Below, piece after piece: positions 1 through 64,000 of a stretch of DNA of 64,000 bases. Positions within the stretch are counted from its first letter, which is position 1. The number at the start of each line of letters is the position of its first letter. A program made the position numbers and the translations under genes. This stretch comes from Bacillus sp. ISL-41. Its GTDB lineage: Bacteria; Bacillota; Bacilli; Bacillales; Cytobacillaceae. The notes beneath the pieces were generated by a model. The model worked only from the letters and a program-made list of their open reading frames with translations. It had not been told where the DNA came from and did no database searches. The stretch is from assembly GCF_018613235.1 (NCBI RefSeq), contig NZ_JAGGQP010000052.1:8342-72341 (forward strand). The letters run 5' to 3'.

Positions 1-60
1 CGAGGAGTTAGGAGCCGCAGCTAGACAAGTGACTCGAGGGGCTAGGCGCTGGAGCTGGAC
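1..60. repeat. partial copy of dispersed GC-rich repeat
   Basis: The first 60 bases match positions 20881-20940 at 56 of 60 positions, with differences at bases 30, 37, 47 and 60. The window begins inside this copy, so only its right-hand part is visible. It is GC-richer than the flanking intergenic DNA and contains no open reading frame of its own. It is a member of a dispersed intergenic repeat; the fuller copy is described at 20791-20940. Confidence 0.85.
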
Positions 61-95
61 ACTAATCTAAGTATAAAAATCGGACTTTATTAAAA

Positions 96-132
96 GAAAA
101 TATAGGCCGGCTTGTCATTCAAACCGGCCTAT
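96..132 (-). terminator. terminator of kbl
   Basis: A 9-bp perfect stem (102-110 pairs with 124-132, ATAGGCCGG against CCGGCCTAT) lies immediately after the kbl stop codon and is followed on the minus strand by a T-rich run. It indicates that kbl ends its transcript here and that no downstream gene is cotranscribed. Confidence 0.8.
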
Positions 133-136
133 TCAA

Positions 137-1327
137 TTAAATAATTTCTAATTCTTTGCCTACTTTTTCATAAATAGAAATGGCATTGTCTAGCATTTCC
201 TTCGTATGTGCGGCCGAAGGCATATTCCTTACGCGGCCAGTACCACGGGGTACGGTAGGGAATACGATTGACTTAGCGTATACTCCCTCTTCGTACAGCC
301 TTTTGCTGAACTCTTGTGTCTTGACTTCATCCCCTATGATACATGGGGTGATTGGCGTCTCAGAATGGCCAATGTCGAAACCAAGCTTTTGCAGTCCATC
401 CTTGAGATAGTTTGCATTGTCCCATAGACGCTCGTTCAGTTCTGTACTGTCCATCAGGATTTCAATGGCTTTAATGCTGGCTGCAACATCGGCTGGAGTG
501 AGCGAAGTCGAGAAAAGGAATGGACGGCTTCTTACTTTCAGCCAGTCAATTAAATTTTGTTTACCAGCTACATATCCTCCGACTACACCAATAGCCTTTG
601 ATAAAGTCCCGATTTGGAAATCGACTTTATCTGAAAGTCCGAAATGCTTAACAGTTCCAGCACCTTCACCCAATACACCTGAACCGTGTGCATCATCAAC
701 ATATGTAATTAGGTCGAATTCTTCTGCGATTTCAACAATTTCCGGAAGTTTTGCGATGTCACCATCCATAGAGAACACGCCGTCAGTGATCACCATGATT
801 TTATTGTATTGGCCTGACTCTTTCGCTTCTTTCGCTTTTGCGCGAAGGTCTTCCATGTCTGAGTGGTTGAAGCGGATGATTTTTGCTCTGGATAAACGGC
901 ACCCATCAATGATTGATGCATGGTTCAATTCATCAGAAAGGATGGCATCATTTTTATCCATAACAGCTGAAATAGCAGCCATATTACACATGAATCCTGA
1001 TTGGTATGCAATCGCAGCTTCTGTTTTTTTGAATTTCGCCAGAATTTCCTCAAGTTCTATATGCAGCTTGAGTGTACCGTTGATTGTCCGTACTGCACCT
1101 GCTCCCACTCCAAATTTGGCAATGGCTTCATCTGCAGTCTTTTTCAATCTCTCATCAGTTGCAAGTCCAAGGTAATTATTAGAGGAAAGATTGATCATTT
1201 CCTTACCATTGATTGTTATCACTGGTCCATTAGGGCTTTCAAGCGGGTCGATTACATTATATAAACCCTTCCCTTTTAGATCCTCCAGGTTCTCGTTTAA
1301 GAATTGATCCAATGTTTTACTAGACAT
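137..1327 (-). CDS. kbl: glycine C-acetyltransferase (2-amino-3-ketobutyrate CoA ligase)
   Basis: PLP-dependent cytosolic enzyme that interconverts 2-amino-3-ketobutyrate plus CoA with glycine plus acetyl-CoA, the second step of threonine breakdown after threonine dehydrogenase. The 396-residue protein has the alpha-oxoamine synthase fold: SSNNYLGL near residue 48, the substrate-site segment YVDDAHGSG near 209-217 and the PLP lysine in TLSKAIG (K244). The ATG at 1327 is chosen because AAAGGGG stands at good distance in front of it; a longer frame from 1360 has no such site. The usual partner tdh is not next to it: a terminator follows directly and the upstream neighbour is the divergent arcA. 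The related biotin enzyme BioF is a possible alternative, but there is no biotin context. Confidence 0.9.
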
Positions 1328-1811
1328 CGTAAATCCCCTTTCTGCCGTTACATTTGGCATGTCATTATAATGGATACATCTGTCTTTTTGGAGAGGACAA
1401 TTAATTTGTCACTTTTTCCGTATTTCATGTGTGTTCACAAAATATACTTTATCATATTTATTTTATTTGTACATCTATGAAGGACAGAAAACGCTTTCTT
1501 TTTTTACCTGTTTATTTTCCCCTATTTTTCGCCACAATGCATGATATTTTCTGAAACTGCATTCACATTGAAGACAGGTTTCTTATTCAACCTTAACACT
1601 GGTTTTAAAAGACGTTTTCTGGACTGTAAGCACCAAACTTTTATTCACGTGACTTTTAAAATTAGGTTTGAAAGTTTATTTGAGGGTATAGAAAAGGGAG
1701 CCAGTCTGCAGGCAAGCAGTTTGGCGGGGGCAGTGAAATTTGAGTTCTACATAATAATCACTTCCTCCTTATTTCAAATAGAAATAGATACTGAATATGG
1801 AGGCTGCTTTT

Positions 1812-3044
1812 ATGAAATACCCTTTGAATGTAACATCTGAAATTGGCGAGTTAAAATCCGTGGTCCTGCACCGGCCAGGAAAAGAAGTCGAAAACCTTAC
1901 GCCTAAGTACTTAGAGAGACTTCTTTTTGACGATATACCTTATTTACCCGCAGTCCAGAGAGAACATGATTATTTCGCCGATGTATTAAGAAACCGTGGA
2001 GTTGAGGTTCTTTACCTGGAAAAATTAATGGAAGAAGCATTGAATACTGAAGAAATACAACAACAGTTCATACATCAAGTATTGAATGAAAGCAAAAGCA
2101 ACTTGAATGGCTCAAGGCAAACGGTTGAAGAGTATCTTCATTCACTTTCAACTGATCAAATGATCCAAAAAGTTATGTCTGGTGTACTTAAATCAGAAAT
2201 CGAGCAGGAGAAAAAGGTTCACTTACATGAGTTGCTCGATGATTACTACCCATTCTTTCTTGATCCAATGCCAAACCTCTATTTTACCAGGGACCCGGCA
2301 GCTGTAATTGGAAATGGCATCTCTCTAAACAAGATGTGTGAGGGTGCAAGAAAAAGAGAATCATTGTTCATGGACTTTATTATTAAACACCATCCACGGT
2401 TCATCAATCATGATATTCCGCATTGGTATGATCGTGATGAATATTATCCATTAGAAGGCGGAGACGAGCTGGTGCTTAGTCCTGAGGTAATTGCGATCGG
2501 GGTTAGTGCAAGAACGTCCGCCCAGGCAATTGAAAAGTTGGCGAAACGAATCTTTACAAGAAACAATACTATAAAAAAAGTAGTTGCAGTTGAGATCCCT
2601 AAATTAAGAGCCTATATGCATCTAGATACTGTGTTTACAATGGTGGACCATGAGAAGTTTACGATCCATCACGGGATTGAAGGACCTAATGGAAATATGA
2701 AAATCTATATCCTTGAAAAAGGCATTGATCCTGACAAGCTCAACATTTCGGCACGCTCCAATTTAACTGAAACACTGAAGGAAGTCCTGGGCCTGCAGGA
2801 GCTCGTATTAATTCCATGCGGAGGAGGACATGAAATCGCAGCGGCCCGTGAGCAGTGGAACGACGGCTCCAATACACTGGCTATTGCCCCAGGTGTAGTT
2901 GTCACCTATGACAGAAATTACGTCTCAAATGACTTGTTGCGCAAAAATGGTGTGGAAGTTATTGAGATTCCAAGCTCTGAGCTATCAAGAGGACGCGGGG
3001 GCCCGCGCTGCATGAGCATGCCGATTTATCGAAAAGATGTATAA
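1812..3044 (+). CDS. arcA: arginine deiminase
   Basis: Hydrolyses L-arginine to citrulline and ammonia, the first step of the arginine deiminase pathway that yields ATP through ornithine carbamoyltransferase and carbamate kinase. The 410-residue protein shows the family landmarks in order: NLYFTRDPA (substrate Asp), [18 protein letters not shown] (catalytic His and Asp) and the C-terminal [11 protein letters not shown] with the nucleophilic cysteine at about residue 400. GGAGG sits about 8 bases before the ATG at 1812; an upstream in-frame ATG at 1797 lies before that site and is less likely. The gene is solitary: arcB, arcC and arcD are not adjacent. The 480 bases between kbl and arcA hold both promoters, but no clear operator was seen. 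Confidence 0.93.
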
Positions 3045-3059
3045 TAATATGAAGATAGA

Positions 3060-3093
3060 AAAGGCAGTCCTCATTCATTTGAGGACTGCCTTT
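3060..3093. terminator. bidirectional terminator between arcA and abrB-type gene
   Basis: Perfect 14-bp stem (3060-3073 with 3080-3093) with a 6-base loop between two convergent genes. A-rich and T-rich flanks on both sides fit use in both directions. Confidence 0.85.
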
Positions 3094-3102
3094 AGGCTGT
3101 TT

Positions 3103-3384
3103 CTAGGTGGTTGCCAGATAGCTTTGCAGTTCTTTGATCAATTGCTCAGCCCCTTCTTTGCTTAAGACGATTCTTCCTTCTGCCAGTGACATATTATCAT
3201 TGCTGATTGTACCGGTTATGAGGCAAGTCAGATCTGGCTGGTATTTCTTCAGGATTATCATATCCTCATCAACAAATATTTCGAGCGGATCACTTTCCCC
3301 GATACTCAGTTTTTTCCTGAGTTCCATCGGTATGACCACCCTGCCAAGTTGATCTGTTTTCCTCACAATTCCAGTAGCCTTCAT
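3103..3384 (-). CDS. abrB: AbrB-family transition-state regulator
   Basis: Small DNA-binding protein of 93 residues of the AbrB/Abh family, which in Bacillus represses stationary-phase genes during growth. The N-terminal swapped-hairpin beta-barrel is clear: TGIVRKTDQLGRVVIP at residues 4-19, followed by ELRKKL and a VDEDMIILKKY segment. The C-terminal multimerisation half (VLSKEGAEQLIKEL) also resembles AbrB more than Abh. The ATG at 3384 is preceded by AAGGGAAGG at good spacing; the frame extends 29 codons further upstream without a ribosome site. Bacilli often carry several AbrB paralogues, so it may not be the orthologue of B. subtilis AbrB itself. Confidence 0.85.
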   Translation of the reverse strand: MKATGIVRKTDQLGRVVIPMELRKKLSIGESDPLEIFVDEDMIILKKYQPDLTCLITGTISNDNMSLAEGRIVLSKEGAEQLIKELQSYLATT

Positions 3385-3592
3385 AAAGCATCCTTCCCTT
3401 CTAAAAAAGTATGGGATGTGGATGTCAGTTCTTCGAATAAATTCTAGCCCAATACAATTATAGCAAAACAAGTCATAATTTTACATTATGAATGTGTCAT
3501 TTTAAGCAATCAGTGTTTGACCGTTACTAGAACCTATAAAGCTTCATCTAAGCATCAAAGTAGATTTAATAATCGATTTAAGACGATTGCAA

Positions 3593-3629
3593 CACAAAAG
3601 GGCTAAATTCTAAAATTAGAATTTAGCCC
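3593..3629 (-). terminator. terminator of YqcI/YcgG gene
   Basis: A perfect 14-bp stem (3600-3613 with 3616-3629) with a 2-base loop, followed on the minus strand by TTTTGTG, lies just after the stop codon of the minus-strand gene ending at 3636. Confidence 0.85.
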
Positions 3630-3635
3630 CTAGTC

Positions 3636-4364
3636 TTATTTATGATGAAAAGGACATTTGCCTTCTATTGGTTTGCTATCGTCTCCAATAAAATACATTT
3701 TCCATTCTCGATGATCCGGGTCGCCATAATGGCTTACATTAGGGTGCTTTGGCAGGTTGTCCCATTTCTCAACGCGCTCCCTTACCTTTTCCCGTGACAT
3801 AATTCCGCCCTTTGACGTTCCTTCAAGTCCCTCGAAAATCCGACGCGGCTGAAAACCAAGAACGAGACTATTGCCCAAGTCCCTAGTTTTCCGCTGTTTA
3901 TAGGCCGGTGCATTTCCGAAAGCAAAAAATGGTTCGCCTGCAAACGAAAATGCCCATAAATGATGATCTGGATCTTTTGGATAATCAGCAGGCCATGGCT
4001 GCGTATCCTTTTCATGCAGGAACTGAAGCACATTCCAGAAGTATTCACGATAGTATTCAATTGTTTTTTCTTCCATTTCAGGTTCCACGAATACAAATAA
4101 TCCATGTCTTATAAGTGGCTTGGCATCATCAAACAATGCAATGAATTCTTCAATAGCGCCGGGTAATTGATCCCAATTGTCCCGGCTTATATATGAATAA
4201 CGGAGTTCTCCTTTTTTCTCGGCAGTCATTCCAAAGTAGCAAGGAAACTCTCGATTTGTGACAACATCCCGGAAATTCTTATATTCTTTTATCACCCATT
4301 CAGGTACAAGGTCTGGATTGACCATATCTTCCTTAGTAAACAAATAACTATTGGTAACTGCCAT
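3636..4364 (-). CDS. YqcI/YcgG family protein, putative heme-dependent enzyme
   Basis: A 242-residue soluble protein with the features of the YqcI/YcgG family (Pfam PF08892). Seen: an N-terminal REFPCYFG segment with a conserved-looking cysteine near residue 42, a central tryptophan-rich part (QPWPADYPKDPDHHLWAFSF), FFAFGNAPAY, and a C-terminal CPFHHK. Members of this family include the heme-dependent N-hydroxylase of guanitoxin synthesis, so the cysteine may be an axial heme ligand; that is inference. No signal peptide or membrane segment is visible. It stands alone between two minus-strand terminators, so context does not reveal its substrate. Confidence 0.75.
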   Translation of the reverse strand: MAVTNSYLFTKEDMVNPDLVPEWVIKEYKNFRDVVTNREFPCYFGMTAEKKGELRYSYISRDNWDQLPGAIEEFIALFDDAKPLIRHGLFVFVEPEMEEKTIEYYREYFWNVLQFLHEKDTQPWPADYPKDPDHHLWAFSFAGEPFFAFGNAPAYKQRKTRDLGNSLVLGFQPRRIFEGLEGTSKGGIMSREKVRERVEKWDNLPKHPNVSHYGDPDHREWKMYFIGDDSKPIEGKCPFHHK

Positions 4365-4434
4365 ATTTTACACCTCAATTTAGTTAGTCAGTTACCATTT
4401 ACCCTGTCTCTATGGTCCTAAACTTTATAATGAA

Positions 4435-4460
4435 AAAGTAAAAACACGCATTTCTGCGTG
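4435..4460 (-). terminator. terminator of LVIVD-repeat gene
   Basis: A 6-bp stem (CACGCA 4445-4450 with TGCGTG 4455-4460), TTTC loop, and a T-run on the minus strand, placed just after the stop codon at 4474. Confidence 0.65.
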
Positions 4461-4473
4461 CTTTACTCTATCT

Positions 4474-5877
4474 TTATCTTACTCCCTGGCTCTGTGGTGC
4501 GGAGGAACTATTATTCTTCAATAAAACCTTTAATCCTGACCCGATATCAGATGCAAGAATATAATTCCTATCGACAAACACTCCCCAAACATCACTTCTT
4601 TCAGGAACATATTGACCTACTTGAACCGGTTTTGCTGGATCAGTAATATCTACTGCATATACTCCCCCTGCATAGTGGGACAAGTACAATGTGTTTCCAT
4701 GGACTTTAGGGTCGTGGACTGTATTTGCGAAAGTAACACGATCCTCGACGTTATCAACCAAGTCGGTCTTGAACTCACTTAGCAATTTAGGATTTGTTTT
4801 ATCCTTAATATCGAAGATCCTTGTGTAGCCATAGGATTGTTCATAACCTTCTTTCGTTGGGTTATAGACTTCCCTTGTCTCAATCAGTACATTTCCTCCT
4901 TTGGCAAGGGTCGCCGAATGCGCGGATCCCTGCTGGTCAGAACCGAAATCTGTACGTCCTAGATATTGAGGGTTTTCGGGACTGCTGATATCAAAAATGA
5001 CTGTTCCCAGATCCCACATTGAGACATAGGCATACTTTCCGGTTTCATCTATCATCGTGCTGTGGTTGAATACTGGACGAATTTTTCCATCAGGAGAACT
5101 CCAATGGTATCCGTTAAAATCGTCCGGAATTTCCTCAAGCATTCTTGGGTCGAACTCCCATAGTTTTTGAGGGTTTGCAGGGTCGCTGACATCGACAACC
5201 TGAAAGTCCTTCTCCTCCCCATGGCTATAATAGTCTGCATAAGGATTGGCAGCAAGTACAATTGCACGGTTCCCCTGCATCGTTAAGTATAATTCGTGTG
5301 TACCGTTAGTCTTTTTCGTAACTTCATAGAATCCAAGCTTTTTGGGTTCTGAAGGATTTGTAACATCATAAAGCAAGAATCCGCCTTTTGAGTCAGGGTT
5401 ATTACGGCTAAGCTGCTGTACGCTCACCACTGCAAGGTCTCCTTTAAACGATGGAGTGTTGACGCTTTTTACGATTACTTTTTCCTGCCAGGTTCCAGGG
5501 ATATCATTATTGGCAAACACAGCAACCTCTTCAGGGTTTGACGGATCCTTCATATCAAATACCCTTACCCCGCCATTTCCGCCATTTCTTGTATGAGTTC
5601 CAAGATAGGCATAACCTTTATGCGCATAGACATCTGCAAAGCTGTTTTGCTTTCCGTCAGCCCTTACCGTCTCCATTTCAGGAGCTGCTGCTTCATGTAA
5701 AAATTGAAGGTTTTTGCTGCCCTCCATTACCGGGACAGAAACGTTGCTATAACCAGCCCTCTCTCCTTTTTCAATATTAACATCACCAAGTTCGTCGTGG
5801 GCAAGGACATTGAATGGAATTGAAGAGACCGTCAAGGCACCAACCAGAATCAGACTAGATAACAACCGTTTTTTCAT
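4474..5877 (-). CDS. secreted LVIVD-repeat beta-propeller protein
   Basis: A 467-residue exported protein. Residues 1-26 form a signal peptide (two lysines and an arginine, a hydrophobic core, then FNVLA before HDE). The mature part holds repeats of the LVIVD type: units of about 45-60 residues of the form GxAYL...V.VFDMKDPSNPEEV, such as LYDVTNPSEPKKLG, VVDVSDPANPQKLW, IFDISSPENPQYLG and AVDITDPAKPVQVG. Such repeats fold as blades of a beta-propeller and are found in bacterial surface or secreted proteins of unknown activity. There is no sortase signal or lipobox, so it is probably released or loosely wall-bound. It forms a single-gene unit. Confidence 0.8.
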   Translation of the reverse strand: MKKRLLSSLILVGALTVSSIPFNVLAHDELGDVNIEKGERAGYSNVSVPVMEGSKNLQFLHEAAAPEMETVRADGKQNSFADVYAHKGYAYLGTHTRNGGNGGVRVFDMKDPSNPEEVAVFANNDIPGTWQEKVIVKSVNTPSFKGDLAVVSVQQLSRNNPDSKGGFLLYDVTNPSEPKKLGFYEVTKKTNGTHELYLTMQGNRAIVLAANPYADYYSHGEEKDFQVVDVSDPANPQKLWEFDPRMLEEIPDDFNGYHWSSPDGKIRPVFNHSTMIDETGKYAYVSMWDLGTVIFDISSPENPQYLGRTDFGSDQQGSAHSATLAKGGNVLIETREVYNPTKEGYEQSYGYTRIFDIKDKTNPKLLSEFKTDLVDNVEDRVTFANTVHDPKVHGNTLYLSHYAGGVYAVDITDPAKPVQVGQYVPERSDVWGVFVDRNYILASDIGSGLKVLLKNNSSSAPQSQGVR

Positions 5878-6179
5878 TATATAAAACCTCCTTCTATGTA
5901 TTGAATAACAATATAGCAGAGGTGGAAACTCGTCTTCAATTAATAGACTGTATTTTTTGTAAATTCAGTTAATTTATCCTAATAAAGGAATTTTCTGCTA
6001 AGTCTATGGTTGTTGTTTCGGGAACCGAATTAGGTAATATGCCACAAAGCTGGCAGGAACAGTTTCCATATCTTCCAGCCTAGAAAACGCTGGTCGAAAT
6101 CCAGAGATTTTAGTATGATTAAGAAATGTGATTGTAAAATATTTGTTCTCTTAAAATAGATTAAAGCGAGGATTTTATC

Positions 6180-7733
6180 ATGAGTTTATTGAATGTAGAA
6201 AATTTAAGCCACACATTTGGGGATCGTACCCTTTTTAAGGATGTTTCTTTTCGTTTGCTGGCAGAAGACCACGTTGGTCTTGTAGGAGCGAACGGTGTCG
6301 GAAAGTCGACCTTGATGAATATCATTACCGGGCAATTGATACACGATTCCGGTAAAGTCGAATGGACTCCAGGTGTTGAGTATGGATATCTTGACCAGCA
6401 TACAGTTTTGACACCCGGAAAAACAATCCGCGATGTATTGCGTGATGCGTTTCTTCCTCTTTTTAAGAAAGAAGAAGAACTGAATGAAGTCACAGCAAAA
6501 ATGGCGGACGCAACACCTGAGGAGCTCGAAAAGCTACTTGAACAAATGGCCGAAATCCAGGATGCCTTAGATGCAGGGGGTTTCTATTCCCTTGATATGG
6601 AGGTCGAAGAAGCTGCGAGGGGTCTTGGTTTGGATGCAATCGGTATAGACCGCGATGTTTCTGCTTTGAGCGGCGGTCAGCGCACAAAAGTCCTGCTTGC
6701 AAAGCTTTTGCTTGAAAAACCAAAGGTTCTCCTGCTTGATGAGCCGACCAACTACCTTGATGTCGAGCATATACAGTGGCTCACAAAATACCTGAAGGAT
6801 TACCCTTATGCTTTTATCCTGATTTCACATGACACTGAATTCATGAACCCGGTTTCAAATGTTATTTTCCAGCTGGAATTTTCAAAGCTGACGCGCTATA
6901 CTGCTACCTATGAAAAATTCCTGGAATTAGCTGAGATCAACAAGAATCAGCATATTAACGCCTATGAAAAACAGCAGGAATTCATCAAGAAACAAGAAGA
7001 TTTCATTGCCAAAAATAAGGCGCGCTATTCGACAACAGGACGGGCAAAGAGCCGACAAAAGCAGCTTGACCGTATGGAACGGATTGACAGACCTGAAACA
7101 GCCGTCAAACCTACTTTTGAGTTCAAGGAATCACGCGCAAGCAGCCGTTATGTTTTTGAAGGCACCGACTTTGAAATTGGATATACTCACCCGCTTCTCC
7201 CGAAATTGTCAGTTACGATCGAGCGCGGTGAAAAGATTGCGATTGTCGGAATGAATGGTGTCGGTAAATCGACCTTGTTGAAAACGATGCTTGGAAAAAT
7301 CCCAGCATTGAGCGGAAAAATTGAACGCGGCGACTTCCTCTACCCTTCCTACTTTGAACAGGAAGTGAAAGCAGGAAGCATCACGCCGATTGAAGATGTC
7401 TGGAGCGAATTCCCGGGCATGGATCAGCATCAAGTACGCGCGGCATTGGCACGTGGCGGCCTGAAGAATGAACATATATCACGTCCGTTGAACCAGCTTA
7501 GCGGCGGAGAGCAGGCAAAAGTTCGCCTGACAAAATTGCAGATGCACGAGAGCAACTGGCTGCTGTTCGACGAGCCTACCAACCACCTTGACATTTCTGC
7601 AAAAGCAGAATTAAAACGAGCATTGAAGGCTTATAAAGGGACGATAGTCCTCGTCAGCCACGAACCAGACTTCTACGAAGATTGGGTAACAAAAGTCTGG
7701 AATGTGGAAGAATGGGCGGAAAAGGCGAAATAG
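6180..7733 (+). CDS. yfmM: ABC-F family ribosome-associated ATPase (YfmM-like)
   Basis: Cytosolic ABC-F protein of 517 residues with two ATPase domains and no membrane segments; such proteins act on the ribosome in translation or antibiotic protection. Domain 1: Walker A GANGVGKST near residues 37-45, signature LSGGQRTKV, Walker B LLLDEPTNYLD. Domain 2: GMNGVGKST, LSGGEQAKV, LLFDEPTNHLD. Between them is the charged linker that reaches the P-site tRNA. The opening, the RDVLRDAF segment and the length resemble B. subtilis YfmM rather than YfmR, YdiF or YkpA; this is judged from memory. GCGAGGA precedes the ATG. The 300 bases upstream were checked for a leader peptide or attenuator and none is convincing. 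Confidence 0.85.
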   Translation: MSLLNVENLSHTFGDRTLFKDVSFRLLAEDHVGLVGANGVGKSTLMNIITGQLIHDSGKVEWTPGVEYGYLDQHTVLTPGKTIRDVLRDAFLPLFKKEEELNEVTAKMADATPEELEKLLEQMAEIQDALDAGGFYSLDMEVEEAARGLGLDAIGIDRDVSALSGGQRTKVLLAKLLLEKPKVLLLDEPTNYLDVEHIQWLTKYLKDYPYAFILISHDTEFMNPVSNVIFQLEFSKLTRYTATYEKFLELAEINKNQHINAYEKQQEFIKKQEDFIAKNKARYSTTGRAKSRQKQLDRMERIDRPETAVKPTFEFKESRASSRYVFEGTDFEIGYTHPLLPKLSVTIERGEKIAIVGMNGVGKSTLLKTMLGKIPALSGKIERGDFLYPSYFEQEVKAGSITPIEDVWSEFPGMDQHQVRAALARGGLKNEHISRPLNQLSGGEQAKVRLTKLQMHESNWLLFDEPTNHLDISAKAELKRALKAYKGTIVLVSHEPDFYEDWVTKVWNVEEWAEKAK

Positions 7734-7743
7734 AAACATTAGG

Positions 7744-7777
7744 AACCTGATGGAGTTGCCCCGTCAGGTTTCTTTTT
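7744..7777 (+). terminator. terminator of yfmM-like gene
   Basis: Stem AACCTGA (7744-7750) with TCAGGTT (7764-7770), partly extended by GG/CC pairs, followed by TCTTTTT, directly downstream of the gene. Confidence 0.8.
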
Positions 7778-7959
7778 ACTAAAGTGCTAAATGGCTCTGT
7801 TAAAAACCGTCTTTACTTAATATTAACCATGCTTGGACACCGAATAATCCCCCCTTCCATAATATTCATATTAAATTTCATCAAAATGTATTGAGTTATT
7901 CTCTTGTTATTGATAAATTTTATAGGATGCATAAAATTTATTTATAAAGGTGATAACAA

Positions 7960-8832
7960 ATGAAAAAATGGCTAACATTATTAAGCTTATTGATGCTCTT
8001 TACCCTTGCGGCTTGTTCTGACAATGGTACAGACGATGGACAAAAGGACACAAAAAAAGAAACGATAAAAATTGGGGCGATTCCTGACCAGAATGCAGCA
8101 GACTTGAACAGGAGCATGGAGGATTTTGCGAAGGACTTAGAAGAGAAGACAGGATTAAATGTGGAGTATGTCCCTTCTGTGGATTATTCAGCGCTTGTCA
8201 CTGCCTTTGAACGCGGCGAAATCCAGCTGGCCTGGTTTGGGGGCCTTACTGGTGTACAGGCCAGAAACTTAGTTCCTGAAGCTGAAGCATTTGCACAGAG
8301 ACCAATTGATGAAAAGTTTAAATCCGTATTTATTGCCAATAGCGATGTTAAGATTGATAAGTTAGAAGATTTAAAAGGAAAGTCATTTACTTTTGGCAGT
8401 GAAAGTTCGACTTCCGGTCATTTAATGCCGCGCTACTTTATGATGGAAGCTGGCCTAGACCCGGATCAGGATCTTGATGGAAAACCTAACTACTCCGGTT
8501 CACATGATAAAACTTATAAACTAGTGGAATCAGGTTCGTTTCAGACTGGTGCATTAAATATTTCTGTATGGGAAGCAGCTGTTAAAGAAGGAAAAGTAGA
8601 TGAATCAAAGGTAAAAGTATTTTATACAACGCCTGAATACTATGACTACAACTGGACATTAAACAAGGTTGATGCAGACACCAAAGCCAAAATCAAAGAA
8701 GCAATTCTTTCCATGACTTCAGAGGATAATGAAATCATGGCGTTATTGCAGACTGATAAATTTATAGAAACGAAGAATGAAAATTATGAAGCAATAGAAA
8801 AGGTCGCAAAGCAACTCCAGATCATCAAGTAG
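7960..8832 (+). CDS. PhnD-type substrate-binding lipoprotein, putative selenate subgroup
   Basis: Extracytoplasmic solute receptor of 290 residues. The signal peptide ends in a lipobox (LAAC, cysteine near residue 19), so it is anchored to the membrane as a lipoprotein. The body is PhnD-like, with IKIGAIPDQN, QLAWFGGLTGVQAR, FGSESSTSGHLMP, GSHDKTYKLVESG and GALNISVWEAAVKEGKVD. Those segments closely recall the subfamily called putative selenate ABC transporter binding protein, rather than true phosphonate receptors. That naming rests on gene co-occurrence, not transport assays, and no selenium gene is near, so the substrate is uncertain (an oxyanion or phosphonate). It is first in a tight four-gene operon; GGTGATAA precedes the ATG. 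Confidence 0.82.
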   Translation: MKKWLTLLSLLMLFTLAACSDNGTDDGQKDTKKETIKIGAIPDQNAADLNRSMEDFAKDLEEKTGLNVEYVPSVDYSALVTAFERGEIQLAWFGGLTGVQARNLVPEAEAFAQRPIDEKFKSVFIANSDVKIDKLEDLKGKSFTFGSESSTSGHLMPRYFMMEAGLDPDQDLDGKPNYSGSHDKTYKLVESGSFQTGALNISVWEAAVKEGKVDESKVKVFYTTPEYYDYNWTLNKVDADTKAKIKEAILSMTSEDNEIMALLQTDKFIETKNENYEAIEKVAKQLQIIK

Positions 8833-8842
8833 GTGGATTTTC

Positions 8843-9589
8843 ATGCAGGAAGCAATAAGCCTTAAGCAAATATCAAAAATCTATGAGCGGAAGATAGCAT
8901 TATCTTCCCTCTCTTTTACTGTTAACAAAGGAGAATTAGTTGCCCTTATTGGTCCAAGCGGAGCAGGCAAAACTACATTGCTGAACTTGCTGTCAGCCAT
9001 TCTTCCACCAAGCCAGGGTGAAATCCTTATAGACGGCCACCCTCTCTCTGAGCTAATGGATCATAAGAAGAGAGCAAAAAAAATCGGTATCATCCGCCAA
9101 CAGTTTGACCTTGTGGGAGAGCTTCCGGTCATCCATAATGTTCTTGCTGGCAGGCTTTCTGAATGGGGCCTTATTAAATCTATCCTATCCATGCTGATCC
9201 CACAGGATAAGGAATATGCTGCCCAGGCACTCAGACGGGTAGGGTTGACAGATAAATTGTATGAAAAAACTTCTTCCCTCTCAGGCGGAGAACAACAACG
9301 AGTAGCGCTTGCAAGGCTTCTTGTCCAAAGTCCTGAAATCGTCCTAGCCGATGAACCGGTTGCCTCCCTGGACCCAGCGCGTGCCGAAGACGTCCTGGAA
9401 TTATTAGTAAAAATCGCTTTAGAGGAAAAGCAAACACTAATCGCAAGCCTTCATTCAGTAGAATATGCAAGGAAATACTTCGATAGGTTGATAGCCCTTA
9501 AAGATGGTGAGATCTTCTTTGACCTCCCCGCTTCTTCCGTAACTGATGACCAGATCAAGAACCTTTACAGACTAAAGGAGATCTCTTGA
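8843..9589 (+). CDS. phnC: PhnC-type ABC transporter ATP-binding protein
   Basis: Cytoplasmic ATPase (248 residues) that powers import through the two permeases encoded next. Walker A is GPSGAGKTT near residues 37-45, the signature is SLSGGEQQRVALARLL, Walker B is IVLADEPVASLDP and the switch histidine is in IASLHSVEYA. The start lies 10 bases after the receptor gene and the stop 1 base before the permease start, so translation is probably coupled. Phosphonate-type by family; the actual substrate follows the receptor. Confidence 0.88.
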   Translation: MQEAISLKQISKIYERKIALSSLSFTVNKGELVALIGPSGAGKTTLLNLLSAILPPSQGEILIDGHPLSELMDHKKRAKKIGIIRQQFDLVGELPVIHNVLAGRLSEWGLIKSILSMLIPQDKEYAAQALRRVGLTDKLYEKTSSLSGGEQQRVALARLLVQSPEIVLADEPVASLDPARAEDVLELLVKIALEEKQTLIASLHSVEYARKYFDRLIALKDGEIFFDLPASSVTDDQIKNLYRLKEIS

Positions 9590-9590
9590 T

Positions 9591-10391
9591 ATGGATAAAA
9601 GATGGTTGAGCTTTGAGCTTCATAAACGGAAAATTTTAACACTGCTCCTATCGTTGGTGTTTATCATGAGCTTATTCTCTGTTGAATGGAATAGCGAATT
9701 GATTCATAGCAAGGGGTTAGAAACAGCCAAACAAATTGCGGCAGCATTTTTCACGCCTGAATTATCAGGTGACATCCTTATTCTGGCCATGGAGTCAAGC
9801 TGGACTACTCTTTCTTATGCTTCGGCCGGCATGAGCCTTGCGATTATCATTGCTTTTTTCTATGGAATTCTCGCCTCAGGAATTGTGGTATCAGAAGGTA
9901 ACATCAAAAGGTATATTCGGCCTTTTTTCAGAGGCCAGCTTGGCTTCATGAGAGCTATTCATGAACTCGTTTGGGCCTGGTTATTCGTCGCCTCGATCGG
10001 CCTCTCTCCTTTTGCCGCGATTTTTGCACTGGCTATCCCCTACGGCGGCATCCTTGGAAGAATTTTTGCAGATATGCTAGAGGATATATCACAGGAACCC
10101 ATTAAAGCATTGGAAGCAGCAGGAGCTTCAAAACTGCAGGCTTTATGGTATGGCTACTTGCCGTTGGTAAGAGCGAACATTACGAGTTATGCGATGTACC
10201 GGTTTGAATGCGCAGTCCGTTCGTCCGCCATCATGAGTTTTGTCGGTATCGGCGGCCTGGGGTATCAAATTCAGTTGAGTCTAGATGACCTTCACTATGA
10301 TGAAGTTTGGACTTTCGTATACTTTTTAATCGCCCTAGTCATCGTGATTGATCTCTGGAGCAATCAATTAAGAAAGAGGCTGGTACAATGA
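9591..10391 (+). CDS. phnE: PhnE-type ABC transporter permease 1
   Basis: Inner-membrane permease of 266 residues. Several hydrophobic segments are visible (about residues 16-32, 75-100, 125-150, 210-225, 240-257). The cytoplasmic coupling loop EALEAAGASKLQALWYGYLP near residues 177-196 matches the PhnE EAA-type motif, and GIGGLGYQIQLS follows. AAGGAGATCTCTTG precedes the ATG. It overlaps the next permease gene by four bases (ATGA). Confidence 0.87.
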   Translation: MDKRWLSFELHKRKILTLLLSLVFIMSLFSVEWNSELIHSKGLETAKQIAAAFFTPELSGDILILAMESSWTTLSYASAGMSLAIIIAFFYGILASGIVVSEGNIKRYIRPFFRGQLGFMRAIHELVWAWLFVASIGLSPFAAIFALAIPYGGILGRIFADMLEDISQEPIKALEAAGASKLQALWYGYLPLVRANITSYAMYRFECAVRSSAIMSFVGIGGLGYQIQLSLDDLHYDEVWTFVYFLIALVIVIDLWSNQLRKRLVQ

Positions 10392-11224
10392 AGAAATATA
10401 AACTTAGCTTTGTGACAGCTTCCGTCTATGCTTTATTGCTACTTATGGTTGGCTCGTGGGTTTCGATCTTTATTGTTGAAAAAGCAAGCTTGACCTTACT
10501 TTTTACAGAAAAGAATCTTTTTTACGCTAGCAAATTCTTTAAAGGGCTTTTGGGTATCGATGAAGAAAGTCCAGCCTATCTTCATGCTGAAAACTGGAAA
10601 AACGCACTCAATCTTACATTCGAAACTTTGATGATGAGTGTGATGGCAACTGGCTTCGCCACAATTGCCGCATTCCTGACAGTTGTACCAGCAGCAAGGA
10701 ATGTTGCAGACGGGTCCCTCACGCTGGTTAAGAAATGGCATGGTTGGCTTTCATTTGGTATTGTTCGCGGAGGGTATATCTTTTCTCGGGCAGTTCCGGA
10801 GCTTGTTTGGGCAATGATCATCATCTTCATCTTTAAACCTGGAGTATTGCCGGGTGCAATCGCACTTGCTCTTCATAATTTCGGGATTCTCGGAAAGCTT
10901 TTTGCAGAGGTTATAGAAGATTTAGACTCAAGACCGGTTCGGAATCTTTCTTCATCCGGGGCAGGACGTTTTCAGCTTTTTTTATATGGTGTACTCCCAG
11001 CCGCTCTCCCTCGATACTTGACGTATATACTTTACCGTTGGGAAGTCATCATGCGGACGACGATTGTCGTAGGGTTTGTTGGCGCAGGCGGGCTAGGACA
11101 GCAATTCAAGCTGAGCATGAGTTTTTTCCATTACACAGACATAACTCTTTTGCTATTTTTCTATCTTGCCCTGGTATTTGCCGCTGACTACATTTCAGAA
11201 AAAGCGAGAATTTTCATAAAATAA
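10388..11224 (+). CDS. phnE: PhnE-type ABC transporter permease 2
   Basis: Second inner-membrane permease, 278 residues, that would pair with the preceding one as a heterodimer. An N-terminal hydrophobic segment is followed by a long extracytoplasmic stretch, further helices, the coupling loop RNLSSSGAGRFQLFLYGVLP near 183-202, and VGAGGLGQQFKLS. It begins inside the stop of the previous gene (ATGA overlap), and a strong terminator follows, which closes the operon. Confidence 0.87.
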   Translation: MKKYKLSFVTASVYALLLLMVGSWVSIFIVEKASLTLLFTEKNLFYASKFFKGLLGIDEESPAYLHAENWKNALNLTFETLMMSVMATGFATIAAFLTVVPAARNVADGSLTLVKKWHGWLSFGIVRGGYIFSRAVPELVWAMIIIFIFKPGVLPGAIALALHNFGILGKLFAEVIEDLDSRPVRNLSSSGAGRFQLFLYGVLPAALPRYLTYILYRWEVIMRTTIVVGFVGAGGLGQQFKLSMSFFHYTDITLLLFFYLALVFAADYISEKARIFIK

Positions 11225-11249
11225 ATCCGGCCTGGATGTGGCCGGATTT
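11223..11249. terminator. bidirectional terminator after the PhnE-type operon
   Basis: Ten-base stem (11223-11232 with 11240-11249) with a 7-base loop between convergent genes; T-run on the plus strand, A/T-rich on the other side. Confidence 0.82.
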
Positions 11250-11253
11250 TACT

Positions 11254-11676
11254 TTATAATATATCAATCTTGTCCAGTCCATTTTCCAGGAAGTATTTTT
11301 CATAACGAGCCTTCAGCTGGAAAAGCCGATTTATTTTTTGTTCTATAGAAGCATTGATGCTGACTTCGCGCTTCAAATCAATTGTTGCGAGCTTATGGGT
11401 TAGCTGGTCCCAAAATACGTCTTCCTCGTATTCATCTATAATCGCTTCAACTGTATTTTTAAGGTCCTCGGAAAGGTAATAATACTCTTCTTCCTTGTCA
11501 TAGTAGATCCCGTCACCAGCTTCAAAGTCCCTTGCGAGCGAAAAAATGTATTGTTCAAGATCCTCCGCTTTACTCACCAGTTCCTTATTGGCTTCCGTCA
11601 ACCCAAGCGGCCAATTTCCAAGCTGCATTAATTTCACGAGTGTTAAATATTGTTCTTTCGAAAGGTCAATTTTCAT
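11254..11676 (-). CDS. conserved hypothetical protein, acidic and helical
   Basis: A 140-residue soluble protein with no signal peptide and no recognised domain. It is rich in Glu, Asp, Lys and Tyr and appears all-helical: an opening MKIDLSKEQYLTLVKLM, an acidic centre (YYDKEEEYYYLSEDL, IIDEYEEDVFWDQL) and a charged C-terminal helix. The ATG at 11676 is preceded by GGGGAGGGG; a start 7 codons upstream precedes that site. It is monocistronic, and no function is proposed. Confidence 0.65.
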   Translation of the reverse strand: MKIDLSKEQYLTLVKLMQLGNWPLGLTEANKELVSKAEDLEQYIFSLARDFEAGDGIYYDKEEEYYYLSEDLKNTVEAIIDEYEEDVFWDQLTHKLATIDLKREVSINASIEQKINRLFQLKARYEKYFLENGLDKIDIL

Positions 11677-11811
11677 ATATAACCCCTCCCCTTTCATATG
11701 CTTGTTTCATATATATGAAAGAAAGATGGCCAGCTTTCCTAAATATAACTTCAATTAAGACCTTTTTGTTAACCAGCCTTTTATACTATCTGGATTTTAT
11801 GCTCCCCAAAA

Positions 11812-11845
11812 TAAAAACGGCAAGCCGCTGTTCAGGGGCTCGCCG
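11812..11845 (-). terminator. terminator of the small gene at 11860
   Basis: Nine-base stem (11818-11826 with 11837-11845, one G-T pair) followed on the minus strand by TTTTTA, directly downstream of the 48-codon gene. Its presence supports that gene. Confidence 0.75.
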
Positions 11846-11859
11846 GAATCTATTTGAAC

Positions 11860-12006
11860 CTAGTTGCTGATATTGATTGCTTCACCTAAAAGCTGAATAT
11901 CTTTATAAATCTCATTTTTCAGTTCCTTATCCTCGCATTGTGCGTACTCATCGAATAAACGGCCAAGTTCCTTTATAAATAACAGATGTTCTTCGACTGC
12001 AACCAT
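11860..12006 (-). CDS. small conserved-looking hypothetical protein (48 residues)
   Basis: An open frame of 48 codons on the minus strand with AAAGGGG placed about 7 bases before its ATG and an intrinsic terminator after its stop. The product begins MVAVEEHLLFIKELGRL and is a probable amphipathic two-helix protein with one cysteine (residue 24). There is no signal peptide. Function unknown; the ribosome site and terminator make it likely to be a real gene. Confidence 0.6.
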   Translation of the reverse strand: MVAVEEHLLFIKELGRLFDEYAQCEDKELKNEIYKDIQLLGEAINISN

Positions 12007-12218
12007 ACAGAGACCCCTTTACACAGAAGATGACCAGTGGCTAATGCTGCAATTCTATTTCTGCTGACCAGAATATTTACCCGTTAAAACTTATATCAAA
12101 CTACCAATTTTTATAATTATATGAAGGTACTGTCCACTATATGACAACCAGTTTGTTTAGTGGCCAATCCATTAAGGTATGTATTAAAAAGAGACATAAA
12201 TATTCAGGGGGTAACCAT

Positions 12219-13304
12219 ATGTGGATTCAACGACCTTTTTTTAAATACGCAACAGCAACGATCCTGCTGCTGCTTATCATTTTACTCTTTGGGAAGATAG
12301 ACTACTTCCTTTGGCCGCTGCAAAACTTTATTGTTGCCATTTTCTTTCCTGTTCTGATTTCTGGCCTCATATATTATATTTTGCGGAAGCCAGTTGAATG
12401 GCTTGACCGATTCATGCCAAAGATTGCAAGTATATTGATTGTATTCATCTTAGTAGCTGGGTTATTCACAGGATTTATTTATTTTGCGGGATCTCTATTA
12501 GGAGGACAGGTCAGTGACTTTACTGAAAATTTCCCACAAAAGGTAGAGGAAATTACGGAAGAATCGAAAAATGTCATCAATGATAATCAGCTTGGTTTTA
12601 TTAATGCAGAGGATATCAAGCAAAGGGCACTAAACTATCTAAGCAGGGTTTCACAAAACCTGGGGGAAAATATTATGACAGTATTTTCCGTTATTACGAG
12701 TATCGCGACAGTACTCGTTGTTGTCCCGTTTCTTGCATTTTTCTTTCTGAAAGATGATGAAAAATTAAGGCCTTATATTATGAAGCTAATTCCTGATGAA
12801 CATGAGCAGGAAGGCAATAGAATCTTGAAGGATATAGATAAAACACTGTTCACATATGTAACAGGCCAATTCATCATTGCCCTTGTCGATGGAACGCTTA
12901 TGTATATTGGTTACAAGATTATTGGACTTGATTACGCTCTTATTTTAGCTATTTTCACGATGTTTTTGACTGTGGTTCCTTTTCTGGGACCGATTATTGG
13001 TGTCATTCCAGCGTTGTTTGTAGCTCTCACAAGCAGTCCAATGATGATGCTGAAGGTACTGGTTGTCCTCTTAATCGTGCAGCAGCTTGAAGGGAATCTT
13101 GTCACTCCTCAGGTGATGGGGAAAAAGCTCAGCATCCATCCGATTACCGTTATCCTTCTGTTAATTGCGGCAGGATCCTTGTATGGTTTCATAGGAATTC
13201 TAATCGCCATACCACTTTATTCAGTTGTAAAAATCGTCATAAAGGATGTTTGGAAATTTTACAAACTTAGGGAAAAGAAGAACTTTATCAACCCTGATTC
13301 ATAA
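12219..13304 (+). CDS. AI-2E transporter family permease
   Basis: Polytopic membrane protein (361 residues) of the AI-2E/UPF0118 family (former DUF20), which B. subtilis has in several copies; family roles include autoinducer or ion transport and are mostly untested. Visible: paired N-terminal hydrophobic segments, a soluble helical stretch (about residues 95-155) and a C-terminal membrane block with the characteristic FLGPIIGVIPA and EGNLVTPQVMGKKLSIHP motifs. The ATG at 12219 has AGGGGGT in front; the frame is open 26 codons further upstream without a ribosome site. Monocistronic. Confidence 0.85.
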   Translation: MWIQRPFFKYATATILLLLIILLFGKIDYFLWPLQNFIVAIFFPVLISGLIYYILRKPVEWLDRFMPKIASILIVFILVAGLFTGFIYFAGSLLGGQVSDFTENFPQKVEEITEESKNVINDNQLGFINAEDIKQRALNYLSRVSQNLGENIMTVFSVITSIATVLVVVPFLAFFFLKDDEKLRPYIMKLIPDEHEQEGNRILKDIDKTLFTYVTGQFIIALVDGTLMYIGYKIIGLDYALILAIFTMFLTVVPFLGPIIGVIPALFVALTSSPMMMLKVLVVLLIVQQLEGNLVTPQVMGKKLSIHPITVILLLIAAGSLYGFIGILIAIPLYSVVKIVIKDVWKFYKLREKKNFINPDS

Positions 13305-13311
13305 ACGCATC

Positions 13312-13343
13312 ACAAAAGGCCAGCATCGAAGCTGGCCTTTTGT
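13312..13343. terminator. bidirectional terminator between permease and lipase genes
   Basis: Perfect 13-bp stem (13312-13324 with 13331-13343) with a 6-base loop between convergent genes. Confidence 0.88.
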
Positions 13344-13347
13344 CTGC

Positions 13348-14076
13348 TTAATTTGTATTCTGTCCCCCATCTTCCAAGCCATCAAGGATCAGAGGTCTTA
13401 CTGTTGAATCAGTCAACAAACCGCTATGGCTTACACCACTAATTTCAATATTTTCTGCCCCCTCTATGATTGAACTCGTGTAAGGATTAATGACTGTATC
13501 AGCACTGCTATATATTGATGTGTATTGAATGGCCGCTGACGTGTCACTGCCATTCGGTGTTTCATCAACACTGTTTAAGTCGTTCAGGAAAGCACTTCCA
13601 GGAACCATTTCTCTTGCTCCTTCTGTCCACAACCCGAAATATGAAGAATTCGTTCCGTGATGAGGGGAACCTAATGTGACTACATCATCGACATTTTGAG
13701 AACCTTCCAGGTATTTTACATAGTATCGAGTACTTAGTCCGCCCATACTATGTGCAACTATATCTACTTTTGATGCTTTTGTCTGGCGCAAGACGTTTTT
13801 CACGAATGATTGCAGTTCGTACGCATTGTCTACACTGCTTCCTATAGTATCTGAATATTGAATGGCATACAGGTAATCGGATGGCCATCCCTTGCTGATA
13901 AGCCATTCTTTCATGTTATCAAAACTGGATGCTGAACCTGTAAAACCGTGGACAAAAACGATCGGGTCCTTCTCAGAAGCAACAGGCACTTTCTTAGCCG
14001 CTTCGGCTGTTGAAAAGATAGAAAGAATGAAAACAATTGTCACAGCGATACTCACTAAACTCCTGGTCTTTTTCAT
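13348..14076 (-). CDS. secreted triacylglycerol lipase/esterase
   Basis: Secreted alpha/beta-hydrolase of 242 residues. Signal peptide of about 26 residues ending in STAEA. The oxyanion region is IVFVHGFTG (residues 39-47). The nucleophile elbow is AHSMGG with S110, where alanine replaces the usual first glycine, as in Bacillus lipases. D193 (SSADTVI) and H217 (GVSHSGL) complete the triad in the expected order. It is slightly longer than B. subtilis LipA (212 residues) but has the same layout. Expected to hydrolyse ester bonds of lipids outside the cell; substrate range is not predictable. Confidence 0.87.
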
Positions 14077-14289
14077 TGATAACCTCCTAAGATTTTATTC
14101 TATAAATCTTATGGCGGCGCTTTCATAAAATTCCTGCATCTTGTTTTTATCCGTATTCCCTTGTATTCCATTACACACTCGGCCATAAAATAAGACTCTT
14201 TACTCACTTTATTAAGTTGGGAAATTCTGAATAAAATTCCTTCCGTTTGGACATTCTATTTGCGATTCAAAAAAGAGGAGGATTTGCCA

Positions 14290-14793
14290 ATGAAACGAAT
14301 TAGCGTACAGATGCTTATCCTGATTATGACCGTCCTTTTGTTCACTGGGTGCAATACATATACGGATGAGGGAGCAGAAACTTATCAGATAAATAATGAT
14401 GGTGCACAAATCCAGAGGATCAACCAGGAGTACACCTCCAATTCATATAATCAAACATACAGGATGCATGTGGATGAAAATGCGGAGGGACAAGTAGAAA
14501 TGCTTAATGGTGTTCAAAACGCAACTGTCATCACTGTGCAGCGAAAAGCTTATGTGGCTATAGTTCTCGAAAACGGCGATACAAAGGCTATTCCGGGTGA
14601 TTTAGAAAATAAAATTTCTCAACAGATTAAAATCGCCGATGAGTCAATTGCTGATGTTTATGTATCATCCAATGCGGATTTTGTTGTTGATATGACAGAC
14701 TATAGGGAGCAGCTTCAGACCGGAAGACCAATCGTGGGGCTTACTGACGACTTTAATGCGACAATAGAAAGAATTTTCCCAGGCAACCGTTAA
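14290..14793 (+). CDS. YhcN/YlaJ family sporulation lipoprotein
   Basis: A 167-residue lipoprotein: MKRISVQ signal, lipobox FTGC (cysteine at about residue 21), then a mainly polar body with VQNATVITVQRKAYVAIVLE and an ADESIADVYVSSNADFVVDM stretch that is typical of the YhcN/YlaJ family. Members are inner spore-membrane or germination-related lipoproteins in bacilli. GAGGAGG precedes the ATG at 14290; ten upstream in-frame codons are not expected to be translated. Single gene. Confidence 0.8.
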   Translation: MKRISVQMLILIMTVLLFTGCNTYTDEGAETYQINNDGAQIQRINQEYTSNSYNQTYRMHVDENAEGQVEMLNGVQNATVITVQRKAYVAIVLENGDTKAIPGDLENKISQQIKIADESIADVYVSSNADFVVDMTDYREQLQTGRPIVGLTDDFNATIERIFPGNR

Positions 14794-14819
14794 ATAAACA
14801 GCAAGGGTCGCAAATGAGC

Positions 14820-14850
14820 AAGGGCATCGGGTCAAACCCGATGCCCTTTT
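14820..14850 (+). terminator. terminator of YhcN/YlaJ gene
   Basis: Perfect 13-bp stem (14820-14832 with 14836-14848), 3-base loop, then TT. It lies between convergent genes and may also serve the minus-strand gene ending at 14855. Confidence 0.85.
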
Positions 14851-14854
14851 ATAT

Positions 14855-15403
14855 TTAAGAAGGCAATTGTGTTCCTCCCCCACTCTCACCATTATTAAGC
14901 ACTTCATCAATCATTTTATCAAGCCTGATAATGCTTTGTTTTGCCCGTTCAGCGTCTATTTTCCTGTAGTGGTGGTTTCCTCCTTCTTCTTCGTCTTTCT
15001 CATCTGCCCATTTCACTACCTGCTGAAGCGGAGTACGGACAATATCATTTGAAGGCAAAAAGGAGTCTGTGTGGAAAAGAATTGCAAGTGAAGTGGCTTT
15101 CGCCTGCACGGGGTTTTCACCCAATCGGATCAAGAGTTTATGCGCTCTCTCTGCTCCCTTAATTGGATGGATATCATTTTTACGGTAGAGCTCATAGTCC
15201 CATTTGCCGTTCCTGTACCAGGTGAAATGGCCGATATCATGCAGAAAACCGGCTTTTGCGGCAATATCAACGTCTACATTATGCTCCCTTGCAAGATGGA
15301 ATGCGTGGTACGCCACAGCAATAGCATGGGCCATACCAGAACGCTTCAGATATTTCTGGGCAATATGGTGTTCAAATATGTTTAAAAGAGTTACATCCCT
15401 CAT
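14855..15403 (-). CDS. HD-domain phosphohydrolase
   Basis: Soluble 182-residue protein of the HD metal-dependent phosphohydrolase superfamily. The helical core shows a His in VAYHAFHLA, the defining HD pair in GFLHDIGHF (near residues 53-61) and further metal ligands in LFHTDSF and VVKWADEKD. Substrates in the family are nucleotides and signalling nucleotides; nothing here identifies which. It stands alone; GGAGG lies before the ATG. Confidence 0.78.
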   Translation of the reverse strand: MRDVTLLNIFEHHIAQKYLKRSGMAHAIAVAYHAFHLAREHNVDVDIAAKAGFLHDIGHFTWYRNGKWDYELYRKNDIHPIKGAERAHKLLIRLGENPVQAKATSLAILFHTDSFLPSNDIVRTPLQQVVKWADEKDEEEGGNHHYRKIDAERAKQSIIRLDKMIDEVLNNGESGGGTQLPS

Positions 15404-15561
15404 TTACAACCTCCTTAGCTGAGGTGATACCCTCATTTTTATGAATGTTAACAGAAATCATACAGAAATGCACTTTTTTCCTTTCTAACTTAAACCATAC
15501 TGATTGATAAAATCTATATTAGAAAGCAGCAAAAGTTGCGAATAGTGCCTTACAAATAGAC

Positions 15562-15595
15562 AAAGCTGGCAAAAGATCAATCCTTTGCCAGCTTT
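15562..15595 (-). terminator. terminator of the large membrane protein gene
   Basis: Twelve-base stem (AAAGCTGGCAAA 15562-15573 with TTTGCCAGCTTT 15584-15595), immediately downstream of the stop codon at 15598 on the minus strand. Confidence 0.8.
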
Positions 15596-15597
15596 AA

Positions 15598-18500
15598 TCA
15601 ATTCCAGTTTTTCAATTTCAACAGTAGGTTTTCTTTCAACTTTATAAGGAAGGTTTGCTCCCCTTTGGTTCCTTTTTGTTTATTCCATTCAATGAAGCTG
15701 GCAACACTTATCAGGATTGATCCGGCAATCAATAAGTAACCCCACCATGGCAGATTTCCCCAGAAGGGTCTCGTCTGCATGACCATATTAAGGAGCAAGA
15801 CGCCTGCTCCAACGAAGAAATAGGCTTTTACCCTCAGCCACATTCCTGCCAGCATGGAAATAAGCGACAGTGATCCAAGAATCAAGGCATCATAAACCGT
15901 ATTGCTGTCCAGGCCATCCTGAATAAGCAAGAGTGAGACCAAAATCAATACTGCCCATTGAATATAGCTGGTGATTTGATTGCTTCTCTCTTTGAAAATA
16001 GACCGTGAAAATATCGCAAGAGCCACGAACGGAAGTACGTATACCTCCCTTTCCAATAAGGCAGGGATTGTAAGCTGCTCTATGGCTGCATAATAAGGAA
16101 CCAGCAGGTACGCACCTGCGATAAAGAGAAGGACACTTACTCCTCTGCCATGAACCCTGCTCCTCTGCAGCCATAACCCTGCAGATATAAGGAGTCCATG
16201 GATAATGAGCGCCCAGAAGGTTTCGCCATTCATTAGTGCCACGGAAACAATGAACAAGAAGCCGGCTAATGAATAAGCATCCAGGCTTTGCAGTCCAAAA
16301 ACTCCCCCCTTTTCCCAGAGATTCTTATAATTCCTTCTCCCTGAAAAAATAAGCAAAATTCCAGATCCTGAAAGAATGGCCAGATCCCAATAAACGTGAA
16401 GCTGTGCCAGGAACATGATTTGGATTGTGCCGTAAAAGATCATCAATAACGGGATCATTGCAGCTAAATCCCATTTCACTCTATGGAGCAAAACCAATAT
16501 CGCTGCTGCATAACCAATTGTTATTCCGAACAGCAGCCAGCTGTAGGGATATGCTGAAAGGAAGCTCGCTACTCCTAACAACGAAATTGGAACTAGGTAA
16601 AATAAAGTTCTTTGTTTGTAATTTGTCGATGACAAAACCCAGAATACAGTCAACAAAATACTTGTCATCAAAAAGGCATAGTGGCCAGAATCTGTACCTG
16701 TAAAATAACTGATACCTGTCTTGATCGCTAAGAACAACGTTGTGTATGCTGCGTATAATAGCGTTTTTACTTTCCATTCTCTTTTTACAAAGAAAATGCT
16801 TGCCGCATAAACTCCAGTGGCAATCACATAGCTTAAAATCGCTTCTTCGCCATAAAGGATGAATTCAATGGCCATTATTGGAGCGAGGTAGACATGGGCT
16901 ATCCATGAATAAGCAACTGCCAGCCCTCTCTGCTTTTGAAAAAGTAAAGCAGCTGCTCCCAACAATAACCATCCGCCGCAAGGGATGAGTAAAGACTCTA
17001 CTGCGGCACTAAAATCCAATATTTCTTCATTAATTGAGGCGATTGATATCAGGTACCAGACAAGGCTGACTACACCGGATATTAAGGCGGCCATTGACTC
17101 TCTTGTCGCTTTATAAAGCGAAAGAGACATCAGGATTCCGCCAAACCAAATTAGCGATTCTCCGTAGATATTTGATATAGGAAATACAAATGTGTAAAAG
17201 AGGCTTGCTGCATAGAAACCATTGCCAATGAAAAAAGCATTTCGCGAAAGAGTGATTTCCTTTGTTTTGCGAAGGCCAACACTGACAACCAGTAAAAGAA
17301 TACCCGCAAGCGCTAAATTTCCTGGGATACCGAGCAAATCGTTATAAAAGCTGGAATGGAGCCGTATCTCCTCACCGATTGAAGCGGCTGACAAGCCCAG
17401 AGCGGTAGGCATTGCCCATTGAGCCATTAGCAGCAAAAACGGTCTGTTTTCGATTTCCATCATGACATACAAAGCATAGCCAGTCAGGGAGAACATCAGT
17501 GCCAGCTCCCACCAGTCGAACATCGAAAAAGTAACAAGAATCATGAAAAGCATGATCATCATTCCGACATCCCGCGAGCTTTTTTTAATGGCTTGTAGAT
17601 AATTCATCTTGACCAGCCAGCCTGCAAGAATGAAGAGAATGAATCCAATGAAATAAATTGGCAAAACAAGATTTTCGAAACCGAAATATTTTCCAATCTG
17701 CAAGATTGCTTCAAACATGGCGGCTGCAAGAAAAACCGGACTTAAATATTTAAAAATGATATTTTCATTGGTATTCGCAAGATAAATGAAGTTAGCTGAA
17801 ATGATCAGGTAAGCTGCCATAAGAATAAAAGATGGATTTTCTGTATGAATCATCATCCCTTCAGCTGTTATGAACAAAAAAGCAAGACCTGATACAACAG
17901 CACTAGTAACTTGGAAAGCCCTTTTTAAGGCGTATTTATTATCCAGGAACCTTGGTATGAACAGAAACACGAACCCAAGAAGTGCATAACCTATTACGCT
18001 TACCTCTGTAAATCGCCAATTTTCAAGAATTTGATATGCACCATAAATGAACATGGCACTGAAAACAAAATGATACTCTTTATGCCCATTCACGAAAATC
18101 ATCGACAGATATACAACAGCAGTCAATATCAAATTGAAGCCATTGGAAACATGATTTTCATAAGTGAAAAGCATTAATAAGGTAGACAGGACCAAGTTTG
18201 CCTGAGAATAATGAGCAAGTTCCTTTGTGAACAACGGCAGCTTAGCTTTCTTTTTAAGCTGGTGGTAGGCTGCAATCAGAAGTGTATTGAATAAAATCAA
18301 ACCAAGGTAAAATCCGTCTGTCTCCAATCCAATCGCCCTCAGCAGGTATGCTGCTGCAATGGTTGTCGCAATTAAGGTAAACCACACAAATAACCTTGAT
18401 GATAGCTTTTTGGCCAGAAACGCATAAATCGGGATTAAAATACAACTGCTAATTGTTCCTAAGATGAACCTCCCTCCACCATAGAACGATAAATAAGAGC

Positions 18501-19056
18501 CTAGCAATTCAAACCAGCCTAGTGATAAGGTGAAAATTGGCAGGAAAAGGCTGCCAAGGACGACGAACGCAAAGGCGGTCTTCTCGATTTTTATGATCTT
18601 GTAGCTCGTATAGGCAATTCCGTAAAATAAAGCCGAAACAAGTGCGATTAACCCAGCCTTCATCCACGGAGTCATACTTTCCCAGTTGCTTGTCGCTACG
18701 TACAATCCGCCTATTAATAGCATGATCACCCCAATATTCAATGACCAGGAAATATTCCGTTCACGAATCTCTTCTGCTGTTTTCTTTGGCCTGACCTTTG
18801 CTGGGCGCGCTTTGGGTTGTTCCTTCCTCGCAATAGTTGCTGGAGGTTGGACTTCAAAGGCTGTGGAATCATCCTTTCTGTTCCTGGCGGCCAACTCTTT
18901 TTCCTGCCGTTCTTGTGCCAGCAAATCCAGGAAAAATTGATTATGGGCTTCTGATACACTTTTATATTCCTCCGCTGAAACATAGCCTAATTCTTTTAAA
19001 TTATAAAGCTCATTTCGGAAAATCCTGCGTCTTTCTTCTTTAGGAGCATGTTCCAT
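15598..19056 (-). CDS. giant polytopic membrane protein of unknown function
   Basis: An 1152-residue protein. The first ~105 residues are soluble and charged: a helical KEERRRIFRNELYNLKELGYVSAEEY motif, then a Pro/Lys/Arg-rich linker. The rest is an almost uninterrupted run of some thirty or more hydrophobic segments, with short charged loops and a lysine-rich tail. No transporter signature, catalytic motif or repeat was recognised. The N-terminal helical motif recalls small domains that precede DUF2157-type membrane blocks, but this is weak. The ATG at 19056 has AGGGGGAT before it; a start 7 codons upstream precedes that site. Single gene with its own terminator. Confidence 0.75.
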   Translation of the reverse strand: MEHAPKEERRRIFRNELYNLKELGYVSAEEYKSVSEAHNQFFLDLLAQERQEKELAARNRKDDSTAFEVQPPATIARKEQPKARPAKVRPKKTAEEIRERNISWSLNIGVIMLLIGGLYVATSNWESMTPWMKAGLIALVSALFYGIAYTSYKIIKIEKTAFAFVVLGSLFLPIFTLSLGWFELLGSYLSFYGGGRFILGTISSCILIPIYAFLAKKLSSRLFVWFTLIATTIAAAYLLRAIGLETDGFYLGLILFNTLLIAAYHQLKKKAKLPLFTKELAHYSQANLVLSTLLMLFTYENHVSNGFNLILTAVVYLSMIFVNGHKEYHFVFSAMFIYGAYQILENWRFTEVSVIGYALLGFVFLFIPRFLDNKYALKRAFQVTSAVVSGLAFLFITAEGMMIHTENPSFILMAAYLIISANFIYLANTNENIIFKYLSPVFLAAAMFEAILQIGKYFGFENLVLPIYFIGFILFILAGWLVKMNYLQAIKKSSRDVGMMIMLFMILVTFSMFDWWELALMFSLTGYALYVMMEIENRPFLLLMAQWAMPTALGLSAASIGEEIRLHSSFYNDLLGIPGNLALAGILLLVVSVGLRKTKEITLSRNAFFIGNGFYAASLFYTFVFPISNIYGESLIWFGGILMSLSLYKATRESMAALISGVVSLVWYLISIASINEEILDFSAAVESLLIPCGGWLLLGAAALLFQKQRGLAVAYSWIAHVYLAPIMAIEFILYGEEAILSYVIATGVYAASIFFVKREWKVKTLLYAAYTTLFLAIKTGISYFTGTDSGHYAFLMTSILLTVFWVLSSTNYKQRTLFYLVPISLLGVASFLSAYPYSWLLFGITIGYAAAILVLLHRVKWDLAAMIPLLMIFYGTIQIMFLAQLHVYWDLAILSGSGILLIFSGRRNYKNLWEKGGVFGLQSLDAYSLAGFLFIVSVALMNGETFWALIIHGLLISAGLWLQRSRVHGRGVSVLLFIAGAYLLVPYYAAIEQLTIPALLEREVYVLPFVALAIFSRSIFKERSNQITSYIQWAVLILVSLLLIQDGLDSNTVYDALILGSLSLISMLAGMWLRVKAYFFVGAGVLLLNMVMQTRPFWGNLPWWGYLLIAGSILISVASFIEWNKQKGTKGEQTFLIKLKENLLLKLKNWN

Positions 19057-19334
19057 TTTTATCCCCCTATCCCTCATTAATCCAATACGGTTCGTTTAGT
19101 GTAATTTTACACCTTTTATAAATTAATTCAACATTCAAATTAAAAAATGCACAAGTGATTTTTCGACAATTTCTATTCCAACATTGCGGGTGCACCTTTA
19201 TAATAGGATAAGTATGTTTACAGGCTGTTTATCTAGGACACTGTGTCTTGCTTCGACCATTCTGTTTAAGTTTCAGAATTGGACAATTAAACAACTCCGG
19301 TAAAAAACTAATTAAAAGATTACGAGGTAAGAAA

Positions 19335-19694
19335 ATGACTGATTTTTTATGGTTAATGTATTTAGGGTTTATGGGTACGACGGCAATTTGGTTTTTGATC
19401 AAAGGGAAATATAAAAACAATGTCACCAGGCTGGATTTTGTAATTTCAATCATTACTTGGCTTGGTTTATTCGGATATGTGACGGAAACAGAAATGCTAA
19501 CCCCTTTAGTATGGAAATTCGTCTTCGTTTTCGGTCTCCTTTGGGATGTAATTTTCACCATATTCTTTGCAGAGCGGTTTGCAGGGGATTTTGGCCTGGA
19601 AGAAGAGGAAGAACCCATGCCGCTTGCAGCTAAGCTGAGTGGATTGATCTTTGTATTGCCCCTATATTATGGGATTTTCCAATATGCTTTTTAA
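19335..19694 (+). CDS. small membrane protein of unknown function
   Basis: A 119-residue protein with about four membrane segments (near residues 3-20, 32-52, 58-75, 100-117) and an acidic loop EEEEEP before the last one. GAGGTAAG precedes the ATG at 19335; the frame is open upstream but without a site. Not recognised. Confidence 0.65.
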   Translation: MTDFLWLMYLGFMGTTAIWFLIKGKYKNNVTRLDFVISIITWLGLFGYVTETEMLTPLVWKFVFVFGLLWDVIFTIFFAERFAGDFGLEEEEEPMPLAAKLSGLIFVLPLYYGIFQYAF

Positions 19695-19716
19695 AACGGC
19701 TTAGGCCGTTTTTTTT
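19693..19716 (+). terminator. terminator of the small membrane protein gene
   Basis: Stem AAAACGGC (19693-19700) with GCCGTTTT (19705-19712), TTAG loop and a run of T. Confidence 0.85.
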
Positions 19717-19892
19717 ATTGCCTTTCTAAAGTTATATCAAAATAATTAAGTTGTTTTTCAATATAATAATAGCCGATTCAGAGGGTAAAACAGCAAGAAT
19801 TAACAGTATCTCTCCACTTATTTAGTACCAGGTATTATTAGTGATCGGTAGTGTATTTCTCAGAAGGACACTTTGTTTTTGTTGGATTTGGT

Positions 19893-19931
19893 GAAAAAAA
19901 AGAGGATAAAACCTTTACTGGTTCTATCCTC
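19893..19931 (-). terminator. terminator of YoxD-like dehydrogenase gene
   Basis: Twelve-base stem (19902-19913 with 19920-19931, one G-T type pair), followed on the minus strand by eight T residues. Confidence 0.85.
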
Positions 19932-19938
19932 GGGATGA

Positions 19939-20655
19939 TTATGGATTGGTCGACCACATACCAGCTGTCTTGATGAAGACGCGGCGGTTCAATTTTAATT
20001 GTGCTACCATTAACTCGGCCAGATCTTCTGGCTGCATGACTTTATCCGGATTGCCATCTGTTAAATTCGTCTCAATGGCCAGATCAGTCGCTACTGTACT
20101 TGGAGTGAGTGCGCTGACACGGATATCATGCTTTCGAACTTCAAGCATTAGCGATTCAGTCAACCCTAGTACTCCGAATTTTGATGCGCTATAGGCATTT
20201 GTTAACGGTGCTCCCTTTTGCCCTGCAGTTGACGCAACATTGATTATGTCACCTGTCTTCCGCTCAATCATTCCTGGCAGGACCGCACGGGTCACATAGT
20301 ATGTTCCCATCAAGTTGACCTGGACGATTTTTTCCCACTCCTGTGGCTCCAGATCAAGAAAGCCGCCGAATTTTGCGATTCCAGCATTGTTAATCAGGAT
20401 ATCTACAGGCCCTAGCTCCTCTGTAATATGCGCGACAGCATGCTGTACAGATTCCATATTAGATACATCCGCTACAGCTCCTGATACATTTACTCCATAT
20501 TCCTCTATTTCAGTAGTAACTTTCTCCAGATTGGCAAGTGTCAGGCCGATCATGCCAATATTAACGCCTTCTTTTGCAAGTGCAATTGCGGCAGCACGGC
20601 CGATGCCTCTGCCAGCCCCAGTAATTAACGCTGTTTTCCCTTTTAATGATTCCAT
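19939..20655 (-). CDS. short-chain dehydrogenase/reductase (YoxD-like)
   Basis: NAD(P)-dependent oxidoreductase of 238 residues, of the classical SDR family that is often labelled 3-ketoacyl-ACP reductase. The cofactor motif is TGAGRGIG (residues 13-20), NNAG follows at about 88-91, the catalytic Ser is in NVASTAGQ, and the YSASK motif near 151-155 gives Tyr and Lys. The C-terminal end [10 protein letters not shown] and the length resemble B. subtilis YoxD. It lies outside any fatty-acid synthesis cluster, so a role in FabG chemistry is not implied. AAAGGAG precedes the ATG. Confidence 0.85.
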
Positions 20656-20790
20656 ATGATGACTCCTTTCAATTATGTAGTCAAGGGTTAATTATAGAAA
20701 ATCTTTTGGATGAAAACAAATCATGTGATTCTTATTAGCAAGGAAAGCGATTTGGTCAGCTTGAGCGATTTAGATATCTGCAGAACAAAA

Positions 20791-20940
20791 AGCGCAAGCG
20801 TCTCGTTCAGCCCCGACAAGCGCTGGAGGGCCGCCTAATGAAGTCGTTCTTTGACCTTCATTGGCAGGACCGAAACGTCTCGAGGAGTTAGGAGCCGCAG
20901 CTAGACAAGCGACTCGTGGGGCTAGGTGCTGGAGCTGGAT
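20791..20940. repeat. dispersed GC-rich intergenic repeat, about 150 bp
   Basis: A GC-rich block stands out from the AT-rich spacer between two minus-strand genes. It begins near AGCGCAAGCG (20791) and ends with GGTGCTGGAGCTGG (20939). Its last 60 bases recur at 1-60 with 4 differences, and its head resembles AGGCGCAAGCGCC at 61904. Internal inverted segments are visible: CTAATGAAG (20825-20833) faces CTTCATTGG (20857-20865), and CAGCCCC (20808-20814) faces GGGGCTAG (20928-20935). It therefore can fold as RNA or single-stranded DNA. It encodes nothing and has no transposase, so it is a non-autonomous or structural repeat. Confidence 0.82.
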
Positions 20941-20993
20941 TAAGAATACTACCTGTAGTTATCCACAATTAAATAATTTTATAATTTCCTAAG

Positions 20994-21027
20994 AAACAAA
21001 AAACCAGCAGTAAAGATTACTGCTGGT
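20994..21027 (-). terminator. terminator of nitrilase-GNAT pair
   Basis: Perfect 11-bp stem (21003-21013 with 21017-21027), AGA loop, T-rich continuation on the minus strand. Confidence 0.85.
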
Positions 21028-21034
21028 CTGCACA

Positions 21035-21706
21035 TTATAATGGCAGCAATGCCACGGTCTCTTTATTTTTAAGCTGTTCCACCATCTTAATCCACTTCTC
21101 CGGCTTGTTTTCGAGCACGGAATAATAAGTGGTAAGAAAATCTGTAATCAATGCTGCAGGGAGCTCTTGAGTATTCTCATCTGTTGGCATGAAGCATAAA
21201 TCAAGTCCTTCTACAGCTTCTCCGTCATTCTCCCAGGAAGGGTGAACGTAATCCATATCAATTCGCTTATAACCAAGATGAGATAATACTTCGCGTCTCA
21301 CAAACGGATCCATTGTTTTTACTCCGCCAAAATCATGGTCTTTCTTTCGATATGGGTCATAAATTTCCGCAAACATCCCGAATAACTCTACACCTTTTTC
21401 GCCAGCAAGGTTTTGCAGGTCTTCCATTCTTTTATTTGCAAGGAAACGCCCAAGACTGAGGCCTGGCTTCCCAACAATGGTGAAATCCGTCATTGCGATA
21501 TTCCAGTCTGGATAGTAACGGTATTCGGTTACTCCAACCACCTCATCCTCATGTACAGCAACAAACACCCTGATGCCTGGATCTTCGAGCGGCTCTTTCC
21601 ATAAATCGAACTCTAGTACCTCTTCAGGTGGAAAGACTTCCTTCATTAAGTTATGAAGCTTTGTAAAAAGCGGATCTTCGATACTGTTAACGCGAATATA
21701 TTCCAT
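21035..21706 (-). CDS. GNAT-like N-acetyltransferase paired with nitrilase
   Basis: A 223-residue protein with a GNAT-like fold: VFVAVHEDEVVGVTEYRYYPD gives the beta strands before the acetyl-CoA site, and KPGLSLGRFLANKRMEDL (about 79-96) replaces the usual R/Q-x-x-G-x-G/A loop. The C-terminal part is a long extension with no match recognised. It begins 20 bases after a nitrilase gene on the same strand. In several bacteria, including a B. subtilis protein (YhcX), nitrilase and GNAT domains occur fused, so the two separate products may act together. AAGGAGC precedes the ATG. The acceptor is unknown. Confidence 0.7.
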   Translation of the reverse strand: MEYIRVNSIEDPLFTKLHNLMKEVFPPEEVLEFDLWKEPLEDPGIRVFVAVHEDEVVGVTEYRYYPDWNIAMTDFTIVGKPGLSLGRFLANKRMEDLQNLAGEKGVELFGMFAEIYDPYRKKDHDFGGVKTMDPFVRREVLSHLGYKRIDMDYVHPSWENDGEAVEGLDLCFMPTDENTQELPAALITDFLTTYYSVLENKPEKWIKMVEQLKNKETVALLPL

Positions 21707-21726
21707 GAAGCGTGCTCCTTATCATT

Positions 21727-22599
21727 TTATATTTTTTCTGTCTGTTCCCAGTCTGGGTAAAGATCAGTGCGGCGGTCGCGCCATGTTGTGACCGAACCTC
21801 GCTCACGCACTTCGTATAATAGTTCCAAATCAAGGTCGGCAGTTACAATCATGTCATCATTAAGTTCTCCTTCGACCTGAAGGCCTTTTGGAGGGAACGG
21901 GATATCATTAGGCGTAATCACTGCCGCCTGGCCAAAATTAGCACGCATAAAGTCTACGGTTGGCAACGAGCCTACTGTTCCAGTCAAAACGACATAGACT
22001 TGGTTTTCAATTGCCCGTGCATGGCTGGTATAGCGGACACGATGGAAACCATGGCGATCATCTGTACAGGATGGAACAAAAATGACATCTGCACCTTTAG
22101 CTTTTGCCATTCTTACGATTTCGGGAAACTCAATATCATAGCAAGTCAGGAGCGCTATGCGACCCTTGTCTGTATCAAATACCCTGAAATCCTCACCTGC
22201 ACTCATATTCCATTCATTCACCTCAGTTGGTGTGATATGAAGCTTCGCCTGCTCAACGATTCTCCCATCCGGGTAAAACATGTGCGCGACATTATAGAGC
22301 TTTCCTTCACGTGCAATGACATGTGTTCCGCCAATGATGTGCATGCCTGTTTCCAGGGCGAAATTCTGGAACAGGTTTAAGTACTGTTCGGTAAAACCGG
22401 GAAGTTCATTGATGGTAAGCCTCGTACCCTGCTCACTGCCGATTGATAATAATTGAGTAGTAAAGAACTCAGGAAACAAAACAAATTCTGATCCATACTC
22501 CTGTGCTGTTTTTACATAATGCTCACATTGCAGAGCAAACTCTTCAAACGACTTGATCGTGTGAAGATGGTACTGGACTGCTGAAACTCTCATTTTCAT
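21727..22599 (-). CDS. carbon-nitrogen hydrolase (nitrilase superfamily)
   Basis: Soluble amidohydrolase of 290 residues. The Glu-Lys-Cys triad is complete and in order: E44 in FPEFF, K119 in AKLHITPTE and C153 in LLTCYDIEFPE. The family hydrolyses amides or nitriles of small molecules or carries out amide-forming reverse steps. It is the first gene of a two-gene unit with the GNAT-like protein. AGGGGGA lies 9 bases before the ATG at 22599; a second in-frame ATG two codons later is also possible. The substrate cannot be read from the sequence. Confidence 0.85.
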   Translation of the reverse strand: MKMRVSAVQYHLHTIKSFEEFALQCEHYVKTAQEYGSEFVLFPEFFTTQLLSIGSEQGTRLTINELPGFTEQYLNLFQNFALETGMHIIGGTHVIAREGKLYNVAHMFYPDGRIVEQAKLHITPTEVNEWNMSAGEDFRVFDTDKGRIALLTCYDIEFPEIVRMAKAKGADVIFVPSCTDDRHGFHRVRYTSHARAIENQVYVVLTGTVGSLPTVDFMRANFGQAAVITPNDIPFPPKGLQVEGELNDDMIVTADLDLELLYEVRERGSVTTWRDRRTDLYPDWEQTEKI

Positions 22600-22834
22600 C
22601 CATCATTCCCCCTGAATCTATAAAAATTACATTTTGACTTCAAAATTTCAGAAATACGAAAATCATTATATAGCATTTTACTTTTTATGAATACATTTTT
22701 CGTAAAAATTGGGCAAGAAATTTACCATCTGTTAGATGCTTTTCCAGACAGCGAAAAAAAAACAGTTCCTTTCACCAAAAGATTAGACTATAATCTAATT
22801 AGATATATATATAATTGTATTAGTGGAGGACACT

Positions 22835-24061
22835 ATGTTTAAAACATTTAGTCTGGAGAAATCCTACCGGAAACTATTCTTCGCTGGAATAATTAATGGC
22901 ATTGGTGACCGGTTCAGCCAGGTGGCGTTGCTGGCCCTCATTCTGCAAATGACTGGTTCTGGCTTCTCTGTCGGGATCACAATGGCTCTCAGGATGATTC
23001 CATTTTTATTCTTCAGCCCTTTGAGCAGCAGCCTTGGAGTAAAATACGGAAGAAAAACAATCATGATCGTTACCGACTTAGCCAGAGCGGTCATAGCATT
23101 ATCGTTTCTAGCGGTCGATAATCCTGATGATATGTGGATTGTCTATGCTGCCTCCTTCCTGTTGGCTTCTGGAGAAGCCATCTACTCACCCATTAGAAAA
23201 TCAAGCATCCCTGCCATGGTTTCCTCGAAGTCACTAAAAGATGTAAATGGCTGGGAACAAGTATTAATCGGATTTGTATTAGTAATTGGAGCATTAAGCG
23301 GCGGGGTTATCTCATATTTTCTGGGAGCGAAAGCAGCATTTCTGCTAAATATTGTATCCTTCCTTGCCGCTGGCTGGATTTTATCGACACTGCCTTCCCT
23401 TGAGGCTAAGAAAGAAAATGACTTGATCATTAAACCAAAACATGAAAAGTATCCTGAACTGCTGCCCGTTATTGCAGCTTCCTCTTTCCTGTTGTTGCTA
23501 ATGATGTTCGAACTTATTATCCCGCTGATTAATGGGATTGAGAACGTGTTAATAAGCGTGTATGCTGTCGAGACGTTTGTAAAAGCTGACCTGGGAGTGG
23601 GCATCTTTTACAGTGTGCTGGGCCTGGGGTTGATTATCAGCCCATTATTAACAAGGATGATCCAAAATAGATTTCTTTTATTTTCTTTTATATGTATTAT
23701 TTGCGAAGGATTGTTCTTGACGACGATAAGCCAGACAAAATCCTTTTGGCTGGCCGCTGCACTATTTGGCATGACCGCAGTGTTCAGCGGAGTCGGCAAC
23801 ACACTTCTCGACACGGTGGCAATGGATACTATCCCTTCAAAATGGCACGGAATGTACTTCAGTATCACGAGTATGCTATCTAATACTTTCATCGGGTTCT
23901 CAATGTTCTTTACAGGCTTAGCGCTGGAATGGTTCAACCCAAGATTGGTGGGGATGTTCGGCGGGATCATGTATATTGCTTTCGGATTCTTGTTCTTAAT
24001 GTGGTCTCTAAAATATAGCCTTGACCAGGAGAAAGTAAAATTAGCGCAAAAAGCTCTGTAA
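22835..24061 (+). CDS. MFS transporter
   Basis: Polytopic permease of 408 residues with about twelve membrane segments. GVKYGRKTIMIVTDLARA (near 69-86) is the A-type loop between helices 2 and 3, and the architecture resembles the MFS group of drug or enterobactin exporters (MefA/EntS-like). GGAGG ends 5 bases before the ATG at 22835; the GTG at 22823 overlaps that site and is unlikely. It is monocistronic, and a short inverted repeat (ATTAGA/TCTAAT around 22783-22800) overlaps a TATAAT in its promoter region, so it may be repressor-controlled. Substrate unknown. Confidence 0.8.
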   Translation: MFKTFSLEKSYRKLFFAGIINGIGDRFSQVALLALILQMTGSGFSVGITMALRMIPFLFFSPLSSSLGVKYGRKTIMIVTDLARAVIALSFLAVDNPDDMWIVYAASFLLASGEAIYSPIRKSSIPAMVSSKSLKDVNGWEQVLIGFVLVIGALSGGVISYFLGAKAAFLLNIVSFLAAGWILSTLPSLEAKKENDLIIKPKHEKYPELLPVIAASSFLLLLMMFELIIPLINGIENVLISVYAVETFVKADLGVGIFYSVLGLGLIISPLLTRMIQNRFLLFSFICIICEGLFLTTISQTKSFWLAAALFGMTAVFSGVGNTLLDTVAMDTIPSKWHGMYFSITSMLSNTFIGFSMFFTGLALEWFNPRLVGMFGGIMYIAFGFLFLMWSLKYSLDQEKVKLAQKAL

Positions 24062-24069
24062 AAAAGCAA

Positions 24070-24100
24070 AGGCTCCATCGTTCTGCAGACGATGGAGCCT
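24070..24100. terminator. bidirectional terminator between MFS and diguanylate cyclase genes
   Basis: Perfect 12-bp stem (24070-24081 with 24089-24100), with T-rich continuation strongest on the minus strand; it separates two convergent genes. Confidence 0.85.
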
Positions 24101-24110
24101 GTTAATTAGC

Positions 24111-26153
24111 TTAGAACTGTTTATTCTTCGCACTATCACATACTTCAATTCGATTTCGCCCATTTTGCTTTGCTTTGTATAGCGCGCGGTCCGCAAATTC
24201 GAGTATCCGTTTCATTTCTTCTGGATTCAACGGCTTGACACATGATACACCAATACTGATTGTAACGATTTCACTTACCTTGGAGTTTGCATGTTCAATC
24301 TTCATCTCCCGGATGGTTGACTGGAAATCTTCGGCTAAATGAGATGCTTTCTGTACATCCGTGTTAGGCAAGACTACAGCAAATTCTTCGCCCCCAAATC
24401 TTGCAGCAAAATACCCTTTGTCGTGGAAGAATGCTTCAAGATGACGGGCAACTGATTTCAAACACTCATCTCCCTGTATATGCCCATAAGTGTCATTATA
24501 TTTTTTAAAATAGTCGATATCCAGGAGAAGTAAGGATATAGGAGTTCCATGTTTGCAAGCGAAAGCCCATTCAGTCTTTAGGAACTCGTCAAACGCCCGG
24601 CGGTTATATATTCCGGTCAATCCATCAAGAGACGAAAGCTTCCTCAGTAGGGAATTGCTTTCCCTTAATTGATTTTCAATTGTCCTCCTTGCCGTCACGT
24701 CCCTTGTGGCGAACATCATGCCTGAAGACTTTCCTGATTTGTCCTTAACCGGTCTTACTGTAGTCTCAGCCCATATAAAGTCGCCATTTTTATGCAGCAT
24801 CCTATAACTTGAAGTAACGATACCGCTTAATTCTCTAGGGTTTCCATATTGCTCAAGCAGGATCTGGCGGTCTTCTGGATGAATTTTCCCAAAAAGATTC
24901 GTTCCAATCAATTCATCATTTCTATATCCCAAGATTCTCTTGCTCGAAGGAGATATATAAACAATGCTTCCGTCACTCGAAAGTCTTCCGATCATATCTG
25001 AAGAATTTTCAGCGATAAAGCGATACTGCTCTTCGCTTTCACGCAGAGCTCTTTCCATGCTCTTGCGCTTTGTTATTTCCTTTATAACAGTCAGAGCAGC
25101 TTTTTCTCCTTGATAGGTAATCAAAGAAGATGAAACTTCAATATCAATATAAGAATCTCCCATTTTCAACTGTTCTTCAAAGCTGATGACTGACTTTTCA
25201 TTAAAATCCAATTTAGAAATGATGTTCGGATGGCCATGAAAAAAAGAACGAACAGGTTTCCCAATTATTTCTTTTAGGTTTGTGCCAAATAAAGCTTCAG
25301 TGTGTGGGTTAGCATAAACCACCTTCTCAAATTGAGTCAGAATGATGGCATTCGGTATAAGTTCTACAAGTGTCCTGAATTGTTCCTCGCGTTCTTTGAG
25401 CTGTTGAGAGAGTTTTTCCACTTCGGAAAGATCAGTATAGACAGCCAAGTAATGTACCAGGTCTCTTTCTTCATTCAAAATCGAGAAGATATTCACCTTC
25501 ATTAAATAATGGCTGCCATCTTTGCGTTTGTTCCATAACTCGCCTTCCCAGCATCCTCTTGTCAAAATTGAGTCCCACATTCTCTTATAAAAAATTGGTG
25601 TGTAGCTGTGCGACTTCCATATCCGCGGATTTTTACCAATGACATTTTCCTTAAGGTAACCTGTCAATCGAGTAAAAGATTCACTTACAGCTTGAATTTT
25701 GCCGTCTGGATTGGTGATGACGATTCCTTTATTTGCGCTAAGGACCAGTGAGCCGGCCTCTTCCAGGTTTTCATTATCAACGGTAACTGGTGTGATGAAT
25801 CGAAGGCAAGTTCTAATTGCAGCTTCCCCATTAAAAATGGTGTTTTCGGAATGAACCTCCAAATCTATCGGTATGCCGTTAATCGAGAAACTCATTATAC
25901 TTCCTTCCAGAATCGACCCTTGTTCTATCGCAGTGATTCTGTTTGTGATTGTTTCTTTGCTCGTACTGGATAAATAGGAGAAAATTGATTTCCCTACCAA
26001 CTCCCCAGGATATTTATAACCAAGCAATTGAGTGCCGCCTTCATCTATGGAAAGAATCAATGAATTTTTATGTATGCATTCAAAAAAGGGTGATAGATTA
26101 TTGGCAGCTGCATCCAGGTTATTTAACCCGGTCCTGCTTTCCTTTACCGTCAT
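24111..26153 (-). CDS. diguanylate cyclase with four PAS domains
   Basis: Cytoplasmic signalling protein of 680 residues without membrane segments. Four PAS-like domains run in series (about residues 15-120, 130-245, 250-365, 370-490), each with the N-terminal 'EEQFR/EEQYRFIAENSSD' type of cap or a GYxxEELIGK motif, then a GGDEF domain from about 505. The active site is RFGGEEF (G587-F591), with DIDYFKKYNDTYGH upstream, so it should make cyclic di-GMP from GTP. The inhibitory I-site (RxxD five residues before GGEEF) is absent; the equivalent residues are DKGY, which suggests no product inhibition. AAGGAG precedes the ATG. It is a single gene; the PAS ligands are unknown. Confidence 0.88.
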   Translation of the reverse strand: MTVKESRTGLNNLDAAANNLSPFFECIHKNSLILSIDEGGTQLLGYKYPGELVGKSIFSYLSSTSKETITNRITAIEQGSILEGSIMSFSINGIPIDLEVHSENTIFNGEAAIRTCLRFITPVTVDNENLEEAGSLVLSANKGIVITNPDGKIQAVSESFTRLTGYLKENVIGKNPRIWKSHSYTPIFYKRMWDSILTRGCWEGELWNKRKDGSHYLMKVNIFSILNEERDLVHYLAVYTDLSEVEKLSQQLKEREEQFRTLVELIPNAIILTQFEKVVYANPHTEALFGTNLKEIIGKPVRSFFHGHPNIISKLDFNEKSVISFEEQLKMGDSYIDIEVSSSLITYQGEKAALTVIKEITKRKSMERALRESEEQYRFIAENSSDMIGRLSSDGSIVYISPSSKRILGYRNDELIGTNLFGKIHPEDRQILLEQYGNPRELSGIVTSSYRMLHKNGDFIWAETTVRPVKDKSGKSSGMMFATRDVTARRTIENQLRESNSLLRKLSSLDGLTGIYNRRAFDEFLKTEWAFACKHGTPISLLLLDIDYFKKYNDTYGHIQGDECLKSVARHLEAFFHDKGYFAARFGGEEFAVVLPNTDVQKASHLAEDFQSTIREMKIEHANSKVSEIVTISIGVSCVKPLNPEEMKRILEFADRALYKAKQNGRNRIEVCDSAKNKQF

Positions 26154-26321
26154 TTCATTTCTCCTTGCAAAATCAAAATTGATACATAATCATTCTAAAT
26201 CTCTTGATTTTGATATTCAATAAGGCAATTAGAACAATTACTATCCAAATATCAAGTAAACCCTTCGAACAATAAGCTATCTGATTGCTAGCAGATGATA
26301 ACAAATTACTATCGAAAACTA

Positions 26322-27125
26322 TCAATTATACTTGGATGCTGTCGAAACGCCTTGTATAAAGCTGTTTATGTGCTTCCCGACTTGTCGGATTGTCGCTTTT
26401 CCTGATTCCGTTTCTGAAAGACTATCAATCAAAACAACAATAAATGCCTGCTTTTCTCCATAGGTTATTATACCGCAATCGTGTTCGACACCGGGAAGTT
26501 CTCCTGTCTTATTACCGATTTTTAATAGAGAGTCATCCATATAAACTGGCAGTTTCTCTTTAAATTGTTGCTGTAGAAGAAGTGAATGGAACGTGTTACG
26601 GGATTGTGTTTTTAGTGAACCTTCAGTAACTGCTTCTTTCAGACATAGCGCGATATCAGCGGCAGATGTAAAATTGTCATTGCCGGATTGAATGGCATTG
26701 AAATCCAGCATTTTGCGCTGCAATATAGAATTCCTCATTCCCAGCCTGAATATAGTCGCGTTAATAGAGTCTTTGCCAAGCAAATCAATCATCAGGTTAG
26801 TAGCCGAGTTATCCGACACGATGATCATCAGGGACAATAAATCCAACACTGGCAGTTGTTTGACCCTCATAGCCTGAAGAACACCGGTGTCACCAATTTT
26901 GTCTCCTTCTTGAATCGCCAATTGGCTCTCTTTTTGCAGTGCGCCTTCATCAATCTGTCTCAAAGCCTCGAATAAAATCGGCAGTTTAATCAAACTTGCA
27001 GACTGGTATACATCATTGCTGTTAATTTCTACTACTTCTTCTTCAATTTCCAAAAACAAACTCGCCCGGCCTTTGCACCCAGCGAGTTCTTCTAATAGTT
27101 TATCTCTTAAATCATCTATATTCAT
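26322..27125 (-). CDS. cytoplasmic class A beta-lactamase-like serine hydrolase
   Basis: A 267-residue protein with the penicillin-binding fold: S44-L-I-K47 (SxxK), S104-D-N106 (SDN) and KTG in GNKTGELPG. There is no signal peptide or lipobox. The region where class A beta-lactamases carry Glu166 reads KMLDFNAIQSGNDNFTSA and has no ExxLN motif, so it should not deacylate beta-lactams efficiently. It starts 14 bases after ykfD and so is the last gene of the murein-peptide operon. A cytoplasmic peptidase or amidase on imported muropeptides is a reasonable inference. B. subtilis does not have this gene at that place, as far as I recall. Confidence 0.75.
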   Translation of the reverse strand: MNIDDLRDKLLEELAGCKGRASLFLEIEEEVVEINSNDVYQSASLIKLPILFEALRQIDEGALQKESQLAIQEGDKIGDTGVLQAMRVKQLPVLDLLSLMIIVSDNSATNLMIDLLGKDSINATIFRLGMRNSILQRKMLDFNAIQSGNDNFTSAADIALCLKEAVTEGSLKTQSRNTFHSLLLQQQFKEKLPVYMDDSLLKIGNKTGELPGVEHDCGIITYGEKQAFIVVLIDSLSETESGKATIRQVGKHINSFIQGVSTASKYN

Positions 27126-27139
27126 GTCATTTCTGTTCC

Positions 27140-28150
27140 TTATCTGATATTGACCAGCATTTCTTTATTTGATTTTCCATCTAAATGTTCATCATATAAA
27201 TGACAGGCGACGAAATGGTCTTTGTCAATCTCCTGCCAGACTGGTTTCTTTTGGGCACAGATATCCATTGCGTGCTGACATCTGGTCCTGAAAACACAAC
27301 CGCTCGGCGGATCCATTGGGCTTGGCAGTTCTCCTTGCAGGATGATTCGCTCCCGCTGGTCTTCCACATCCGGATCTGGTATCGGTATGGCGGACAGCAA
27401 AGCTTGTGTGTAAGGATGGAGCGGTTTTTTGTATAACTGGTTACTGGCTGTAAGCTCAACGATATGTCCAAGATACATAACACCAATCCGGTTGCTGATT
27501 TGCTTTACCATTGAAAGGTCGTGAGCAATGAATAGATAAGTCAAGCCCTTTTCCTCTTGGAGCCGCTTAAGCAGGTTGACGACCTGTGCCTGGACTGACA
27601 CATCAAGAGCGGAAATTGGCTCATCCGCTATGATGAAATCAGGATCAAGCGCAAGAGCCCTTGCGATCCCGATTCTCTGCCGCTGCCCGCCGCTGAATTC
27701 GTGGGGATAACGGTTCGCGTGGTCGCGATTTAAACCTACATCCTCCAGCAGCTGATAAATTCTCTCCAAGCGTTCTTTTTTGTTTGGAAACAATCCATGG
27801 ACCTCCATCGGTTCAGATATAATTTCCTTTACTGTAGAACGCGGGTTGAGTGAGGCATAAGGATCCTGGAAGATCATTTGCATCTGCTTATGGAACTGGA
27901 ACTTCTCTTTCTCTGAAAGCGAATGTACATCTTTGCCATTGAAAACAACTTCTCCATCTGTACGGTCATAAAGTCCGATCATTGTTCTTCCGGCAGTGGA
28001 TTTGCCACAGCCAGATTCACCAACAAGGCCAAATGTCTCGCCTTTGTATATATCGAATGAAATACCATCCACAGCTTTAAGAGTTTCATTTTTCCCCATA
28101 TTAAAATGCTTCTTTAAATCTTTAACACTTAATAAAACTTCGTTTTCCAT
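27140..28150 (-). CDS. ykfD: oligopeptide/dipeptide ABC transporter ATPase YkfD
   Basis: ABC ATPase of 336 residues of the DppF/OppF type. Walker A is GESGCGKST (about 43-51), the signature is SGGQRQRIGIARAL, Walker B is FIIADEPISALD and the C-terminal oligo-peptide extension has a four-cysteine-like region (CVFRTRCQHAMDIC...C) for an iron-sulphur or zinc cluster. It lies 2 bases after ykfC, and with DppD supplies the second ATPase of the Dpp importer. CGGAGGA precedes the ATG. Confidence 0.88.
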   Translation of the reverse strand: MENEVLLSVKDLKKHFNMGKNETLKAVDGISFDIYKGETFGLVGESGCGKSTAGRTMIGLYDRTDGEVVFNGKDVHSLSEKEKFQFHKQMQMIFQDPYASLNPRSTVKEIISEPMEVHGLFPNKKERLERIYQLLEDVGLNRDHANRYPHEFSGGQRQRIGIARALALDPDFIIADEPISALDVSVQAQVVNLLKRLQEEKGLTYLFIAHDLSMVKQISNRIGVMYLGHIVELTASNQLYKKPLHPYTQALLSAIPIPDPDVEDQRERIILQGELPSPMDPPSGCVFRTRCQHAMDICAQKKPVWQEIDKDHFVACHLYDEHLDGKSNKEMLVNIR

Positions 28151-28152
28151 GA

Positions 28153-29082
28153 TTATTCCTCCGTATCAATCCAGTAGCGTCTCGCTGCACAGAGTTCTTT
28201 TTCGTAAATTGTTCCTTCAAGAGAAATGATTTCAATATTCTTTCCTGTATTAGGTGAATGGAGAAGCTTTCCGTCTCCATAATAAATCCCGACATGATGG
28301 ATTCTGCCTTTCCCTTCTTCATAGGCGAAGAAAAGCAAGTCTCCTGGCAGGATGTCAGTCAGATGAACATGTTTGCCCGCAGCCGCTTGTTCATGAGCAT
28401 CCCGCGGAATGATATAACCATTTGCCAGGCACATATTATAGCTAAAGCCAGAGCAGTCATAGCCATAGCTGCTCATTCCGCCCCAAAGATATGGCAGTCC
28501 GAGGAACTGCTCGCCAGCAGCCACAATGGCGGCCCCATTTTTCTTAGTAATATCCTTTCCCGCAGGGATTACTGTTGCATCCTCAGTTCGCAAGATCCCG
28601 ATACCTGTTGGTGTCTTAACACGGATTCGATCTACTATATCCTCGACAATTGGCAAAATCGTCTGGTAGCTTAATTCCATCAGCTTTTCGTTCTTTTCGG
28701 AATATAGCAGGGCTTTCTTAGCAGTTATCACAGCTAATGGCCCTTGCTTGATATACCAATCTGATTGTTGAATCAGCTGATCCTTTGGTATCCACCCTGG
28801 GTATCCTCGGCTATCTTTTCCGGATGGCTGGTCTGGGAGAATAACATGTGCCCAATCATTCATTTCATCAATGATCAAGACCTCCTGGCCGAATAAAACC
28901 TGTGATTGAACCAGATTATCATCGCACAATTGGAGCCGCGGCTCATAGGTAAGCTTTTCAAGCCATTTCTCTATGTTCGGTGTACCTGAAATTACATCCG
29001 TGTCGATTTCCCTCGCTGAATCATGTGAAGTCCATAAAGTCGCCACCGGCACATTGACTAGCCAAATGTTATTGCTTTCCAT
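28153..29082 (-). CDS. ykfC: gamma-D-glutamyl-L-diamino acid endopeptidase, NlpC/P60 (YkfC)
   Basis: NlpC/P60 cysteine peptidase of 309 residues. The N-terminal half holds two SH3-like parts (residues about 10-160); the catalytic half contains YGYDCSGFSY (nucleophilic cysteine), RIHHVGIYYGDG (His) and LHSP (third residue). YkfC of Bacillus cuts the gamma-D-Glu bond to the diamino acid in cell-wall peptides that have a free N-terminal L-Ala. There is no export signal, so it acts on imported peptides. It overlaps ykfB by 14 bases; GAAGGAGG precedes the ATG. Confidence 0.9.
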   Translation of the reverse strand: MESNNIWLVNVPVATLWTSHDSAREIDTDVISGTPNIEKWLEKLTYEPRLQLCDDNLVQSQVLFGQEVLIIDEMNDWAHVILPDQPSGKDSRGYPGWIPKDQLIQQSDWYIKQGPLAVITAKKALLYSEKNEKLMELSYQTILPIVEDIVDRIRVKTPTGIGILRTEDATVIPAGKDITKKNGAAIVAAGEQFLGLPYLWGGMSSYGYDCSGFSYNMCLANGYIIPRDAHEQAAAGKHVHLTDILPGDLLFFAYEEGKGRIHHVGIYYGDGKLLHSPNTGKNIEIISLEGTIYEKELCAARRYWIDTEE

Positions 29083-30175
29083 TGGAATTTCCTCCTTCTG
29101 AAAGAACCTCTTCTATTCCAAGACCTGGCTGGTCCGGAAGTGTGATTTTCCTGCCATTATACTGTATCCCGCCCAGGATCGCCTCATTTGCCAACATTAA
29201 TGGCGCGTCGAAATCAAAACGAGTGATGTTTTTCTTACTTGCTGCGAAGTGGGCAGCGGCGCTAATTCCCAGCCTTGTTTCAATCATGCTCCCAACCATG
29301 CATTCAATCCCGGCGGTTTCAGCCATTTGGTTAATCATTTGAGCCTGATAAATACCGCCTGACTTCATCAATTTAATGTTAATGAGGTCCGCGCCTCTCC
29401 TTCTGATCACCTCAAATGCCTGTTTAGGTGAAAATACACTTTCGTCGGCCATGATTAAGGTATCTACTGAATCAGTTACCTGCTTTAAACCATCTAGGTC
29501 TTCTGCTTTAACTGGCTGTTCAACCAGTTCAATATCAAGTCCAAGGTCCTCCATTTTTCGGATTGCCCTGACTGCATCCTTCGGTTTCCACCCCTGGTTC
29601 GCATCAAGCCGAATTTTAATATCATTGCCAACCCTGTGCCTGATTTCCTGGATCCTCGCAATGTCCGTTTCGATTTCACCGATTCCTACCTTAACCTTAA
29701 GTACGTTGAATCCATTGCTTACATATTGAACAGCATCTTCACCCATCTCTTCAGGGCTGTTGACACTTACGGTAAAATCAGTTTCAATTTCGTTTCTGTA
29801 GCCTCCAAGGAATTGATAAAGCGGGAGACCGCAGTTTTGAGAGATACAGTCATATAATGCCATATCAACCGCAGCCTTTGCGCTCGTATTGTTAATAAGG
29901 ATGGTTTTTAATCCCTGGAAAACAGCTTCATAGTTCAATAGGTTCTTTTTTAATATAAATGGCTTAATCACGTCATGGATTGCACCCTCGACACTTAAGA
30001 GGCTGTCCCCGGTAATAACCAGAGTAGGCGGTGCCTCACCCCAGCCCGTAATCCCGTTATCACACGTGATTTTCACAAAAATGGCTTCTGCAACAGTAAC
30101 TGTGCGGAGTGCGGTTTTAAACGGCTTTTTCAAAGGGACAGCATTGCGGAAGGTCTCGATTTGTTCAATAATCAT
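29069..30175 (-). CDS. ykfB: L-Ala-D/L-Glu epimerase YkfB
   Basis: Enolase-superfamily enzyme of 368 residues that converts L-Ala-D-Glu, released from murein peptides, to L-Ala-L-Glu. Muconate-lactonizing-type features: KVKVG near residue 160 (catalytic Lys), RLDANQGW (metal Asp), ELVEQPVK (metal Glu), IMADESV (metal Asp) and NIKLMKSGG (second catalytic Lys). The ATG at 30175 has AAAGGAGATAG before it; the frame continues 14 codons further upstream into ykfA but without a ribosome site. It lies 19 bases after ykfA. Confidence 0.9.
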   Translation of the reverse strand: MIIEQIETFRNAVPLKKPFKTALRTVTVAEAIFVKITCDNGITGWGEAPPTLVITGDSLLSVEGAIHDVIKPFILKKNLLNYEAVFQGLKTILINNTSAKAAVDMALYDCISQNCGLPLYQFLGGYRNEIETDFTVSVNSPEEMGEDAVQYVSNGFNVLKVKVGIGEIETDIARIQEIRHRVGNDIKIRLDANQGWKPKDAVRAIRKMEDLGLDIELVEQPVKAEDLDGLKQVTDSVDTLIMADESVFSPKQAFEVIRRRGADLINIKLMKSGGIYQAQMINQMAETAGIECMVGSMIETRLGISAAAHFAASKKNITRFDFDAPLMLANEAILGGIQYNGRKITLPDQPGLGIEEVLSEGGNSNGKQ

Positions 30176-30194
30176 AACTCTATCTCCTTTGGTT

Positions 30195-31115
30195 CTATTT
30201 GATCCCGCTCTCGACAAATAGCGTTTTTTCTTTGGTATTCATAGAGGCAGCGGTACCAAGCGGCACACCAATGTGGGGACTGCAATGCCCCATATTGAAC
30301 CCTTTAAGCGCCGGCCTTCCGGCAAGTTTAATGTAGTGGTCAATTACTTCGTCCAGAGATAAAGACAGCTCCCTTTCTGGTACACAGTTATTAAAATCAC
30401 CAATAAGAATCCCGGCTGATCCCTGAAGCTTCCCTGCCATATATAGCTGATTCAGCATTCGGTCAACAGCCCGTGGCTCTTCATTTATATCTTCTATTAG
30501 GAGGATCTTTCCCTCTGTGTCAATTTCAAACGGTGTGCCCATGGAACTTGAAAGAAGTGAGAGGTTTCCTCCAACCAATGAACCATCGGCCGATCCAGGC
30601 ACCAGTTCTTCAATGTGCGAAATCGCAGAACTATAATTCAGGTCTGTTGGTGCAAACAATTGCTGGAACGTATCCTTGGAAATTTGATTGACCTCTTCTT
30701 TGCCTATGTCTGAAGCGAGCATTGGACCGTGAAAGGTTACCATTCCTGTCTGCTGCCTGATTGCAGTGTGCAAGAATGTAATATCGCTGTAGCCCCAAAA
30801 GATTTTAGGATTATTTTTAATAGCGTCATAGTCTATTGCTGAGGCAATTCGTGCTGTGCCATAACCGCCGCCAGCACAGATAATCCCTTTGATTTCATTA
30901 TCGAGGAACATTTCCTGCAAGTCAGCTAATCTATCTTCATCATTCCCGGCAAGATAGCCATATTCTGCATACAGCGATTTACCTAATTTATAATTGAGCC
31001 CTAAATCCTCAACGAATTTCAATCCGCGCTTCAAATTTTCTTTATTAGGCGGACTAGCTGGAGCTACCACAGCCACAGTGTCGCCCTTTTTCAATCGCTC
31101 AGGTTTGATTGGCAT
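30195..31115 (-). CDS. ykfA: LD-carboxypeptidase family protein YkfA
   Basis: Serine peptidase of family S66, 306 residues, which trims the terminal D-Ala from murein tetrapeptides. Seen: VAVVAPASPP at the start, GICAGGGYGTARI near residues 79-91, the nucleophile region VTFHGPMLAS and SLVGGNLSLLSS, and the C-terminal GMGHCSPHIGVPLG with the catalytic His. The ATG at 31115 has AAAGGGAG at good spacing; the in-frame TTG at 31124 touches that site. It is the first gene of the ykf half, and the terminator and repeats between it and dppE imply a second promoter or partial readthrough. Confidence 0.88.
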   Translation of the reverse strand: MPIKPERLKKGDTVAVVAPASPPNKENLKRGLKFVEDLGLNYKLGKSLYAEYGYLAGNDEDRLADLQEMFLDNEIKGIICAGGGYGTARIASAIDYDAIKNNPKIFWGYSDITFLHTAIRQQTGMVTFHGPMLASDIGKEEVNQISKDTFQQLFAPTDLNYSSAISHIEELVPGSADGSLVGGNLSLLSSSMGTPFEIDTEGKILLIEDINEEPRAVDRMLNQLYMAGKLQGSAGILIGDFNNCVPERELSLSLDEVIDHYIKLAGRPALKGFNMGHCSPHIGVPLGTAASMNTKEKTLFVESGIK

Positions 31116-31174
31116 GTTAATCAACTCCCTTTATTGTGGATTATTACCCTTTTATTGAATCAAAAAAATGGATA

Positions 31175-31290
31175 TCTGCTTTGCCCCAAATTAAGTTCAT
31201 GGACTCTTTCGGTAAAAGCAACAGCTCTGCTTTGCCCCAAAATCAGTGCTCCGTCTCTTTTCGGTAAATACTAGCTGGGATTTGCCATGA
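31175..31290. repeat. tandem repeat array A, about 51-bp unit
   Basis: Two adjacent units begin with TCTGCTTTGCCCCAAA at 31175 and 31226, spaced 51 bases, and each ends with a CTCTTTCGGTAAA-type segment. A degenerate start of a third (GGGATTTGCCATGAAA) follows at about 31277. Within unit 1 the ends TGCTTT and AAAGCA are inverted, so each unit could form a hairpin. The array lies between the dppE terminator and ykfA and encodes nothing. Confidence 0.75.
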
Positions 31291-31335
31291 AATAACAACT
31301 CATATGTTATAAGATATTTTTAAAGAGTATGTACT

Positions 31336-31371
31336 AGTAAAAAAGAGGTGTTCCAAGATGAACACCTCTTT
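31336..31371 (-). terminator. terminator after dppE
   Basis: Perfect 12-bp stem (31342-31353 with 31360-31371), 6-base loop and a T-run on the minus strand, 11 bases after the dppE stop. It divides the dpp genes from the ykf genes. Confidence 0.85.
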
Positions 31372-31381
31372 CTTAGAAAAA

Positions 31382-33007
31382 TTACTTCTTATCTGCCCAT
31401 TTTAATTCAAGGTATCCAACCGGATGGCGGACAACATCAGAAACTACTTCATTTTGCAGATAAACCTGGTTATAGAAGTGGACTGTGAAGATTGGTGCTT
31501 CGTCAAACAGGATTTTTTCTGCCTGATACATCAAGTCAAAACGTTTTGCTTCGTCAGATTCATTCTTTGCTTGTTGAATCAGCTCATCATACTTTGGATT
31601 TCCCCAGCCAGTACGGTTCATGGAGTGGCCAGTCTGGAAGTTTTCCAGGAAGTTGATTGGATCAGCATAGTCAGCAAGGAACGAGCTGCGGGAAAGCTGG
31701 TGCTTCAGTGCTTTTTGTTCTTCGGCGAATACATTCCATTCCATGTTCGCAAGCTTGACCTCTACGCCAAGGTTTTCTTTGAACATTTGCTGCAATGCTT
31801 CAGCGATTTTCTTGTGGACATCACTTGTGCTGTACGTCAAGGTTACTTCAGGTAGTTCAGTATAGCCTTCTTCTTCCATTCCCTTTTCTAACAATGCTTT
31901 TGCTTCTTCTACATCAGTTTTATTGAAGTCTCCATTCACTTCACGGAAATCCTTGCCTGAAGGATCCTGGAATCCTGGAGATACAAAGCCATAAGCAGCT
32001 TTTTCTTTGTTCTTTGTAACAAAGTCAACAATCTTCTGCTGGTCTACTGCAAGTGCGAACGCTTTACGGATATTCACGTTTTGGAATGGTTCCTTCGTAA
32101 CATTGAAGCGGTAGAAATAATCTCCAGCCTGATCTTCAACCTGAACCTTTCCTTCTTCAAAAAGCTTATCACTCAGTTCTGCCGGAACATCAGAAACGTC
32201 AAGGTCCCCAGCCTGATACATTTGATACTCTGTGTTTGTGTCATCAACGATCGCCCACTCAACACGGTCAAGATTTACGTTTTCTGCGTCCCAGTACTGG
32301 TCGTTCTTTTCCATGACGAATTTTGTATCATGCTCCCAGCTTGCCAGATTGAAAGGACCATTCCCTACGAACGATTTTGCTTCAGAGAACCACTCTGGAT
32401 TTTCTGTTGCCACCTTTTCATTGATCGGGAAGAATGAAGGATTGGCAATGACACTTAAGAAATATGCCTGCGGGCTTGTTAACGTAACTTCAAACGTCTT
32501 GTCATCTACAGCTTTTACTTTTACATTGTCAGCAGAACCTTCTCCGCTGTTGAATTCCTCTCCGCCTTCAATGAAATAGCCAAGGAATGCCGCAGCAGAA
32601 CCAGTTGCTGGATCCAAAAGACGCTTCCAGGCAAATTCGAAATCCTTTGCTGTTACATCATCACCATTGGACCATTTTGCATCTTCACGGATGTGGAATG
32701 TGTATGTCTTTCCATCTTCAGATACATCCCATTTTTCTGCAGTAGCAGCTTCTGGCTGATGATCTTTACCTAGACGAGTAAGACCTTCCATCAGATTGTT
32801 CAATGCGTTCCAAGAAGCTGAATCAAAGCCGATTGGCGGGTCAAAGGATGTTGGTTCCTGTCCGTTGTTCAGGTAAAGGACTTTTTCCTCTCCTGCTTCC
32901 CCATTGTCTTTACCTTCTGTTTCTTTACCTGCATTATCGTTCGCGGTACATGCAGCCATCGTGAACACAAGCAGTGCTGCCATGAGCATGGTTAAAAACT
33001 TCTTCAC
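31382..33007 (-). CDS. dppE: oligopeptide-binding lipoprotein DppE
   Basis: Solute receptor of the SBP family 5, 541 residues. The signal peptide ends in the lipobox FTMAAC with the cysteine at residue 20, so it is membrane-anchored. The body has the family opening LYLNNGQEPTSFDPP, the signature segment for cluster C proteins (AEKWDVSEDGKTYTFHIREDAKWSNG) and SFLADYADPINFLENF. It binds peptides for the Dpp permease; in B. subtilis this receptor takes murein peptides. The start is GTG with AAGGGGG 7 bases before it. Confidence 0.9.
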   Translation of the reverse strand: MKKFLTMLMAALLVFTMAACTANDNAGKETEGKDNGEAGEEKVLYLNNGQEPTSFDPPIGFDSASWNALNNLMEGLTRLGKDHQPEAATAEKWDVSEDGKTYTFHIREDAKWSNGDDVTAKDFEFAWKRLLDPATGSAAAFLGYFIEGGEEFNSGEGSADNVKVKAVDDKTFEVTLTSPQAYFLSVIANPSFFPINEKVATENPEWFSEAKSFVGNGPFNLASWEHDTKFVMEKNDQYWDAENVNLDRVEWAIVDDTNTEYQMYQAGDLDVSDVPAELSDKLFEEGKVQVEDQAGDYFYRFNVTKEPFQNVNIRKAFALAVDQQKIVDFVTKNKEKAAYGFVSPGFQDPSGKDFREVNGDFNKTDVEEAKALLEKGMEEEGYTELPEVTLTYSTSDVHKKIAEALQQMFKENLGVEVKLANMEWNVFAEEQKALKHQLSRSSFLADYADPINFLENFQTGHSMNRTGWGNPKYDELIQQAKNESDEAKRFDLMYQAEKILFDEAPIFTVHFYNQVYLQNEVVSDVVRHPVGYLELKWADKK

Positions 33008-33067
33008 TCTGTTTCCCCCTTATGTTGATCTAAATTTATATCAAAAAGGCATTAGCCTGATTGAACC

Positions 33068-34063
33068 TTATCTGCTTGCAATAAATTTTTTCGCTCGCTC
33101 ATCCTGCAGCCAGCAGTCCACACCGTGGCTGTCGGAAAGCTTGGTTGCTGCAGGGTAGACTTTGTCACAAACCTGCATTGCATATGGACAGCGAGCAGTA
33201 AAAGGACAGCCCACTGTCGGAGAAAATAAATCTGGCGGTGTCCCGCCAATCGGTACCAGGTCAGCACCGTCAACATCCAACCGAGGAACAGAGTTCAATA
33301 ACCCTTTTGTATACGGATGCTGTGGGTTGTAAAAAATCTCTCTCCTTGTCCCTGTTTCGACAATTTTGCCAGCATACATAACGGCGATCCGGTCAGCGAC
33401 CTGTGCAACAACTCCTAGATCATGAGTAATCAGGATAATCGAGACACCTGTTTTTTTCTGTATATCACGGAACAATTCTAATATCTGTGCCTGAATCGTC
33501 ACGTCAAGTGCTGTGGTCGGTTCGTCCGCAATCAACACTTCCGGCTGGCAAACCAGCGCCATGGCAATGACAATCCTTTGCCTCATGCCGCCGCTGAATT
33601 GATGCGGGTATTGTTTCAGGCGAACATGAGGGCTCGGGATTCCAACCAGGTCCAGCATCTGCACCGCTACTTCCTTTGCCTGCTCCTTTGACAGCTTCAT
33701 ATGCTGGAGAATCCCCTCTGTCAGCTGATCACCGATTGTCAAGGTTGGATTCAATGCAGTCATCGGATCCTGGAAAATCATTGATATATCTGATCCGCGA
33801 ATTTTCCGCATATCAGGATCCCTCAGTTTCGTCAGATCCTTCCCTTTAAAAAGGATGGATCCGCCATCAAACTTGCCCGGCGGTTCAGGAATCAGTCTCA
33901 TGATACTTTGGGAAGTCACGCTTTTCCCGCAGCCGGACTCCCCTACAATCGCTAAAGTTTCCCCTTTATGTAAATCAAAAGTGACCCCACGGACAGCTTT
34001 TACCTCACCGCCGTACGTTTTGAATGAAACATGAAGGTCTTTTACTTCCAATACCTTTTCCAT
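33068..34063 (-). CDS. dppD: dipeptide ABC transporter ATPase DppD
   Basis: Peptide importer ATPase of 331 residues. Walker A GESGCGKSV near 41-49, signature SGGMRQRIVIAMAL, Walker B VLIADEPTTALDV, switch His in ILITHDLGVVA, and a C-terminal oligopeptide-type extension with cysteines (CPFTARCPYAMQVC). CTAAGGAGG precedes the ATG; it lies 5 bases after dppC. Confidence 0.9.
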   Translation of the reverse strand: MEKVLEVKDLHVSFKTYGGEVKAVRGVTFDLHKGETLAIVGESGCGKSVTSQSIMRLIPEPPGKFDGGSILFKGKDLTKLRDPDMRKIRGSDISMIFQDPMTALNPTLTIGDQLTEGILQHMKLSKEQAKEVAVQMLDLVGIPSPHVRLKQYPHQFSGGMRQRIVIAMALVCQPEVLIADEPTTALDVTIQAQILELFRDIQKKTGVSIILITHDLGVVAQVADRIAVMYAGKIVETGTRREIFYNPQHPYTKGLLNSVPRLDVDGADLVPIGGTPPDLFSPTVGCPFTARCPYAMQVCDKVYPAATKLSDSHGVDCWLQDERAKKFIASR

Positions 34064-34068
34064 GGTGC

Positions 34069-35025
34069 TTACCTCCTTAGCTTCGGGTCAAGTGCGTCCT
34101 GAAGCCCATCACCTAAAACATTAAACGAAAACATTGTCATTGAAATGAAGAATGCCGGGAAAAACAGCCTCCACCAATCACCGGATAAAATAACCGGCAA
34201 AGCATCGCTTGCCATCGATCCCCAACTCGCTAACGGTGCCTGGATGCCTAGACCCAGGAAGCTGAGGAATGCCTCAGCAAAGATAGCGGATGGAACAGAA
34301 AGTGTTATTTGTACAATGATTGGTCCCATCGTATTAGGCAGCAGATTTTTGCGAATGATTCTTGCTGTTTTCGTTCCGAATGTTTTAGATGCTAAAACGT
34401 ATTCGTAGTTCTTGATCTGGAGGACTTGACCGCGAACAATCCGAGCCATGCCTATCCATCCAGTTATTGTCAGTGCGAAAATGATAGTGGCCAGGCTAGG
34501 CCCCATTACAACGCTAATTAAAATAACAACTAGCAAATATGGAAGACCGTATAGGACCTCGATGATCCTCATCATGAAATGGTCAGTTCTACCGCCTTTA
34601 TATCCTGCAATCCCGCCATAGATGACCCCGATAAGAAAGTCGATCAGTGCTGCAGCAATACCAACAAACAGTGATATTCGAGCACCATACCAAGTCCGGG
34701 TGAACACATCGCGCCCGAGCTCGTCGGTTCCAAACCAATGCTCACTTGACGGCGGAAGATTCTGGTTGACCAAATCCTGATGATCAACCGTATGAGGCGA
34801 GATGATCGGTCCAAATATAGCCATGAATGTCAGAACGGATAAGAAAAATAATCCCAACATGGCCAGTTTATTTTTCAGGAGTCGTCTCCATGCATCCTGC
34901 CAATAAGACAGGCTGGGCCTGACAACGGCTTCTGCTTCTGAGTCACTTTTTTCTATAGGAACAAACCAGTCGTCAGGAATAGACGAGACTGCCGGCGGTT
35001 CCTGATGCTTACGCAGAGCCATCAT
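34069..35025 (-). CDS. dppC: dipeptide ABC transporter permease DppC
   Basis: Inner-membrane permease of 318 residues: a cytosolic N-terminal part of about 55 residues, then about six membrane segments, HWFGTDELGRDVFTR (typical of DppC/OppC) and the coupling EAA motif ASKTFGTKTARIIRKNLLPN near residues 214-233. The start overlaps the stop of dppB by 4 bases and has GGAGGGG before it; the second Met codon directly after is equally possible. Confidence 0.9.
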   Translation of the reverse strand: MMALRKHQEPPAVSSIPDDWFVPIEKSDSEAEAVVRPSLSYWQDAWRRLLKNKLAMLGLFFLSVLTFMAIFGPIISPHTVDHQDLVNQNLPPSSEHWFGTDELGRDVFTRTWYGARISLFVGIAAALIDFLIGVIYGGIAGYKGGRTDHFMMRIIEVLYGLPYLLVVILISVVMGPSLATIIFALTITGWIGMARIVRGQVLQIKNYEYVLASKTFGTKTARIIRKNLLPNTMGPIIVQITLSVPSAIFAEAFLSFLGLGIQAPLASWGSMASDALPVILSGDWWRLFFPAFFISMTMFSFNVLGDGLQDALDPKLRR

Positions 35026-35954
35026 TTCCCCTCCTTTTTATGAAGCTTGATCCTTGGGTCAAGGATGCCGTAAGCGAGGTCTACCAGGAAAAGCATTACA
35101 ATCAATACTGTACTGTAAAAAATCGTTGTTCCCATTATGACTGGATAGTCACGTTGGTTGATGCTTTCGACAAAGTACTTGCCCATTCCCGGAATCGCAA
35201 AAATCTTTTCAATGACGAAAGTTCCTGTAAGTATGCTCGCTGCCAATGACCCAAGAATTGTGACAACCGGGAGCAATGCATTTTTTAAAGCATGTTTGAA
35301 CACGATTTTTACAGGTGACAGCCCTTTTGCCTTTGCTGTCCGTATGTAATCTTGCGTCAAAACCTCAAGCATGCTGGACCTCGTCAAGCGAGCGATAATT
35401 GCCATTGGCCCGGTTGCAAGAGCCAAGGTTGGCAGAATCATATGCTTTGGACTGGTCCATGTGGCAACCGGAAGGATCTCCCAGGTAACGGCCAGCTGCT
35501 GGATCAGCAGAGTTGCCATAACAAAGTTCGGAACCGAAATACCGACTACTGCAACACTCATCGCTAGATAATCAATCAAGCCATTATGACGTAGCGCTGC
35601 AATGATTCCCAGAAGGATGCCAGAAAAAATAGCCACGATCAGAGTGATCATCCCTAGCTCGAATGAAACAGGGAAACCTCTGCCAAGCATTTCGTTTACA
35701 GTCTGGGAGGACTTTTTAATAGAAGGGCCGAAATCAAATGTTGCGACCGATTTTAAGTAGATAAAATATTGAACGTATAAAGGCTCATCCAAATGGTAAA
35801 AACTTTCAAGGTTCTTTTGGACCGCTTCGCTCGTCGCCCGTTCCTCATTAAAAGGAGACCCGGGAATTGAATGCATCAAGAAGAAGGTCAGCGTGATAAT
35901 GACCAGCAGGGTGACTGCCATCGAGCCGAGCCGTTTGAGTAAGTATTGGAGCAT
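35022..35954 (-). CDS. dppB: dipeptide ABC transporter permease DppB
   Basis: Inner-membrane permease of 310 residues with the DppB/OppB layout: first helix MLQYLLKRLGSMAVTLLVIITLTFFL region, PGSPFNEERA, YLKSVATFDFGPSIKKSSQTV, and the EAA loop AKAKGLSPVKIVFKHALKN near residues 207-225, with about six membrane segments. Overlaps dppC. AAGGATGTGGG precedes the ATG. Confidence 0.9.
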   Translation of the reverse strand: MLQYLLKRLGSMAVTLLVIITLTFFLMHSIPGSPFNEERATSEAVQKNLESFYHLDEPLYVQYFIYLKSVATFDFGPSIKKSSQTVNEMLGRGFPVSFELGMITLIVAIFSGILLGIIAALRHNGLIDYLAMSVAVVGISVPNFVMATLLIQQLAVTWEILPVATWTSPKHMILPTLALATGPMAIIARLTRSSMLEVLTQDYIRTAKAKGLSPVKIVFKHALKNALLPVVTILGSLAASILTGTFVIEKIFAIPGMGKYFVESINQRDYPVIMGTTIFYSTVLIVMLFLVDLAYGILDPRIKLHKKEGK

Positions 35955-36008
35955 TGACCCACATCCTTATCATGTCTTTATGTCAGTTCTTAAGGTGGAG
36001 GAAACAGT

Positions 36009-36833
36009 TTAAGAAAATGTCGTCCTCATCGCCAGCTCTGTCATTACAAGCATAGCTTGATAGGCTTCGAGAATATTCTTAGCCTGGTATTTTACAATTG
36101 TCGTCCCTTCTTCAATTTCTGTACCCGGCATCAAGTTTGCCCACTCTGCTTGTCCATAGTTGGCAAATTCAATTCTTAATACAGGGTTCTCAGGAGGAGT
36201 AAGCGGTTTCACTTTATCCAAATTTTTAATAGCCGCCTCTGTCTTTTCGGCAAGAAGTTCACCAGCTTTTTTTGGAGTCAGAGACTTTGCTGCAGACCGC
36301 GAAATGGACTGTTTAACAACTGCAGTTGTAATGTTAGGGATTAAAGCCTCAGCTTCACGGGCAGCACCATCATCTCCTGCTACCATGATGACAGGCACTC
36401 CATAATGACCTGCTACATAAGCATTGAATCCTAGCTCGCCTATTTGGACATCATTAATCCACATATGGCGGACACCGAAAATCATCGAATGCGACATTAC
36501 ACCGCTCATCGAAGCTCTTGCATGGTATCCGACAAAAACGGCTCCTTCAAAACTGTCATCGAGTCCCTGGACCATAGAGAAAGGCTTCACGTCCCCGGTA
36601 ATTAACTGTGTTTCTGGATGAAGGTCCTCTATTAAAAGATTGTTCATCTTAGAGTGGCTGTCATTGACGATGACTTCCCGGCAGCCAGTCTCAAAAGCTT
36701 TTTCAATTACGTAGTTTGCTTCCTGAGTCATGATTTTCCGGCCGCGTTCGTAGTTGTGTTTGGAGGAGTCAACTTGGGTATGGTCAACCAGACCAGTTAT
36801 CCCTTCCATGTCCACAGATATGTACAATTTCAT
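36009..36833 (-). CDS. dppA: D-aminopeptidase DppA
   Basis: Zinc-dependent D-aminopeptidase of 274 residues, first gene of the operon. All metal ligands known for B. subtilis DppA can be placed at matching positions: D8 and E10 (SVDMEG), H60 (NDSHSKM), H104 (GYHARA) and E133 (IGELGFN), and the catalytic H115 is in MSHSMIFG. It releases D-amino acids such as D-Ala from short peptides inside the cell. The Shine-Dalgarno site is weak, but the start is fixed by the conserved MKLYISVDMEG. In B. subtilis the operon is controlled by CodY; no clean CodY box was seen in the 290 bases upstream. Confidence 0.92.
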   Translation of the reverse strand: MKLYISVDMEGITGLVDHTQVDSSKHNYERGRKIMTQEANYVIEKAFETGCREVIVNDSHSKMNNLLIEDLHPETQLITGDVKPFSMVQGLDDSFEGAVFVGYHARASMSGVMSHSMIFGVRHMWINDVQIGELGFNAYVAGHYGVPVIMVAGDDGAAREAEALIPNITTAVVKQSISRSAAKSLTPKKAGELLAEKTEAAIKNLDKVKPLTPPENPVLRIEFANYGQAEWANLMPGTEIEEGTTIVKYQAKNILEAYQAMLVMTELAMRTTFS

Positions 36834-37095
36834 TTTTTGCCCAACTTTCTATGAATAATTATCTTAAAATTATAAATAATAAATCTACCAACCGCAACAT
36901 ATTTTCCTATTAATTTCTGTATTTACAAGGAAATAGTAGATTTGTCACTGGTTACAATTCGACAAAAATACTATTTGTTGAATAATATTTTCGGCCTGGT
37001 TATTTATAAAAGCGCTAAGGAAATGAATTTCCATATCCTTTTCCGTACCTGGGACCGTTTTATTAACAGTTTTTTCAAGATAATGGTTTTGGGGG

Positions 37096-37122
37096 CAAAA
37101 AAAAAAGCGCAACATCTGCGCT
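37096..37122 (-). terminator. terminator of the Nudix gene
   Basis: Stem AGCGCA (37106-37111) with TGCGCT (37117-37122) followed by about ten T on the minus strand, one base after the stop codon. Confidence 0.85.
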
Positions 37123-37123
37123 C

Positions 37124-37753
37124 CTATTCTCTGAGTTTATGTTGCTCCATCAATTCAATAAAATGGGTCAGCACCCTCGCTGTGAGTCCCCAAATCACCT
37201 TGCCTTTTACGCGATAAAAATATTCATCCATTGTTCTGGTTTGCCAATTGTAATTCTCGCCGCCGATAATCAGATCGAAAGGAAAACCATCTTCTGGTTC
37301 CACTTGAAAATTTATCTTATAACTGTCAGGCTGGTTCTTTTTAAAAAAGGAAAGAGGAACTGTGAATACCTCACCCACTTCTGCTTCGTTAGGGACAATC
37401 GCATCAAGATTACTGATTCTCCCGGCAAATGGGTAAATGATCGTTCCGAATGCCGATACCATGTAGTCCAAAGGAAAAACATCGATAATCTCTGTTTCAG
37501 GTATGCCAAGTTCTTCTGAGGTTTCCCTGACCGCTGCTGTTTGAGGATCTTCTCCCTTTTCTATCTTTCCGCCTGGGAAGCAAACCTCGCCAGGCTGTCT
37601 CCTCATCGTAAGGGATCGCACTTCAAATAAAATATGGACTTCATCATCGACTTCCACTAATGGGAGCAATACTGCGAACTTGATAAATTGTTCATGGCCC
37701 ATAATCGAAGGTGTACGCCCCAATAAAGTTTTTGAAATCTGATTTATATTCAT
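37124..37753 (-). CDS. CoA pyrophosphatase (Nudix hydrolase, NudL type)
   Basis: Soluble Nudix hydrolase of 209 residues. The Nudix box is perfect: G62, E68, R76-E77, E80-E81 and G83. The segment LTMRRQPGEVCFPGG (48-62) in front of it is the signature of the coenzyme A pyrophosphatase branch, which splits CoA and its derivatives to phosphopantetheine and 3',5'-ADP. It stands alone with its own terminator. No strong ribosome site is seen before the ATG, but an in-frame start further downstream would remove conserved sequence. Confidence 0.85.
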   Translation of the reverse strand: MNINQISKTLLGRTPSIMGHEQFIKFAVLLPLVEVDDEVHILFEVRSLTMRRQPGEVCFPGGKIEKGEDPQTAAVRETSEELGIPETEIIDVFPLDYMVSAFGTIIYPFAGRISNLDAIVPNEAEVGEVFTVPLSFFKKNQPDSYKINFQVEPEDGFPFDLIIGGENYNWQTRTMDEYFYRVKGKVIWGLTARVLTHFIELMEQHKLRE

Positions 37754-37860
37754 TATTGGACATCCACTCTCCCTGTAAAAGTATGTATTGTCATTGTATT
37801 ATGAAAGACCAATGAAATAAAGGAAATGGCTCTTGGGCTATATTAAATTTTCAAACTGGC

Positions 37861-38147
37861 GTTAATTTGATTAACAGAGCACCAACGTAGGTTTCAAAAG
37901 CCCCTTGATTTCGGACAACACGAAATCAAAACATGGTTGGCGACGTAAAATTCCTGACTTCACAACTCAGGTCATAAATAAGCCAGATTGGTGATCAAAA
38001 ATTCCATATATTTCAAAAACAGAACACCAATAAGCCAGATTGGTGATCAAAAATCCTAGATATTTCAAATCAAGGACGCCAATAAGCCAGATTGGCGACA
38101 TTAATTTCCTATAATTTTAAAAAACAGGTCAACAATAATTGGTGTTC
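37861..38147. repeat. tandem repeat array B, 52-bp unit
   Basis: Units that open with AATAAGCCAGATTGGTGA start at 37977, 38029 and 38081 (period exactly 52), and a degenerate fourth starts at about 38134. An older, diverged unit precedes them (GGTTGGCGACGTAAAATTCC from 37935). Each unit carries CCAAT and ATTGG facing each other. The left edge has a separate 9-bp inverted repeat (37905-37913 with 37921-37929) and the small palindrome GTTAAT/ATTAAC (37861-37875). There is no coding frame. The array fills most of the 467-base gap between the Nudix gene and the small membrane protein gene. Confidence 0.8.
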
Positions 38148-38174
38148 TAAGTTTTCAGTGAGATCCTTACAAAC

Positions 38175-38207
38175 AAAGTGAAAGGCAGCGACTTATTTGC
38201 CGCTGCC
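38175..38207 (-). terminator. terminator of the lmo0937-type gene
   Basis: Seven-base stem GGCAGCG (38184-38190) with CGCTGCC (38201-38207), followed on the minus strand by TTTCACTTTG. Confidence 0.7.
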
Positions 38208-38220
38208 CTTAATTCTCATA

Positions 38221-38367
38221 TCAACCAGAAGCCCGTCCTTTGATCGCCTTATATGCAATCAAGATAATTCCGATTACCAGGAGGATATGAATGATTCCGC
38301 CGGCAATTTCAAAAATCAGTCCGAGCAGCCATAGCACCAGCAATATTCCGGCTATTGTCCATAACAT
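38221..38367 (-). CDS. lmo0937-family small membrane protein
   Basis: A 48-residue hydrophobic protein: MLWTIAGILLVLWLLGL, then FEIAGGIIHILLVIGIILIA, two membrane segments around an FEIAGG turn, and a basic end AIKGRASG. This is the layout of the lmo0937 family of small Firmicutes membrane proteins, which are of unknown function and often stress-related. AAGGAAGGAG lies 9 bases before the ATG at 38367; an ATG at 38376 touches that site and is less likely. Confidence 0.8.
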   Translation of the reverse strand: MLWTIAGILLVLWLLGLIFEIAGGIIHILLVIGIILIAYKAIKGRASG

Positions 38368-38528
38368 TTGCAACATCTCCTTCCTTATTGTTTTCTTGGT
38401 TAAAGTTTACCCTTTTGTTAATTCTATTAAACAAGGCGCACCTCACATTCCAACTGTTCAAATATTTGATAACTTCATGGTCATTGTGTAACACTTATAC
38501 TATCCTTTTGAAGTCAGGAGAAATTGGC

Positions 38529-39314
38529 ATGGGACAATACAAGATTTTATTTTTGGATATAGACGGAACGATTCTAAGGCCTGATGATACGATTGAAGAC
38601 TCTACGAAGACAGCCATCAATGAAATGAAGAGGCAAAATATTGAAGTGGTATTGGCTACAGGACGACCGCTCCATGAGATATCAGATCTTGCAGAGGAGC
38701 TTCAGATTACTTCTTTTATCGGATATAACGGCGCACTGGGCATTTATGAAGGCGATACGATTTTTGCCGAACCAATGCCACCAGAGGATGTCAAATACAT
38801 ATTGGATGTGGCAGCAGCAAATGGCCATGAAGCTGTTTGTTATACGCATGAAAAAAATTACTTGACCAACCTTGAAACCGAACCGGTACAAGCTTTTCTC
38901 AAGCAATTCCATTTGCGGCAGAATGCCATTTTTACTGAGGATACGATTGATAAAATTCTTGGCATGACAATCATCACTGCTGGAAAAAAAGGAGATTCAC
39001 TATACGAATTCAAGAATGGAATCCATTTGTCGCAAGTGAATGTCGAGGGTATGCAGCATTGCTACGATGTCATTCGTGATCATGTTAATAAAGGAATTGG
39101 TGTCGAATTCCTTATAAATAAGCTGGGAATTAAACGTGAAGAGTCGATTGCCTTTGGCGACGGAATGAATGATAGGGAAATGCTGAAAAGCGCAGGTGAG
39201 GGGTTCGCGATGGGCAATGCCCATCCTGACCTGTTTCAATATGCAAAGCATAAGACAACTGCTGTCACAAATTCCGGGATTTACAATGGTTTGAGATCTC
39301 TTGGATTATTATAA
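38529..39314 (+). CDS. Cof-type HAD phosphatase
   Basis: Soluble HAD-superfamily hydrolase of subclass IIB, 261 residues. Motif I is FLDIDGTIL with the nucleophile D10 and D12; motif II lies in VVLATGRPLHE; the C2 cap follows; motif III/IV is FGDGMNDREML near 218-228 with a Lys in LINKLG before it. Members dephosphorylate sugar phosphates, flavin precursors and related compounds; the substrate is not evident. CAGGAG lies 9 bases before the ATG at 38529; the frame is open far upstream but overlaps the opposite small gene and its promoter. Confidence 0.85.
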   Translation: MGQYKILFLDIDGTILRPDDTIEDSTKTAINEMKRQNIEVVLATGRPLHEISDLAEELQITSFIGYNGALGIYEGDTIFAEPMPPEDVKYILDVAAANGHEAVCYTHEKNYLTNLETEPVQAFLKQFHLRQNAIFTEDTIDKILGMTIITAGKKGDSLYEFKNGIHLSQVNVEGMQHCYDVIRDHVNKGIGVEFLINKLGIKREESIAFGDGMNDREMLKSAGEGFAMGNAHPDLFQYAKHKTTAVTNSGIYNGLRSLGLL

Positions 39315-39330
39315 AATTTGCCCGTGACAT

Positions 39331-39365
39331 AAAAATGGAACCTCTGCCTCAGAGGTTCCATTTTT
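39331..39365. terminator. bidirectional terminator between HAD and formate/nitrite channel genes
   Basis: A 16-bp perfect stem (39331-39346 with 39350-39365) with CCT loop, including A and T tracts on both sides; it overlaps the stop of the convergent gene. Confidence 0.88.
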
Positions 39366-40203
39366 ATTTACTTGCTGCCCGTTTTTTTGCGCTTGCCTTT
39401 GAAAATTGATCCTCAGGCTGTGCAGCAGACTTTTTGAGGCTGTCTTTATAACTCATCCAATAAATCAAAGCTACGAAGACTCCACCGCCAACTGCATTGC
39501 CTAAATAAACGGGTACAAAATTGGCAAAGTATGCACCCCAGGTATAATATCCCGCAAAAATCGCTGCAGGGATGACGAACATATTTGCGACTACGTGCTG
39601 GAAACCTATTGCCACAAAGCCCATGATCGGGAACCAGATGGCCAAAACCTTCCCCGTCATGTCGGATGCCCCGTATGAGAGCCATACCGCTAAACCAACG
39701 AGCCAGTTACAGCCGATACCTGAGAAAAAAGCCGCCCAAAAACCAGCATCCAGTTTTGCGCCTGCTATAGCGACTGTTTTATCAAGATAAGGACCTGTTT
39801 CGGTCAAGCCGACAATATGTCCAAAAAAATAGGCTACAAATAGCGCACCTACAAAGTTACTGAGAGTAATCCAGAACCAATTTTTCAACAGCATCTTTAC
39901 TGTTACTTTCTTCGCAAGACTGGCCATTGAAATGGCAGTCATATTCCCCGTCAGCAGCTCTCCTCCAGCAAGAAGGATCAGAATCAGGCCAAGAGGAAAT
40001 ACCGCTGCACCCAGGAATGTTCCAAAAGTACCCCACTCGTGCGGCAGATTTGCGATTACCCTGATATCCAACAAATATCCAATTGCAATAAAAGCGCCGC
40101 CCAGGAATCCCAGTGCCAGCATGTTTTTTACGGGCATAGCAGCCTTGTATGTCCCAGAATCAATGGTCACTTGAGCAATTTCCTGGGGTTTACGAAATGC
40201 CAA
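39364..40203 (-). CDS. formate/nitrite transporter family channel
   Basis: Polytopic membrane protein of 279 residues with six or more segments. FNT signatures are LLAGGELLTGNM (about 81-92) and the second half GIGCNWLVGLAVWLSYGA and GFQHVVANMFVIP, so it should pass formate, nitrite or a related small anion. The start is taken as TTG at 40203, because AGGAGG lies 9-10 bases before it and the product then begins LAFRKPQEIAQ like its relatives; the upstream frame from 40353 lacks a site and is unlike the family. It is convergent with the HAD gene and divergent from padR. No nitrite reductase or formate lyase gene is near. Confidence 0.85.
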   Translation of the reverse strand: MAFRKPQEIAQVTIDSGTYKAAMPVKNMLALGFLGGAFIAIGYLLDIRVIANLPHEWGTFGTFLGAAVFPLGLILILLAGGELLTGNMTAISMASLAKKVTVKMLLKNWFWITLSNFVGALFVAYFFGHIVGLTETGPYLDKTVAIAGAKLDAGFWAAFFSGIGCNWLVGLAVWLSYGASDMTGKVLAIWFPIMGFVAIGFQHVVANMFVIPAAIFAGYYTWGAYFANFVPVYLGNAVGGGVFVALIYWMSYKDSLKKSAAQPEDQFSKASAKKRAASK

Positions 40204-40311
40204 TTCTAATTCCTCCTGTTCTTTAGATGCATTATTTCTTTTGGCTATTGAACATTTCTTTAATGCCTTATTTCCCCTTTGTCCAATAAAAAAACAGCGT
40301 TCTAATTCTTT

Positions 40312-40340
40312 TTGACATTTTTTTAAAATACACATATCAT
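40312..40340 (+). promoter_or_regulatory. sigma-A promoter of the PadR-MFS unit
   Basis: TTGACA at 40312-40317 and TATCAT at 40335-40340 are separated by 17 bases, the ideal spacing for the housekeeping sigma factor. The palindromes at 40342-40370 lie directly downstream. Confidence 0.75.
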
Positions 40341-40341
40341 A

Positions 40342-40370
40342 TTGATATATCAAAGTTATATATATATAAC
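40342..40370. promoter_or_regulatory. candidate PadR operators, two perfect palindromes
   Basis: TTGATATATCAA (40342-40353, 12 bp) and GTTATATATATATAAC (40355-40370, 16 bp) are both perfect palindromes placed one base apart, immediately after the -10 box and just before the padR ribosome site. Their place over the transcription start fits repression by the encoded regulator. AT-richness makes chance palindromes more likely than usual, so this is inference. Confidence 0.6.
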
Positions 40371-40386
40371 AAAAGGAGAAATGAAC

Positions 40387-40989
40387 ATGTCAATCGAACA
40401 TTCGATCCTTGCAGTGATTAGCTTCCGTCCAAGTACTGGTTATGACATTAAAGCTGAATTCGAGCATAAAGCAGCAGGTCTTTACTGGGGTATGAGTTAC
40501 GGCAGTCTCTATCCAAAACTTAAGAAGCTTGAAGAACAGGGTTATATCATCACCATTGAATCGGAAGCAGAAGGCCGCAAGAAAAGGCTTTACGAGCTGA
40601 CCGGAAAAGGCTGGACAGAATTGGAAAGCTGGCTTGCCAGAAAGCCTGAACCTCCTTCCATAAAGGATGAGTTATTCATTAAAATGGCTGCCTGGCATAA
40701 TGAAATGGATTTAAAGGTTCTGGCAGGGCATTTAAAAACAAGAGCGAACGATTCAAAGGAAATCTTAAGCTACATCAGAGGCTGGAAGCAAAATAATACA
40801 TCATATATTAACAGTGTCGGAATGCTGGCAATTAGATACGCTGAGTTAAAACTCGAAGCGGAACTTCAATGGATAAAAGAATCACTTACCTTCCTGGAGA
40901 ATGATGGACTTCCTGAAGGCCAAGACCCGAATAAACTTGGAGAGAAACAAATGGAGCGGAGAAAAGCAGCACTCAAAGAAGACCATTAG
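40387..40989 (+). CDS. PadR family transcriptional regulator
   Basis: DNA-binding repressor of about 200 residues. The winged helix occupies residues 1-80 (SILAVISFRPSTGYDIKAEFE, WGMSYGSLYPKLKKLEEQGYI, KKRLYELTGKGW), and a C-terminal helical dimer domain of the Vir_act_alpha_C type follows. Such proteins often repress an adjacent efflux gene; here an MFS gene starts 11 bases after the stop. AAAGGAG lies 8 bases before the ATG at 40387; the ATG at 40381 is too near it. Confidence 0.87.
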   Translation: MSIEHSILAVISFRPSTGYDIKAEFEHKAAGLYWGMSYGSLYPKLKKLEEQGYIITIESEAEGRKKRLYELTGKGWTELESWLARKPEPPSIKDELFIKMAAWHNEMDLKVLAGHLKTRANDSKEILSYIRGWKQNNTSYINSVGMLAIRYAELKLEAELQWIKESLTFLENDGLPEGQDPNKLGEKQMERRKAALKEDH

Positions 40990-41000
40990 GAGGGTACAGT

Positions 41001-42242
41001 ATGGATACCGGCGTTTTTAAACCGTTGAAAAATAAGGCTTTTCGTTCTCTTTTTGGAGCACAGGTATTTTCTGATTTGGGAAACTGGCTCGACTTTATTG
41101 CCATACAGGTTATAGTAGCCTATCATTGGGGCCTTGGCGAAGGAGCAATCGCTTCCGTCATAATCGTCATGGGAATACCATGGGTGATCATCGGTCCGCT
41201 TGCCAGTGTGTATGTTGACAGACTTCCGCAAAAGGTGCTGATGATATCATGTCTGTGGTTAAGAATTCTGTTTGTTGCTGGTTTGTTTTTCGCTCCCAAC
41301 CTTTATGTAATGCTGCTTTTTGTATTCCTTAAGGCGACTGTAGCCGCATTGTATGATCCCGCAAGGCAAAGCGCGATCAGGCATACTGTTGCCGATGAGG
41401 AACTCCCTGAGGCTGTAACTTTGAGTCAGTTATCAGTCAATACAATGAAAATCATTGGCCCCGCCTTGGGTGGCGGCATCATTGCCCTTTACGGAGTAAA
41501 AAGTCCATTTATTTTTGAAGCAGCAGGTTTTTTGATCGCAATTGCGATATTATTCACACTGCCAAAAATTGAATCAGAAGCGGCTGGGCATTCACAAAAT
41601 AAAAACTCATATATAGAAGATCTTACTGAAGGAATCCGGCATATTTTGTCAGCCAGGATTCTGAAAGCTGCAATCATCCTCTCCTCCATCGCCTTTTTCA
41701 TTATCTTTCTTTATGACGGATTGTTTATCTTTGTTGCGCAGAACCTGGGATTTAGCGGGGAAGAGTTCGGCTTGCTTGTCAGTTCTGTTGGATTTGGCAG
41801 CGTTATTGGTGCACTTTTCCTCGGCCGGTATACTGCCTGGAAGAATAAGCCCATCCAGCTAATGGCCTCGGCTTCTGTGCTGAGTGGTATCTTGATCCTT
41901 ATTATCGGAATCGGCGTGCTGGGGACATTTGAACTCCCTAAACTTTTGTGGATGGCTGGAGCTTTCTTGCTTGGACTTCTAGCTTCTGCAGAAGGTGTTC
42001 CATACGGTTATGTCCTGCAATCAGAAACACCCAAGAACATAATGGGAAGAGTATCGTCAGCAGCTGCCTCCCTGCAGACATTCTCCATGCTCGTCGCGCC
42101 TGCTGCGGGTGCATTTCTGGCGAAATCGATCGGTGTATCAGGCGTGCTGATAGGTGCAGGGATTGCCACCTTTTTTCTCGGGACAATCGCATTAGCTTTC
42201 CATTTAAGAAAAAACGAAAAAGTAAAAAGCCTTGAAGCATAG
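41001..42242 (+). CDS. MFS efflux transporter controlled by PadR
   Basis: Permease of 413 residues with about twelve membrane segments. The opening FRSLFGAQVFSDLGNWLDFIAI and the VYVDRLPQKVLMISC loop are typical of the MefA-like MFS exporters of drugs and macrolides. GGAGGGT precedes the ATG. Cotranscription with the PadR regulator and the palindromes upstream suggest a pump induced by its substrate, which is unknown. Confidence 0.85.
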   Translation: MDTGVFKPLKNKAFRSLFGAQVFSDLGNWLDFIAIQVIVAYHWGLGEGAIASVIIVMGIPWVIIGPLASVYVDRLPQKVLMISCLWLRILFVAGLFFAPNLYVMLLFVFLKATVAALYDPARQSAIRHTVADEELPEAVTLSQLSVNTMKIIGPALGGGIIALYGVKSPFIFEAAGFLIAIAILFTLPKIESEAAGHSQNKNSYIEDLTEGIRHILSARILKAAIILSSIAFFIIFLYDGLFIFVAQNLGFSGEEFGLLVSSVGFGSVIGALFLGRYTAWKNKPIQLMASASVLSGILILIIGIGVLGTFELPKLLWMAGAFLLGLLASAEGVPYGYVLQSETPKNIMGRVSSAAASLQTFSMLVAPAAGAFLAKSIGVSGVLIGAGIATFFLGTIALAFHLRKNEKVKSLEA

Positions 42243-42293
42243 AAAAAACAGAGGCTGACCCCCATCGGATTAAATCTACTTCACAGCAGGTAT

Positions 42294-42342
42294 AACAATA
42301 AAAGGGTGTCCCAAAAGCTTAAACCTCTTGGAACACCCTTTT
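42294..42342 (-). terminator. terminator of aspA
   Basis: Stem of about 14 bp with one mismatch (42300-42314 with 42328-42342); T-rich continuation on the minus strand, 6 bases after the aspA stop. Confidence 0.75.
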
Positions 42343-42347
42343 CGCAC

Positions 42348-43772
42348 TCAGTCTTTATTCAGCAATTCTTCCCCTGCTATACCAGGGTTGGTCATTTCAT
42401 ATGGGTTCAGAATCAAATCAAGCTCTTCTTCTGTAAGCACATCATAAGCAAGGCAAAGTTCCCGTACAGATTTTCCTGTCAGGATTGCTTCCCTTGCAAT
42501 TCTTGATACCGCTTCATAACCAAGGTGCGGATTGACAGCGGTGATAATGCCTACACTTCTTTCCACATCTTTTTCGAGCTTCTCTTTGTTCGCTTCAATC
42601 CCTACGAGACAATGGTCAGTAAATACCTTAAAACCATTGTTCATGATGCTGATCGATTGGATCAAGTTGAAAATAAGCACTGGTTCCATGACATTCAACT
42701 CAAGCTGACCAGCTTCGGAAGCAAGACATATCGTATGGTCGTTTCCTATAACCTGGAAAGCAACCTGGTTGATAACCTCAGGCATGACCGGGTTCACCTT
42801 GCCAGGCATTATTGATGAGCCTGGCTGCCTTGATGGAAGGAAAATTTCGTTAAAGCCCACTCGAGGGCCGGAAGCCATCAATCGTAAGTCATTGGCTATT
42901 TTCGACATATTCATCATACAAACCTTCAAAGCAGCAGACACAGTTGTATAAGCATCGGTGTTTTGGGTTGCATCCACTAAATGATCAGCGTTCCTTAATG
43001 GATATCCGCTGATTTCTGAAAGGTGCCGGACAACATTTTTGATATATTTAGGATTGGCATTAAGCCCGGTCCCTACGGCCGTCGCTCCCATATTCACTTC
43101 AAACAGGTGACCGCGGGTATGCTTAATTCTGTCAATATCACGCCCGATTACCCTTGTATATGCTTCAAATTCCTGGCCGAGACGAATTGGCACAGCGTCT
43201 TGCAAGTGTGTCCTGCCCATTTTAATGACTGCATCAAATTCCCTTGCTTTCTGGGAAAATACATCCCGCATGATTTGCATTGTATCCAACAGCTTGTCCA
43301 GAAGCGACAGAACAGATATGTGCATCGCTGTAGGAAATGCGTCATTGGTTGATTGAGCCATATTTACATGAGAGTTGGGACTTAATGTGAAATAATCCCC
43401 TTTCTTCTCCCCAAGCAATTCCAGCGCTCGGTTGGCAATTACTTCATTCGTATTCATGTTGATGGAAGTTCCTGCGCCTCCCTGAATGGGATCCACGATA
43501 AATTGTTCATGCCATTGCCCCTGGATGATTTCATCAGCAGCTTTTACAATGACCTCCCCCAGGCCGCCGTAAAGCCTTCCTGTTTCCATATTGGCAAGTG
43601 CCGCTGCTTTTTTCACCATAGCCATTGCCTTTATAAGGTCACTGTGGATTCTGTATCCAGTGATCGGGAAGTTTTCAACCGCCCTTAAAGTTTGAATGCC
43701 ATAATACGCATCCGCTAATACTTCCTTCGTACCCAAAAAATCCTTTTCAATTCGGACTTTAACCTCAGACAT
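42348..43772 (-). CDS. aspA: aspartate ammonia-lyase (aspartase)
   Basis: Cytosolic homotetrameric enzyme that converts L-aspartate to fumarate and ammonia. The 474-residue protein shows the fumarase/aspartase superfamily elements: STNDAFPTAMH near 141-151, GRTHLQDAVP near 186-195, and the signature GSSIMPGKVN at 318-327 carrying the catalytic serine loop. The length and LYGGLGEVIVKAADEII segment fit aspartase rather than fumarase (about 460). There is no adjacent asparaginase gene, unlike ansAB of B. subtilis. A GGAGGGG-like site precedes the ATG. Confidence 0.92.
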   Translation of the reverse strand: MSEVKVRIEKDFLGTKEVLADAYYGIQTLRAVENFPITGYRIHSDLIKAMAMVKKAAALANMETGRLYGGLGEVIVKAADEIIQGQWHEQFIVDPIQGGAGTSINMNTNEVIANRALELLGEKKGDYFTLSPNSHVNMAQSTNDAFPTAMHISVLSLLDKLLDTMQIMRDVFSQKAREFDAVIKMGRTHLQDAVPIRLGQEFEAYTRVIGRDIDRIKHTRGHLFEVNMGATAVGTGLNANPKYIKNVVRHLSEISGYPLRNADHLVDATQNTDAYTTVSAALKVCMMNMSKIANDLRLMASGPRVGFNEIFLPSRQPGSSIMPGKVNPVMPEVINQVAFQVIGNDHTICLASEAGQLELNVMEPVLIFNLIQSISIMNNGFKVFTDHCLVGIEANKEKLEKDVERSVGIITAVNPHLGYEAVSRIAREAILTGKSVRELCLAYDVLTEEELDLILNPYEMTNPGIAGEELLNKD

Positions 43773-44102
43773 TTATCTACCCCTCCAAAAACCGTTAAAT
43801 GATTGTATTGTTCTAAAGTATGTATTGAGGGCAAGCATTTTCCGACATTTTTTTGTTACTTTTAATCCCCCTTAGCCTTGAAATTGGCCTACATGACTAT
43901 TGTAAATCAAAATGAAGAAATCATCACGATAAATGATAATTTGCTGAAGGAATGTTTGCGAACACTGTATGTTTTCAGGTTGTTATGCTGAAACAACACT
44001 ACTTTTGATAGCTTTTGTCACCATGCAGGAAAACAGGAATGTTCTTGCTGAATTGTAATAGGACATTTAATTTTTCATAAACCAAAACAGAAAGGAATGT
44101 GC

Positions 44103-45407
44103 ATGATGACTGACACTCAATTCATGAAGGCATATACAATCAAAGAGGTGTCCAAGAAAATTAATGTTCCGTCAGGCACCATTAGACAATGGGAAAAGGA
44201 TCTTGCTGGGCTGCTGGTTGTTCCAAGAACGAAACAAGGCGCAAGATTCTATACGGATATCGAAATAGATCAATTGATGAAAATAAAACATATGCGCGAC
44301 AAAAATCTGAGCAAAGATATGATTCGGGAGCTATTACAGAGACATATGAGTACTGATCCGTTTACCGAACAAGCTCAAAATGAAAACAGCCTTACAGTAA
44401 AAACAAACATGCCAGCACCTCCTCCGGAAGACAGCCAAAATGATTATGCCGCTTTTATGATGGCAATGGAACACTATAAGAAATCCCTCCTCGAAGAAGT
44501 CAAGGCAGAGATCAGAAATGGCATCCGAAAGGAAGTGTTGGAGGAAGTAAAGAAAGAAATCTCAAAAGGTACTCTTACAACCGTAAAAACACTTTCAGAT
44601 TCTGTCTATAAAACAGGTGAAAAAACCAATGAACATATTATGGTGCTATCTGAAACGGTGGCCAAAAACTCAGAAGAAACTTCCGAACGTCTCGGAACCA
44701 TATCATCAGAGCTTACGAATGTTTCGAAGGGCACTTCCGAAATCAGTACAAATCTAGCTAAGGTTTCAAAAGGCACAGCAGAGATGTTCGGCAAGCTTAC
44801 TGATCGAGTAACGAAAGCTTCGCAGGGCACAACTAAAAAAATAGCTCAACTATCTGAAGATATCCAGAAGAACTCTAAAGGAACGACAGATACAATTACC
44901 AGGCTGACCGAGAGTGTTGCGAAGGTTTCAAAAGGTACTTCCGAGAAAATCAATGCCCTATCAGGAAGTATTTCGTATGTCTCAAAGGGCACTTCAGAAC
45001 GCATCGCATCTCTAACTACCAGTTTGACTAAAACATCAAAAGGCACAAATGAAAAAATCAATAAGCTAGAAAGTACGGTGGATAAGCTATCTTCCGGCAC
45101 AAATAAGGAATTGTCACTTTTGGCAAAACGCTTGAACGACACCACTGAGACGGTTTCCGAGGAATTTAAAATACTTGCGGATTATGTTTCAAATAGTCGT
45201 GAGGCAACAAACCAGGAGCTGTCGAATTTAAATCAGGTCATAAGTCAGGAACGAGATTATCTTGTCCGTACTCTCCAGTCTGAACGCGAAGAATTCCGCC
45301 GGGAAATCAGGGAGCGGGACGAAACATTTAAAAATATGGTCGATAGTTTCAGGGAAACCGCAGCTTCTAAACAATCCAAACGCAATTGGTGGAAGGTTTG
45401 GAAGTAG
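44103..45407 (+). CDS. MerR-like DNA-binding protein with twelve 18-residue coiled-coil repeats
   Basis: About 434 residues. Residues 8-80 form a MerR/RacA-like winged helix (YTIKEVSKKINVPSGTIRQW, FYTDIEIDQL). A Pro-rich linker and a charged helix (KKSLLEEVKAEIRNGIRKEV) follow. From about residue 170 to 385 a repeat with a K-G-T triplet recurs every 18 residues: in the frame counted from 44097 the triplets lie at 175, 193, 211, 225, 243, 261, 279, 297, 315, 333, 351 and 369, with one unit of 14. The end is basic with WWKVWK, like DUF3967-type tails. It is not membrane-bound unless by that tail. RacA-like chromosome anchoring is a possibility, not shown. A weak stem with T-run (45460-45475) follows. 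Confidence 0.75.
   Translation: MMTDTQFMKAYTIKEVSKKINVPSGTIRQWEKDLAGLLVVPRTKQGARFYTDIEIDQLMKIKHMRDKNLSKDMIRELLQRHMSTDPFTEQAQNENSLTVKTNMPAPPPEDSQNDYAAFMMAMEHYKKSLLEEVKAEIRNGIRKEVLEEVKKEISKGTLTTVKTLSDSVYKTGEKTNEHIMVLSETVAKNSEETSERLGTISSELTNVSKGTSEISTNLAKVSKGTAEMFGKLTDRVTKASQGTTKKIAQLSEDIQKNSKGTTDTITRLTESVAKVSKGTSEKINALSGSISYVSKGTSERIASLTTSLTKTSKGTNEKINKLESTVDKLSSGTNKELSLLAKRLNDTTETVSEEFKILADYVSNSREATNQELSNLNQVISQERDYLVRTLQSEREEFRREIRERDETFKNMVDSFRETAASKQSKRNWWKVWK
44615..45255 (+). repeat. coding repeats of 54 bases (18 residues), twelve units
   Basis: The protein repeat described for this gene corresponds to a 54-base DNA period. The DNA copies are well diverged while the K/Q-G-T triplet and the spacing are kept, so selection acts on the protein pattern. 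One unit is 14 residues, a loss of 4 residues, or about one helical turn, which keeps the helical phase. Confidence 0.8.
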
Positions 45408-45519
45408 TTTTCATGTTCCTGACATATAACTTGTAAAGATGTAAATAATATTCACACTTAAGCACGCGCTTTTTTTCTCCGTAATAGCAATGGAAAACTC
45501 TTAGGAGGGACAATTGGAG

Positions 45520-46413
45520 ATGGTCGGATATTTTCGCTGGGTGGCAATTGCATCATTGGTTATCTACTTATCAGGGGCGTCATCAGATTTTGTTACTGCG
45601 GAAATCTCCTCGGATTACGGGCAAATAAAGGCATTCAATATTTCTCACCGTGGGGCATCAGGCCATGTTCCCGAACATACACTTCTCGCTTATGAACTTG
45701 GGAATAGCATGAATGGCGATTACATTGAAATCGACCTTCAAATGACGAAGGATGGGGAATTGATTGCGCTGCATGACGAAACCATTGACCGGACCACGGA
45801 CAAAAAGGGACTAGTCAAAAACCTTACTCTTAAGGAAATAAAAAAACTTGATGCAGGCTCATGGTTTAATGAAGCATATCCTGAAAAAAAGAATAACGAA
45901 TATATGGGTCTTCAAATCCCTACCCTGCGTGAAGTGCTTGCCAGGTTCGGTGCAAATTCGAAGTTTTTCATTGAAACCAAATCACCTGAAGTCTATCCAG
46001 GAATGGAAGAAAAGCTAATAGGTATTCTGAATGAATATAATCTTATCGGTGCTCAGCCATTCGGTAATGTTATTGTTCAATCATTCAGTGCCGAAAGCTT
46101 GAGAAAAATACATCAAATGGATGAATCAATTCCACTGGTCCAGCTGTTGTCCTACTATGCTCCAGCGGTCATTACTGATCGTGAAGTGAATAAAATCAAA
46201 GACTATGCGGTTGGAGTCGGATTGCATTATACAGCAGTCAGCCCAGGGTATATTCAAAAAGTCACAGGATCTGATTTAATGATTTTCCCTTATACAGTCA
46301 ATGAAAAGGAAGATATGGACATGCTGCTGGATTGGGGAGTTACAGGTATGTTCACCAATTACCCTGACCGGTTGGACGAAGTCATACAAGACAGATCACT
46401 CAGGAAGTCGTAA
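45520..46413 (+). CDS. glycerophosphodiester phosphodiesterase
   Basis: Probably exported or membrane-anchored enzyme of about 297 residues. After a hydrophobic N-terminal segment (WVAIASLVIYLSGA), the GDPD barrel shows HRGASGHVPEHT (residues about 44-55), IEIDLQMTKDGELIALHDETIDRTT and FIETKSPE, which together carry the catalytic His pair and metal-binding Glu/Asp. It splits glycerophosphodiesters, or teichoic-acid-like polymers, to glycerol 3-phosphate and an alcohol. AGGAGGG precedes both a TTG (45514, spacing 5) and an ATG (45520, spacing 11); the ATG is listed. Confidence 0.87.
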   Translation: MVGYFRWVAIASLVIYLSGASSDFVTAEISSDYGQIKAFNISHRGASGHVPEHTLLAYELGNSMNGDYIEIDLQMTKDGELIALHDETIDRTTDKKGLVKNLTLKEIKKLDAGSWFNEAYPEKKNNEYMGLQIPTLREVLARFGANSKFFIETKSPEVYPGMEEKLIGILNEYNLIGAQPFGNVIVQSFSAESLRKIHQMDESIPLVQLLSYYAPAVITDREVNKIKDYAVGVGLHYTAVSPGYIQKVTGSDLMIFPYTVNEKEDMDMLLDWGVTGMFTNYPDRLDEVIQDRSLRKS

Positions 46414-46427
46414 TTTGATGATTGAAA

Positions 46428-46456
46428 CAAAGCTGCCCTCTGGCAGCTTTGTTTTT
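46428..46456 (+). terminator. terminator of the glycerophosphodiesterase gene
   Basis: Ten-base stem (46428-46437 with 46442-46451), CTCT loop, then five T. Confidence 0.85.
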
Positions 46457-46491
46457 GACCGTGCTTTTATTCATATATCAAAGATATTGAA

Positions 46492-46645
46492 CGTACCCTA
46501 GGTAAAGTAAACCCTTTATAAGGGATTATTCGCTCTGAATCGTACCCTTGTGTGAACCAGGAACCCTCTATAAGGGTACGGTTCGCCCCTCCTAATCGTA
46601 ACCTTATTCAAACTGCAATTTCCGCATAAGGGGATAGTGTTTAGA
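46492..46645. repeat. tandem repeat array C, about 50-56-bp unit
   Basis: Three units start with CGTACCCT, CGTACCCT and CGTAACCT at 46492, 46541 and 46597, and each contains a CCCTYTATAAGGG-like palindrome or its remnant near its middle. In the second unit CGTACCCT (46541-46548) pairs perfectly with AGGGTACG (46573-46580). Nothing is encoded. Located between a terminator and the convergent PPOX-type gene. Confidence 0.75.
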
Positions 46646-46672
46646 AGCGGAGGAGCTTAACCATATACCTCC

Positions 46673-47293
46673 TCAATAAAGCCTATTCTTATACCCTTCT
46701 TCCAATCTCAGCTCTATATCAGCTACTGATCCTTCAGGCATTTTTGAGTGTGCTGCCAGTATTTCAGCACCTTTTGGCAATGTTGATGGGTCAGCCCAGC
46801 GGTCAGGATTCCATAAGCCTGACCGCTTCAATGCCTTTCCACATTGTATATAGCATTCTTCAACTTCAACTACTATTCCCAGCAAAGGTTCCTTTCCGCC
46901 GGCTTTCATTCTTTCCAGAAGCTCTGGTTCCCTTGTCAAGCTGGCCTTTCCGTTTACTCTTAATGTCTCAAGCATCCCCGGAATTATAAATAATAGTCCT
47001 ACCCTCTCATTTGATAGAATATTTTTCAATGAATCCATTCTCTTATTGCCGGGTCTCTCCGGAATCACAATCCGGTTTTTGTCCAGAACAAGCACAAAAC
47101 CAGGCGCATCTCCCCTCGGAGAAGCGTCTGTATACCCTTTTTCGTCAGAGGTAGATAAGACAAGAAACGGGGATTGCGATATGTAATTACGGCAATGTTC
47201 ATCTACCATTGAAATAACCTTCCGTTTGGCCAACTCGCTTGGCTCTCCAAATAATGTTCTTAATTCTTCAAAGCTACTAATTTCGTGACTCAT
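46673..47293 (-). CDS. pyridoxamine 5'-phosphate oxidase-like FMN-binding protein
   Basis: Soluble 206-residue protein with the split-barrel flavin fold: FLVLSTSDEKGYTDASPRGDAPGF near 41-64, IPERPGNKRMDSLKNIL and RVGLLFIIPGMLETLRVNGKA near 97-118, and IQCGKALKRSGLWNP at the end. This pattern belongs to the MSMEG_1061/DR2398-type PPOX family, of unknown substrate and probably not vitamin B6 synthesis itself. GGGAGATG precedes the ATG. Single gene. Confidence 0.8.
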   Translation of the reverse strand: MSHEISSFEELRTLFGEPSELAKRKVISMVDEHCRNYISQSPFLVLSTSDEKGYTDASPRGDAPGFVLVLDKNRIVIPERPGNKRMDSLKNILSNERVGLLFIIPGMLETLRVNGKASLTREPELLERMKAGGKEPLLGIVVEVEECYIQCGKALKRSGLWNPDRWADPSTLPKGAEILAAHSKMPEGSVADIELRLEEGYKNRLY

Positions 47294-47428
47294 TACATCA
47301 TCTCCCAGAACAGTTTATAATCTATATTTTAATGCAAATATACCAATCCTGCTTTTAACTGATAAATATAATGTGCTAGGATGGTATTACCACATTTTGG
47401 AGCAATCATTTATTTAGAAGGTGCAGCA

Positions 47429-48508
47429 TTGAAAAAGAGCTTACGTAATAATTCATTTCTAACAGCATTTTTGATAGCTTTGGCTGGCGGCCTGGTGTTT
47501 TCATTCCTATCCATTCCAGTTCCCTGGCTCCTCGGGCCAATGTCGGCAATTTTGATCGCTAATCGCTTTAAAGGAATTTCATTATATTGGCCCCGCGCAT
47601 TAAGGGATACAGCATTAATTCTGATCGGGTACTCTATCGGCCTTTCGTTTACACGCTCATCTGTTGAGAATATGGCCGAAAACCTTCCGGCAATGCTGTT
47701 CATGACAGTGATTCTCGTGGCGTCTGCTGCTTTAATTTCCAAAGTGATTTCACTGATATCTGGAGTAGACTATCCAACGGTATTGACCGGGAGCATTCCA
47801 GGCGGATTGTCACAAATGATTATTTTTGCAGAAGAAATGAAGGGAATCAATATTACAACGGTCACCTTCCTTCAGGTCTCCAGATTATTGATGATTGTTT
47901 TCGTCGTACCTTTTATCATATTCGGTCCAGTTTTCAATATTAGTCATACGAACACAGAATTGGCTGGTTCAGCACAATTCGATTTTGAACCAATAATGCC
48001 TGTTGTATTTTTGATAGTGTGCATCCTTGGAGTGTTGATCGGTAAAAAGCTCCGCCTGCCTACTCCATTTTTACTTGGCCCCATATTAGGCACAGGTTTC
48101 TTGACATATGCCGGCCTTACCGGTCCAACACTGTCATCCTCCGTCATGGATGCATCACAGCTAATGATAGGCGGATATATCGGCATGCTTTTAAAGCCTG
48201 AGAAATTAGAGAGGAAATCGTTAACGATCACTCTTGCATTGTGTAGTGGGTTCCTGCTTGTCATGGAATCCCTGTTGTTAAGTTTCTTTTTATCAGACGC
48301 TTTAAATATCAATATCGTTACAAGTTTTCTCAGTTTGGCTCCGGGTGGAATGGATCAGATGGGCATCATTGCACATGAGGTCAATGCTGATTTATCCATT
48401 GTTTCGGGATTTCAGCTATTCAGGCTGTTCTTTATCTATTTTGCAGTACCTCCGATATTAAGATGGTATTTCAAACGAAAAATAAACAGGAATGAGGATT
48501 CTCTTTGA
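47429..48508 (+). CDS. AbrB-family (COG3180) membrane protein
   Basis: Polytopic membrane protein of about 360 residues with an internal duplication: PVPWLLGPMSAILIANRF in the first half corresponds to LPTPFLLGPILGTGFLTYAG in the second, and GSIPGGLSQM to SLAPGGMDQM. This is the family sometimes labelled AmoA or AbrB (not the AbrB regulator); its transport role is not established. A TTG at 47429 preceded by AGAAGGTG is preferred; an ATG at 47381 adds 16 residues but has no ribosome site. Confidence 0.78.
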   Translation: MKKSLRNNSFLTAFLIALAGGLVFSFLSIPVPWLLGPMSAILIANRFKGISLYWPRALRDTALILIGYSIGLSFTRSSVENMAENLPAMLFMTVILVASAALISKVISLISGVDYPTVLTGSIPGGLSQMIIFAEEMKGINITTVTFLQVSRLLMIVFVVPFIIFGPVFNISHTNTELAGSAQFDFEPIMPVVFLIVCILGVLIGKKLRLPTPFLLGPILGTGFLTYAGLTGPTLSSSVMDASQLMIGGYIGMLLKPEKLERKSLTITLALCSGFLLVMESLLLSFFLSDALNINIVTSFLSLAPGGMDQMGIIAHEVNADLSIVSGFQLFRLFFIYFAVPPILRWYFKRKINRNEDSL

Positions 48509-48557
48509 GATTCCCGGGTATATTAACTAACATCTGAAAAAATGCTTAGTTGGAGGT

Positions 48558-48929
48558 ATGAAATTGAACCTATCTTTTAACCACTTGCTAAATAAAGCAA
48601 AAACAACTCTCAATCATGCATTTGGCCACGCCAAGGAAACCCTATATTCCATCACGGGTACATCCTCAGCGTCAGTCCAGCAAATAGCAGATTACATCAG
48701 CAGTCATCCGGATGCAAAGGTTGTAAGGAAAGAATACTTAGGGTTTACGATATCATTTTATGAACTCACCCAGGGTGAGATGAGATACTATCTAGAATTA
48801 AAAAACGAAAAAATTCTACAGCTTGATGTGCATTCACATAATCACACTGTGATTGCATACCGTTCATACCGGGATAATTCATCGGTAAATACGCCGGTAA
48901 AATTTCCTGATTTACAAAATGCGAAATAG
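48558..48929 (+). CDS. hypothetical protein, 121-123 residues
   Basis: Small soluble protein, not recognised. It has an N-terminal amphipathic helix (LNKAKTTLNHAFGHAKETLY), a segment SVQQIADYISSHPDAKVVRKEY and a beta-rich part FTISFYELTQGEMRYYLELKNEKILQLDVH. GGAGG lies only one base before the ATG at 48558, so the in-frame TTG at 48564 (7 bases away) may be the true start. No domain assigned. Confidence 0.6.
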   Translation: MKLNLSFNHLLNKAKTTLNHAFGHAKETLYSITGTSSASVQQIADYISSHPDAKVVRKEYLGFTISFYELTQGEMRYYLELKNEKILQLDVHSHNHTVIAYRSYRDNSSVNTPVKFPDLQNAK

Positions 48930-48998
48930 TATCTATCCAAGGTGGATATGGTCATTAAGCCTGAAACAGATAGTTGAAACTAAATGTGTATTCACCGC

Positions 48999-49042
48999 AA
49001 AAAAATAAGAGGATGTCCCTAAGCCATCAAAGGGACATCCTC
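48999..49042 (-). terminator. terminator of DUF3231 gene
   Basis: Twelve-base stem (49009-49020 with 49031-49042) and T-rich run on the minus strand, directly after the gene ending at 49047. Confidence 0.82.
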
Positions 49043-49046
49043 ATAT

Positions 49047-50054
49047 TTAATTCAATCCAGACAGCTGATTCCGATCGTCAGCCATTGGTGGTTCCTCCAG
49101 CCAAGAATTTTGGATCATAATATTGGCCCCATCCTCTGCATACAGGGCTATCTCAGGAATCAGCGAAGCATATTTCATCCCTATATCCTTTCGCGGACTT
49201 GCAGCCATGGCGGCTCCATAGTTCCCAATCCCTGCGGCAATCATGGCGGAAATATGAAATAAGATGAGCTTATCTGAAAAAACCTGAGTTGTACTGTCTG
49301 TTACAGCGGCATCCCAAAACATTGGAGCTGGAATATCATTGTTCTTGAGGATGTCACTAAACAAGTCGACATGTTTTTGAGCGATTTTCTTCCCTCTCTG
49401 CAAATATGCCTTGACCTCTTTGTCCTGCGCCACTTGCATGAATCCCATGATTAATGCTTTCCCTATTTGGTTTGTTTGTATATTCATAAATAAATGAGTG
49501 ATTTCAACTGAGGTCAGTGCACGTCTCCTGCTTTTGATTCCGGAAAGGAATTTTTGTTTCTCAACAAAGTCAACCTTATCCGGAACTGAAATATAAGGCG
49601 GCCTGATATAAGTCCCTTGTTCCAGCATTAACTCCCTCGTCGAATCCTGGAGACCGGCCGCAGATTTCAAAACACTTTTATGCAGCGATATCACATCCGA
49701 GCGAGTTCCAAGGCCAATTGCCGCACAATTTGCTGTCATTCCGAGTATCGACATATGTCTGAGATACATCAAGACAAAAGTATCTGAGAAAAGCCGTGGT
49801 GCGTGGATATTCACATCTTTCTTAGTGAAACCAACTGGGCAGGGAAAGTCTTCACGATCGAATATCTCCTTTAAAAGAGAGATATTTTTTTGTGATGCGC
49901 CAATAGCAAACTCAACAATTTCTTTAACCTTTTTGTCGTCTACGCTGTTCATAAAATAGCTTAATACACAAACTGAGACTGTATCGTTTATATATTGTGT
50001 CCACAAACTAGACATTTCTGCGGCAGTCAGCCGGATTTTTGTCTTGTCCTCCAT
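49047..50054 (-). CDS. DUF3231 family protein
   Basis: A 335-residue soluble, nearly all-helical protein made of two homologous halves: LTAAEMSSLWTQYINDTVSVCVL...FPCPVGFTKKDVN resembles LTSVEITHLFMNIQTNQIGKALI...IPAPMFWDAAVT. This duplication is typical of DUF3231, which has a ferritin-like or coat-protein (CotF)-like look and is common in spore formers. Function unknown. GAGGTGTG precedes the ATG. Confidence 0.82.
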   Translation of the reverse strand: MEDKTKIRLTAAEMSSLWTQYINDTVSVCVLSYFMNSVDDKKVKEIVEFAIGASQKNISLLKEIFDREDFPCPVGFTKKDVNIHAPRLFSDTFVLMYLRHMSILGMTANCAAIGLGTRSDVISLHKSVLKSAAGLQDSTRELMLEQGTYIRPPYISVPDKVDFVEKQKFLSGIKSRRRALTSVEITHLFMNIQTNQIGKALIMGFMQVAQDKEVKAYLQRGKKIAQKHVDLFSDILKNNDIPAPMFWDAAVTDSTTQVFSDKLILFHISAMIAAGIGNYGAAMAASPRKDIGMKYASLIPEIALYAEDGANIMIQNSWLEEPPMADDRNQLSGLN

Positions 50055-50215
50055 CTACACACCTCAATATACTGATGATACATTTATCTTTCCATAACCG
50101 GCCAAATTTTATTTAGTTACTATTTGAACTTTTCCCCTTTTATAATCAATAGCATGGATGATTTTATTCCTGCCACAGATAAAACAGTCTATGATTTTTT
50201 CAAAAAAATAGTAAA

Positions 50216-51781
50216 ATGGATATAGGATTCAAATTAGGAGTGAGCAAGCTGGATGCTATTATAATATTAATCATTGCGGCTGTTAGCGTATCACTGACAG
50301 TCAATTTAATCAGATTCCATGTAAGCGCTTTTCTGAATCAATTGCTCTTCTCTGTCTCATCATTGATCGTTATTGAGCTTTCTGTTTATCTGAATGGAAT
50401 TGATCATTTAAAATGGAGTATCTTATTATTTATCGCGACAGCCGGTTATTCCTTTAAATTAAAAGGAGGTATTTTAGCAGCCATATTCAGCATGCTTCTC
50501 GTTTTTTTACAAACAGAAGGAGCTGCTTTAGTTCTTTTGCCGGTATATTTGCTAATCGGGACGATTTCCGGCTTTATCTCACAATATTTACTGAATAAGA
50601 AAAAAGATCATAATCGCTGGCTCAATATGCTTATGGAGCAATCAAAGCATTTACAAGTCTTTCGAGAAGTGAGTACAACGATGCAGCGCACCCTGCAGCA
50701 GGATTTACTTTTAAAAGTAATCCTGACATCTGTTACCGCCGGTCATGGCCTTGGCTTTAACAGAGCAATGATTTTCCTTGCTTCTAATGAGGAAAAGTCG
50801 CTTAAAGGGATCGTAGGTGTTGGCCCTATGGATGTGAGGAAAGGCTATGAAGTTTGGGAAAAGATTTCAGAAAACAGGTTAAAGCTCAGCGATTTAATTG
50901 AACACAATTTTGACAGCAACTTTACCGACCCGGAACTGAATGCTCTTTTGCGTTCATTGGAAATCCCAATTGATGAACATAATGTGTTCGGATTAGCGCT
51001 GTCAAGGCAAAAACCAGTTATAGTCAAGGGCATCCAGAAAGAGGATACCTCACAAGTTTTAATCTTTGAATTGTTCCAAACTGAGGAGTTTGCAGTGATT
51101 CCGCTGATTAACCAGGGAAAGAATATTGGGATCCTTCTTATTGATAATATTGTTAATAAGAGACCTATTACATTGATGAATACAGAAGATATCCTCCCTT
51201 TGGCTAACCAGGCGGCGATTGCACTTGATCATGCGAATCTCTATGAGCAGATCGAGGAAATGGCTTTGCGGGACGGGTTGACCGGTCTTCTTAACCAGCG
51301 GGCATTCCAGACAATTCTTAATGAACATTTTCCGATTGAAGGAGAAGGGGCAGTTCCCCTTTCGTTAATCATATTTGATATCGACTTCTTTAAAGTTTTC
51401 AATGATAAAAATGGTCACCTGCTTGGAAATGAAGTCTTGATGAAGCTGGCGAGAGTAATTGAGGGTTCATTAAGACCAGGAGATTTTTCCTTCCGTTTTG
51501 GCGGAGAAGAATTTGTTGTCCTTCTTTCCGGAACCAATTTGGAACAAGCTGAAATTATTGCTGAAACCATTCGTTTGAACGTTGAAAAGACAAGCTTTCC
51601 CGGGGAAAAAGCTCAGCCCAATGGCACTTTAACTGTGAGTGTTGGAACAGCTTGTACAGACCATTCTGCCATTAAAAGTAAAAATGAGTTAATTGAAGCC
51701 GCCGACCAGGCCCTTTACAAAGCTAAAAATGCAGGCAAAAATACAGTAGTTTCTTTTAAGGAGTTCGTGAGCATTGATTGA
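50216..51781 (+). CDS. membrane-anchored GAF-GGDEF diguanylate cyclase
   Basis: Signalling protein of 521 residues. About four to five membrane segments span residues 12-130, a GAF-like domain lies at about 150-330, and the GGDEF domain at about 345-515 has RFGGEEF with DIDFFKVFNDKNGH upstream, so it should synthesise cyclic di-GMP. The I-site is intact (RPGD five residues before GGEEF), unlike the other cyclase in this window. The ATG at 50216 has no ribosome site; TTAGGAG lies inside the frame at about 50233, which leaves the exact start open. It overlaps the next gene by eight bases. Confidence 0.83.
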   Translation: MDIGFKLGVSKLDAIIILIIAAVSVSLTVNLIRFHVSAFLNQLLFSVSSLIVIELSVYLNGIDHLKWSILLFIATAGYSFKLKGGILAAIFSMLLVFLQTEGAALVLLPVYLLIGTISGFISQYLLNKKKDHNRWLNMLMEQSKHLQVFREVSTTMQRTLQQDLLLKVILTSVTAGHGLGFNRAMIFLASNEEKSLKGIVGVGPMDVRKGYEVWEKISENRLKLSDLIEHNFDSNFTDPELNALLRSLEIPIDEHNVFGLALSRQKPVIVKGIQKEDTSQVLIFELFQTEEFAVIPLINQGKNIGILLIDNIVNKRPITLMNTEDILPLANQAAIALDHANLYEQIEEMALRDGLTGLLNQRAFQTILNEHFPIEGEGAVPLSLIIFDIDFFKVFNDKNGHLLGNEVLMKLARVIEGSLRPGDFSFRFGGEEFVVLLSGTNLEQAEIIAETIRLNVEKTSFPGEKAQPNGTLTVSVGTACTDHSAIKSKNELIEAADQALYKAKNAGKNTVVSFKEFVSID

Positions 51782-52262
51782 ACTGGCATTGATTCTGGCA
51801 TCCCTATTCTTTTTCTTGGTTTCCGCTTTGACTAGCAGGCCATTGTACAATCTATCGCAGAAATATTATTCCAAACGGGTAACCGCACATTATGGATTCA
51901 AGGTTTCAGACCTGCATTATTCCTATGATCAAATGATCTACTTTATCTCACTGCCCACTACATTGCCATATATCAAGGATGCGTTGAAGGAAGATTTGGT
52001 TATTGAACAAGATTATTCATCTTATTTTTTTCCTCTTTTAAAAGGAATCAAAATCTCATTAAAGCAACATGGGACAAAGTTGTACATTGCCTATTTGCCA
52101 ATTGGCAGCTTTCGTCTGCCACATCTTGATAAATTGCAGCAGGAAGGCACCATTGATGAACACACATATTTAAGAATCAGCACCAGTAAGCTGCTCCATC
52201 GTGACACTTTGCAGGAAGTGCGCGAAGAAGTTTACAAGCAGTTGCAGGTGGGCCGCTACTAG
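51774..52262 (+). CDS. hypothetical protein coupled to the diguanylate cyclase
   Basis: A 162-residue protein that starts at a TTG inside the end of the cyclase gene, with AAGGAG 10 bases before. It has one N-terminal membrane segment (LALILASLFFFLVSAL), then a soluble part with YGFKVSDLHYSYDQMIYFISLP. Not recognised. Translational coupling suggests it works with, or modulates, the cyclase. Confidence 0.65.
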   Translation: MIELALILASLFFFLVSALTSRPLYNLSQKYYSKRVTAHYGFKVSDLHYSYDQMIYFISLPTTLPYIKDALKEDLVIEQDYSSYFFPLLKGIKISLKQHGTKLYIAYLPIGSFRLPHLDKLQQEGTIDEHTYLRISTSKLLHRDTLQEVREEVYKQLQVGRY

Positions 52263-52266
52263 AGAT

Positions 52267-52347
52267 AAAAGAGCCAGCATTATGTAATGAACTCCATAAG
52301 TTAAAAACTAATCCTGGAGAACATGTACATTATATGCTGGCTCTTTT
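52267..52347. terminator. long hairpin between convergent genes
   Basis: AAAAGAGCCAGCAT (52267-52280) pairs over 14 bases with ATGCTGGCTCTTTT (52334-52347); the loop of about 53 bases can pair further near the stem (TATGTA with TACATTATA). The right arm is also the last codons of the minus-strand gene. It probably ends both transcripts, although the loop is unusually large for an intrinsic terminator. Confidence 0.6.
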
Positions 52348-53214
52348 GATTTCCTCGATATTCGCTTTCTCATTTTGCTTTGGCACATCTTTATAAATCC
52401 ACCTTTTTAATAAAACAGCCCAAAAAATCATCGAAAAATGGATTGCATTATTGATAACAAAATGTCGGAAATTTTGTTTCGCAATCCCTGTTCGTAAAAC
52501 CATTATATCCATAATCTGTGTAAAACCAAAAGATCGGCATATCCCTTTCCAGCCGCTGTTATCCTTAATGATCAATGTTGTTGCCGCAGATAAAATAAAC
52601 GAATAGATTGGTGCTATTTTAAAATGTTCTTCCCAACTATGCCATTTTTCCAGACCAAATCTAAATTTCCTGAATATCGACAAAGAATACATCAAGTTCA
52701 GCCCATTGACCAGCACGCCAAGGAATAGTGAGCTGAAATGAAAAATAGGTGTCCCAAGCCTAAGCTGTTGATACCAAAAATCAATGATGTAAAAGAATAT
52801 AGGAATGAGAGTCACCGTATATCTCGTCTTCCACCAATTATTTTTATGAATTCCCATAAACAAGAAAAGCTTCTCAACCAGTCCGAAAAACATAGCGAAT
52901 AAGAACTTGCCCTTCCATCCAACTTTAAAAGCTGTAAGGAAAATAGCGGTAAAGGGAACAAATACAGCCTGGGACATAATCGCACCAAAAAAATTATCCA
53001 AATCCTTATTCTTGAACAACTTCGGCTTGTAACGATAAGCTTTCAAATGACTTAAAATAAAGTATTCAAAAATAAAACAAATGCCCATACCGGATAAAAG
53101 AGTAATGAACAGCAGCTTGCGGTCTTTTCTCTTATAAAAAGTATAGATCAATAAAGAAGAGTGGATGAAAAGGAGGACGAAAAACGGCAAATAATGCTTT
53201 TTGTTCCTGTTCAT
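52330..53214 (-). CDS. hypothetical polytopic membrane protein
   Basis: A 294-residue protein with about seven to eight hydrophobic segments (from residue 9, 33, 75, 100, 130, 155, 200 and 265), separated by Lys/Arg- and Trp-rich loops (KVGWKGKFLFAMFFGLVEKLFLFMGIHKNNWW). No transporter or enzyme motif recognised. GGTGGAAGG precedes the ATG. Single gene upstream of the HTH-beta gene on the same strand direction, but a terminator separates them. Confidence 0.68.
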   Translation of the reverse strand: MNRNKKHYLPFFVLLFIHSSLLIYTFYKRKDRKLLFITLLSGMGICFIFEYFILSHLKAYRYKPKLFKNKDLDNFFGAIMSQAVFVPFTAIFLTAFKVGWKGKFLFAMFFGLVEKLFLFMGIHKNNWWKTRYTVTLIPIFFYIIDFWYQQLRLGTPIFHFSSLFLGVLVNGLNLMYSLSIFRKFRFGLEKWHSWEEHFKIAPIYSFILSAATTLIIKDNSGWKGICRSFGFTQIMDIMVLRTGIAKQNFRHFVINNAIHFSMIFWAVLLKRWIYKDVPKQNEKANIEEIKRASI

Positions 53215-53290
53215 ACAGAACCTTCCACCTTTCGTGATTGAATATCTCTTTTAAGGTTGACTGATTCATAATGTATTATTCAAAAGAAAA

Positions 53291-53324
53291 TGGAGTGAAA
53301 ATAGCCCAGTCACCTGACTGGGCT
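53291..53324 (-). terminator. terminator of the HTH/F1-beta fusion gene
   Basis: Perfect 10-bp stem (53303-53312 with 53315-53324), two-base loop, then ATTTTCAC on the minus strand, just after the stop codon. Confidence 0.82.
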
Positions 53325-53330
53325 GATATA

Positions 53331-54377
53331 TCACTTTAAATTTCCAATAAAATTGAGTGTATCTGCACTTGCTATACTCGAAGGATTATCAAGAATTTTT
53401 TTAACATCATTCAAGGTGTCCTGGAGCTTTACAAACTCTCCCTTCTTGCCAGTAAAAGCTTCGGCAACAAAGAATGGCTGAGTCAGATAGGCTTCCAATT
53501 TCTCCCCCTGCTGATAAATTTGCGATTCTGAGGCTGGCAGGCGCCCGATACCATGGACATTGACAATCGAACGCAATTCTCTATACCTGCGTAAAAGCTT
53601 TTGAGCTCTCTGTTGAATGCTGTGATGTACAGGGTCTAAATAGGACCCTTCTAAGATGGAGGAAGTGGAGTAGATTGGGTTGACTGCAGGGTACTTATGG
53701 CGAGCTGCAAGATCCGCATCAAATTGCCACAAAGTATCAAGTGGCCCATACGGAAGGTCCTCATCGACAGTCTCACCTTTTAAGTCTATCAGGAAAGTAG
53801 TTACACTGCTGACTCCTTTGTCATCAAAGGTTTCCTGCAAAGTGAACATCTCGCCTGATATGACATAAGACCTGTCGACTGTAAATGCATAATCTTTTTC
53901 TATACCTTCTCTAAGCATGATCTTAAATGTCTCTTCAATATTGTTTGTAACATAATCAACGTCTTCCAGAACATCTTCTAACTCAGGGTGATTCCCTGAA
54001 GGTTTAATGAGGATGGTCACATACCCTTCTCGTTTCATTCGATATAACATTTCTGCGAGCACCACTAACTGCCCCATCCCCGGCCTTGCAACGAGCCCAA
54101 CGGTTCCCCCTTTTGAAATTGGGGCAAATAGATCCAAAGTTTTTATGCCAGTTTCTATCATTTCCACACTCTCCCCTCTTAAAATCAGTTCATCCAAACT
54201 GCAGCCAGCAAGTTCTGCAAGAGCTACTATTGTCCGTACCTCTGCCCTCCCGACCGGTATTTTACCGGTAGATAAATTCGAAACGGTTGCAGGTCTAAGG
54301 CCAACTGACTTAGCTGCTGACGTCAAATTTGGAACCTTTTTTCTAAGTAACGCTACATTCAATCTAATATTTTCCAT
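53331..54377 (-). CDS. XRE-like HTH domain fused to a degenerate ATP synthase beta-subunit domain
   Basis: A 348-residue protein. Residues 1-66 form an XRE/Cro-type helix-turn-helix (LTSAAKSVGLRPATVSNLSTGKIP). From residue 72 the sequence follows F1-ATPase beta: ETGIKTLDLFAP (75-86), KGG (89-91), YPAVNPIYSTSSIL (229-242, in place of YPAVDPLASTSR), RYRELRSI (264-271) and TQPFFVAEAFTGKKGEFVKL (299-318). The P-loop GGAGVGKT is replaced by ARPGMGQL (97-104) without the Lys-Thr, the DELSEED region is lost (GRLPASES), the beta-barrel is absent and the centre is about 45 residues shorter. It is not a catalytic subunit; a regulator is inferred. The ATG at 54377 has AGGAGG 8 bases before it. I do not recognise a described family. 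Confidence 0.8.
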   Translation of the reverse strand: MENIRLNVALLRKKVPNLTSAAKSVGLRPATVSNLSTGKIPVGRAEVRTIVALAELAGCSLDELILRGESVEMIETGIKTLDLFAPISKGGTVGLVARPGMGQLVVLAEMLYRMKREGYVTILIKPSGNHPELEDVLEDVDYVTNNIEETFKIMLREGIEKDYAFTVDRSYVISGEMFTLQETFDDKGVSSVTTFLIDLKGETVDEDLPYGPLDTLWQFDADLAARHKYPAVNPIYSTSSILEGSYLDPVHHSIQQRAQKLLRRYRELRSIVNVHGIGRLPASESQIYQQGEKLEAYLTQPFFVAEAFTGKKGEFVKLQDTLNDVKKILDNPSSIASADTLNFIGNLK

Positions 54378-54412
54378 TAATTCCACCTCCTTACTTTTGA
54401 TAGTAATTTACT

Positions 54413-54450
54413 TTACTTTAAAAAGCAATTAAAATTGCTTCATAAAGTAA
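54413..54450. promoter_or_regulatory. 38-bp interrupted palindrome, candidate operator
   Basis: Two nested inverted repeats share one centre: TTACTTTA (54413-54420) with TAAAGTAA (54443-54450), and AAGCAATT (54423-54430) with AATTGCTT (54433-54440). Only the two spacer bases between the arms and the central pair break the symmetry. It lies 36 bases upstream of the HTH/F1-beta start and in the divergent spacer before the PduL-type gene, which suits an autoregulated operator. No T-run follows, so a terminator is less likely. Confidence 0.7.
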
Positions 54451-54656
54451 TTTTAATTTCCTTGAAAAGAGTGTTTATTGCAGAACGCAGGGTAAACTAA
54501 TTTAAAACAAAGGCAGATTTCGCTTCATTTCTTGCTTTTAGGATAAATACAGTTCCCGCTTCTTTGATCTGCCGAACTGTTTTTGAAAATGCAAGGCGAA
54601 GCAACAAAATTTACGAAACAGAGAGAAAACAAACAAAAGTTAAAAGGAGAGATTGT

Positions 54657-55220
54657 ATGATTCCAATCGGTGTATCAAACCGGCATATTCATTTGAAAAG
54701 AGAGGATTTAAATCAGCTTTTTGGTAAAGGATATCAGCTCACGACAGCTAAAGAGCTTTCACAGCCGGGGGAATTTGCAGCCAATGAAACAGTTAGGGTC
54801 CTTGGTCCAAAAGGACAATTTCCGGAGGTCAGGATACTTGGTCCTCTGAGAAAGTTCACCCAGCTTGAAATTTCCAGGACTGATTCCTATTCGCTTGGTG
54901 TAAAAGCACCATTAAGGGCTTCAGGGAATATCGAAGGAACTCCGGGTATAAAACTTGTCGGGCCAAAAGGAGAACTGGAAATACAGGAAGGCGTCATTAT
55001 TGCGGAACGGCATATACATATGACAACTGGAGACGCTTCCAAGTTTAATGTGAAAGATGGAGAGTATGTAAGTGTTAAATGTAACGGAGAAAGAAGCTTA
55101 ACCTTCAATCAGGTTCTCATAAGGGTAAGAGATTCCTACGCTCTCGATATGCACATTGATACAGATGAAGCGAACGCAGCAGGTTTGCGAACGGGAGACC
55201 ATGTTGAAATAGTTAAATAA
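54657..55220 (+). CDS. pduL: PduL-type phosphate propanoyltransferase/acetyltransferase
   Basis: Zinc-dependent phosphotransacylase of 187 residues that interconverts an acyl-CoA (propanoyl or acetyl) and acyl phosphate, structurally unrelated to Pta. The two half-barrels show the paired metal motifs: GVSNRHIHL (H10, H12) and IAERHIHMT (H119, H121), plus the arginine-rich RVLGP and RILGP segments. There is no microcompartment-targeting extension and there are no shell genes nearby, so it acts as a free cytosolic enzyme. AAAAGGAGAG precedes the ATG at 54657; the upstream frame has no site. It is divergent from the HTH/F1-beta gene. Confidence 0.88.
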   Translation: MIPIGVSNRHIHLKREDLNQLFGKGYQLTTAKELSQPGEFAANETVRVLGPKGQFPEVRILGPLRKFTQLEISRTDSYSLGVKAPLRASGNIEGTPGIKLVGPKGELEIQEGVIIAERHIHMTTGDASKFNVKDGEYVSVKCNGERSLTFNQVLIRVRDSYALDMHIDTDEANAAGLRTGDHVEIVK

Positions 55221-55372
55221 TCGTGGCCTGCAACCTTGCCACGTATGTCGACTTTAGGCTGCATTTCGGCTGTTTTTTCTTTCCTATCCATTTCTATCCG
55301 CCATTCTCTTGATGATGGATAGACTATTAAAGTCATTTAGATTTAGATTTACGCCTCTCAACGCTCTGAAAG

Positions 55373-55397
55373 TTTGCGTTGATTAGTTCAGGGTATA
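55373..55397 (+). promoter_or_regulatory. sigma-B promoter of csbD
   Basis: GTTTGC (55373-55378) and GGGTAT (55392-55397) with a 13-base spacer match the general-stress sigma-B consensus (GTTT, 12-14, GGGTAT). It lies about 40 bases upstream of csbD, a known sigma-B-dependent gene in B. subtilis. Confidence 0.8.
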
Positions 55398-55435
55398 AAA
55401 GAATATACTCAACTCAAATAAAGGAGGCCATAATC

Positions 55436-55630
55436 ATGAATGACAAACAAACAAAAGGCGCATTTGACCAGGTAAAAGGTGAAGCTAAAAAGCAATTCGG
55501 AAAGCTTACCGACAATGAATCGATGGAAGCAGAAGGCCGCCTTGATAAAGGAAAAGGAAAACTAAAAGAAACAGCTGGCGAGATGAAAGAAGATGTTTCC
55601 CGCGCTTTAAACGACTCGTCAAGAGATTAA
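55436..55630 (+). CDS. csbD: CsbD-family general stress protein
   Basis: Small hydrophilic protein of 64 residues, rich in Lys, Glu and Gly, with the CsbD pattern FDQVKGEAKKQFGKLTDN...AEGRLDKGKGKLKETAGE. It is abundant in stressed and stationary cells of bacilli; its molecular role is unknown. AAAGGAGG precedes the ATG at 55436. Confidence 0.9.
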   Translation: MNDKQTKGAFDQVKGEAKKQFGKLTDNESMEAEGRLDKGKGKLKETAGEMKEDVSRALNDSSRD

Positions 55631-55642
55631 TAACACCGTATA

Positions 55643-55675
55643 AAAAAGCCTTTGCTGGACAGCAAAGGCTTTTTG
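55643..55675. terminator. bidirectional terminator between csbD and pssA
   Basis: A 14-bp perfect stem (55643-55656 with 55661-55674), four-base loop, with A and T tracts on both sides. Confidence 0.88.
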
Positions 55676-55679
55676 TATG

Positions 55680-56375
55680 CTAATCAATATTATTTTTATT
55701 TTTCCCCTTCACGAAACGATAGGCCAAATACGCAACATATAGTGGTGTTGCAATATATATTAAGTATGGGAATTGGCTGTAGGTCCCTTTCCAGATAACG
55801 AACAGCAAAGAACCAAGGAAAATTGTCACGATTGTTCCATATTTCGGGAGCGGTACTTCCTTAAAGCTTGGAATTCTTATTCTGCTCACCATCAGGAAGC
55901 TCAATGCCGTAAAGACGACAGTAGTGACGATATTAGGGATCAAGTCTCCAAATAAAGTAAGGATCGCCATGATTCCGCCCGCAGCAGTAATAGGAACACC
56001 AATAAAGTAATTAAGCGATGATTTATCGGTACTGATATTGAACCTTGCCAGGCGATAAGCACCGAATAAAGGGAAAAGCCCTGCTACCAATAAACCCCAC
56101 AGTCCAAATTGATAGAAGTATGTATAGTAAACCAGAAAAGACGGTGCTACCCCGAATGTAACAATATCCGCAAGTGAGTCTAATTCTTTGCCGAGCTGGC
56201 TGTCCGCTTTAAGCATCCTCGCCAGTCTTCCGTCCATGCTGTCCAGCATCATGCCGATCAAAATTAAAATGGCTGCATTGTTAAATTGGCCATTTGCCGC
56301 AAATCCGATTGATAGAAAACCACAATACAGATTCCCAAGTGTGAACATATTGGGGATCATTTTTGTAAACCGCAT
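55680..56375 (-). CDS. pssA: CDP-diacylglycerol-serine O-phosphatidyltransferase
   Basis: Membrane enzyme of 231 residues that makes phosphatidylserine, the precursor of phosphatidylethanolamine. The CDP-alcohol phosphotransferase motif is perfect: D48-G49, A52-R53, G62, D66 and D70. Some seven membrane segments follow, and the C-terminus is basic. It is longer than B. subtilis PssA (about 177 residues) by extra C-terminal segments. No psd gene lies next to it. GGAGAG precedes the ATG. Confidence 0.88.
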   Translation of the reverse strand: MRFTKMIPNMFTLGNLYCGFLSIGFAANGQFNNAAILILIGMMLDSMDGRLARMLKADSQLGKELDSLADIVTFGVAPSFLVYYTYFYQFGLWGLLVAGLFPLFGAYRLARFNISTDKSSLNYFIGVPITAAGGIMAILTLFGDLIPNIVTTVVFTALSFLMVSRIRIPSFKEVPLPKYGTIVTIFLGSLLFVIWKGTYSQFPYLIYIATPLYVAYLAYRFVKGKNKNNID

Positions 56376-56634
56376 CAGTTGTCATCACTCTCCGAACCTT
56401 TTTCATATTTTGCTTATGCCTATTTTTACCCCAGCCACCTAATAATCATGTTTATTTTATTAGAGAATCGCCGAAAATATAGTTTAACTATATCATTTTT
56501 TCTCCTTCTGGATAGAGGTTAACAAGAAAAAATCCTCTCCGAAAATCGTATATCGTACCGCTTTGGAATAAATATGTCAAAAAGGCTATTAAAATGATTC
56601 ATCAAATTGTATACTAATTTGGGGCTGGTGAATT

Positions 56635-57105
56635 ATGATCAATACAAACTTGCGCAGATTTAAATTCCTTCTTATAAAATTATTCAGAATCAAAGAGAAC
56701 GCACATAATGTGTCTTTGGGGTTTACCCTGGGATTTTTAATCCACTTTATCCCTTCATTCGGAATGGGCCCTATTCTCTCGACCGTTGGTGCCAAACTCT
56801 TTAAAGGAAATCCGGTAGCTGGATTCATTAGCGGTGTCGCACTCATCTGGCTTTTCCCATTTTTATTTTATTTGAATGTACTTGTTGGTGAGACCCTGTT
56901 TCCTTATGGGATCTTCCCCTCAGCAGCGGGTATGCCTACTCATGGTTTAGATGCCGGAATCCATTTAGGGGCTGTCTTTTTCATTGGCATGATCATAAAT
57001 ATCATTCTTTTCGGGATGTTCGTTTACTATATCATTTATACAATCATGAGAAAATATCGTTCAAACTTCCTTGCTTTAGTTAAGAAGTGGGAAATAAAAA
57101 AATAA
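56635..57105 (+). CDS. DUF2062 family membrane protein
   Basis: A 156-residue membrane protein with about three segments. The DUF2062 pattern is seen in VSLGFTLGFLIHFIPSFGMGPILSTVGAKLFKGNPVAGF and the later segment with IWLFPFLFYLNVLVGE. Function unknown. It is convergent with the glucosidase gene. GGTG lies before the ATG. Confidence 0.8.
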   Translation: MINTNLRRFKFLLIKLFRIKENAHNVSLGFTLGFLIHFIPSFGMGPILSTVGAKLFKGNPVAGFISGVALIWLFPFLFYLNVLVGETLFPYGIFPSAAGMPTHGLDAGIHLGAVFFIGMIINIILFGMFVYYIIYTIMRKYRSNFLALVKKWEIKK

Positions 57106-57191
57106 GGAATGAAGTACATTGTTTTTGTTCCATTCCTTAAGAAGACTTCGATGAATTCATTCAACTGATCGTCGGGGAAATAGAACTAATT

Positions 57192-57222
57192 AAAAAGGCT
57201 GCAAATTTTGCAGCCTTTTTTC
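57192..57222. terminator. bidirectional terminator before the glucosidase gene end
   Basis: Stem AAAAAGGCTGCA (57192-57203) with TGCAGCCTTTTT (57209-57220) between convergent genes; T-run on each strand. Confidence 0.87.
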
Positions 57223-57227
57223 TTTGT

Positions 57228-58910
57228 TTAACCCTCGATCAGATATACGATTGCTTCATATGGCCTCAAGGATATTACAGAACCGTACCCTTCGCCTGCT
57301 TCGTAATTTGAGATCAGGATTTCATTTTTCTTTCCTTGCAGCTCAACAGGTACTGCAAATCCTTGCTCCTCATCAGTGAAATTCAATAGAACAAGTAATT
57401 TTTGAGACTCGAGTGTTCTTGTATAAACATAAATACTCTCATCCTCAGGAACCAGGATGTCGTATCTGCCATGGACAATTATCGAATGCTCTTTCCTTAG
57501 TTGGATTAGCTTCCGATAATAGTGGTAAATGGAATTTTCATCAGCAACTGCCTGCCTGGCATTAATCTCGGTATAGTTTGGATTAACCTGTATCCATGGG
57601 GTGCCTGCAGTAAATCCTCCATGCTCGCTTTCATCCCACTGGAAAGGAGTACGTGCATTGTCTCTTCCTTTTACATAGATGGACTCCATTACTTTCGCTG
57701 GATCTTCCCCATTTTGGTTTACTTTTTCATTATACATATTAAGTGTTTCTATATCTTTATAATCACCGATAGAATCAAAACGGACGTTGGTCATCCCGAT
57801 TTCTTCGCCCTGATAAATGTATGGCGTTCCTTTTAGCATATGGAGGAATGTAGCCAGCATCTTAGCAGATTCACTTCTGTATTGCTGGTCATTCCCGAAC
57901 CTCGAAACCATTCGCGGCTGGTCATGATTGTTCAGGTAAAGGCTGTTCCAACCGATTTCCTCGAGACCTGTTTGCCATTTTGTAAAGTTATTCTTTAGGT
58001 CAGTAAGCTCAAGAGGCTTAAGGTCCCATTTCCCGCCCGGGCCAGAATCCAGGTCCACGTGCTCGAATTGGAATACCATATTCACTTCGTTTCTGGATTC
58101 ATCTGTGTAAAGCTTGGCTTGCTCAACATTCACACCAGGCATTTCACCAACGGTCATCACATTATAATCAGCAAGAGCCTCTCTGTGCATTTCTTGAAGG
58201 TAGTCATGTATTTTCGGTCCGTTCATAAAATGTCTGCTTCCAGACACATATTTCTTCCCATGAAGATTTGGCGCATCAGGAAGGCCATCTACTTTAGAGA
58301 TGAAATTGATGACATCCATCCTGAATCCATCAATCCCTTTGTCCAGCCAGAATTTCATCAAATCATATACTTCCTGGCGAAGTTTTGGGTTTTCCCAGTT
58401 TAAATCAGGCTGCTTTTTACTAAAGATATGCAAGTAATACTCATCAGTATTTTCATCGTACTGCCATGCTGAACCGCTGAAGGTGGATTGCCAGTTATTC
58501 GGTTCCTTGCCATCTTTACCAGGTCTCCAAATATAATAATCCCGATAAGGATTATCTTTCGATTTTCTGGATTCAACAAACCATTGATGTTCATCAGAGC
58601 TATGGTTAACGACCAGGTCCATGATCAGCTTCATTCCTCTGTCATGCATCTCTTTTAATAAAAGCTCCCAGTCTGCCATCGTTCCGAAGTCATCCATGAT
58701 TTCCCGATAATCACTGATATCATATCCATTATCATCATTAGGAGACTTGTATACTGGAGAAAGCCAGATCACATCTACTCCCAGATCTTTTAAATAATCA
58801 AGTTTCGAAATTATGCCAGGGATATCTCCAATACCATCACCATTGGAATCCATGAAGCTTCTAGGGTATATTTGATAAATGACTGATTCCTTCCACCAAT
58901 GCTTTTTCAT
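57228..58910 (-). CDS. malL: oligo-1,6-glucosidase (GH13 alpha-glucosidase)
   Basis: Cytosolic glycoside hydrolase of family GH13, 560 residues, that releases glucose from isomaltose-type oligosaccharides taken up by the cell. The nucleophile D199 is in GFRMDVINF, the acid E256 is in VGEMPG and the stabilising Asp is D330 in NNHDQPR. Val200 directly after the nucleophile is the residue associated with alpha-1,6 specificity; alpha-1,4 enzymes carry smaller residues there. TTTGGAG precedes the ATG at 58910. It is transcribed behind a LacI-type repressor gene and an operator, without sugar transporter genes nearby. Confidence 0.9.
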   Translation of the reverse strand: MKKHWWKESVIYQIYPRSFMDSNGDGIGDIPGIISKLDYLKDLGVDVIWLSPVYKSPNDDNGYDISDYREIMDDFGTMADWELLLKEMHDRGMKLIMDLVVNHSSDEHQWFVESRKSKDNPYRDYYIWRPGKDGKEPNNWQSTFSGSAWQYDENTDEYYLHIFSKKQPDLNWENPKLRQEVYDLMKFWLDKGIDGFRMDVINFISKVDGLPDAPNLHGKKYVSGSRHFMNGPKIHDYLQEMHREALADYNVMTVGEMPGVNVEQAKLYTDESRNEVNMVFQFEHVDLDSGPGGKWDLKPLELTDLKNNFTKWQTGLEEIGWNSLYLNNHDQPRMVSRFGNDQQYRSESAKMLATFLHMLKGTPYIYQGEEIGMTNVRFDSIGDYKDIETLNMYNEKVNQNGEDPAKVMESIYVKGRDNARTPFQWDESEHGGFTAGTPWIQVNPNYTEINARQAVADENSIYHYYRKLIQLRKEHSIIVHGRYDILVPEDESIYVYTRTLESQKLLVLLNFTDEEQGFAVPVELQGKKNEILISNYEAGEGYGSVISLRPYEAIVYLIEG

Positions 58911-59094
58911 GAAAATCACTCCAAATTAGTTTCTATTATATAGTAGGCTCTTATCGTAAACTTAGTTGCTATGACGAATATTATTTTTTTCCTCTATTCT
59001 TGACACGCTTCATTAGAGTCTCAATGAGAACTAGAAGTATGGAGAAGATAGGATGAGTTTCAAAAGCAACAATTAATTCAGAGTACTAACCTTG

Positions 59095-59106
59095 GTAAAC
59101 GTTTAC
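59095..59106. promoter_or_regulatory. LacI-type operator upstream of the glucosidase gene
   Basis: Perfect 12-bp palindrome GTAAAC/GTTTAC with a central CG, the LacI-family type. It contains the same core as the site at 60141-60156 and lies 185 bases upstream of malL, just after the repressor stop codon. Confidence 0.75.
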
Positions 59107-59109
59107 GTA

Positions 59110-60123
59110 TCAGGTGAATATAATTCTCTTAACACTTTCCCGCTCAACTACTGAGTGAGGCATTATTCTGCTCTCAACCCTTTTTCCTTGCTCCATCATC
59201 GTAAAAAGCATTTCTGCCGCTACCATTCCCATTTCTTCCAAAGGCTGAGCTACGGTTGTAAGCGGTGGTATCGCCATTTCCGCAATCGGCAAGTTATCGT
59301 AGCCAATAATAGAAAGATCGTCTGGTATTTTAACTCCAAGTTTATATGCAGAAGATATAGCACCCAGGGCCAATGCGTCACTGGCTGCAAAAACAGCAGT
59401 CAAATCGGGGGACTGCTCAAGGAGCTTTGGCAATCCATTAAAACCATCTTTAAACGAAAATCCTTGTGAATAAATTATATTTTTATCGTTTATGTCATGT
59501 CCTTTTGACGCTATCGCTTGCTTATAACCATCTATGCGCGGCTGGCCAGCTATGATATCCTCTTTATTCCCGCTGAGCATACCAATTTTACTATGCCCCA
59601 TTTTCACTAGATAATCAGTAGCAGTGAAAGCTGCGTGCTTATCATCAACCTTTACGAAAGGCAAAGGATATTGATAAGATTCAGTCGAGATCAGGACGAC
59701 TGGTATTTGCATTGATTCTAGAGTGTTATAATACTCCTCCGTAATGATTTCACTGACAAACAGGATACCATCTACTCTTTTCTCGGTTAAAAGCTGTAAA
59801 TATTTCATCGTTCTCTGTCCATGTGATGCCGTATTGCACACAATGACACTCGACCCATGATGGTGGGCTGCTTCTTCCACACCGCGAAGGATTTTTGAAG
59901 AAAATTGGCTCGAAACTTCAGGAAATAAAATTCCTACAGTATTAGATTTTTTACTGATTAAACTACGGGCAAATGCATTTGGCTGATATCCAAGCTCTTT
60001 AATGGCGTTAAGGACTTTTTCTTCAGTCACTTTTGAAAAGCCGCTCTGCCCATTGAGAACCCTTGATACGGTCGCAATCGAGACATTTGCAAGTTTTGCT
60101 ACGTCTTTTATTGTATAACTCAT
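59110..60123 (-). CDS. LacI-family repressor of the oligosaccharide unit
   Basis: Transcription factor of 337 residues: N-terminal helix-turn-helix TIKDVAKLANVSIATVSRVLNG (about 3-24) with the hinge-helix region NAFARSLISKKSNTVGILFP, then a periplasmic-binding-type sensor domain (VDGILFVSE, GYDNLPIAEMAIPPLTTV). Both flanking operators carry its expected palindrome, so it probably represses itself and malL until an alpha-glucoside is present. The ATG at 60123 is preferred; the upstream TTG adds two residues. Operator overlap with the cre consensus leaves room for CcpA. Confidence 0.88.
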   Translation of the reverse strand: MSYTIKDVAKLANVSIATVSRVLNGQSGFSKVTEEKVLNAIKELGYQPNAFARSLISKKSNTVGILFPEVSSQFSSKILRGVEEAAHHHGSSVIVCNTASHGQRTMKYLQLLTEKRVDGILFVSEIITEEYYNTLESMQIPVVLISTESYQYPLPFVKVDDKHAAFTATDYLVKMGHSKIGMLSGNKEDIIAGQPRIDGYKQAIASKGHDINDKNIIYSQGFSFKDGFNGLPKLLEQSPDLTAVFAASDALALGAISSAYKLGVKIPDDLSIIGYDNLPIAEMAIPPLTTVAQPLEEMGMVAAEMLFTMMEQGKRVESRIMPHSVVERESVKRIIFT

Positions 60124-60140
60124 TAACAATCAAACCCTTT

Positions 60141-60156
60141 ACGTAAACGTTTACGT
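60141..60156. promoter_or_regulatory. LacI-type operator upstream of the repressor gene
   Basis: Perfect 16-bp palindrome ACGTAAAC/GTTTACGT, 18 bases before the repressor start and 10 bases after its -10 box, so binding would block transcription. Confidence 0.82.
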
Positions 60157-60166
60157 TTCTTTTTTT

Positions 60167-60195
60167 ATAATATTACCCTTTCCGCTGAATATCAA
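60167..60195 (-). promoter_or_regulatory. sigma-A promoter of the LacI-type repressor gene
   Basis: On the minus strand TTGATA (60195-60190) and TATTAT (60172-60167) are spaced by 17 bases. The operator follows directly downstream. Confidence 0.72.
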
Positions 60196-60231
60196 GCCAA
60201 TTGGGTAAAAAGTTCATAGATTGACCTAACA

Positions 60232-60262
60232 TAAAAAACTTGAAGGACAAAGCCTTCAAGTT
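60232..60262 (-). terminator. terminator of the 53-residue protein gene
   Basis: Ten-base stem (60237-60246 with 60253-60262), six-base loop and six T on the minus strand. Confidence 0.82.
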
Positions 60263-60265
60263 CAC

Positions 60266-60427
60266 TTAGTTTTTCTGTTGATTTTCTTCCTTTACTTTTG
60301 CCGGCATTGGTCTTACATCGGTAGTAATACCGGTTAATACGTCTCGGTCAAATTTACTGTAATCTTCCCCCATACCTGGCAAAGTGTTAGCCATTGGCAG
60401 CTGTTCAAGCTCTTTTCCTCTTGGCAA
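60266..60427 (-). CDS. small hypothetical protein (53 residues), TTG start
   Basis: An open frame begins with TTG at 60427, with AGGAGGTG about 7-8 bases before, and ends at a stop followed by an intrinsic terminator. The product opens with MPRGKELEQLPMANTLPGMG and is polar, with MP, LP and GMG motifs and a basic tail; no signal peptide or cysteine. Not recognised. The strong ribosome site and the terminator make it a probable gene missed by longer length cut-offs. Confidence 0.65.
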   Translation of the reverse strand: MPRGKELEQLPMANTLPGMGEDYSKFDRDVLTGITTDVRPMPAKVKEENQQKN

Positions 60428-60549
60428 TGTAGACACCTCCTGCTTTTAAAGTTCCTCATTTCGCTCGAACTAACACAGATAATTCAAGAAGGATTTTTCG
60501 AATCATTTGGTGAATTAGTAACAATACTATATTGATTAGGATGATAATG

Positions 60550-61086
60550 ATGAAAATAGGATTGTTACGCCATTTTAAAGTGAGTTTAGGGTATCCAAAT
60601 AAACTTGTCACCTCCCAGGAGCTTCTTGTTTGGCAGCAGGAGTACAATCAGTCTCGAATCGAGGAAGTTGAAATTGATCATCATGAGCATAAATGGGTAA
60701 AATGCTATTCAAGTGATCTAGACAGAGCGAAAATTACTGCAACCAGAGCGTTTAATGGAGATATCATGTTTTTGGAGGACCTGCGGGAGATGTCTCTTTA
60801 CCCGGTCATCAAAACCGAATTTCGCCTGCCACTCTGGCTTCATGTAGCTTTAATCCGGATTGCCTGGTATTTCGGACACAAATCACAGCAGGAGAGTAAA
60901 AAAGAAGTTGTAACGAGGATTAACAGGGTTTTGGATGAAGTGATCGCTCACGATCAAGATATTTTAATTGTTGGCCACGGGGGAATCATGATGTTCATGA
61001 GGAAGGAGTTATTGAAAAGAGGGTTTTCAGGCCCGAAATTCAACAGGCCAGAAAATGCCAAAGTATACATTTTCACCAATAGCTAA
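60550..61086 (+). CDS. histidine phosphatase superfamily protein
   Basis: A 178-residue cytosolic protein of the phosphoglycerate-mutase-like branch. Catalytic His in IGLLRHFKV (residue 7), CYSSDLDRAKITA with the second arginine, and VGHGGIMMFM with the second histidine near residue 145. The usual RHG is RHF here. There is an ATG-ATG pair; 60550 is given, with a weak TTAGGATG site before. Substrate not evident. Confidence 0.78.
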   Translation: MKIGLLRHFKVSLGYPNKLVTSQELLVWQQEYNQSRIEEVEIDHHEHKWVKCYSSDLDRAKITATRAFNGDIMFLEDLREMSLYPVIKTEFRLPLWLHVALIRIAWYFGHKSQQESKKEVVTRINRVLDEVIAHDQDILIVGHGGIMMFMRKELLKRGFSGPKFNRPENAKVYIFTNS

Positions 61087-61092
61087 AGATGC

Positions 61093-61665
61093 TCAAATTT
61101 GAGTGTCCTCTTTTATGATGGAGTACATCTTCACGTCATAATGAGCTCCTTTGACAAATATGAAATTCCTTAGAATGCCTTCGAATTTCATTCCGGCCTT
61201 TTCCATTACACGCTCAGAACCAATATTTGCTACAAGGCTTTTCGCCTGAATCCTGACCAAATCCATTTCTTTCATTCCAAACCTGATGAGTTCTTTAGCA
61301 GCCTCTGTAGCAATACCTCTTCCCCAATAGTCAACGGAAAGTGCGTAACCAATCTCGGCAGTCTTATGCTGCGGCTGCCATGAAACAAAATCCACCGTGC
61401 CAATCAGTTTGTTGTCCTCTTTAAAATGAATGCCCCAGGGAGCAATTTTCCCTTCTTCATACAGAGCAAGGATCATCTTTACATATTCCTCTGTCGCCGC
61501 TCTTGTCTCATGTGCCCCCCAGAAAACATATTTTGATACCTCAGGGTTGGAAGCATAAGTATGTATATCATCAATATCCTCATATTTGATTTTTCTTAAC
61601 ACCAGACGCTCCGTTTCAAGCTGTGGAAGATTTCCATAAATATCTTTTAATTGCAAGACTTTCAC
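61093..61665 (-). CDS. GNAT family N-acetyltransferase (RimJ/RimL type)
   Basis: Soluble 190-residue acetyltransferase. ETERLVLRKIKYEDIDDI opens the RimJ/RimL-like fold, GTVDFVSWQPQHKTAEIGYALSVDYWGRGIATEAAKELI contains the acetyl-CoA loop (RGIATEA near 117-123), and NIGSERVMEKAGMKFEGILR the C-terminal motif. Such proteins acetylate ribosomal proteins, peptides or antibiotics; the acceptor is not identifiable. Confidence 0.83.
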   Translation of the reverse strand: MKVLQLKDIYGNLPQLETERLVLRKIKYEDIDDIHTYASNPEVSKYVFWGAHETRAATEEYVKMILALYEEGKIAPWGIHFKEDNKLIGTVDFVSWQPQHKTAEIGYALSVDYWGRGIATEAAKELIRFGMKEMDLVRIQAKSLVANIGSERVMEKAGMKFEGILRNFIFVKGAHYDVKMYSIIKEDTQI

Positions 61666-61781
61666 TCCTGAACATGATCATTTACTTCTCTTATATTACC
61701 CTATCTGCATACTATTTCATGAATGATTTGATTCGGTATAGGAAAAAGTAACGACGAGCCATTATAACAGGAGGTACATCT

Positions 61782-61901
61782 ATGGAAAATACCCACGAAT
61801 TTGTACAGAAGCTCCACGATAAACAGAGGAAAGATGAACAGAATAGAAAGCGGCAGGGAAAAGAAAATCCTAGTGACAAACTGCCAAATAAACAACATTA
61901 A
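61782..61901 (+). CDS. DUF4023-like small protein (39 residues)
   Basis: Open frame of 39 codons with AGGAGG 8 bases before the ATG. The product starts MENTHEFVQKLHDKQRKDEQ and ends in a DKLPNKQH tail, hydrophilic and helical, which is the pattern I associate with DUF4023 of bacilli. Function unknown. A short hairpin with TTT follows. Confidence 0.75.
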   Translation: MENTHEFVQKLHDKQRKDEQNRKRQGKENPSDKLPNKQH

Positions 61902-61903
61902 TT

Positions 61904-61920
61904 AGGCGCAAGCGCCTTTG
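61904..61920 (+). terminator. short hairpin after the DUF4023-like gene, possible repeat remnant
   Basis: AGGCGC (61904-61909) and GCGCCT (61912-61917) form a 6-bp stem followed by TTG. The bases resemble the head of the dispersed repeat at 20791, so this may be a repeat remnant serving as terminator. Confidence 0.5.
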
Positions 61921-61941
61921 TCGTGAGTACTGGGCCACTAA

Positions 61942-61972
61942 AAAAATAGACCGCATCTGCGGTCTATTTTTG
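61942..61972 (-). terminator. terminator of the RNA helicase gene
   Basis: A 13-bp perfect stem around loop TC (61942-61954 with about 61957-61970), with T-runs on both strands, eight bases after the helicase stop. Confidence 0.85.
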
Positions 61973-61979
61973 ATGTCTT

Positions 61980-63560
61980 CTACCTGCTCCTGCGGTTGCT
62001 TGATCCGCCTCTTTTGGCTGTTCGACCTCCAGGAGAGCTTGAGTTCCGACTATCTCTGCCTTGTAATTCCCGGTTTGGTCTTTCACTACTATTTCTTCTG
62101 GCTGTTTCTTTGCCTGCACGCGTTGTAGTTTTTTCCATTCTTCTTCCTTCTGAACGAGGAGGATTCGATTGATGTCCTTCAGTAGAGTTTCTTCGTTCAC
62201 GCCTTGTTGATGGCTTATCCCTATCCCTACGGTCCTTTTCGCCGTAGCGAACTTCACGTCTATCTTCTGTCCCTCTGCGGGAAACTGTCTCTTTATTTAT
62301 TTTTTCACCACGGTGATCCCTTTCAGGTTTTTTATCGTCCCGTCTTCTCGATCTGGTATTCTTTCCCTTGTAATCACCAGACCTTTGTTTGCTTTTGCTG
62401 CCGGCACTGTAATCATCACTTTGGGATTCACCTCTTTTGGCGTTCCCCAAGTTTTTCTTTTCTATTCTTAAATTGAGCTCTGTTTCAATCTGGTCCAACA
62501 AAGGTCTGTCTTTTGGTGAATAAAATGTTAGAGCCAGTCCTTCACTGCCTGCCCTGCCAGTACGGCCGATCCGATGGATGTAGCTTTCAGTATCCAGCGG
62601 GATGTCATAATTAAAAACATGTGTAACACCTTCTACATCAAGCCCTCTTGCGGCTACATCAGTAGCGATCAGATACTGGATCTTTGCCTCACGGAACTTT
62701 TTCATCACCTGCTCCCTTTTCGCCTGGGAGAGGTCTCCATGCAGCTCATCACAATTAAAATGGTTGGCTTTCAATGCGTCATTCAACTTGCTGACCCTTC
62801 TTTTTGTCCTGCAAAAAATGACTCCTAAAAATGGCTGATACAGTCTAAGTGACTCTATTAAATCATTTTGTTTTGCCCTGTCTGTCGTACTAATGGCAAT
62901 TTGTTTTATGTTTTCCAGCGGTGCCTGGGTTTTCTCGACCTGGAGATATTCCGGCTTGTACATATGTTGTTTAGCGAGCCTTTTGATTTCATCTGGCATT
63001 GTCGCTGAAAATAGTAAGGTTTGCCTTGTTTTGGGCGTTTGTTTGATGATTTCTTCAACCTCGTTCAGGAAACCAATGTGAAGCATTTGATCCGCTTCGT
63101 CCAGTACGAGAAAAGCTGCATTTGAAAAATCAACCGTTTCCCTGCGGATATGGTCAAGTAATCTTCCGGGAGTCCCAATAACAATATGGATGTTTTTCTT
63201 TAGCTTTTTCAGCTGTGATTCGACATCCTGACCTCCATATACAGCAAGAACATTTATACCTTCATAACCTTCAATTAGTTTTTTGATTTCGTGGGTAATC
63301 TGCAATGCAAGCTCTCTAGTAGGGGTGACAATCAATGCCTGTATATTTGGTTTCTCGATATCGATTTTCTCTAGAATCGGCAGCACAAAGGCAAAGGTTT
63401 TCCCTGTGCCTGTCTGGGATTGTGCAATGACATCCTTGCCATCAAGCAATAAAGGTATTGCTTTTTCCTGGATTGTTGTAGGCTCCGAAATCCCCTGTTG
63501 GCTGAGCGTTTCTGCAAGTAGTTCTGATATGCCTAAAGATCTAAATTGATTCAAATTCAA
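61980..63560 (-). CDS. DEAD-box RNA helicase with Arg-rich tail
   Basis: ATP-dependent RNA helicase of 526 residues, of the CshA/CshB/DeaD group that remodels RNA in ribosome assembly, mRNA decay and cold adaptation. Motifs in order: Q motif [10 protein letters not shown], motif [11 protein letters not shown] (about 47-56), Ia PTRELA, Ib [48 protein letters not shown]. Residues 375-526 are a low-complexity Arg/Lys/Ser/Asp-rich tail that would bind RNA. The tail is longer and more basic than in B. subtilis CshB. A weak site precedes the ATG. Confidence 0.9.
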
Positions 63561-63752
63561 TCCCTGCTTTCTTTAATAGGCTGGTTTTTGACCAGCCATC
63601 CTTCTCATTATTGCTTTTTGCGAAGGAAAATATCAAGTGTAGCTTATTCATATTTTTATGAATAGTTTTCTGCTATATCATCTTCTGGACAAAATGTAAA
63701 AATGAGAAAAAACTATACGCCATCACTAGGAAGGAAGAACTGTAACTTTAAC

Positions 63753-63801
63753 CGAGCCTGCCCTAAGCGGTTTTTTCCTGCCGCTTAACGGGTCAGGCTC
63801 G
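63753..63801. ncRNA. strong hairpin in the spacer upstream of the helicase
   Basis: Outer arms CGAGCCTG (63753-63760) and CAGGCTCG (63794-63801) and inner arms TAAGCGG (63764-63770) and CCGCTTA (63781-63787) form a long two-part stem with a loop of ten bases. Both neighbouring genes point away from it, so it does not terminate either. It could belong to the leader of one gene or mark an unannotated short RNA; the class is uncertain. Confidence 0.4.
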
Positions 63802-63887
63802 TTCTGATTGGGTAAAATAATAATATGTGGATTTTCACTTTTGCCTGTGGTACGATTTACTAATTGAAGAATAGGAAGTGATTATAA

Positions 63888-64000
63888 GTGATTAAGATTG
63901 AACTGCCAGCACCAGACGTAGTCATTACACGAAGCAAGCAATTAGGTGAAAAGGTTGAAGCGGTCATCAGCAGTGAATATGGTTTTACAGATTACCACCG
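63888..64000 (+). CDS. partial gene, 5' end only, hypothetical
   Basis: The last 113 bases hold an open frame that begins with GTG at 63888, with AGGAAGTG about 7 bases before, and runs off the window edge. The visible product reads from MIKIELPAPDVVI to SEYGFTDYH, about 37 residues, soluble in character. I do not recognise the family from this short piece. Confidence 0.6.
   Translation, partial: MIKIELPAPDVVITRSKQLGEKVEAVISSEYGFTDYH

Follow-up and report, generated by a model that had tools for sequence, protein, structure and literature searches.

The HTH-F1-beta gene and its upstream region

The reverse strand of the window (the whole stretch of DNA analysed, 64,000 nucleotides) carries a gene, hereafter HTH-F1-beta, with a row of three operator-like sites directly upstream and a PduL-type gene lying divergently beyond them. 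The features are as follows.

53331..54377, reverse strand: HTH-F1-beta gene, 348 aa plus stop codon
54180..54377, reverse strand: N-terminal Cro/CI-type HTH, residues 1–66
53334..54176, reverse strand: F1-beta-derived domain, residues 68–348; retains D168 but has no beta-barrel or GER loop, and carries Q-L for the P-loop K-T
54386..54390, reverse strand: RBS GGAGG, assigned from sequence
54391..54406, reverse strand: operator-like site 3, TTACTATCAAAAGTAA, overlapping a putative -10, TACTAT (54400–54405)
54413..54428, reverse strand: operator-like site 2, TTGCTTTTTAAAGTAA, overlapping a putative -35, TTGCTT (54423–54428)
54435..54450, reverse strand: operator-like site 1, TTACTTTATGAAGCAA
54654..55220, forward strand: PduL-type phosphate propanoyltransferase, divergent neighbour, not supported as a target

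The sequence-only reading of 53331..54377, an HTH joined to an F1-beta-like domain, is confirmed.

An HTH joined to a dismantled F1-beta domain

By fold comparison the N-terminal domain is a Cro/CI-type HTH, which supports its earlier assignment as a DNA-binding-type HTH and not as another fold. The assignment is based on the fold together with weak Pfam matches, since a sequence profile of the HTH part alone gave one match in the PDB (E 0.84). PF13443 scores 15.8 bits against the window protein, below the curated cut-off of 22, and matches 32 of the 55 aligned HTH-F1-beta members at E ≤ 0.01. The fold is shared with XRE regulators of the SinR, CylR2, P22 C2 and C-protein type, although the effector of HTH-F1-beta is F1-beta, whereas SinR-type regulators carry a peptide-binding, protease or dimerisation domain. 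The list of fold matches also contains proteins of the HppE/HEPD/MPnS type, which are non-haem iron enzymes and likewise combine an HTH-like (XRE-like) fold with an enzyme fold, albeit one unrelated to F1-beta.

F1-beta is among the most conserved of enzymes. Residues 68–347 are homologous, at approximately 30% identity, to the nucleotide-binding core and C-terminal domain of AtpD; the alignment begins at AtpD residue 149, so that the N-terminal beta-barrel is absent. This profile homology bears out the proposal that the C-terminal domain is a relative of F1-beta. Against the AtpD equivalog model TIGR01039, HTH-F1-beta scores 122.6 bits and does not reach the cut-off of 462.85. For residue comparison, 55 HTH-F1-beta sequences were aligned with 14 AtpD-type rows; alignment A1 leaves out L061, L065 and L096, and alignment A4 comprises 36 of the N-terminal stretches.

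Residues on the phosphate side of the nucleotide pocket are gone, whereas those on the adenine side survive. The P-loop GGAGxGK[TS] reads A-R-P-G-M-G-Q-L in HTH-F1-beta, with the Lys replaced by Gln in all 55 sequences and the Thr/Ser by Leu in 54 and Met in one, such that the pattern GxxxxGK[TS] is lost. The GER loop has been replaced and in part deleted. Here, where the alignment is uncertain, the Glu column holds D in 27 sequences, E in 14, N in 7 and other residues in the remainder; most sequences have H in the Arg column, after which three columns are gapped in 55/55. No residue aligns with the DNIFR Arg (a gap here), nor are the DELSEED columns retained. Conversely, the Walker-B Asp (D168) is retained in 55/55; Y229 is Y in 37 sequences and F in 18, F302 is F in 52/55, A305 is kept throughout (55/55), F308 is F or Y in 54/55 and T309 is T or S in 55/55. 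From F1 structures we take the last five columns to form the adenine side of the pocket. They lie within a well conserved stretch, and their retention may serve the fold.

HTH-F1-beta and AtpD (TIGR01039; PF00006) therefore have the Walker-B Asp and the adenine-side aromatics in common, but HTH-F1-beta is without the beta-barrel, GER loop and DELSEED motif, carries Q-L for the P-loop K-T, and has an HTH in place of the crown. The Mycoplasma G1/F1-like ATPases (MMOB1670, MSC_0618) are, as is HTH-F1-beta, F1-beta paralogues put to another use; unlike HTH-F1-beta, they are not known to carry an HTH, and their annotation is that of ATPase subunits in motor complexes. Homology across both the nucleotide-binding and C-terminal parts would be compatible with binding of the F1-beta part to the alpha subunits of the real ATP synthase, so as to report on or modulate that enzyme. 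We consider this very improbable: the beta-barrel, which in F1 forms the alpha/beta crown, is missing, identity to AtpD is only some 30%, and no recurring neighbour cluster among 57 loci from named genomes (see below), inspected without a profile search, was identified as ATP synthase alpha-like.

Distribution and selection

The gene was found in 15 of 21 genomes of the genus (the G011 copy being split by a frame change), as a full or nearly full copy in 61 of 193 genomes of the family (G011 included; G049 holds a fragment), and in 19 of 398 members of a class sample at E ≤ 1e-40, 16 of these lying outside the genus in eight other families. Two of these 19 are partial, those of G502 (open frame of 259 aa) and G528 (gene cut by the contig end). 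Scanning named genomes turned up 76 loci, of which 57 (L040–L096) belong to the HTH-F1-beta family and, being related, are not 57 independent cases; the other 19 are partial matches from Planctomycetes and Omnitrophota, AtpD-type where inspected. Named hosts include Mesobacillus, Neobacillus, Halobacillus, Evansella, Gottfriedia, Fictibacillus, Paenibacillus, Cohnella and one Clostridium record, and one copy lies on a plasmid of Paenibacillus cellulositrophicus (54.8%; annotated 'hypothetical protein'). In the Clostridium record (L093) the gene, beside an amidase gene, has 37% G+C in a locus of 29% G+C; this mismatch suggests transfer, by which the gene was likely acquired. The locus titled Chryseobacterium sp. 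ISL-80 (L043) is placed within the Mesobacillus clade of the tree, and its label is therefore probably wrong.

dN/dS was computed for 21 pairs from seven Mesobacillus-type sequences, only four pairs being unsaturated for synonymous distance; over the whole gene these gave 0.086, 0.065, 0.066 and 0.118. Comparison of the window's HTH part with the six others gave rough values of 0.021–0.045, with dS of up to 2.6. Judged from these comparisons, HTH-F1-beta is under purifying selection. Loss of the P-loop K-T, retention of D168 and low dN/dS agree with the earlier suggestion of a conserved, selected and non-catalytic domain derived from F1-beta. Homologues occur across genera, which removes the concern that the gene is a decaying fusion of one strain, although broken copies exist in some strains.

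The patchy occurrence (19/398 in the class sample, 61/193 in the family), the broken copies and the unstable neighbours might also indicate that the gene is accessory and in part decaying, doing little besides self-regulation. This seems quite unlikely given dN/dS values of 0.065–0.118, a single unbroken ORF in 56 of the 57 named relatives (L096 is broken), and invariant residues in both domains. Broken or partial copies are those of G011, L096 and G049 and the second copy of G162; a strong array of the kind described below still stands beside the broken copies of G011 and G162.

A phage origin was rejected: all 21 phage records matched fall below 60% identity, the 15 matches listed start at residue 60 or beyond, as a match to AtpD would, and none of 47 pattern stretches in viral contigs was confirmed as an HTH-F1-beta relative. 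A role in defence was also rejected, PADLOC giving one weak match (E 0.018).

An operator-like array on the promoter

The DNA upstream of HTH-F1-beta genes carries palindromes of 16 bp, TTRCTTTWWAAAGYAA. Most promoters have two to four of them, usually at a spacing of 21–23 bp. In the window, the putative -35 and -10 are separated by a 17-bp spacer, and GGAGG then follows; this promoter was not among the predictions of a consensus promoter scan. Scanning of 130 bp upstream of the window gene and the 57 named loci (n = 58) found two to four palindromes in 48 stretches and five in three; at the threshold used, L061, L062, L065 and L096 have one, and L053, L059 and L066 none. Of 109 spacings, 55 are 22 bp, 19 are 23 bp, 15 are 21 bp, six are 24 bp and 14 take other values. 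The 164 sites observed compare with 25.1 in a shuffle control. This control is circular in part, the scoring having been devised after viewing the upstream sequences and the shuffle preserving single bases only; tests on loci outside the training rows of a model (R1, below) are better evidence.

In autoregulated Cro/CI-type repressors, dyad sites overlap the repressor's own promoter. The regulators of SinR, CylR2, P22 C2 and C-protein type and HTH-F1-beta are alike in this respect, and the presence of the sites suggests that HTH-F1-beta is an XRE regulator of this kind. The array on its own promoter consists of computed sites, which are predicted operators. Its overlap with putative promoter elements leads us to infer repression. 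An activator or anti-activator might be considered in view of the position of site 1, upstream of the putative -35, and because some Cro/CI-type proteins both activate and repress. It appears unlikely, since in most aligned arrays sites 2 and 3 overlap the putative -35 and -10, the usual geometry for repression.

Co-occurrence of the array and the gene

R1 is a sequence-only model built from 36 aligned arrays (alignment A2: the window and 35 of the 57 named loci, picked for a regular array). Within the genus, an R1 array lies directly upstream in 15/15 gene-bearing genomes (E ≤ 1.6e-10), and a strong array was found in none of the six gene-free genomes (best E 0.037). The family search employed stricter filters, with which some weak matches are lost; it gave R1 matches (E ≤ 0.001) in 58 of 193 genomes, namely 56 gene-bearing genomes, G049 with its gene fragment, and gene-free G091. 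Accordingly, 56 of 61 gene-bearing genomes match, compared with one of 131 gene-free genomes (G091, E 7.2e-5). All but one of the 56 arrays (55) are within 25 bp of the gene, and that of G182 heads a hydrolase–regulator pair. The gene-bearing genomes missed by R1 (G113, G128, G151, G152 and G154) each have two sites, 21–22 bp apart, just upstream. The G049 match is weak (E 8.9e-4) and lies on another contig than the gene fragment.

All 13 whole-gene loci of the class sample given to R1 (L168, L170–L181) match at E ≤ 3.7e-5, in families f18, f22, f23, f31, f34, f37 and f55 (L173 and training row L086 are one and the same locus); truncated L166 has no R1 match. Among the named loci, R1 matches just upstream in 46/57 (E ≤ 3.1e-8; 35 are training rows and 11 are not), and a further seven, which show two or three consensus sites, are matched only at weaker values (E 2.9e-4 to 0.26). 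In the remaining L053, L059, L066 and L096 the regulator gene is not first, and the array stands before the amidase gene (E ≤ 3.9e-7). The same is seen in L180, with the array before an amidase gene at the operon head, and in L186, where it precedes a hydrolase gene that either abuts the regulator gene or overlaps it. In all six such loci, none of them a training row, the array heads the operon, and the gene it precedes encodes an acetamidase/formamidase-like protein or a hydrolase.

From this computed co-occurrence, together with the operon-head placement where the gene is not first, we infer that the protein binds the array. The array could instead belong to another regulator, global or local, with HTH-F1-beta as its target and acting elsewhere, for which the indirect nature of the protein–array assignment could be cited, as could additional arrays, one in G178 (L183) and weaker ones in G096 and in G091, which lacks the gene. 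This is improbable: the array tracks the gene in its own family and seven other class-sample families, array-bearing gene-free relatives number 0/6 in the genus and 1/131 in the family (where the stricter filters may have lost weak matches), and 16-bp dyads suit an HTH of the C2/SinR type.

Neighbouring genes

Neighbours of HTH-F1-beta vary by genus across the 57 named loci. The proposal that it controls the divergent phosphotransacylase was not sustained: PduL is the divergent neighbour in four of the 57, all from the Mesobacillus-type clade, and the array tracks the HTH-F1-beta gene or operon, not pduL. Control of pduL was therefore rejected as a general function.

An acetamidase/formamidase-family gene adjoins in seven of the 57 (L053, L059, L066, L086, L087, L093 and L096), at three or more positions in the tree (six of these loci are in the tree; L096 is outside it), and also in L180 of the class sample; PF03069 was assigned to two such neighbours that were scanned. 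Within the family, general linkage to amdA by position was not seen. A hydrolase stretch lies between amidase and regulator in L059 and L066, and the alpha/beta-hydrolase in this position is intact in L059 and L180 and interrupted in L066. In L186 an alpha/beta-hydrolase directly precedes the regulator. The three intact hydrolases (L059, L180, L186) have 51–54% mutual identity. In Neobacillus-type loci (L048, L049, L051, L052, L076, L094), a gene pair of approximately 450 and 866 aa recurs downstream of the regulator, which we take to be a Hen1/Pnkp RNA repair look-alike.

Proposed mechanism

We propose, with a probability of about 0.72, that HTH-F1-beta is a one-component repressor subject to autoregulation, whose effector domain is a catalytically dismantled F1-beta. 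It would regulate transcription as a one-component protein, autorepression being the most likely mode, with dimers of a SinR/C2-like HTH binding the row of 16-bp palindromes, usually over the -35 and -10 of its own or its operon's promoter. The DNA context suggests that HTH-F1-beta proteins turn off the genes that encode them and, in some cases, enzyme genes nearby. The HTH takes the place of the beta-barrel crown, and the C-terminal four fifths is a catalytically dismantled F1-beta. Given the domain make-up and conservation computed here, with the P-loop Lys/Thr and GER loop lost and the adenine side and Walker-B Asp kept, this part probably serves not as a motor but as a ligand sensor, a platform for oligomerisation, or both. 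The array heads, in some lineages, an operon that includes an acetamidase/formamidase-like enzyme, an alpha/beta-hydrolase or both; the presence of these enzymes suggests a small amide- or ester-type compound as inducer, or else a nucleotide-like ligand.

A more speculative and rather doubtful elaboration is that the subunits form an F1-like oligomer with HTHs for its crown, placing six subunits on three phased palindromes. The half-kept pocket, with its adenine side present and phosphate side dismantled, would then bind an adenine-like metabolite or an F1-targeting natural product, freeing the promoter of the regulator and hydrolases.

HTH one-component regulators are a known kind; the palindrome array is new here. 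A literature search, with subscription papers mostly outside its scope, found no regulator with an F1-beta effector domain, and passages of PMC5882156 contain no mention of ATP synthase. F1-beta has apparently been converted to the effector domain of a transcription regulator that is patchy but wide among Bacilli, and its likely operator is mapped. If this is correct, an ATP-synthase-derived sensor joins the domains of one-component regulators, the family shows which features of F1-beta persist once catalysis is dropped, and annotation would gain, as for the plasmid copy now called hypothetical.

Additional array matches and other observations

The 16-mer, with two mismatches at most, has 44 matches in the genome from which the window comes, the same number as for a reversed control (44), and tandem sites among these matches occur only at the HTH-F1-beta promoter. 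A genome-wide regulon from single sites was rejected, there being no excess over the reversed control. A perfect TTACTTTTAAAAGTAA at 50705–50720 of the window, single and within the coding sequence of a GGDEF-type ORF (50216–51781; named by eye), is probably a chance match in view of these equal counts.

The extra array in G015 (L165, E 2.9e-4) has no clear target gene beside it. A second array in G178 (L183, 2990–3059; E 8.2e-9) precedes an M3/PepF-like peptidase gene (named by eye), a possible extra target in this one genome. Weak array-like matches (E approximately 7e-5) in L185 (2639–2692) and L184 (3541–3594) precede an adenine-deaminase-like ORF (by eye), in G096, which has the regulator, and in G091, which does not. 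Elsewhere in the window, 49047–50054 encodes a 335-aa protein, presumably DUF3231-like, which seemingly consists of two similar halves.
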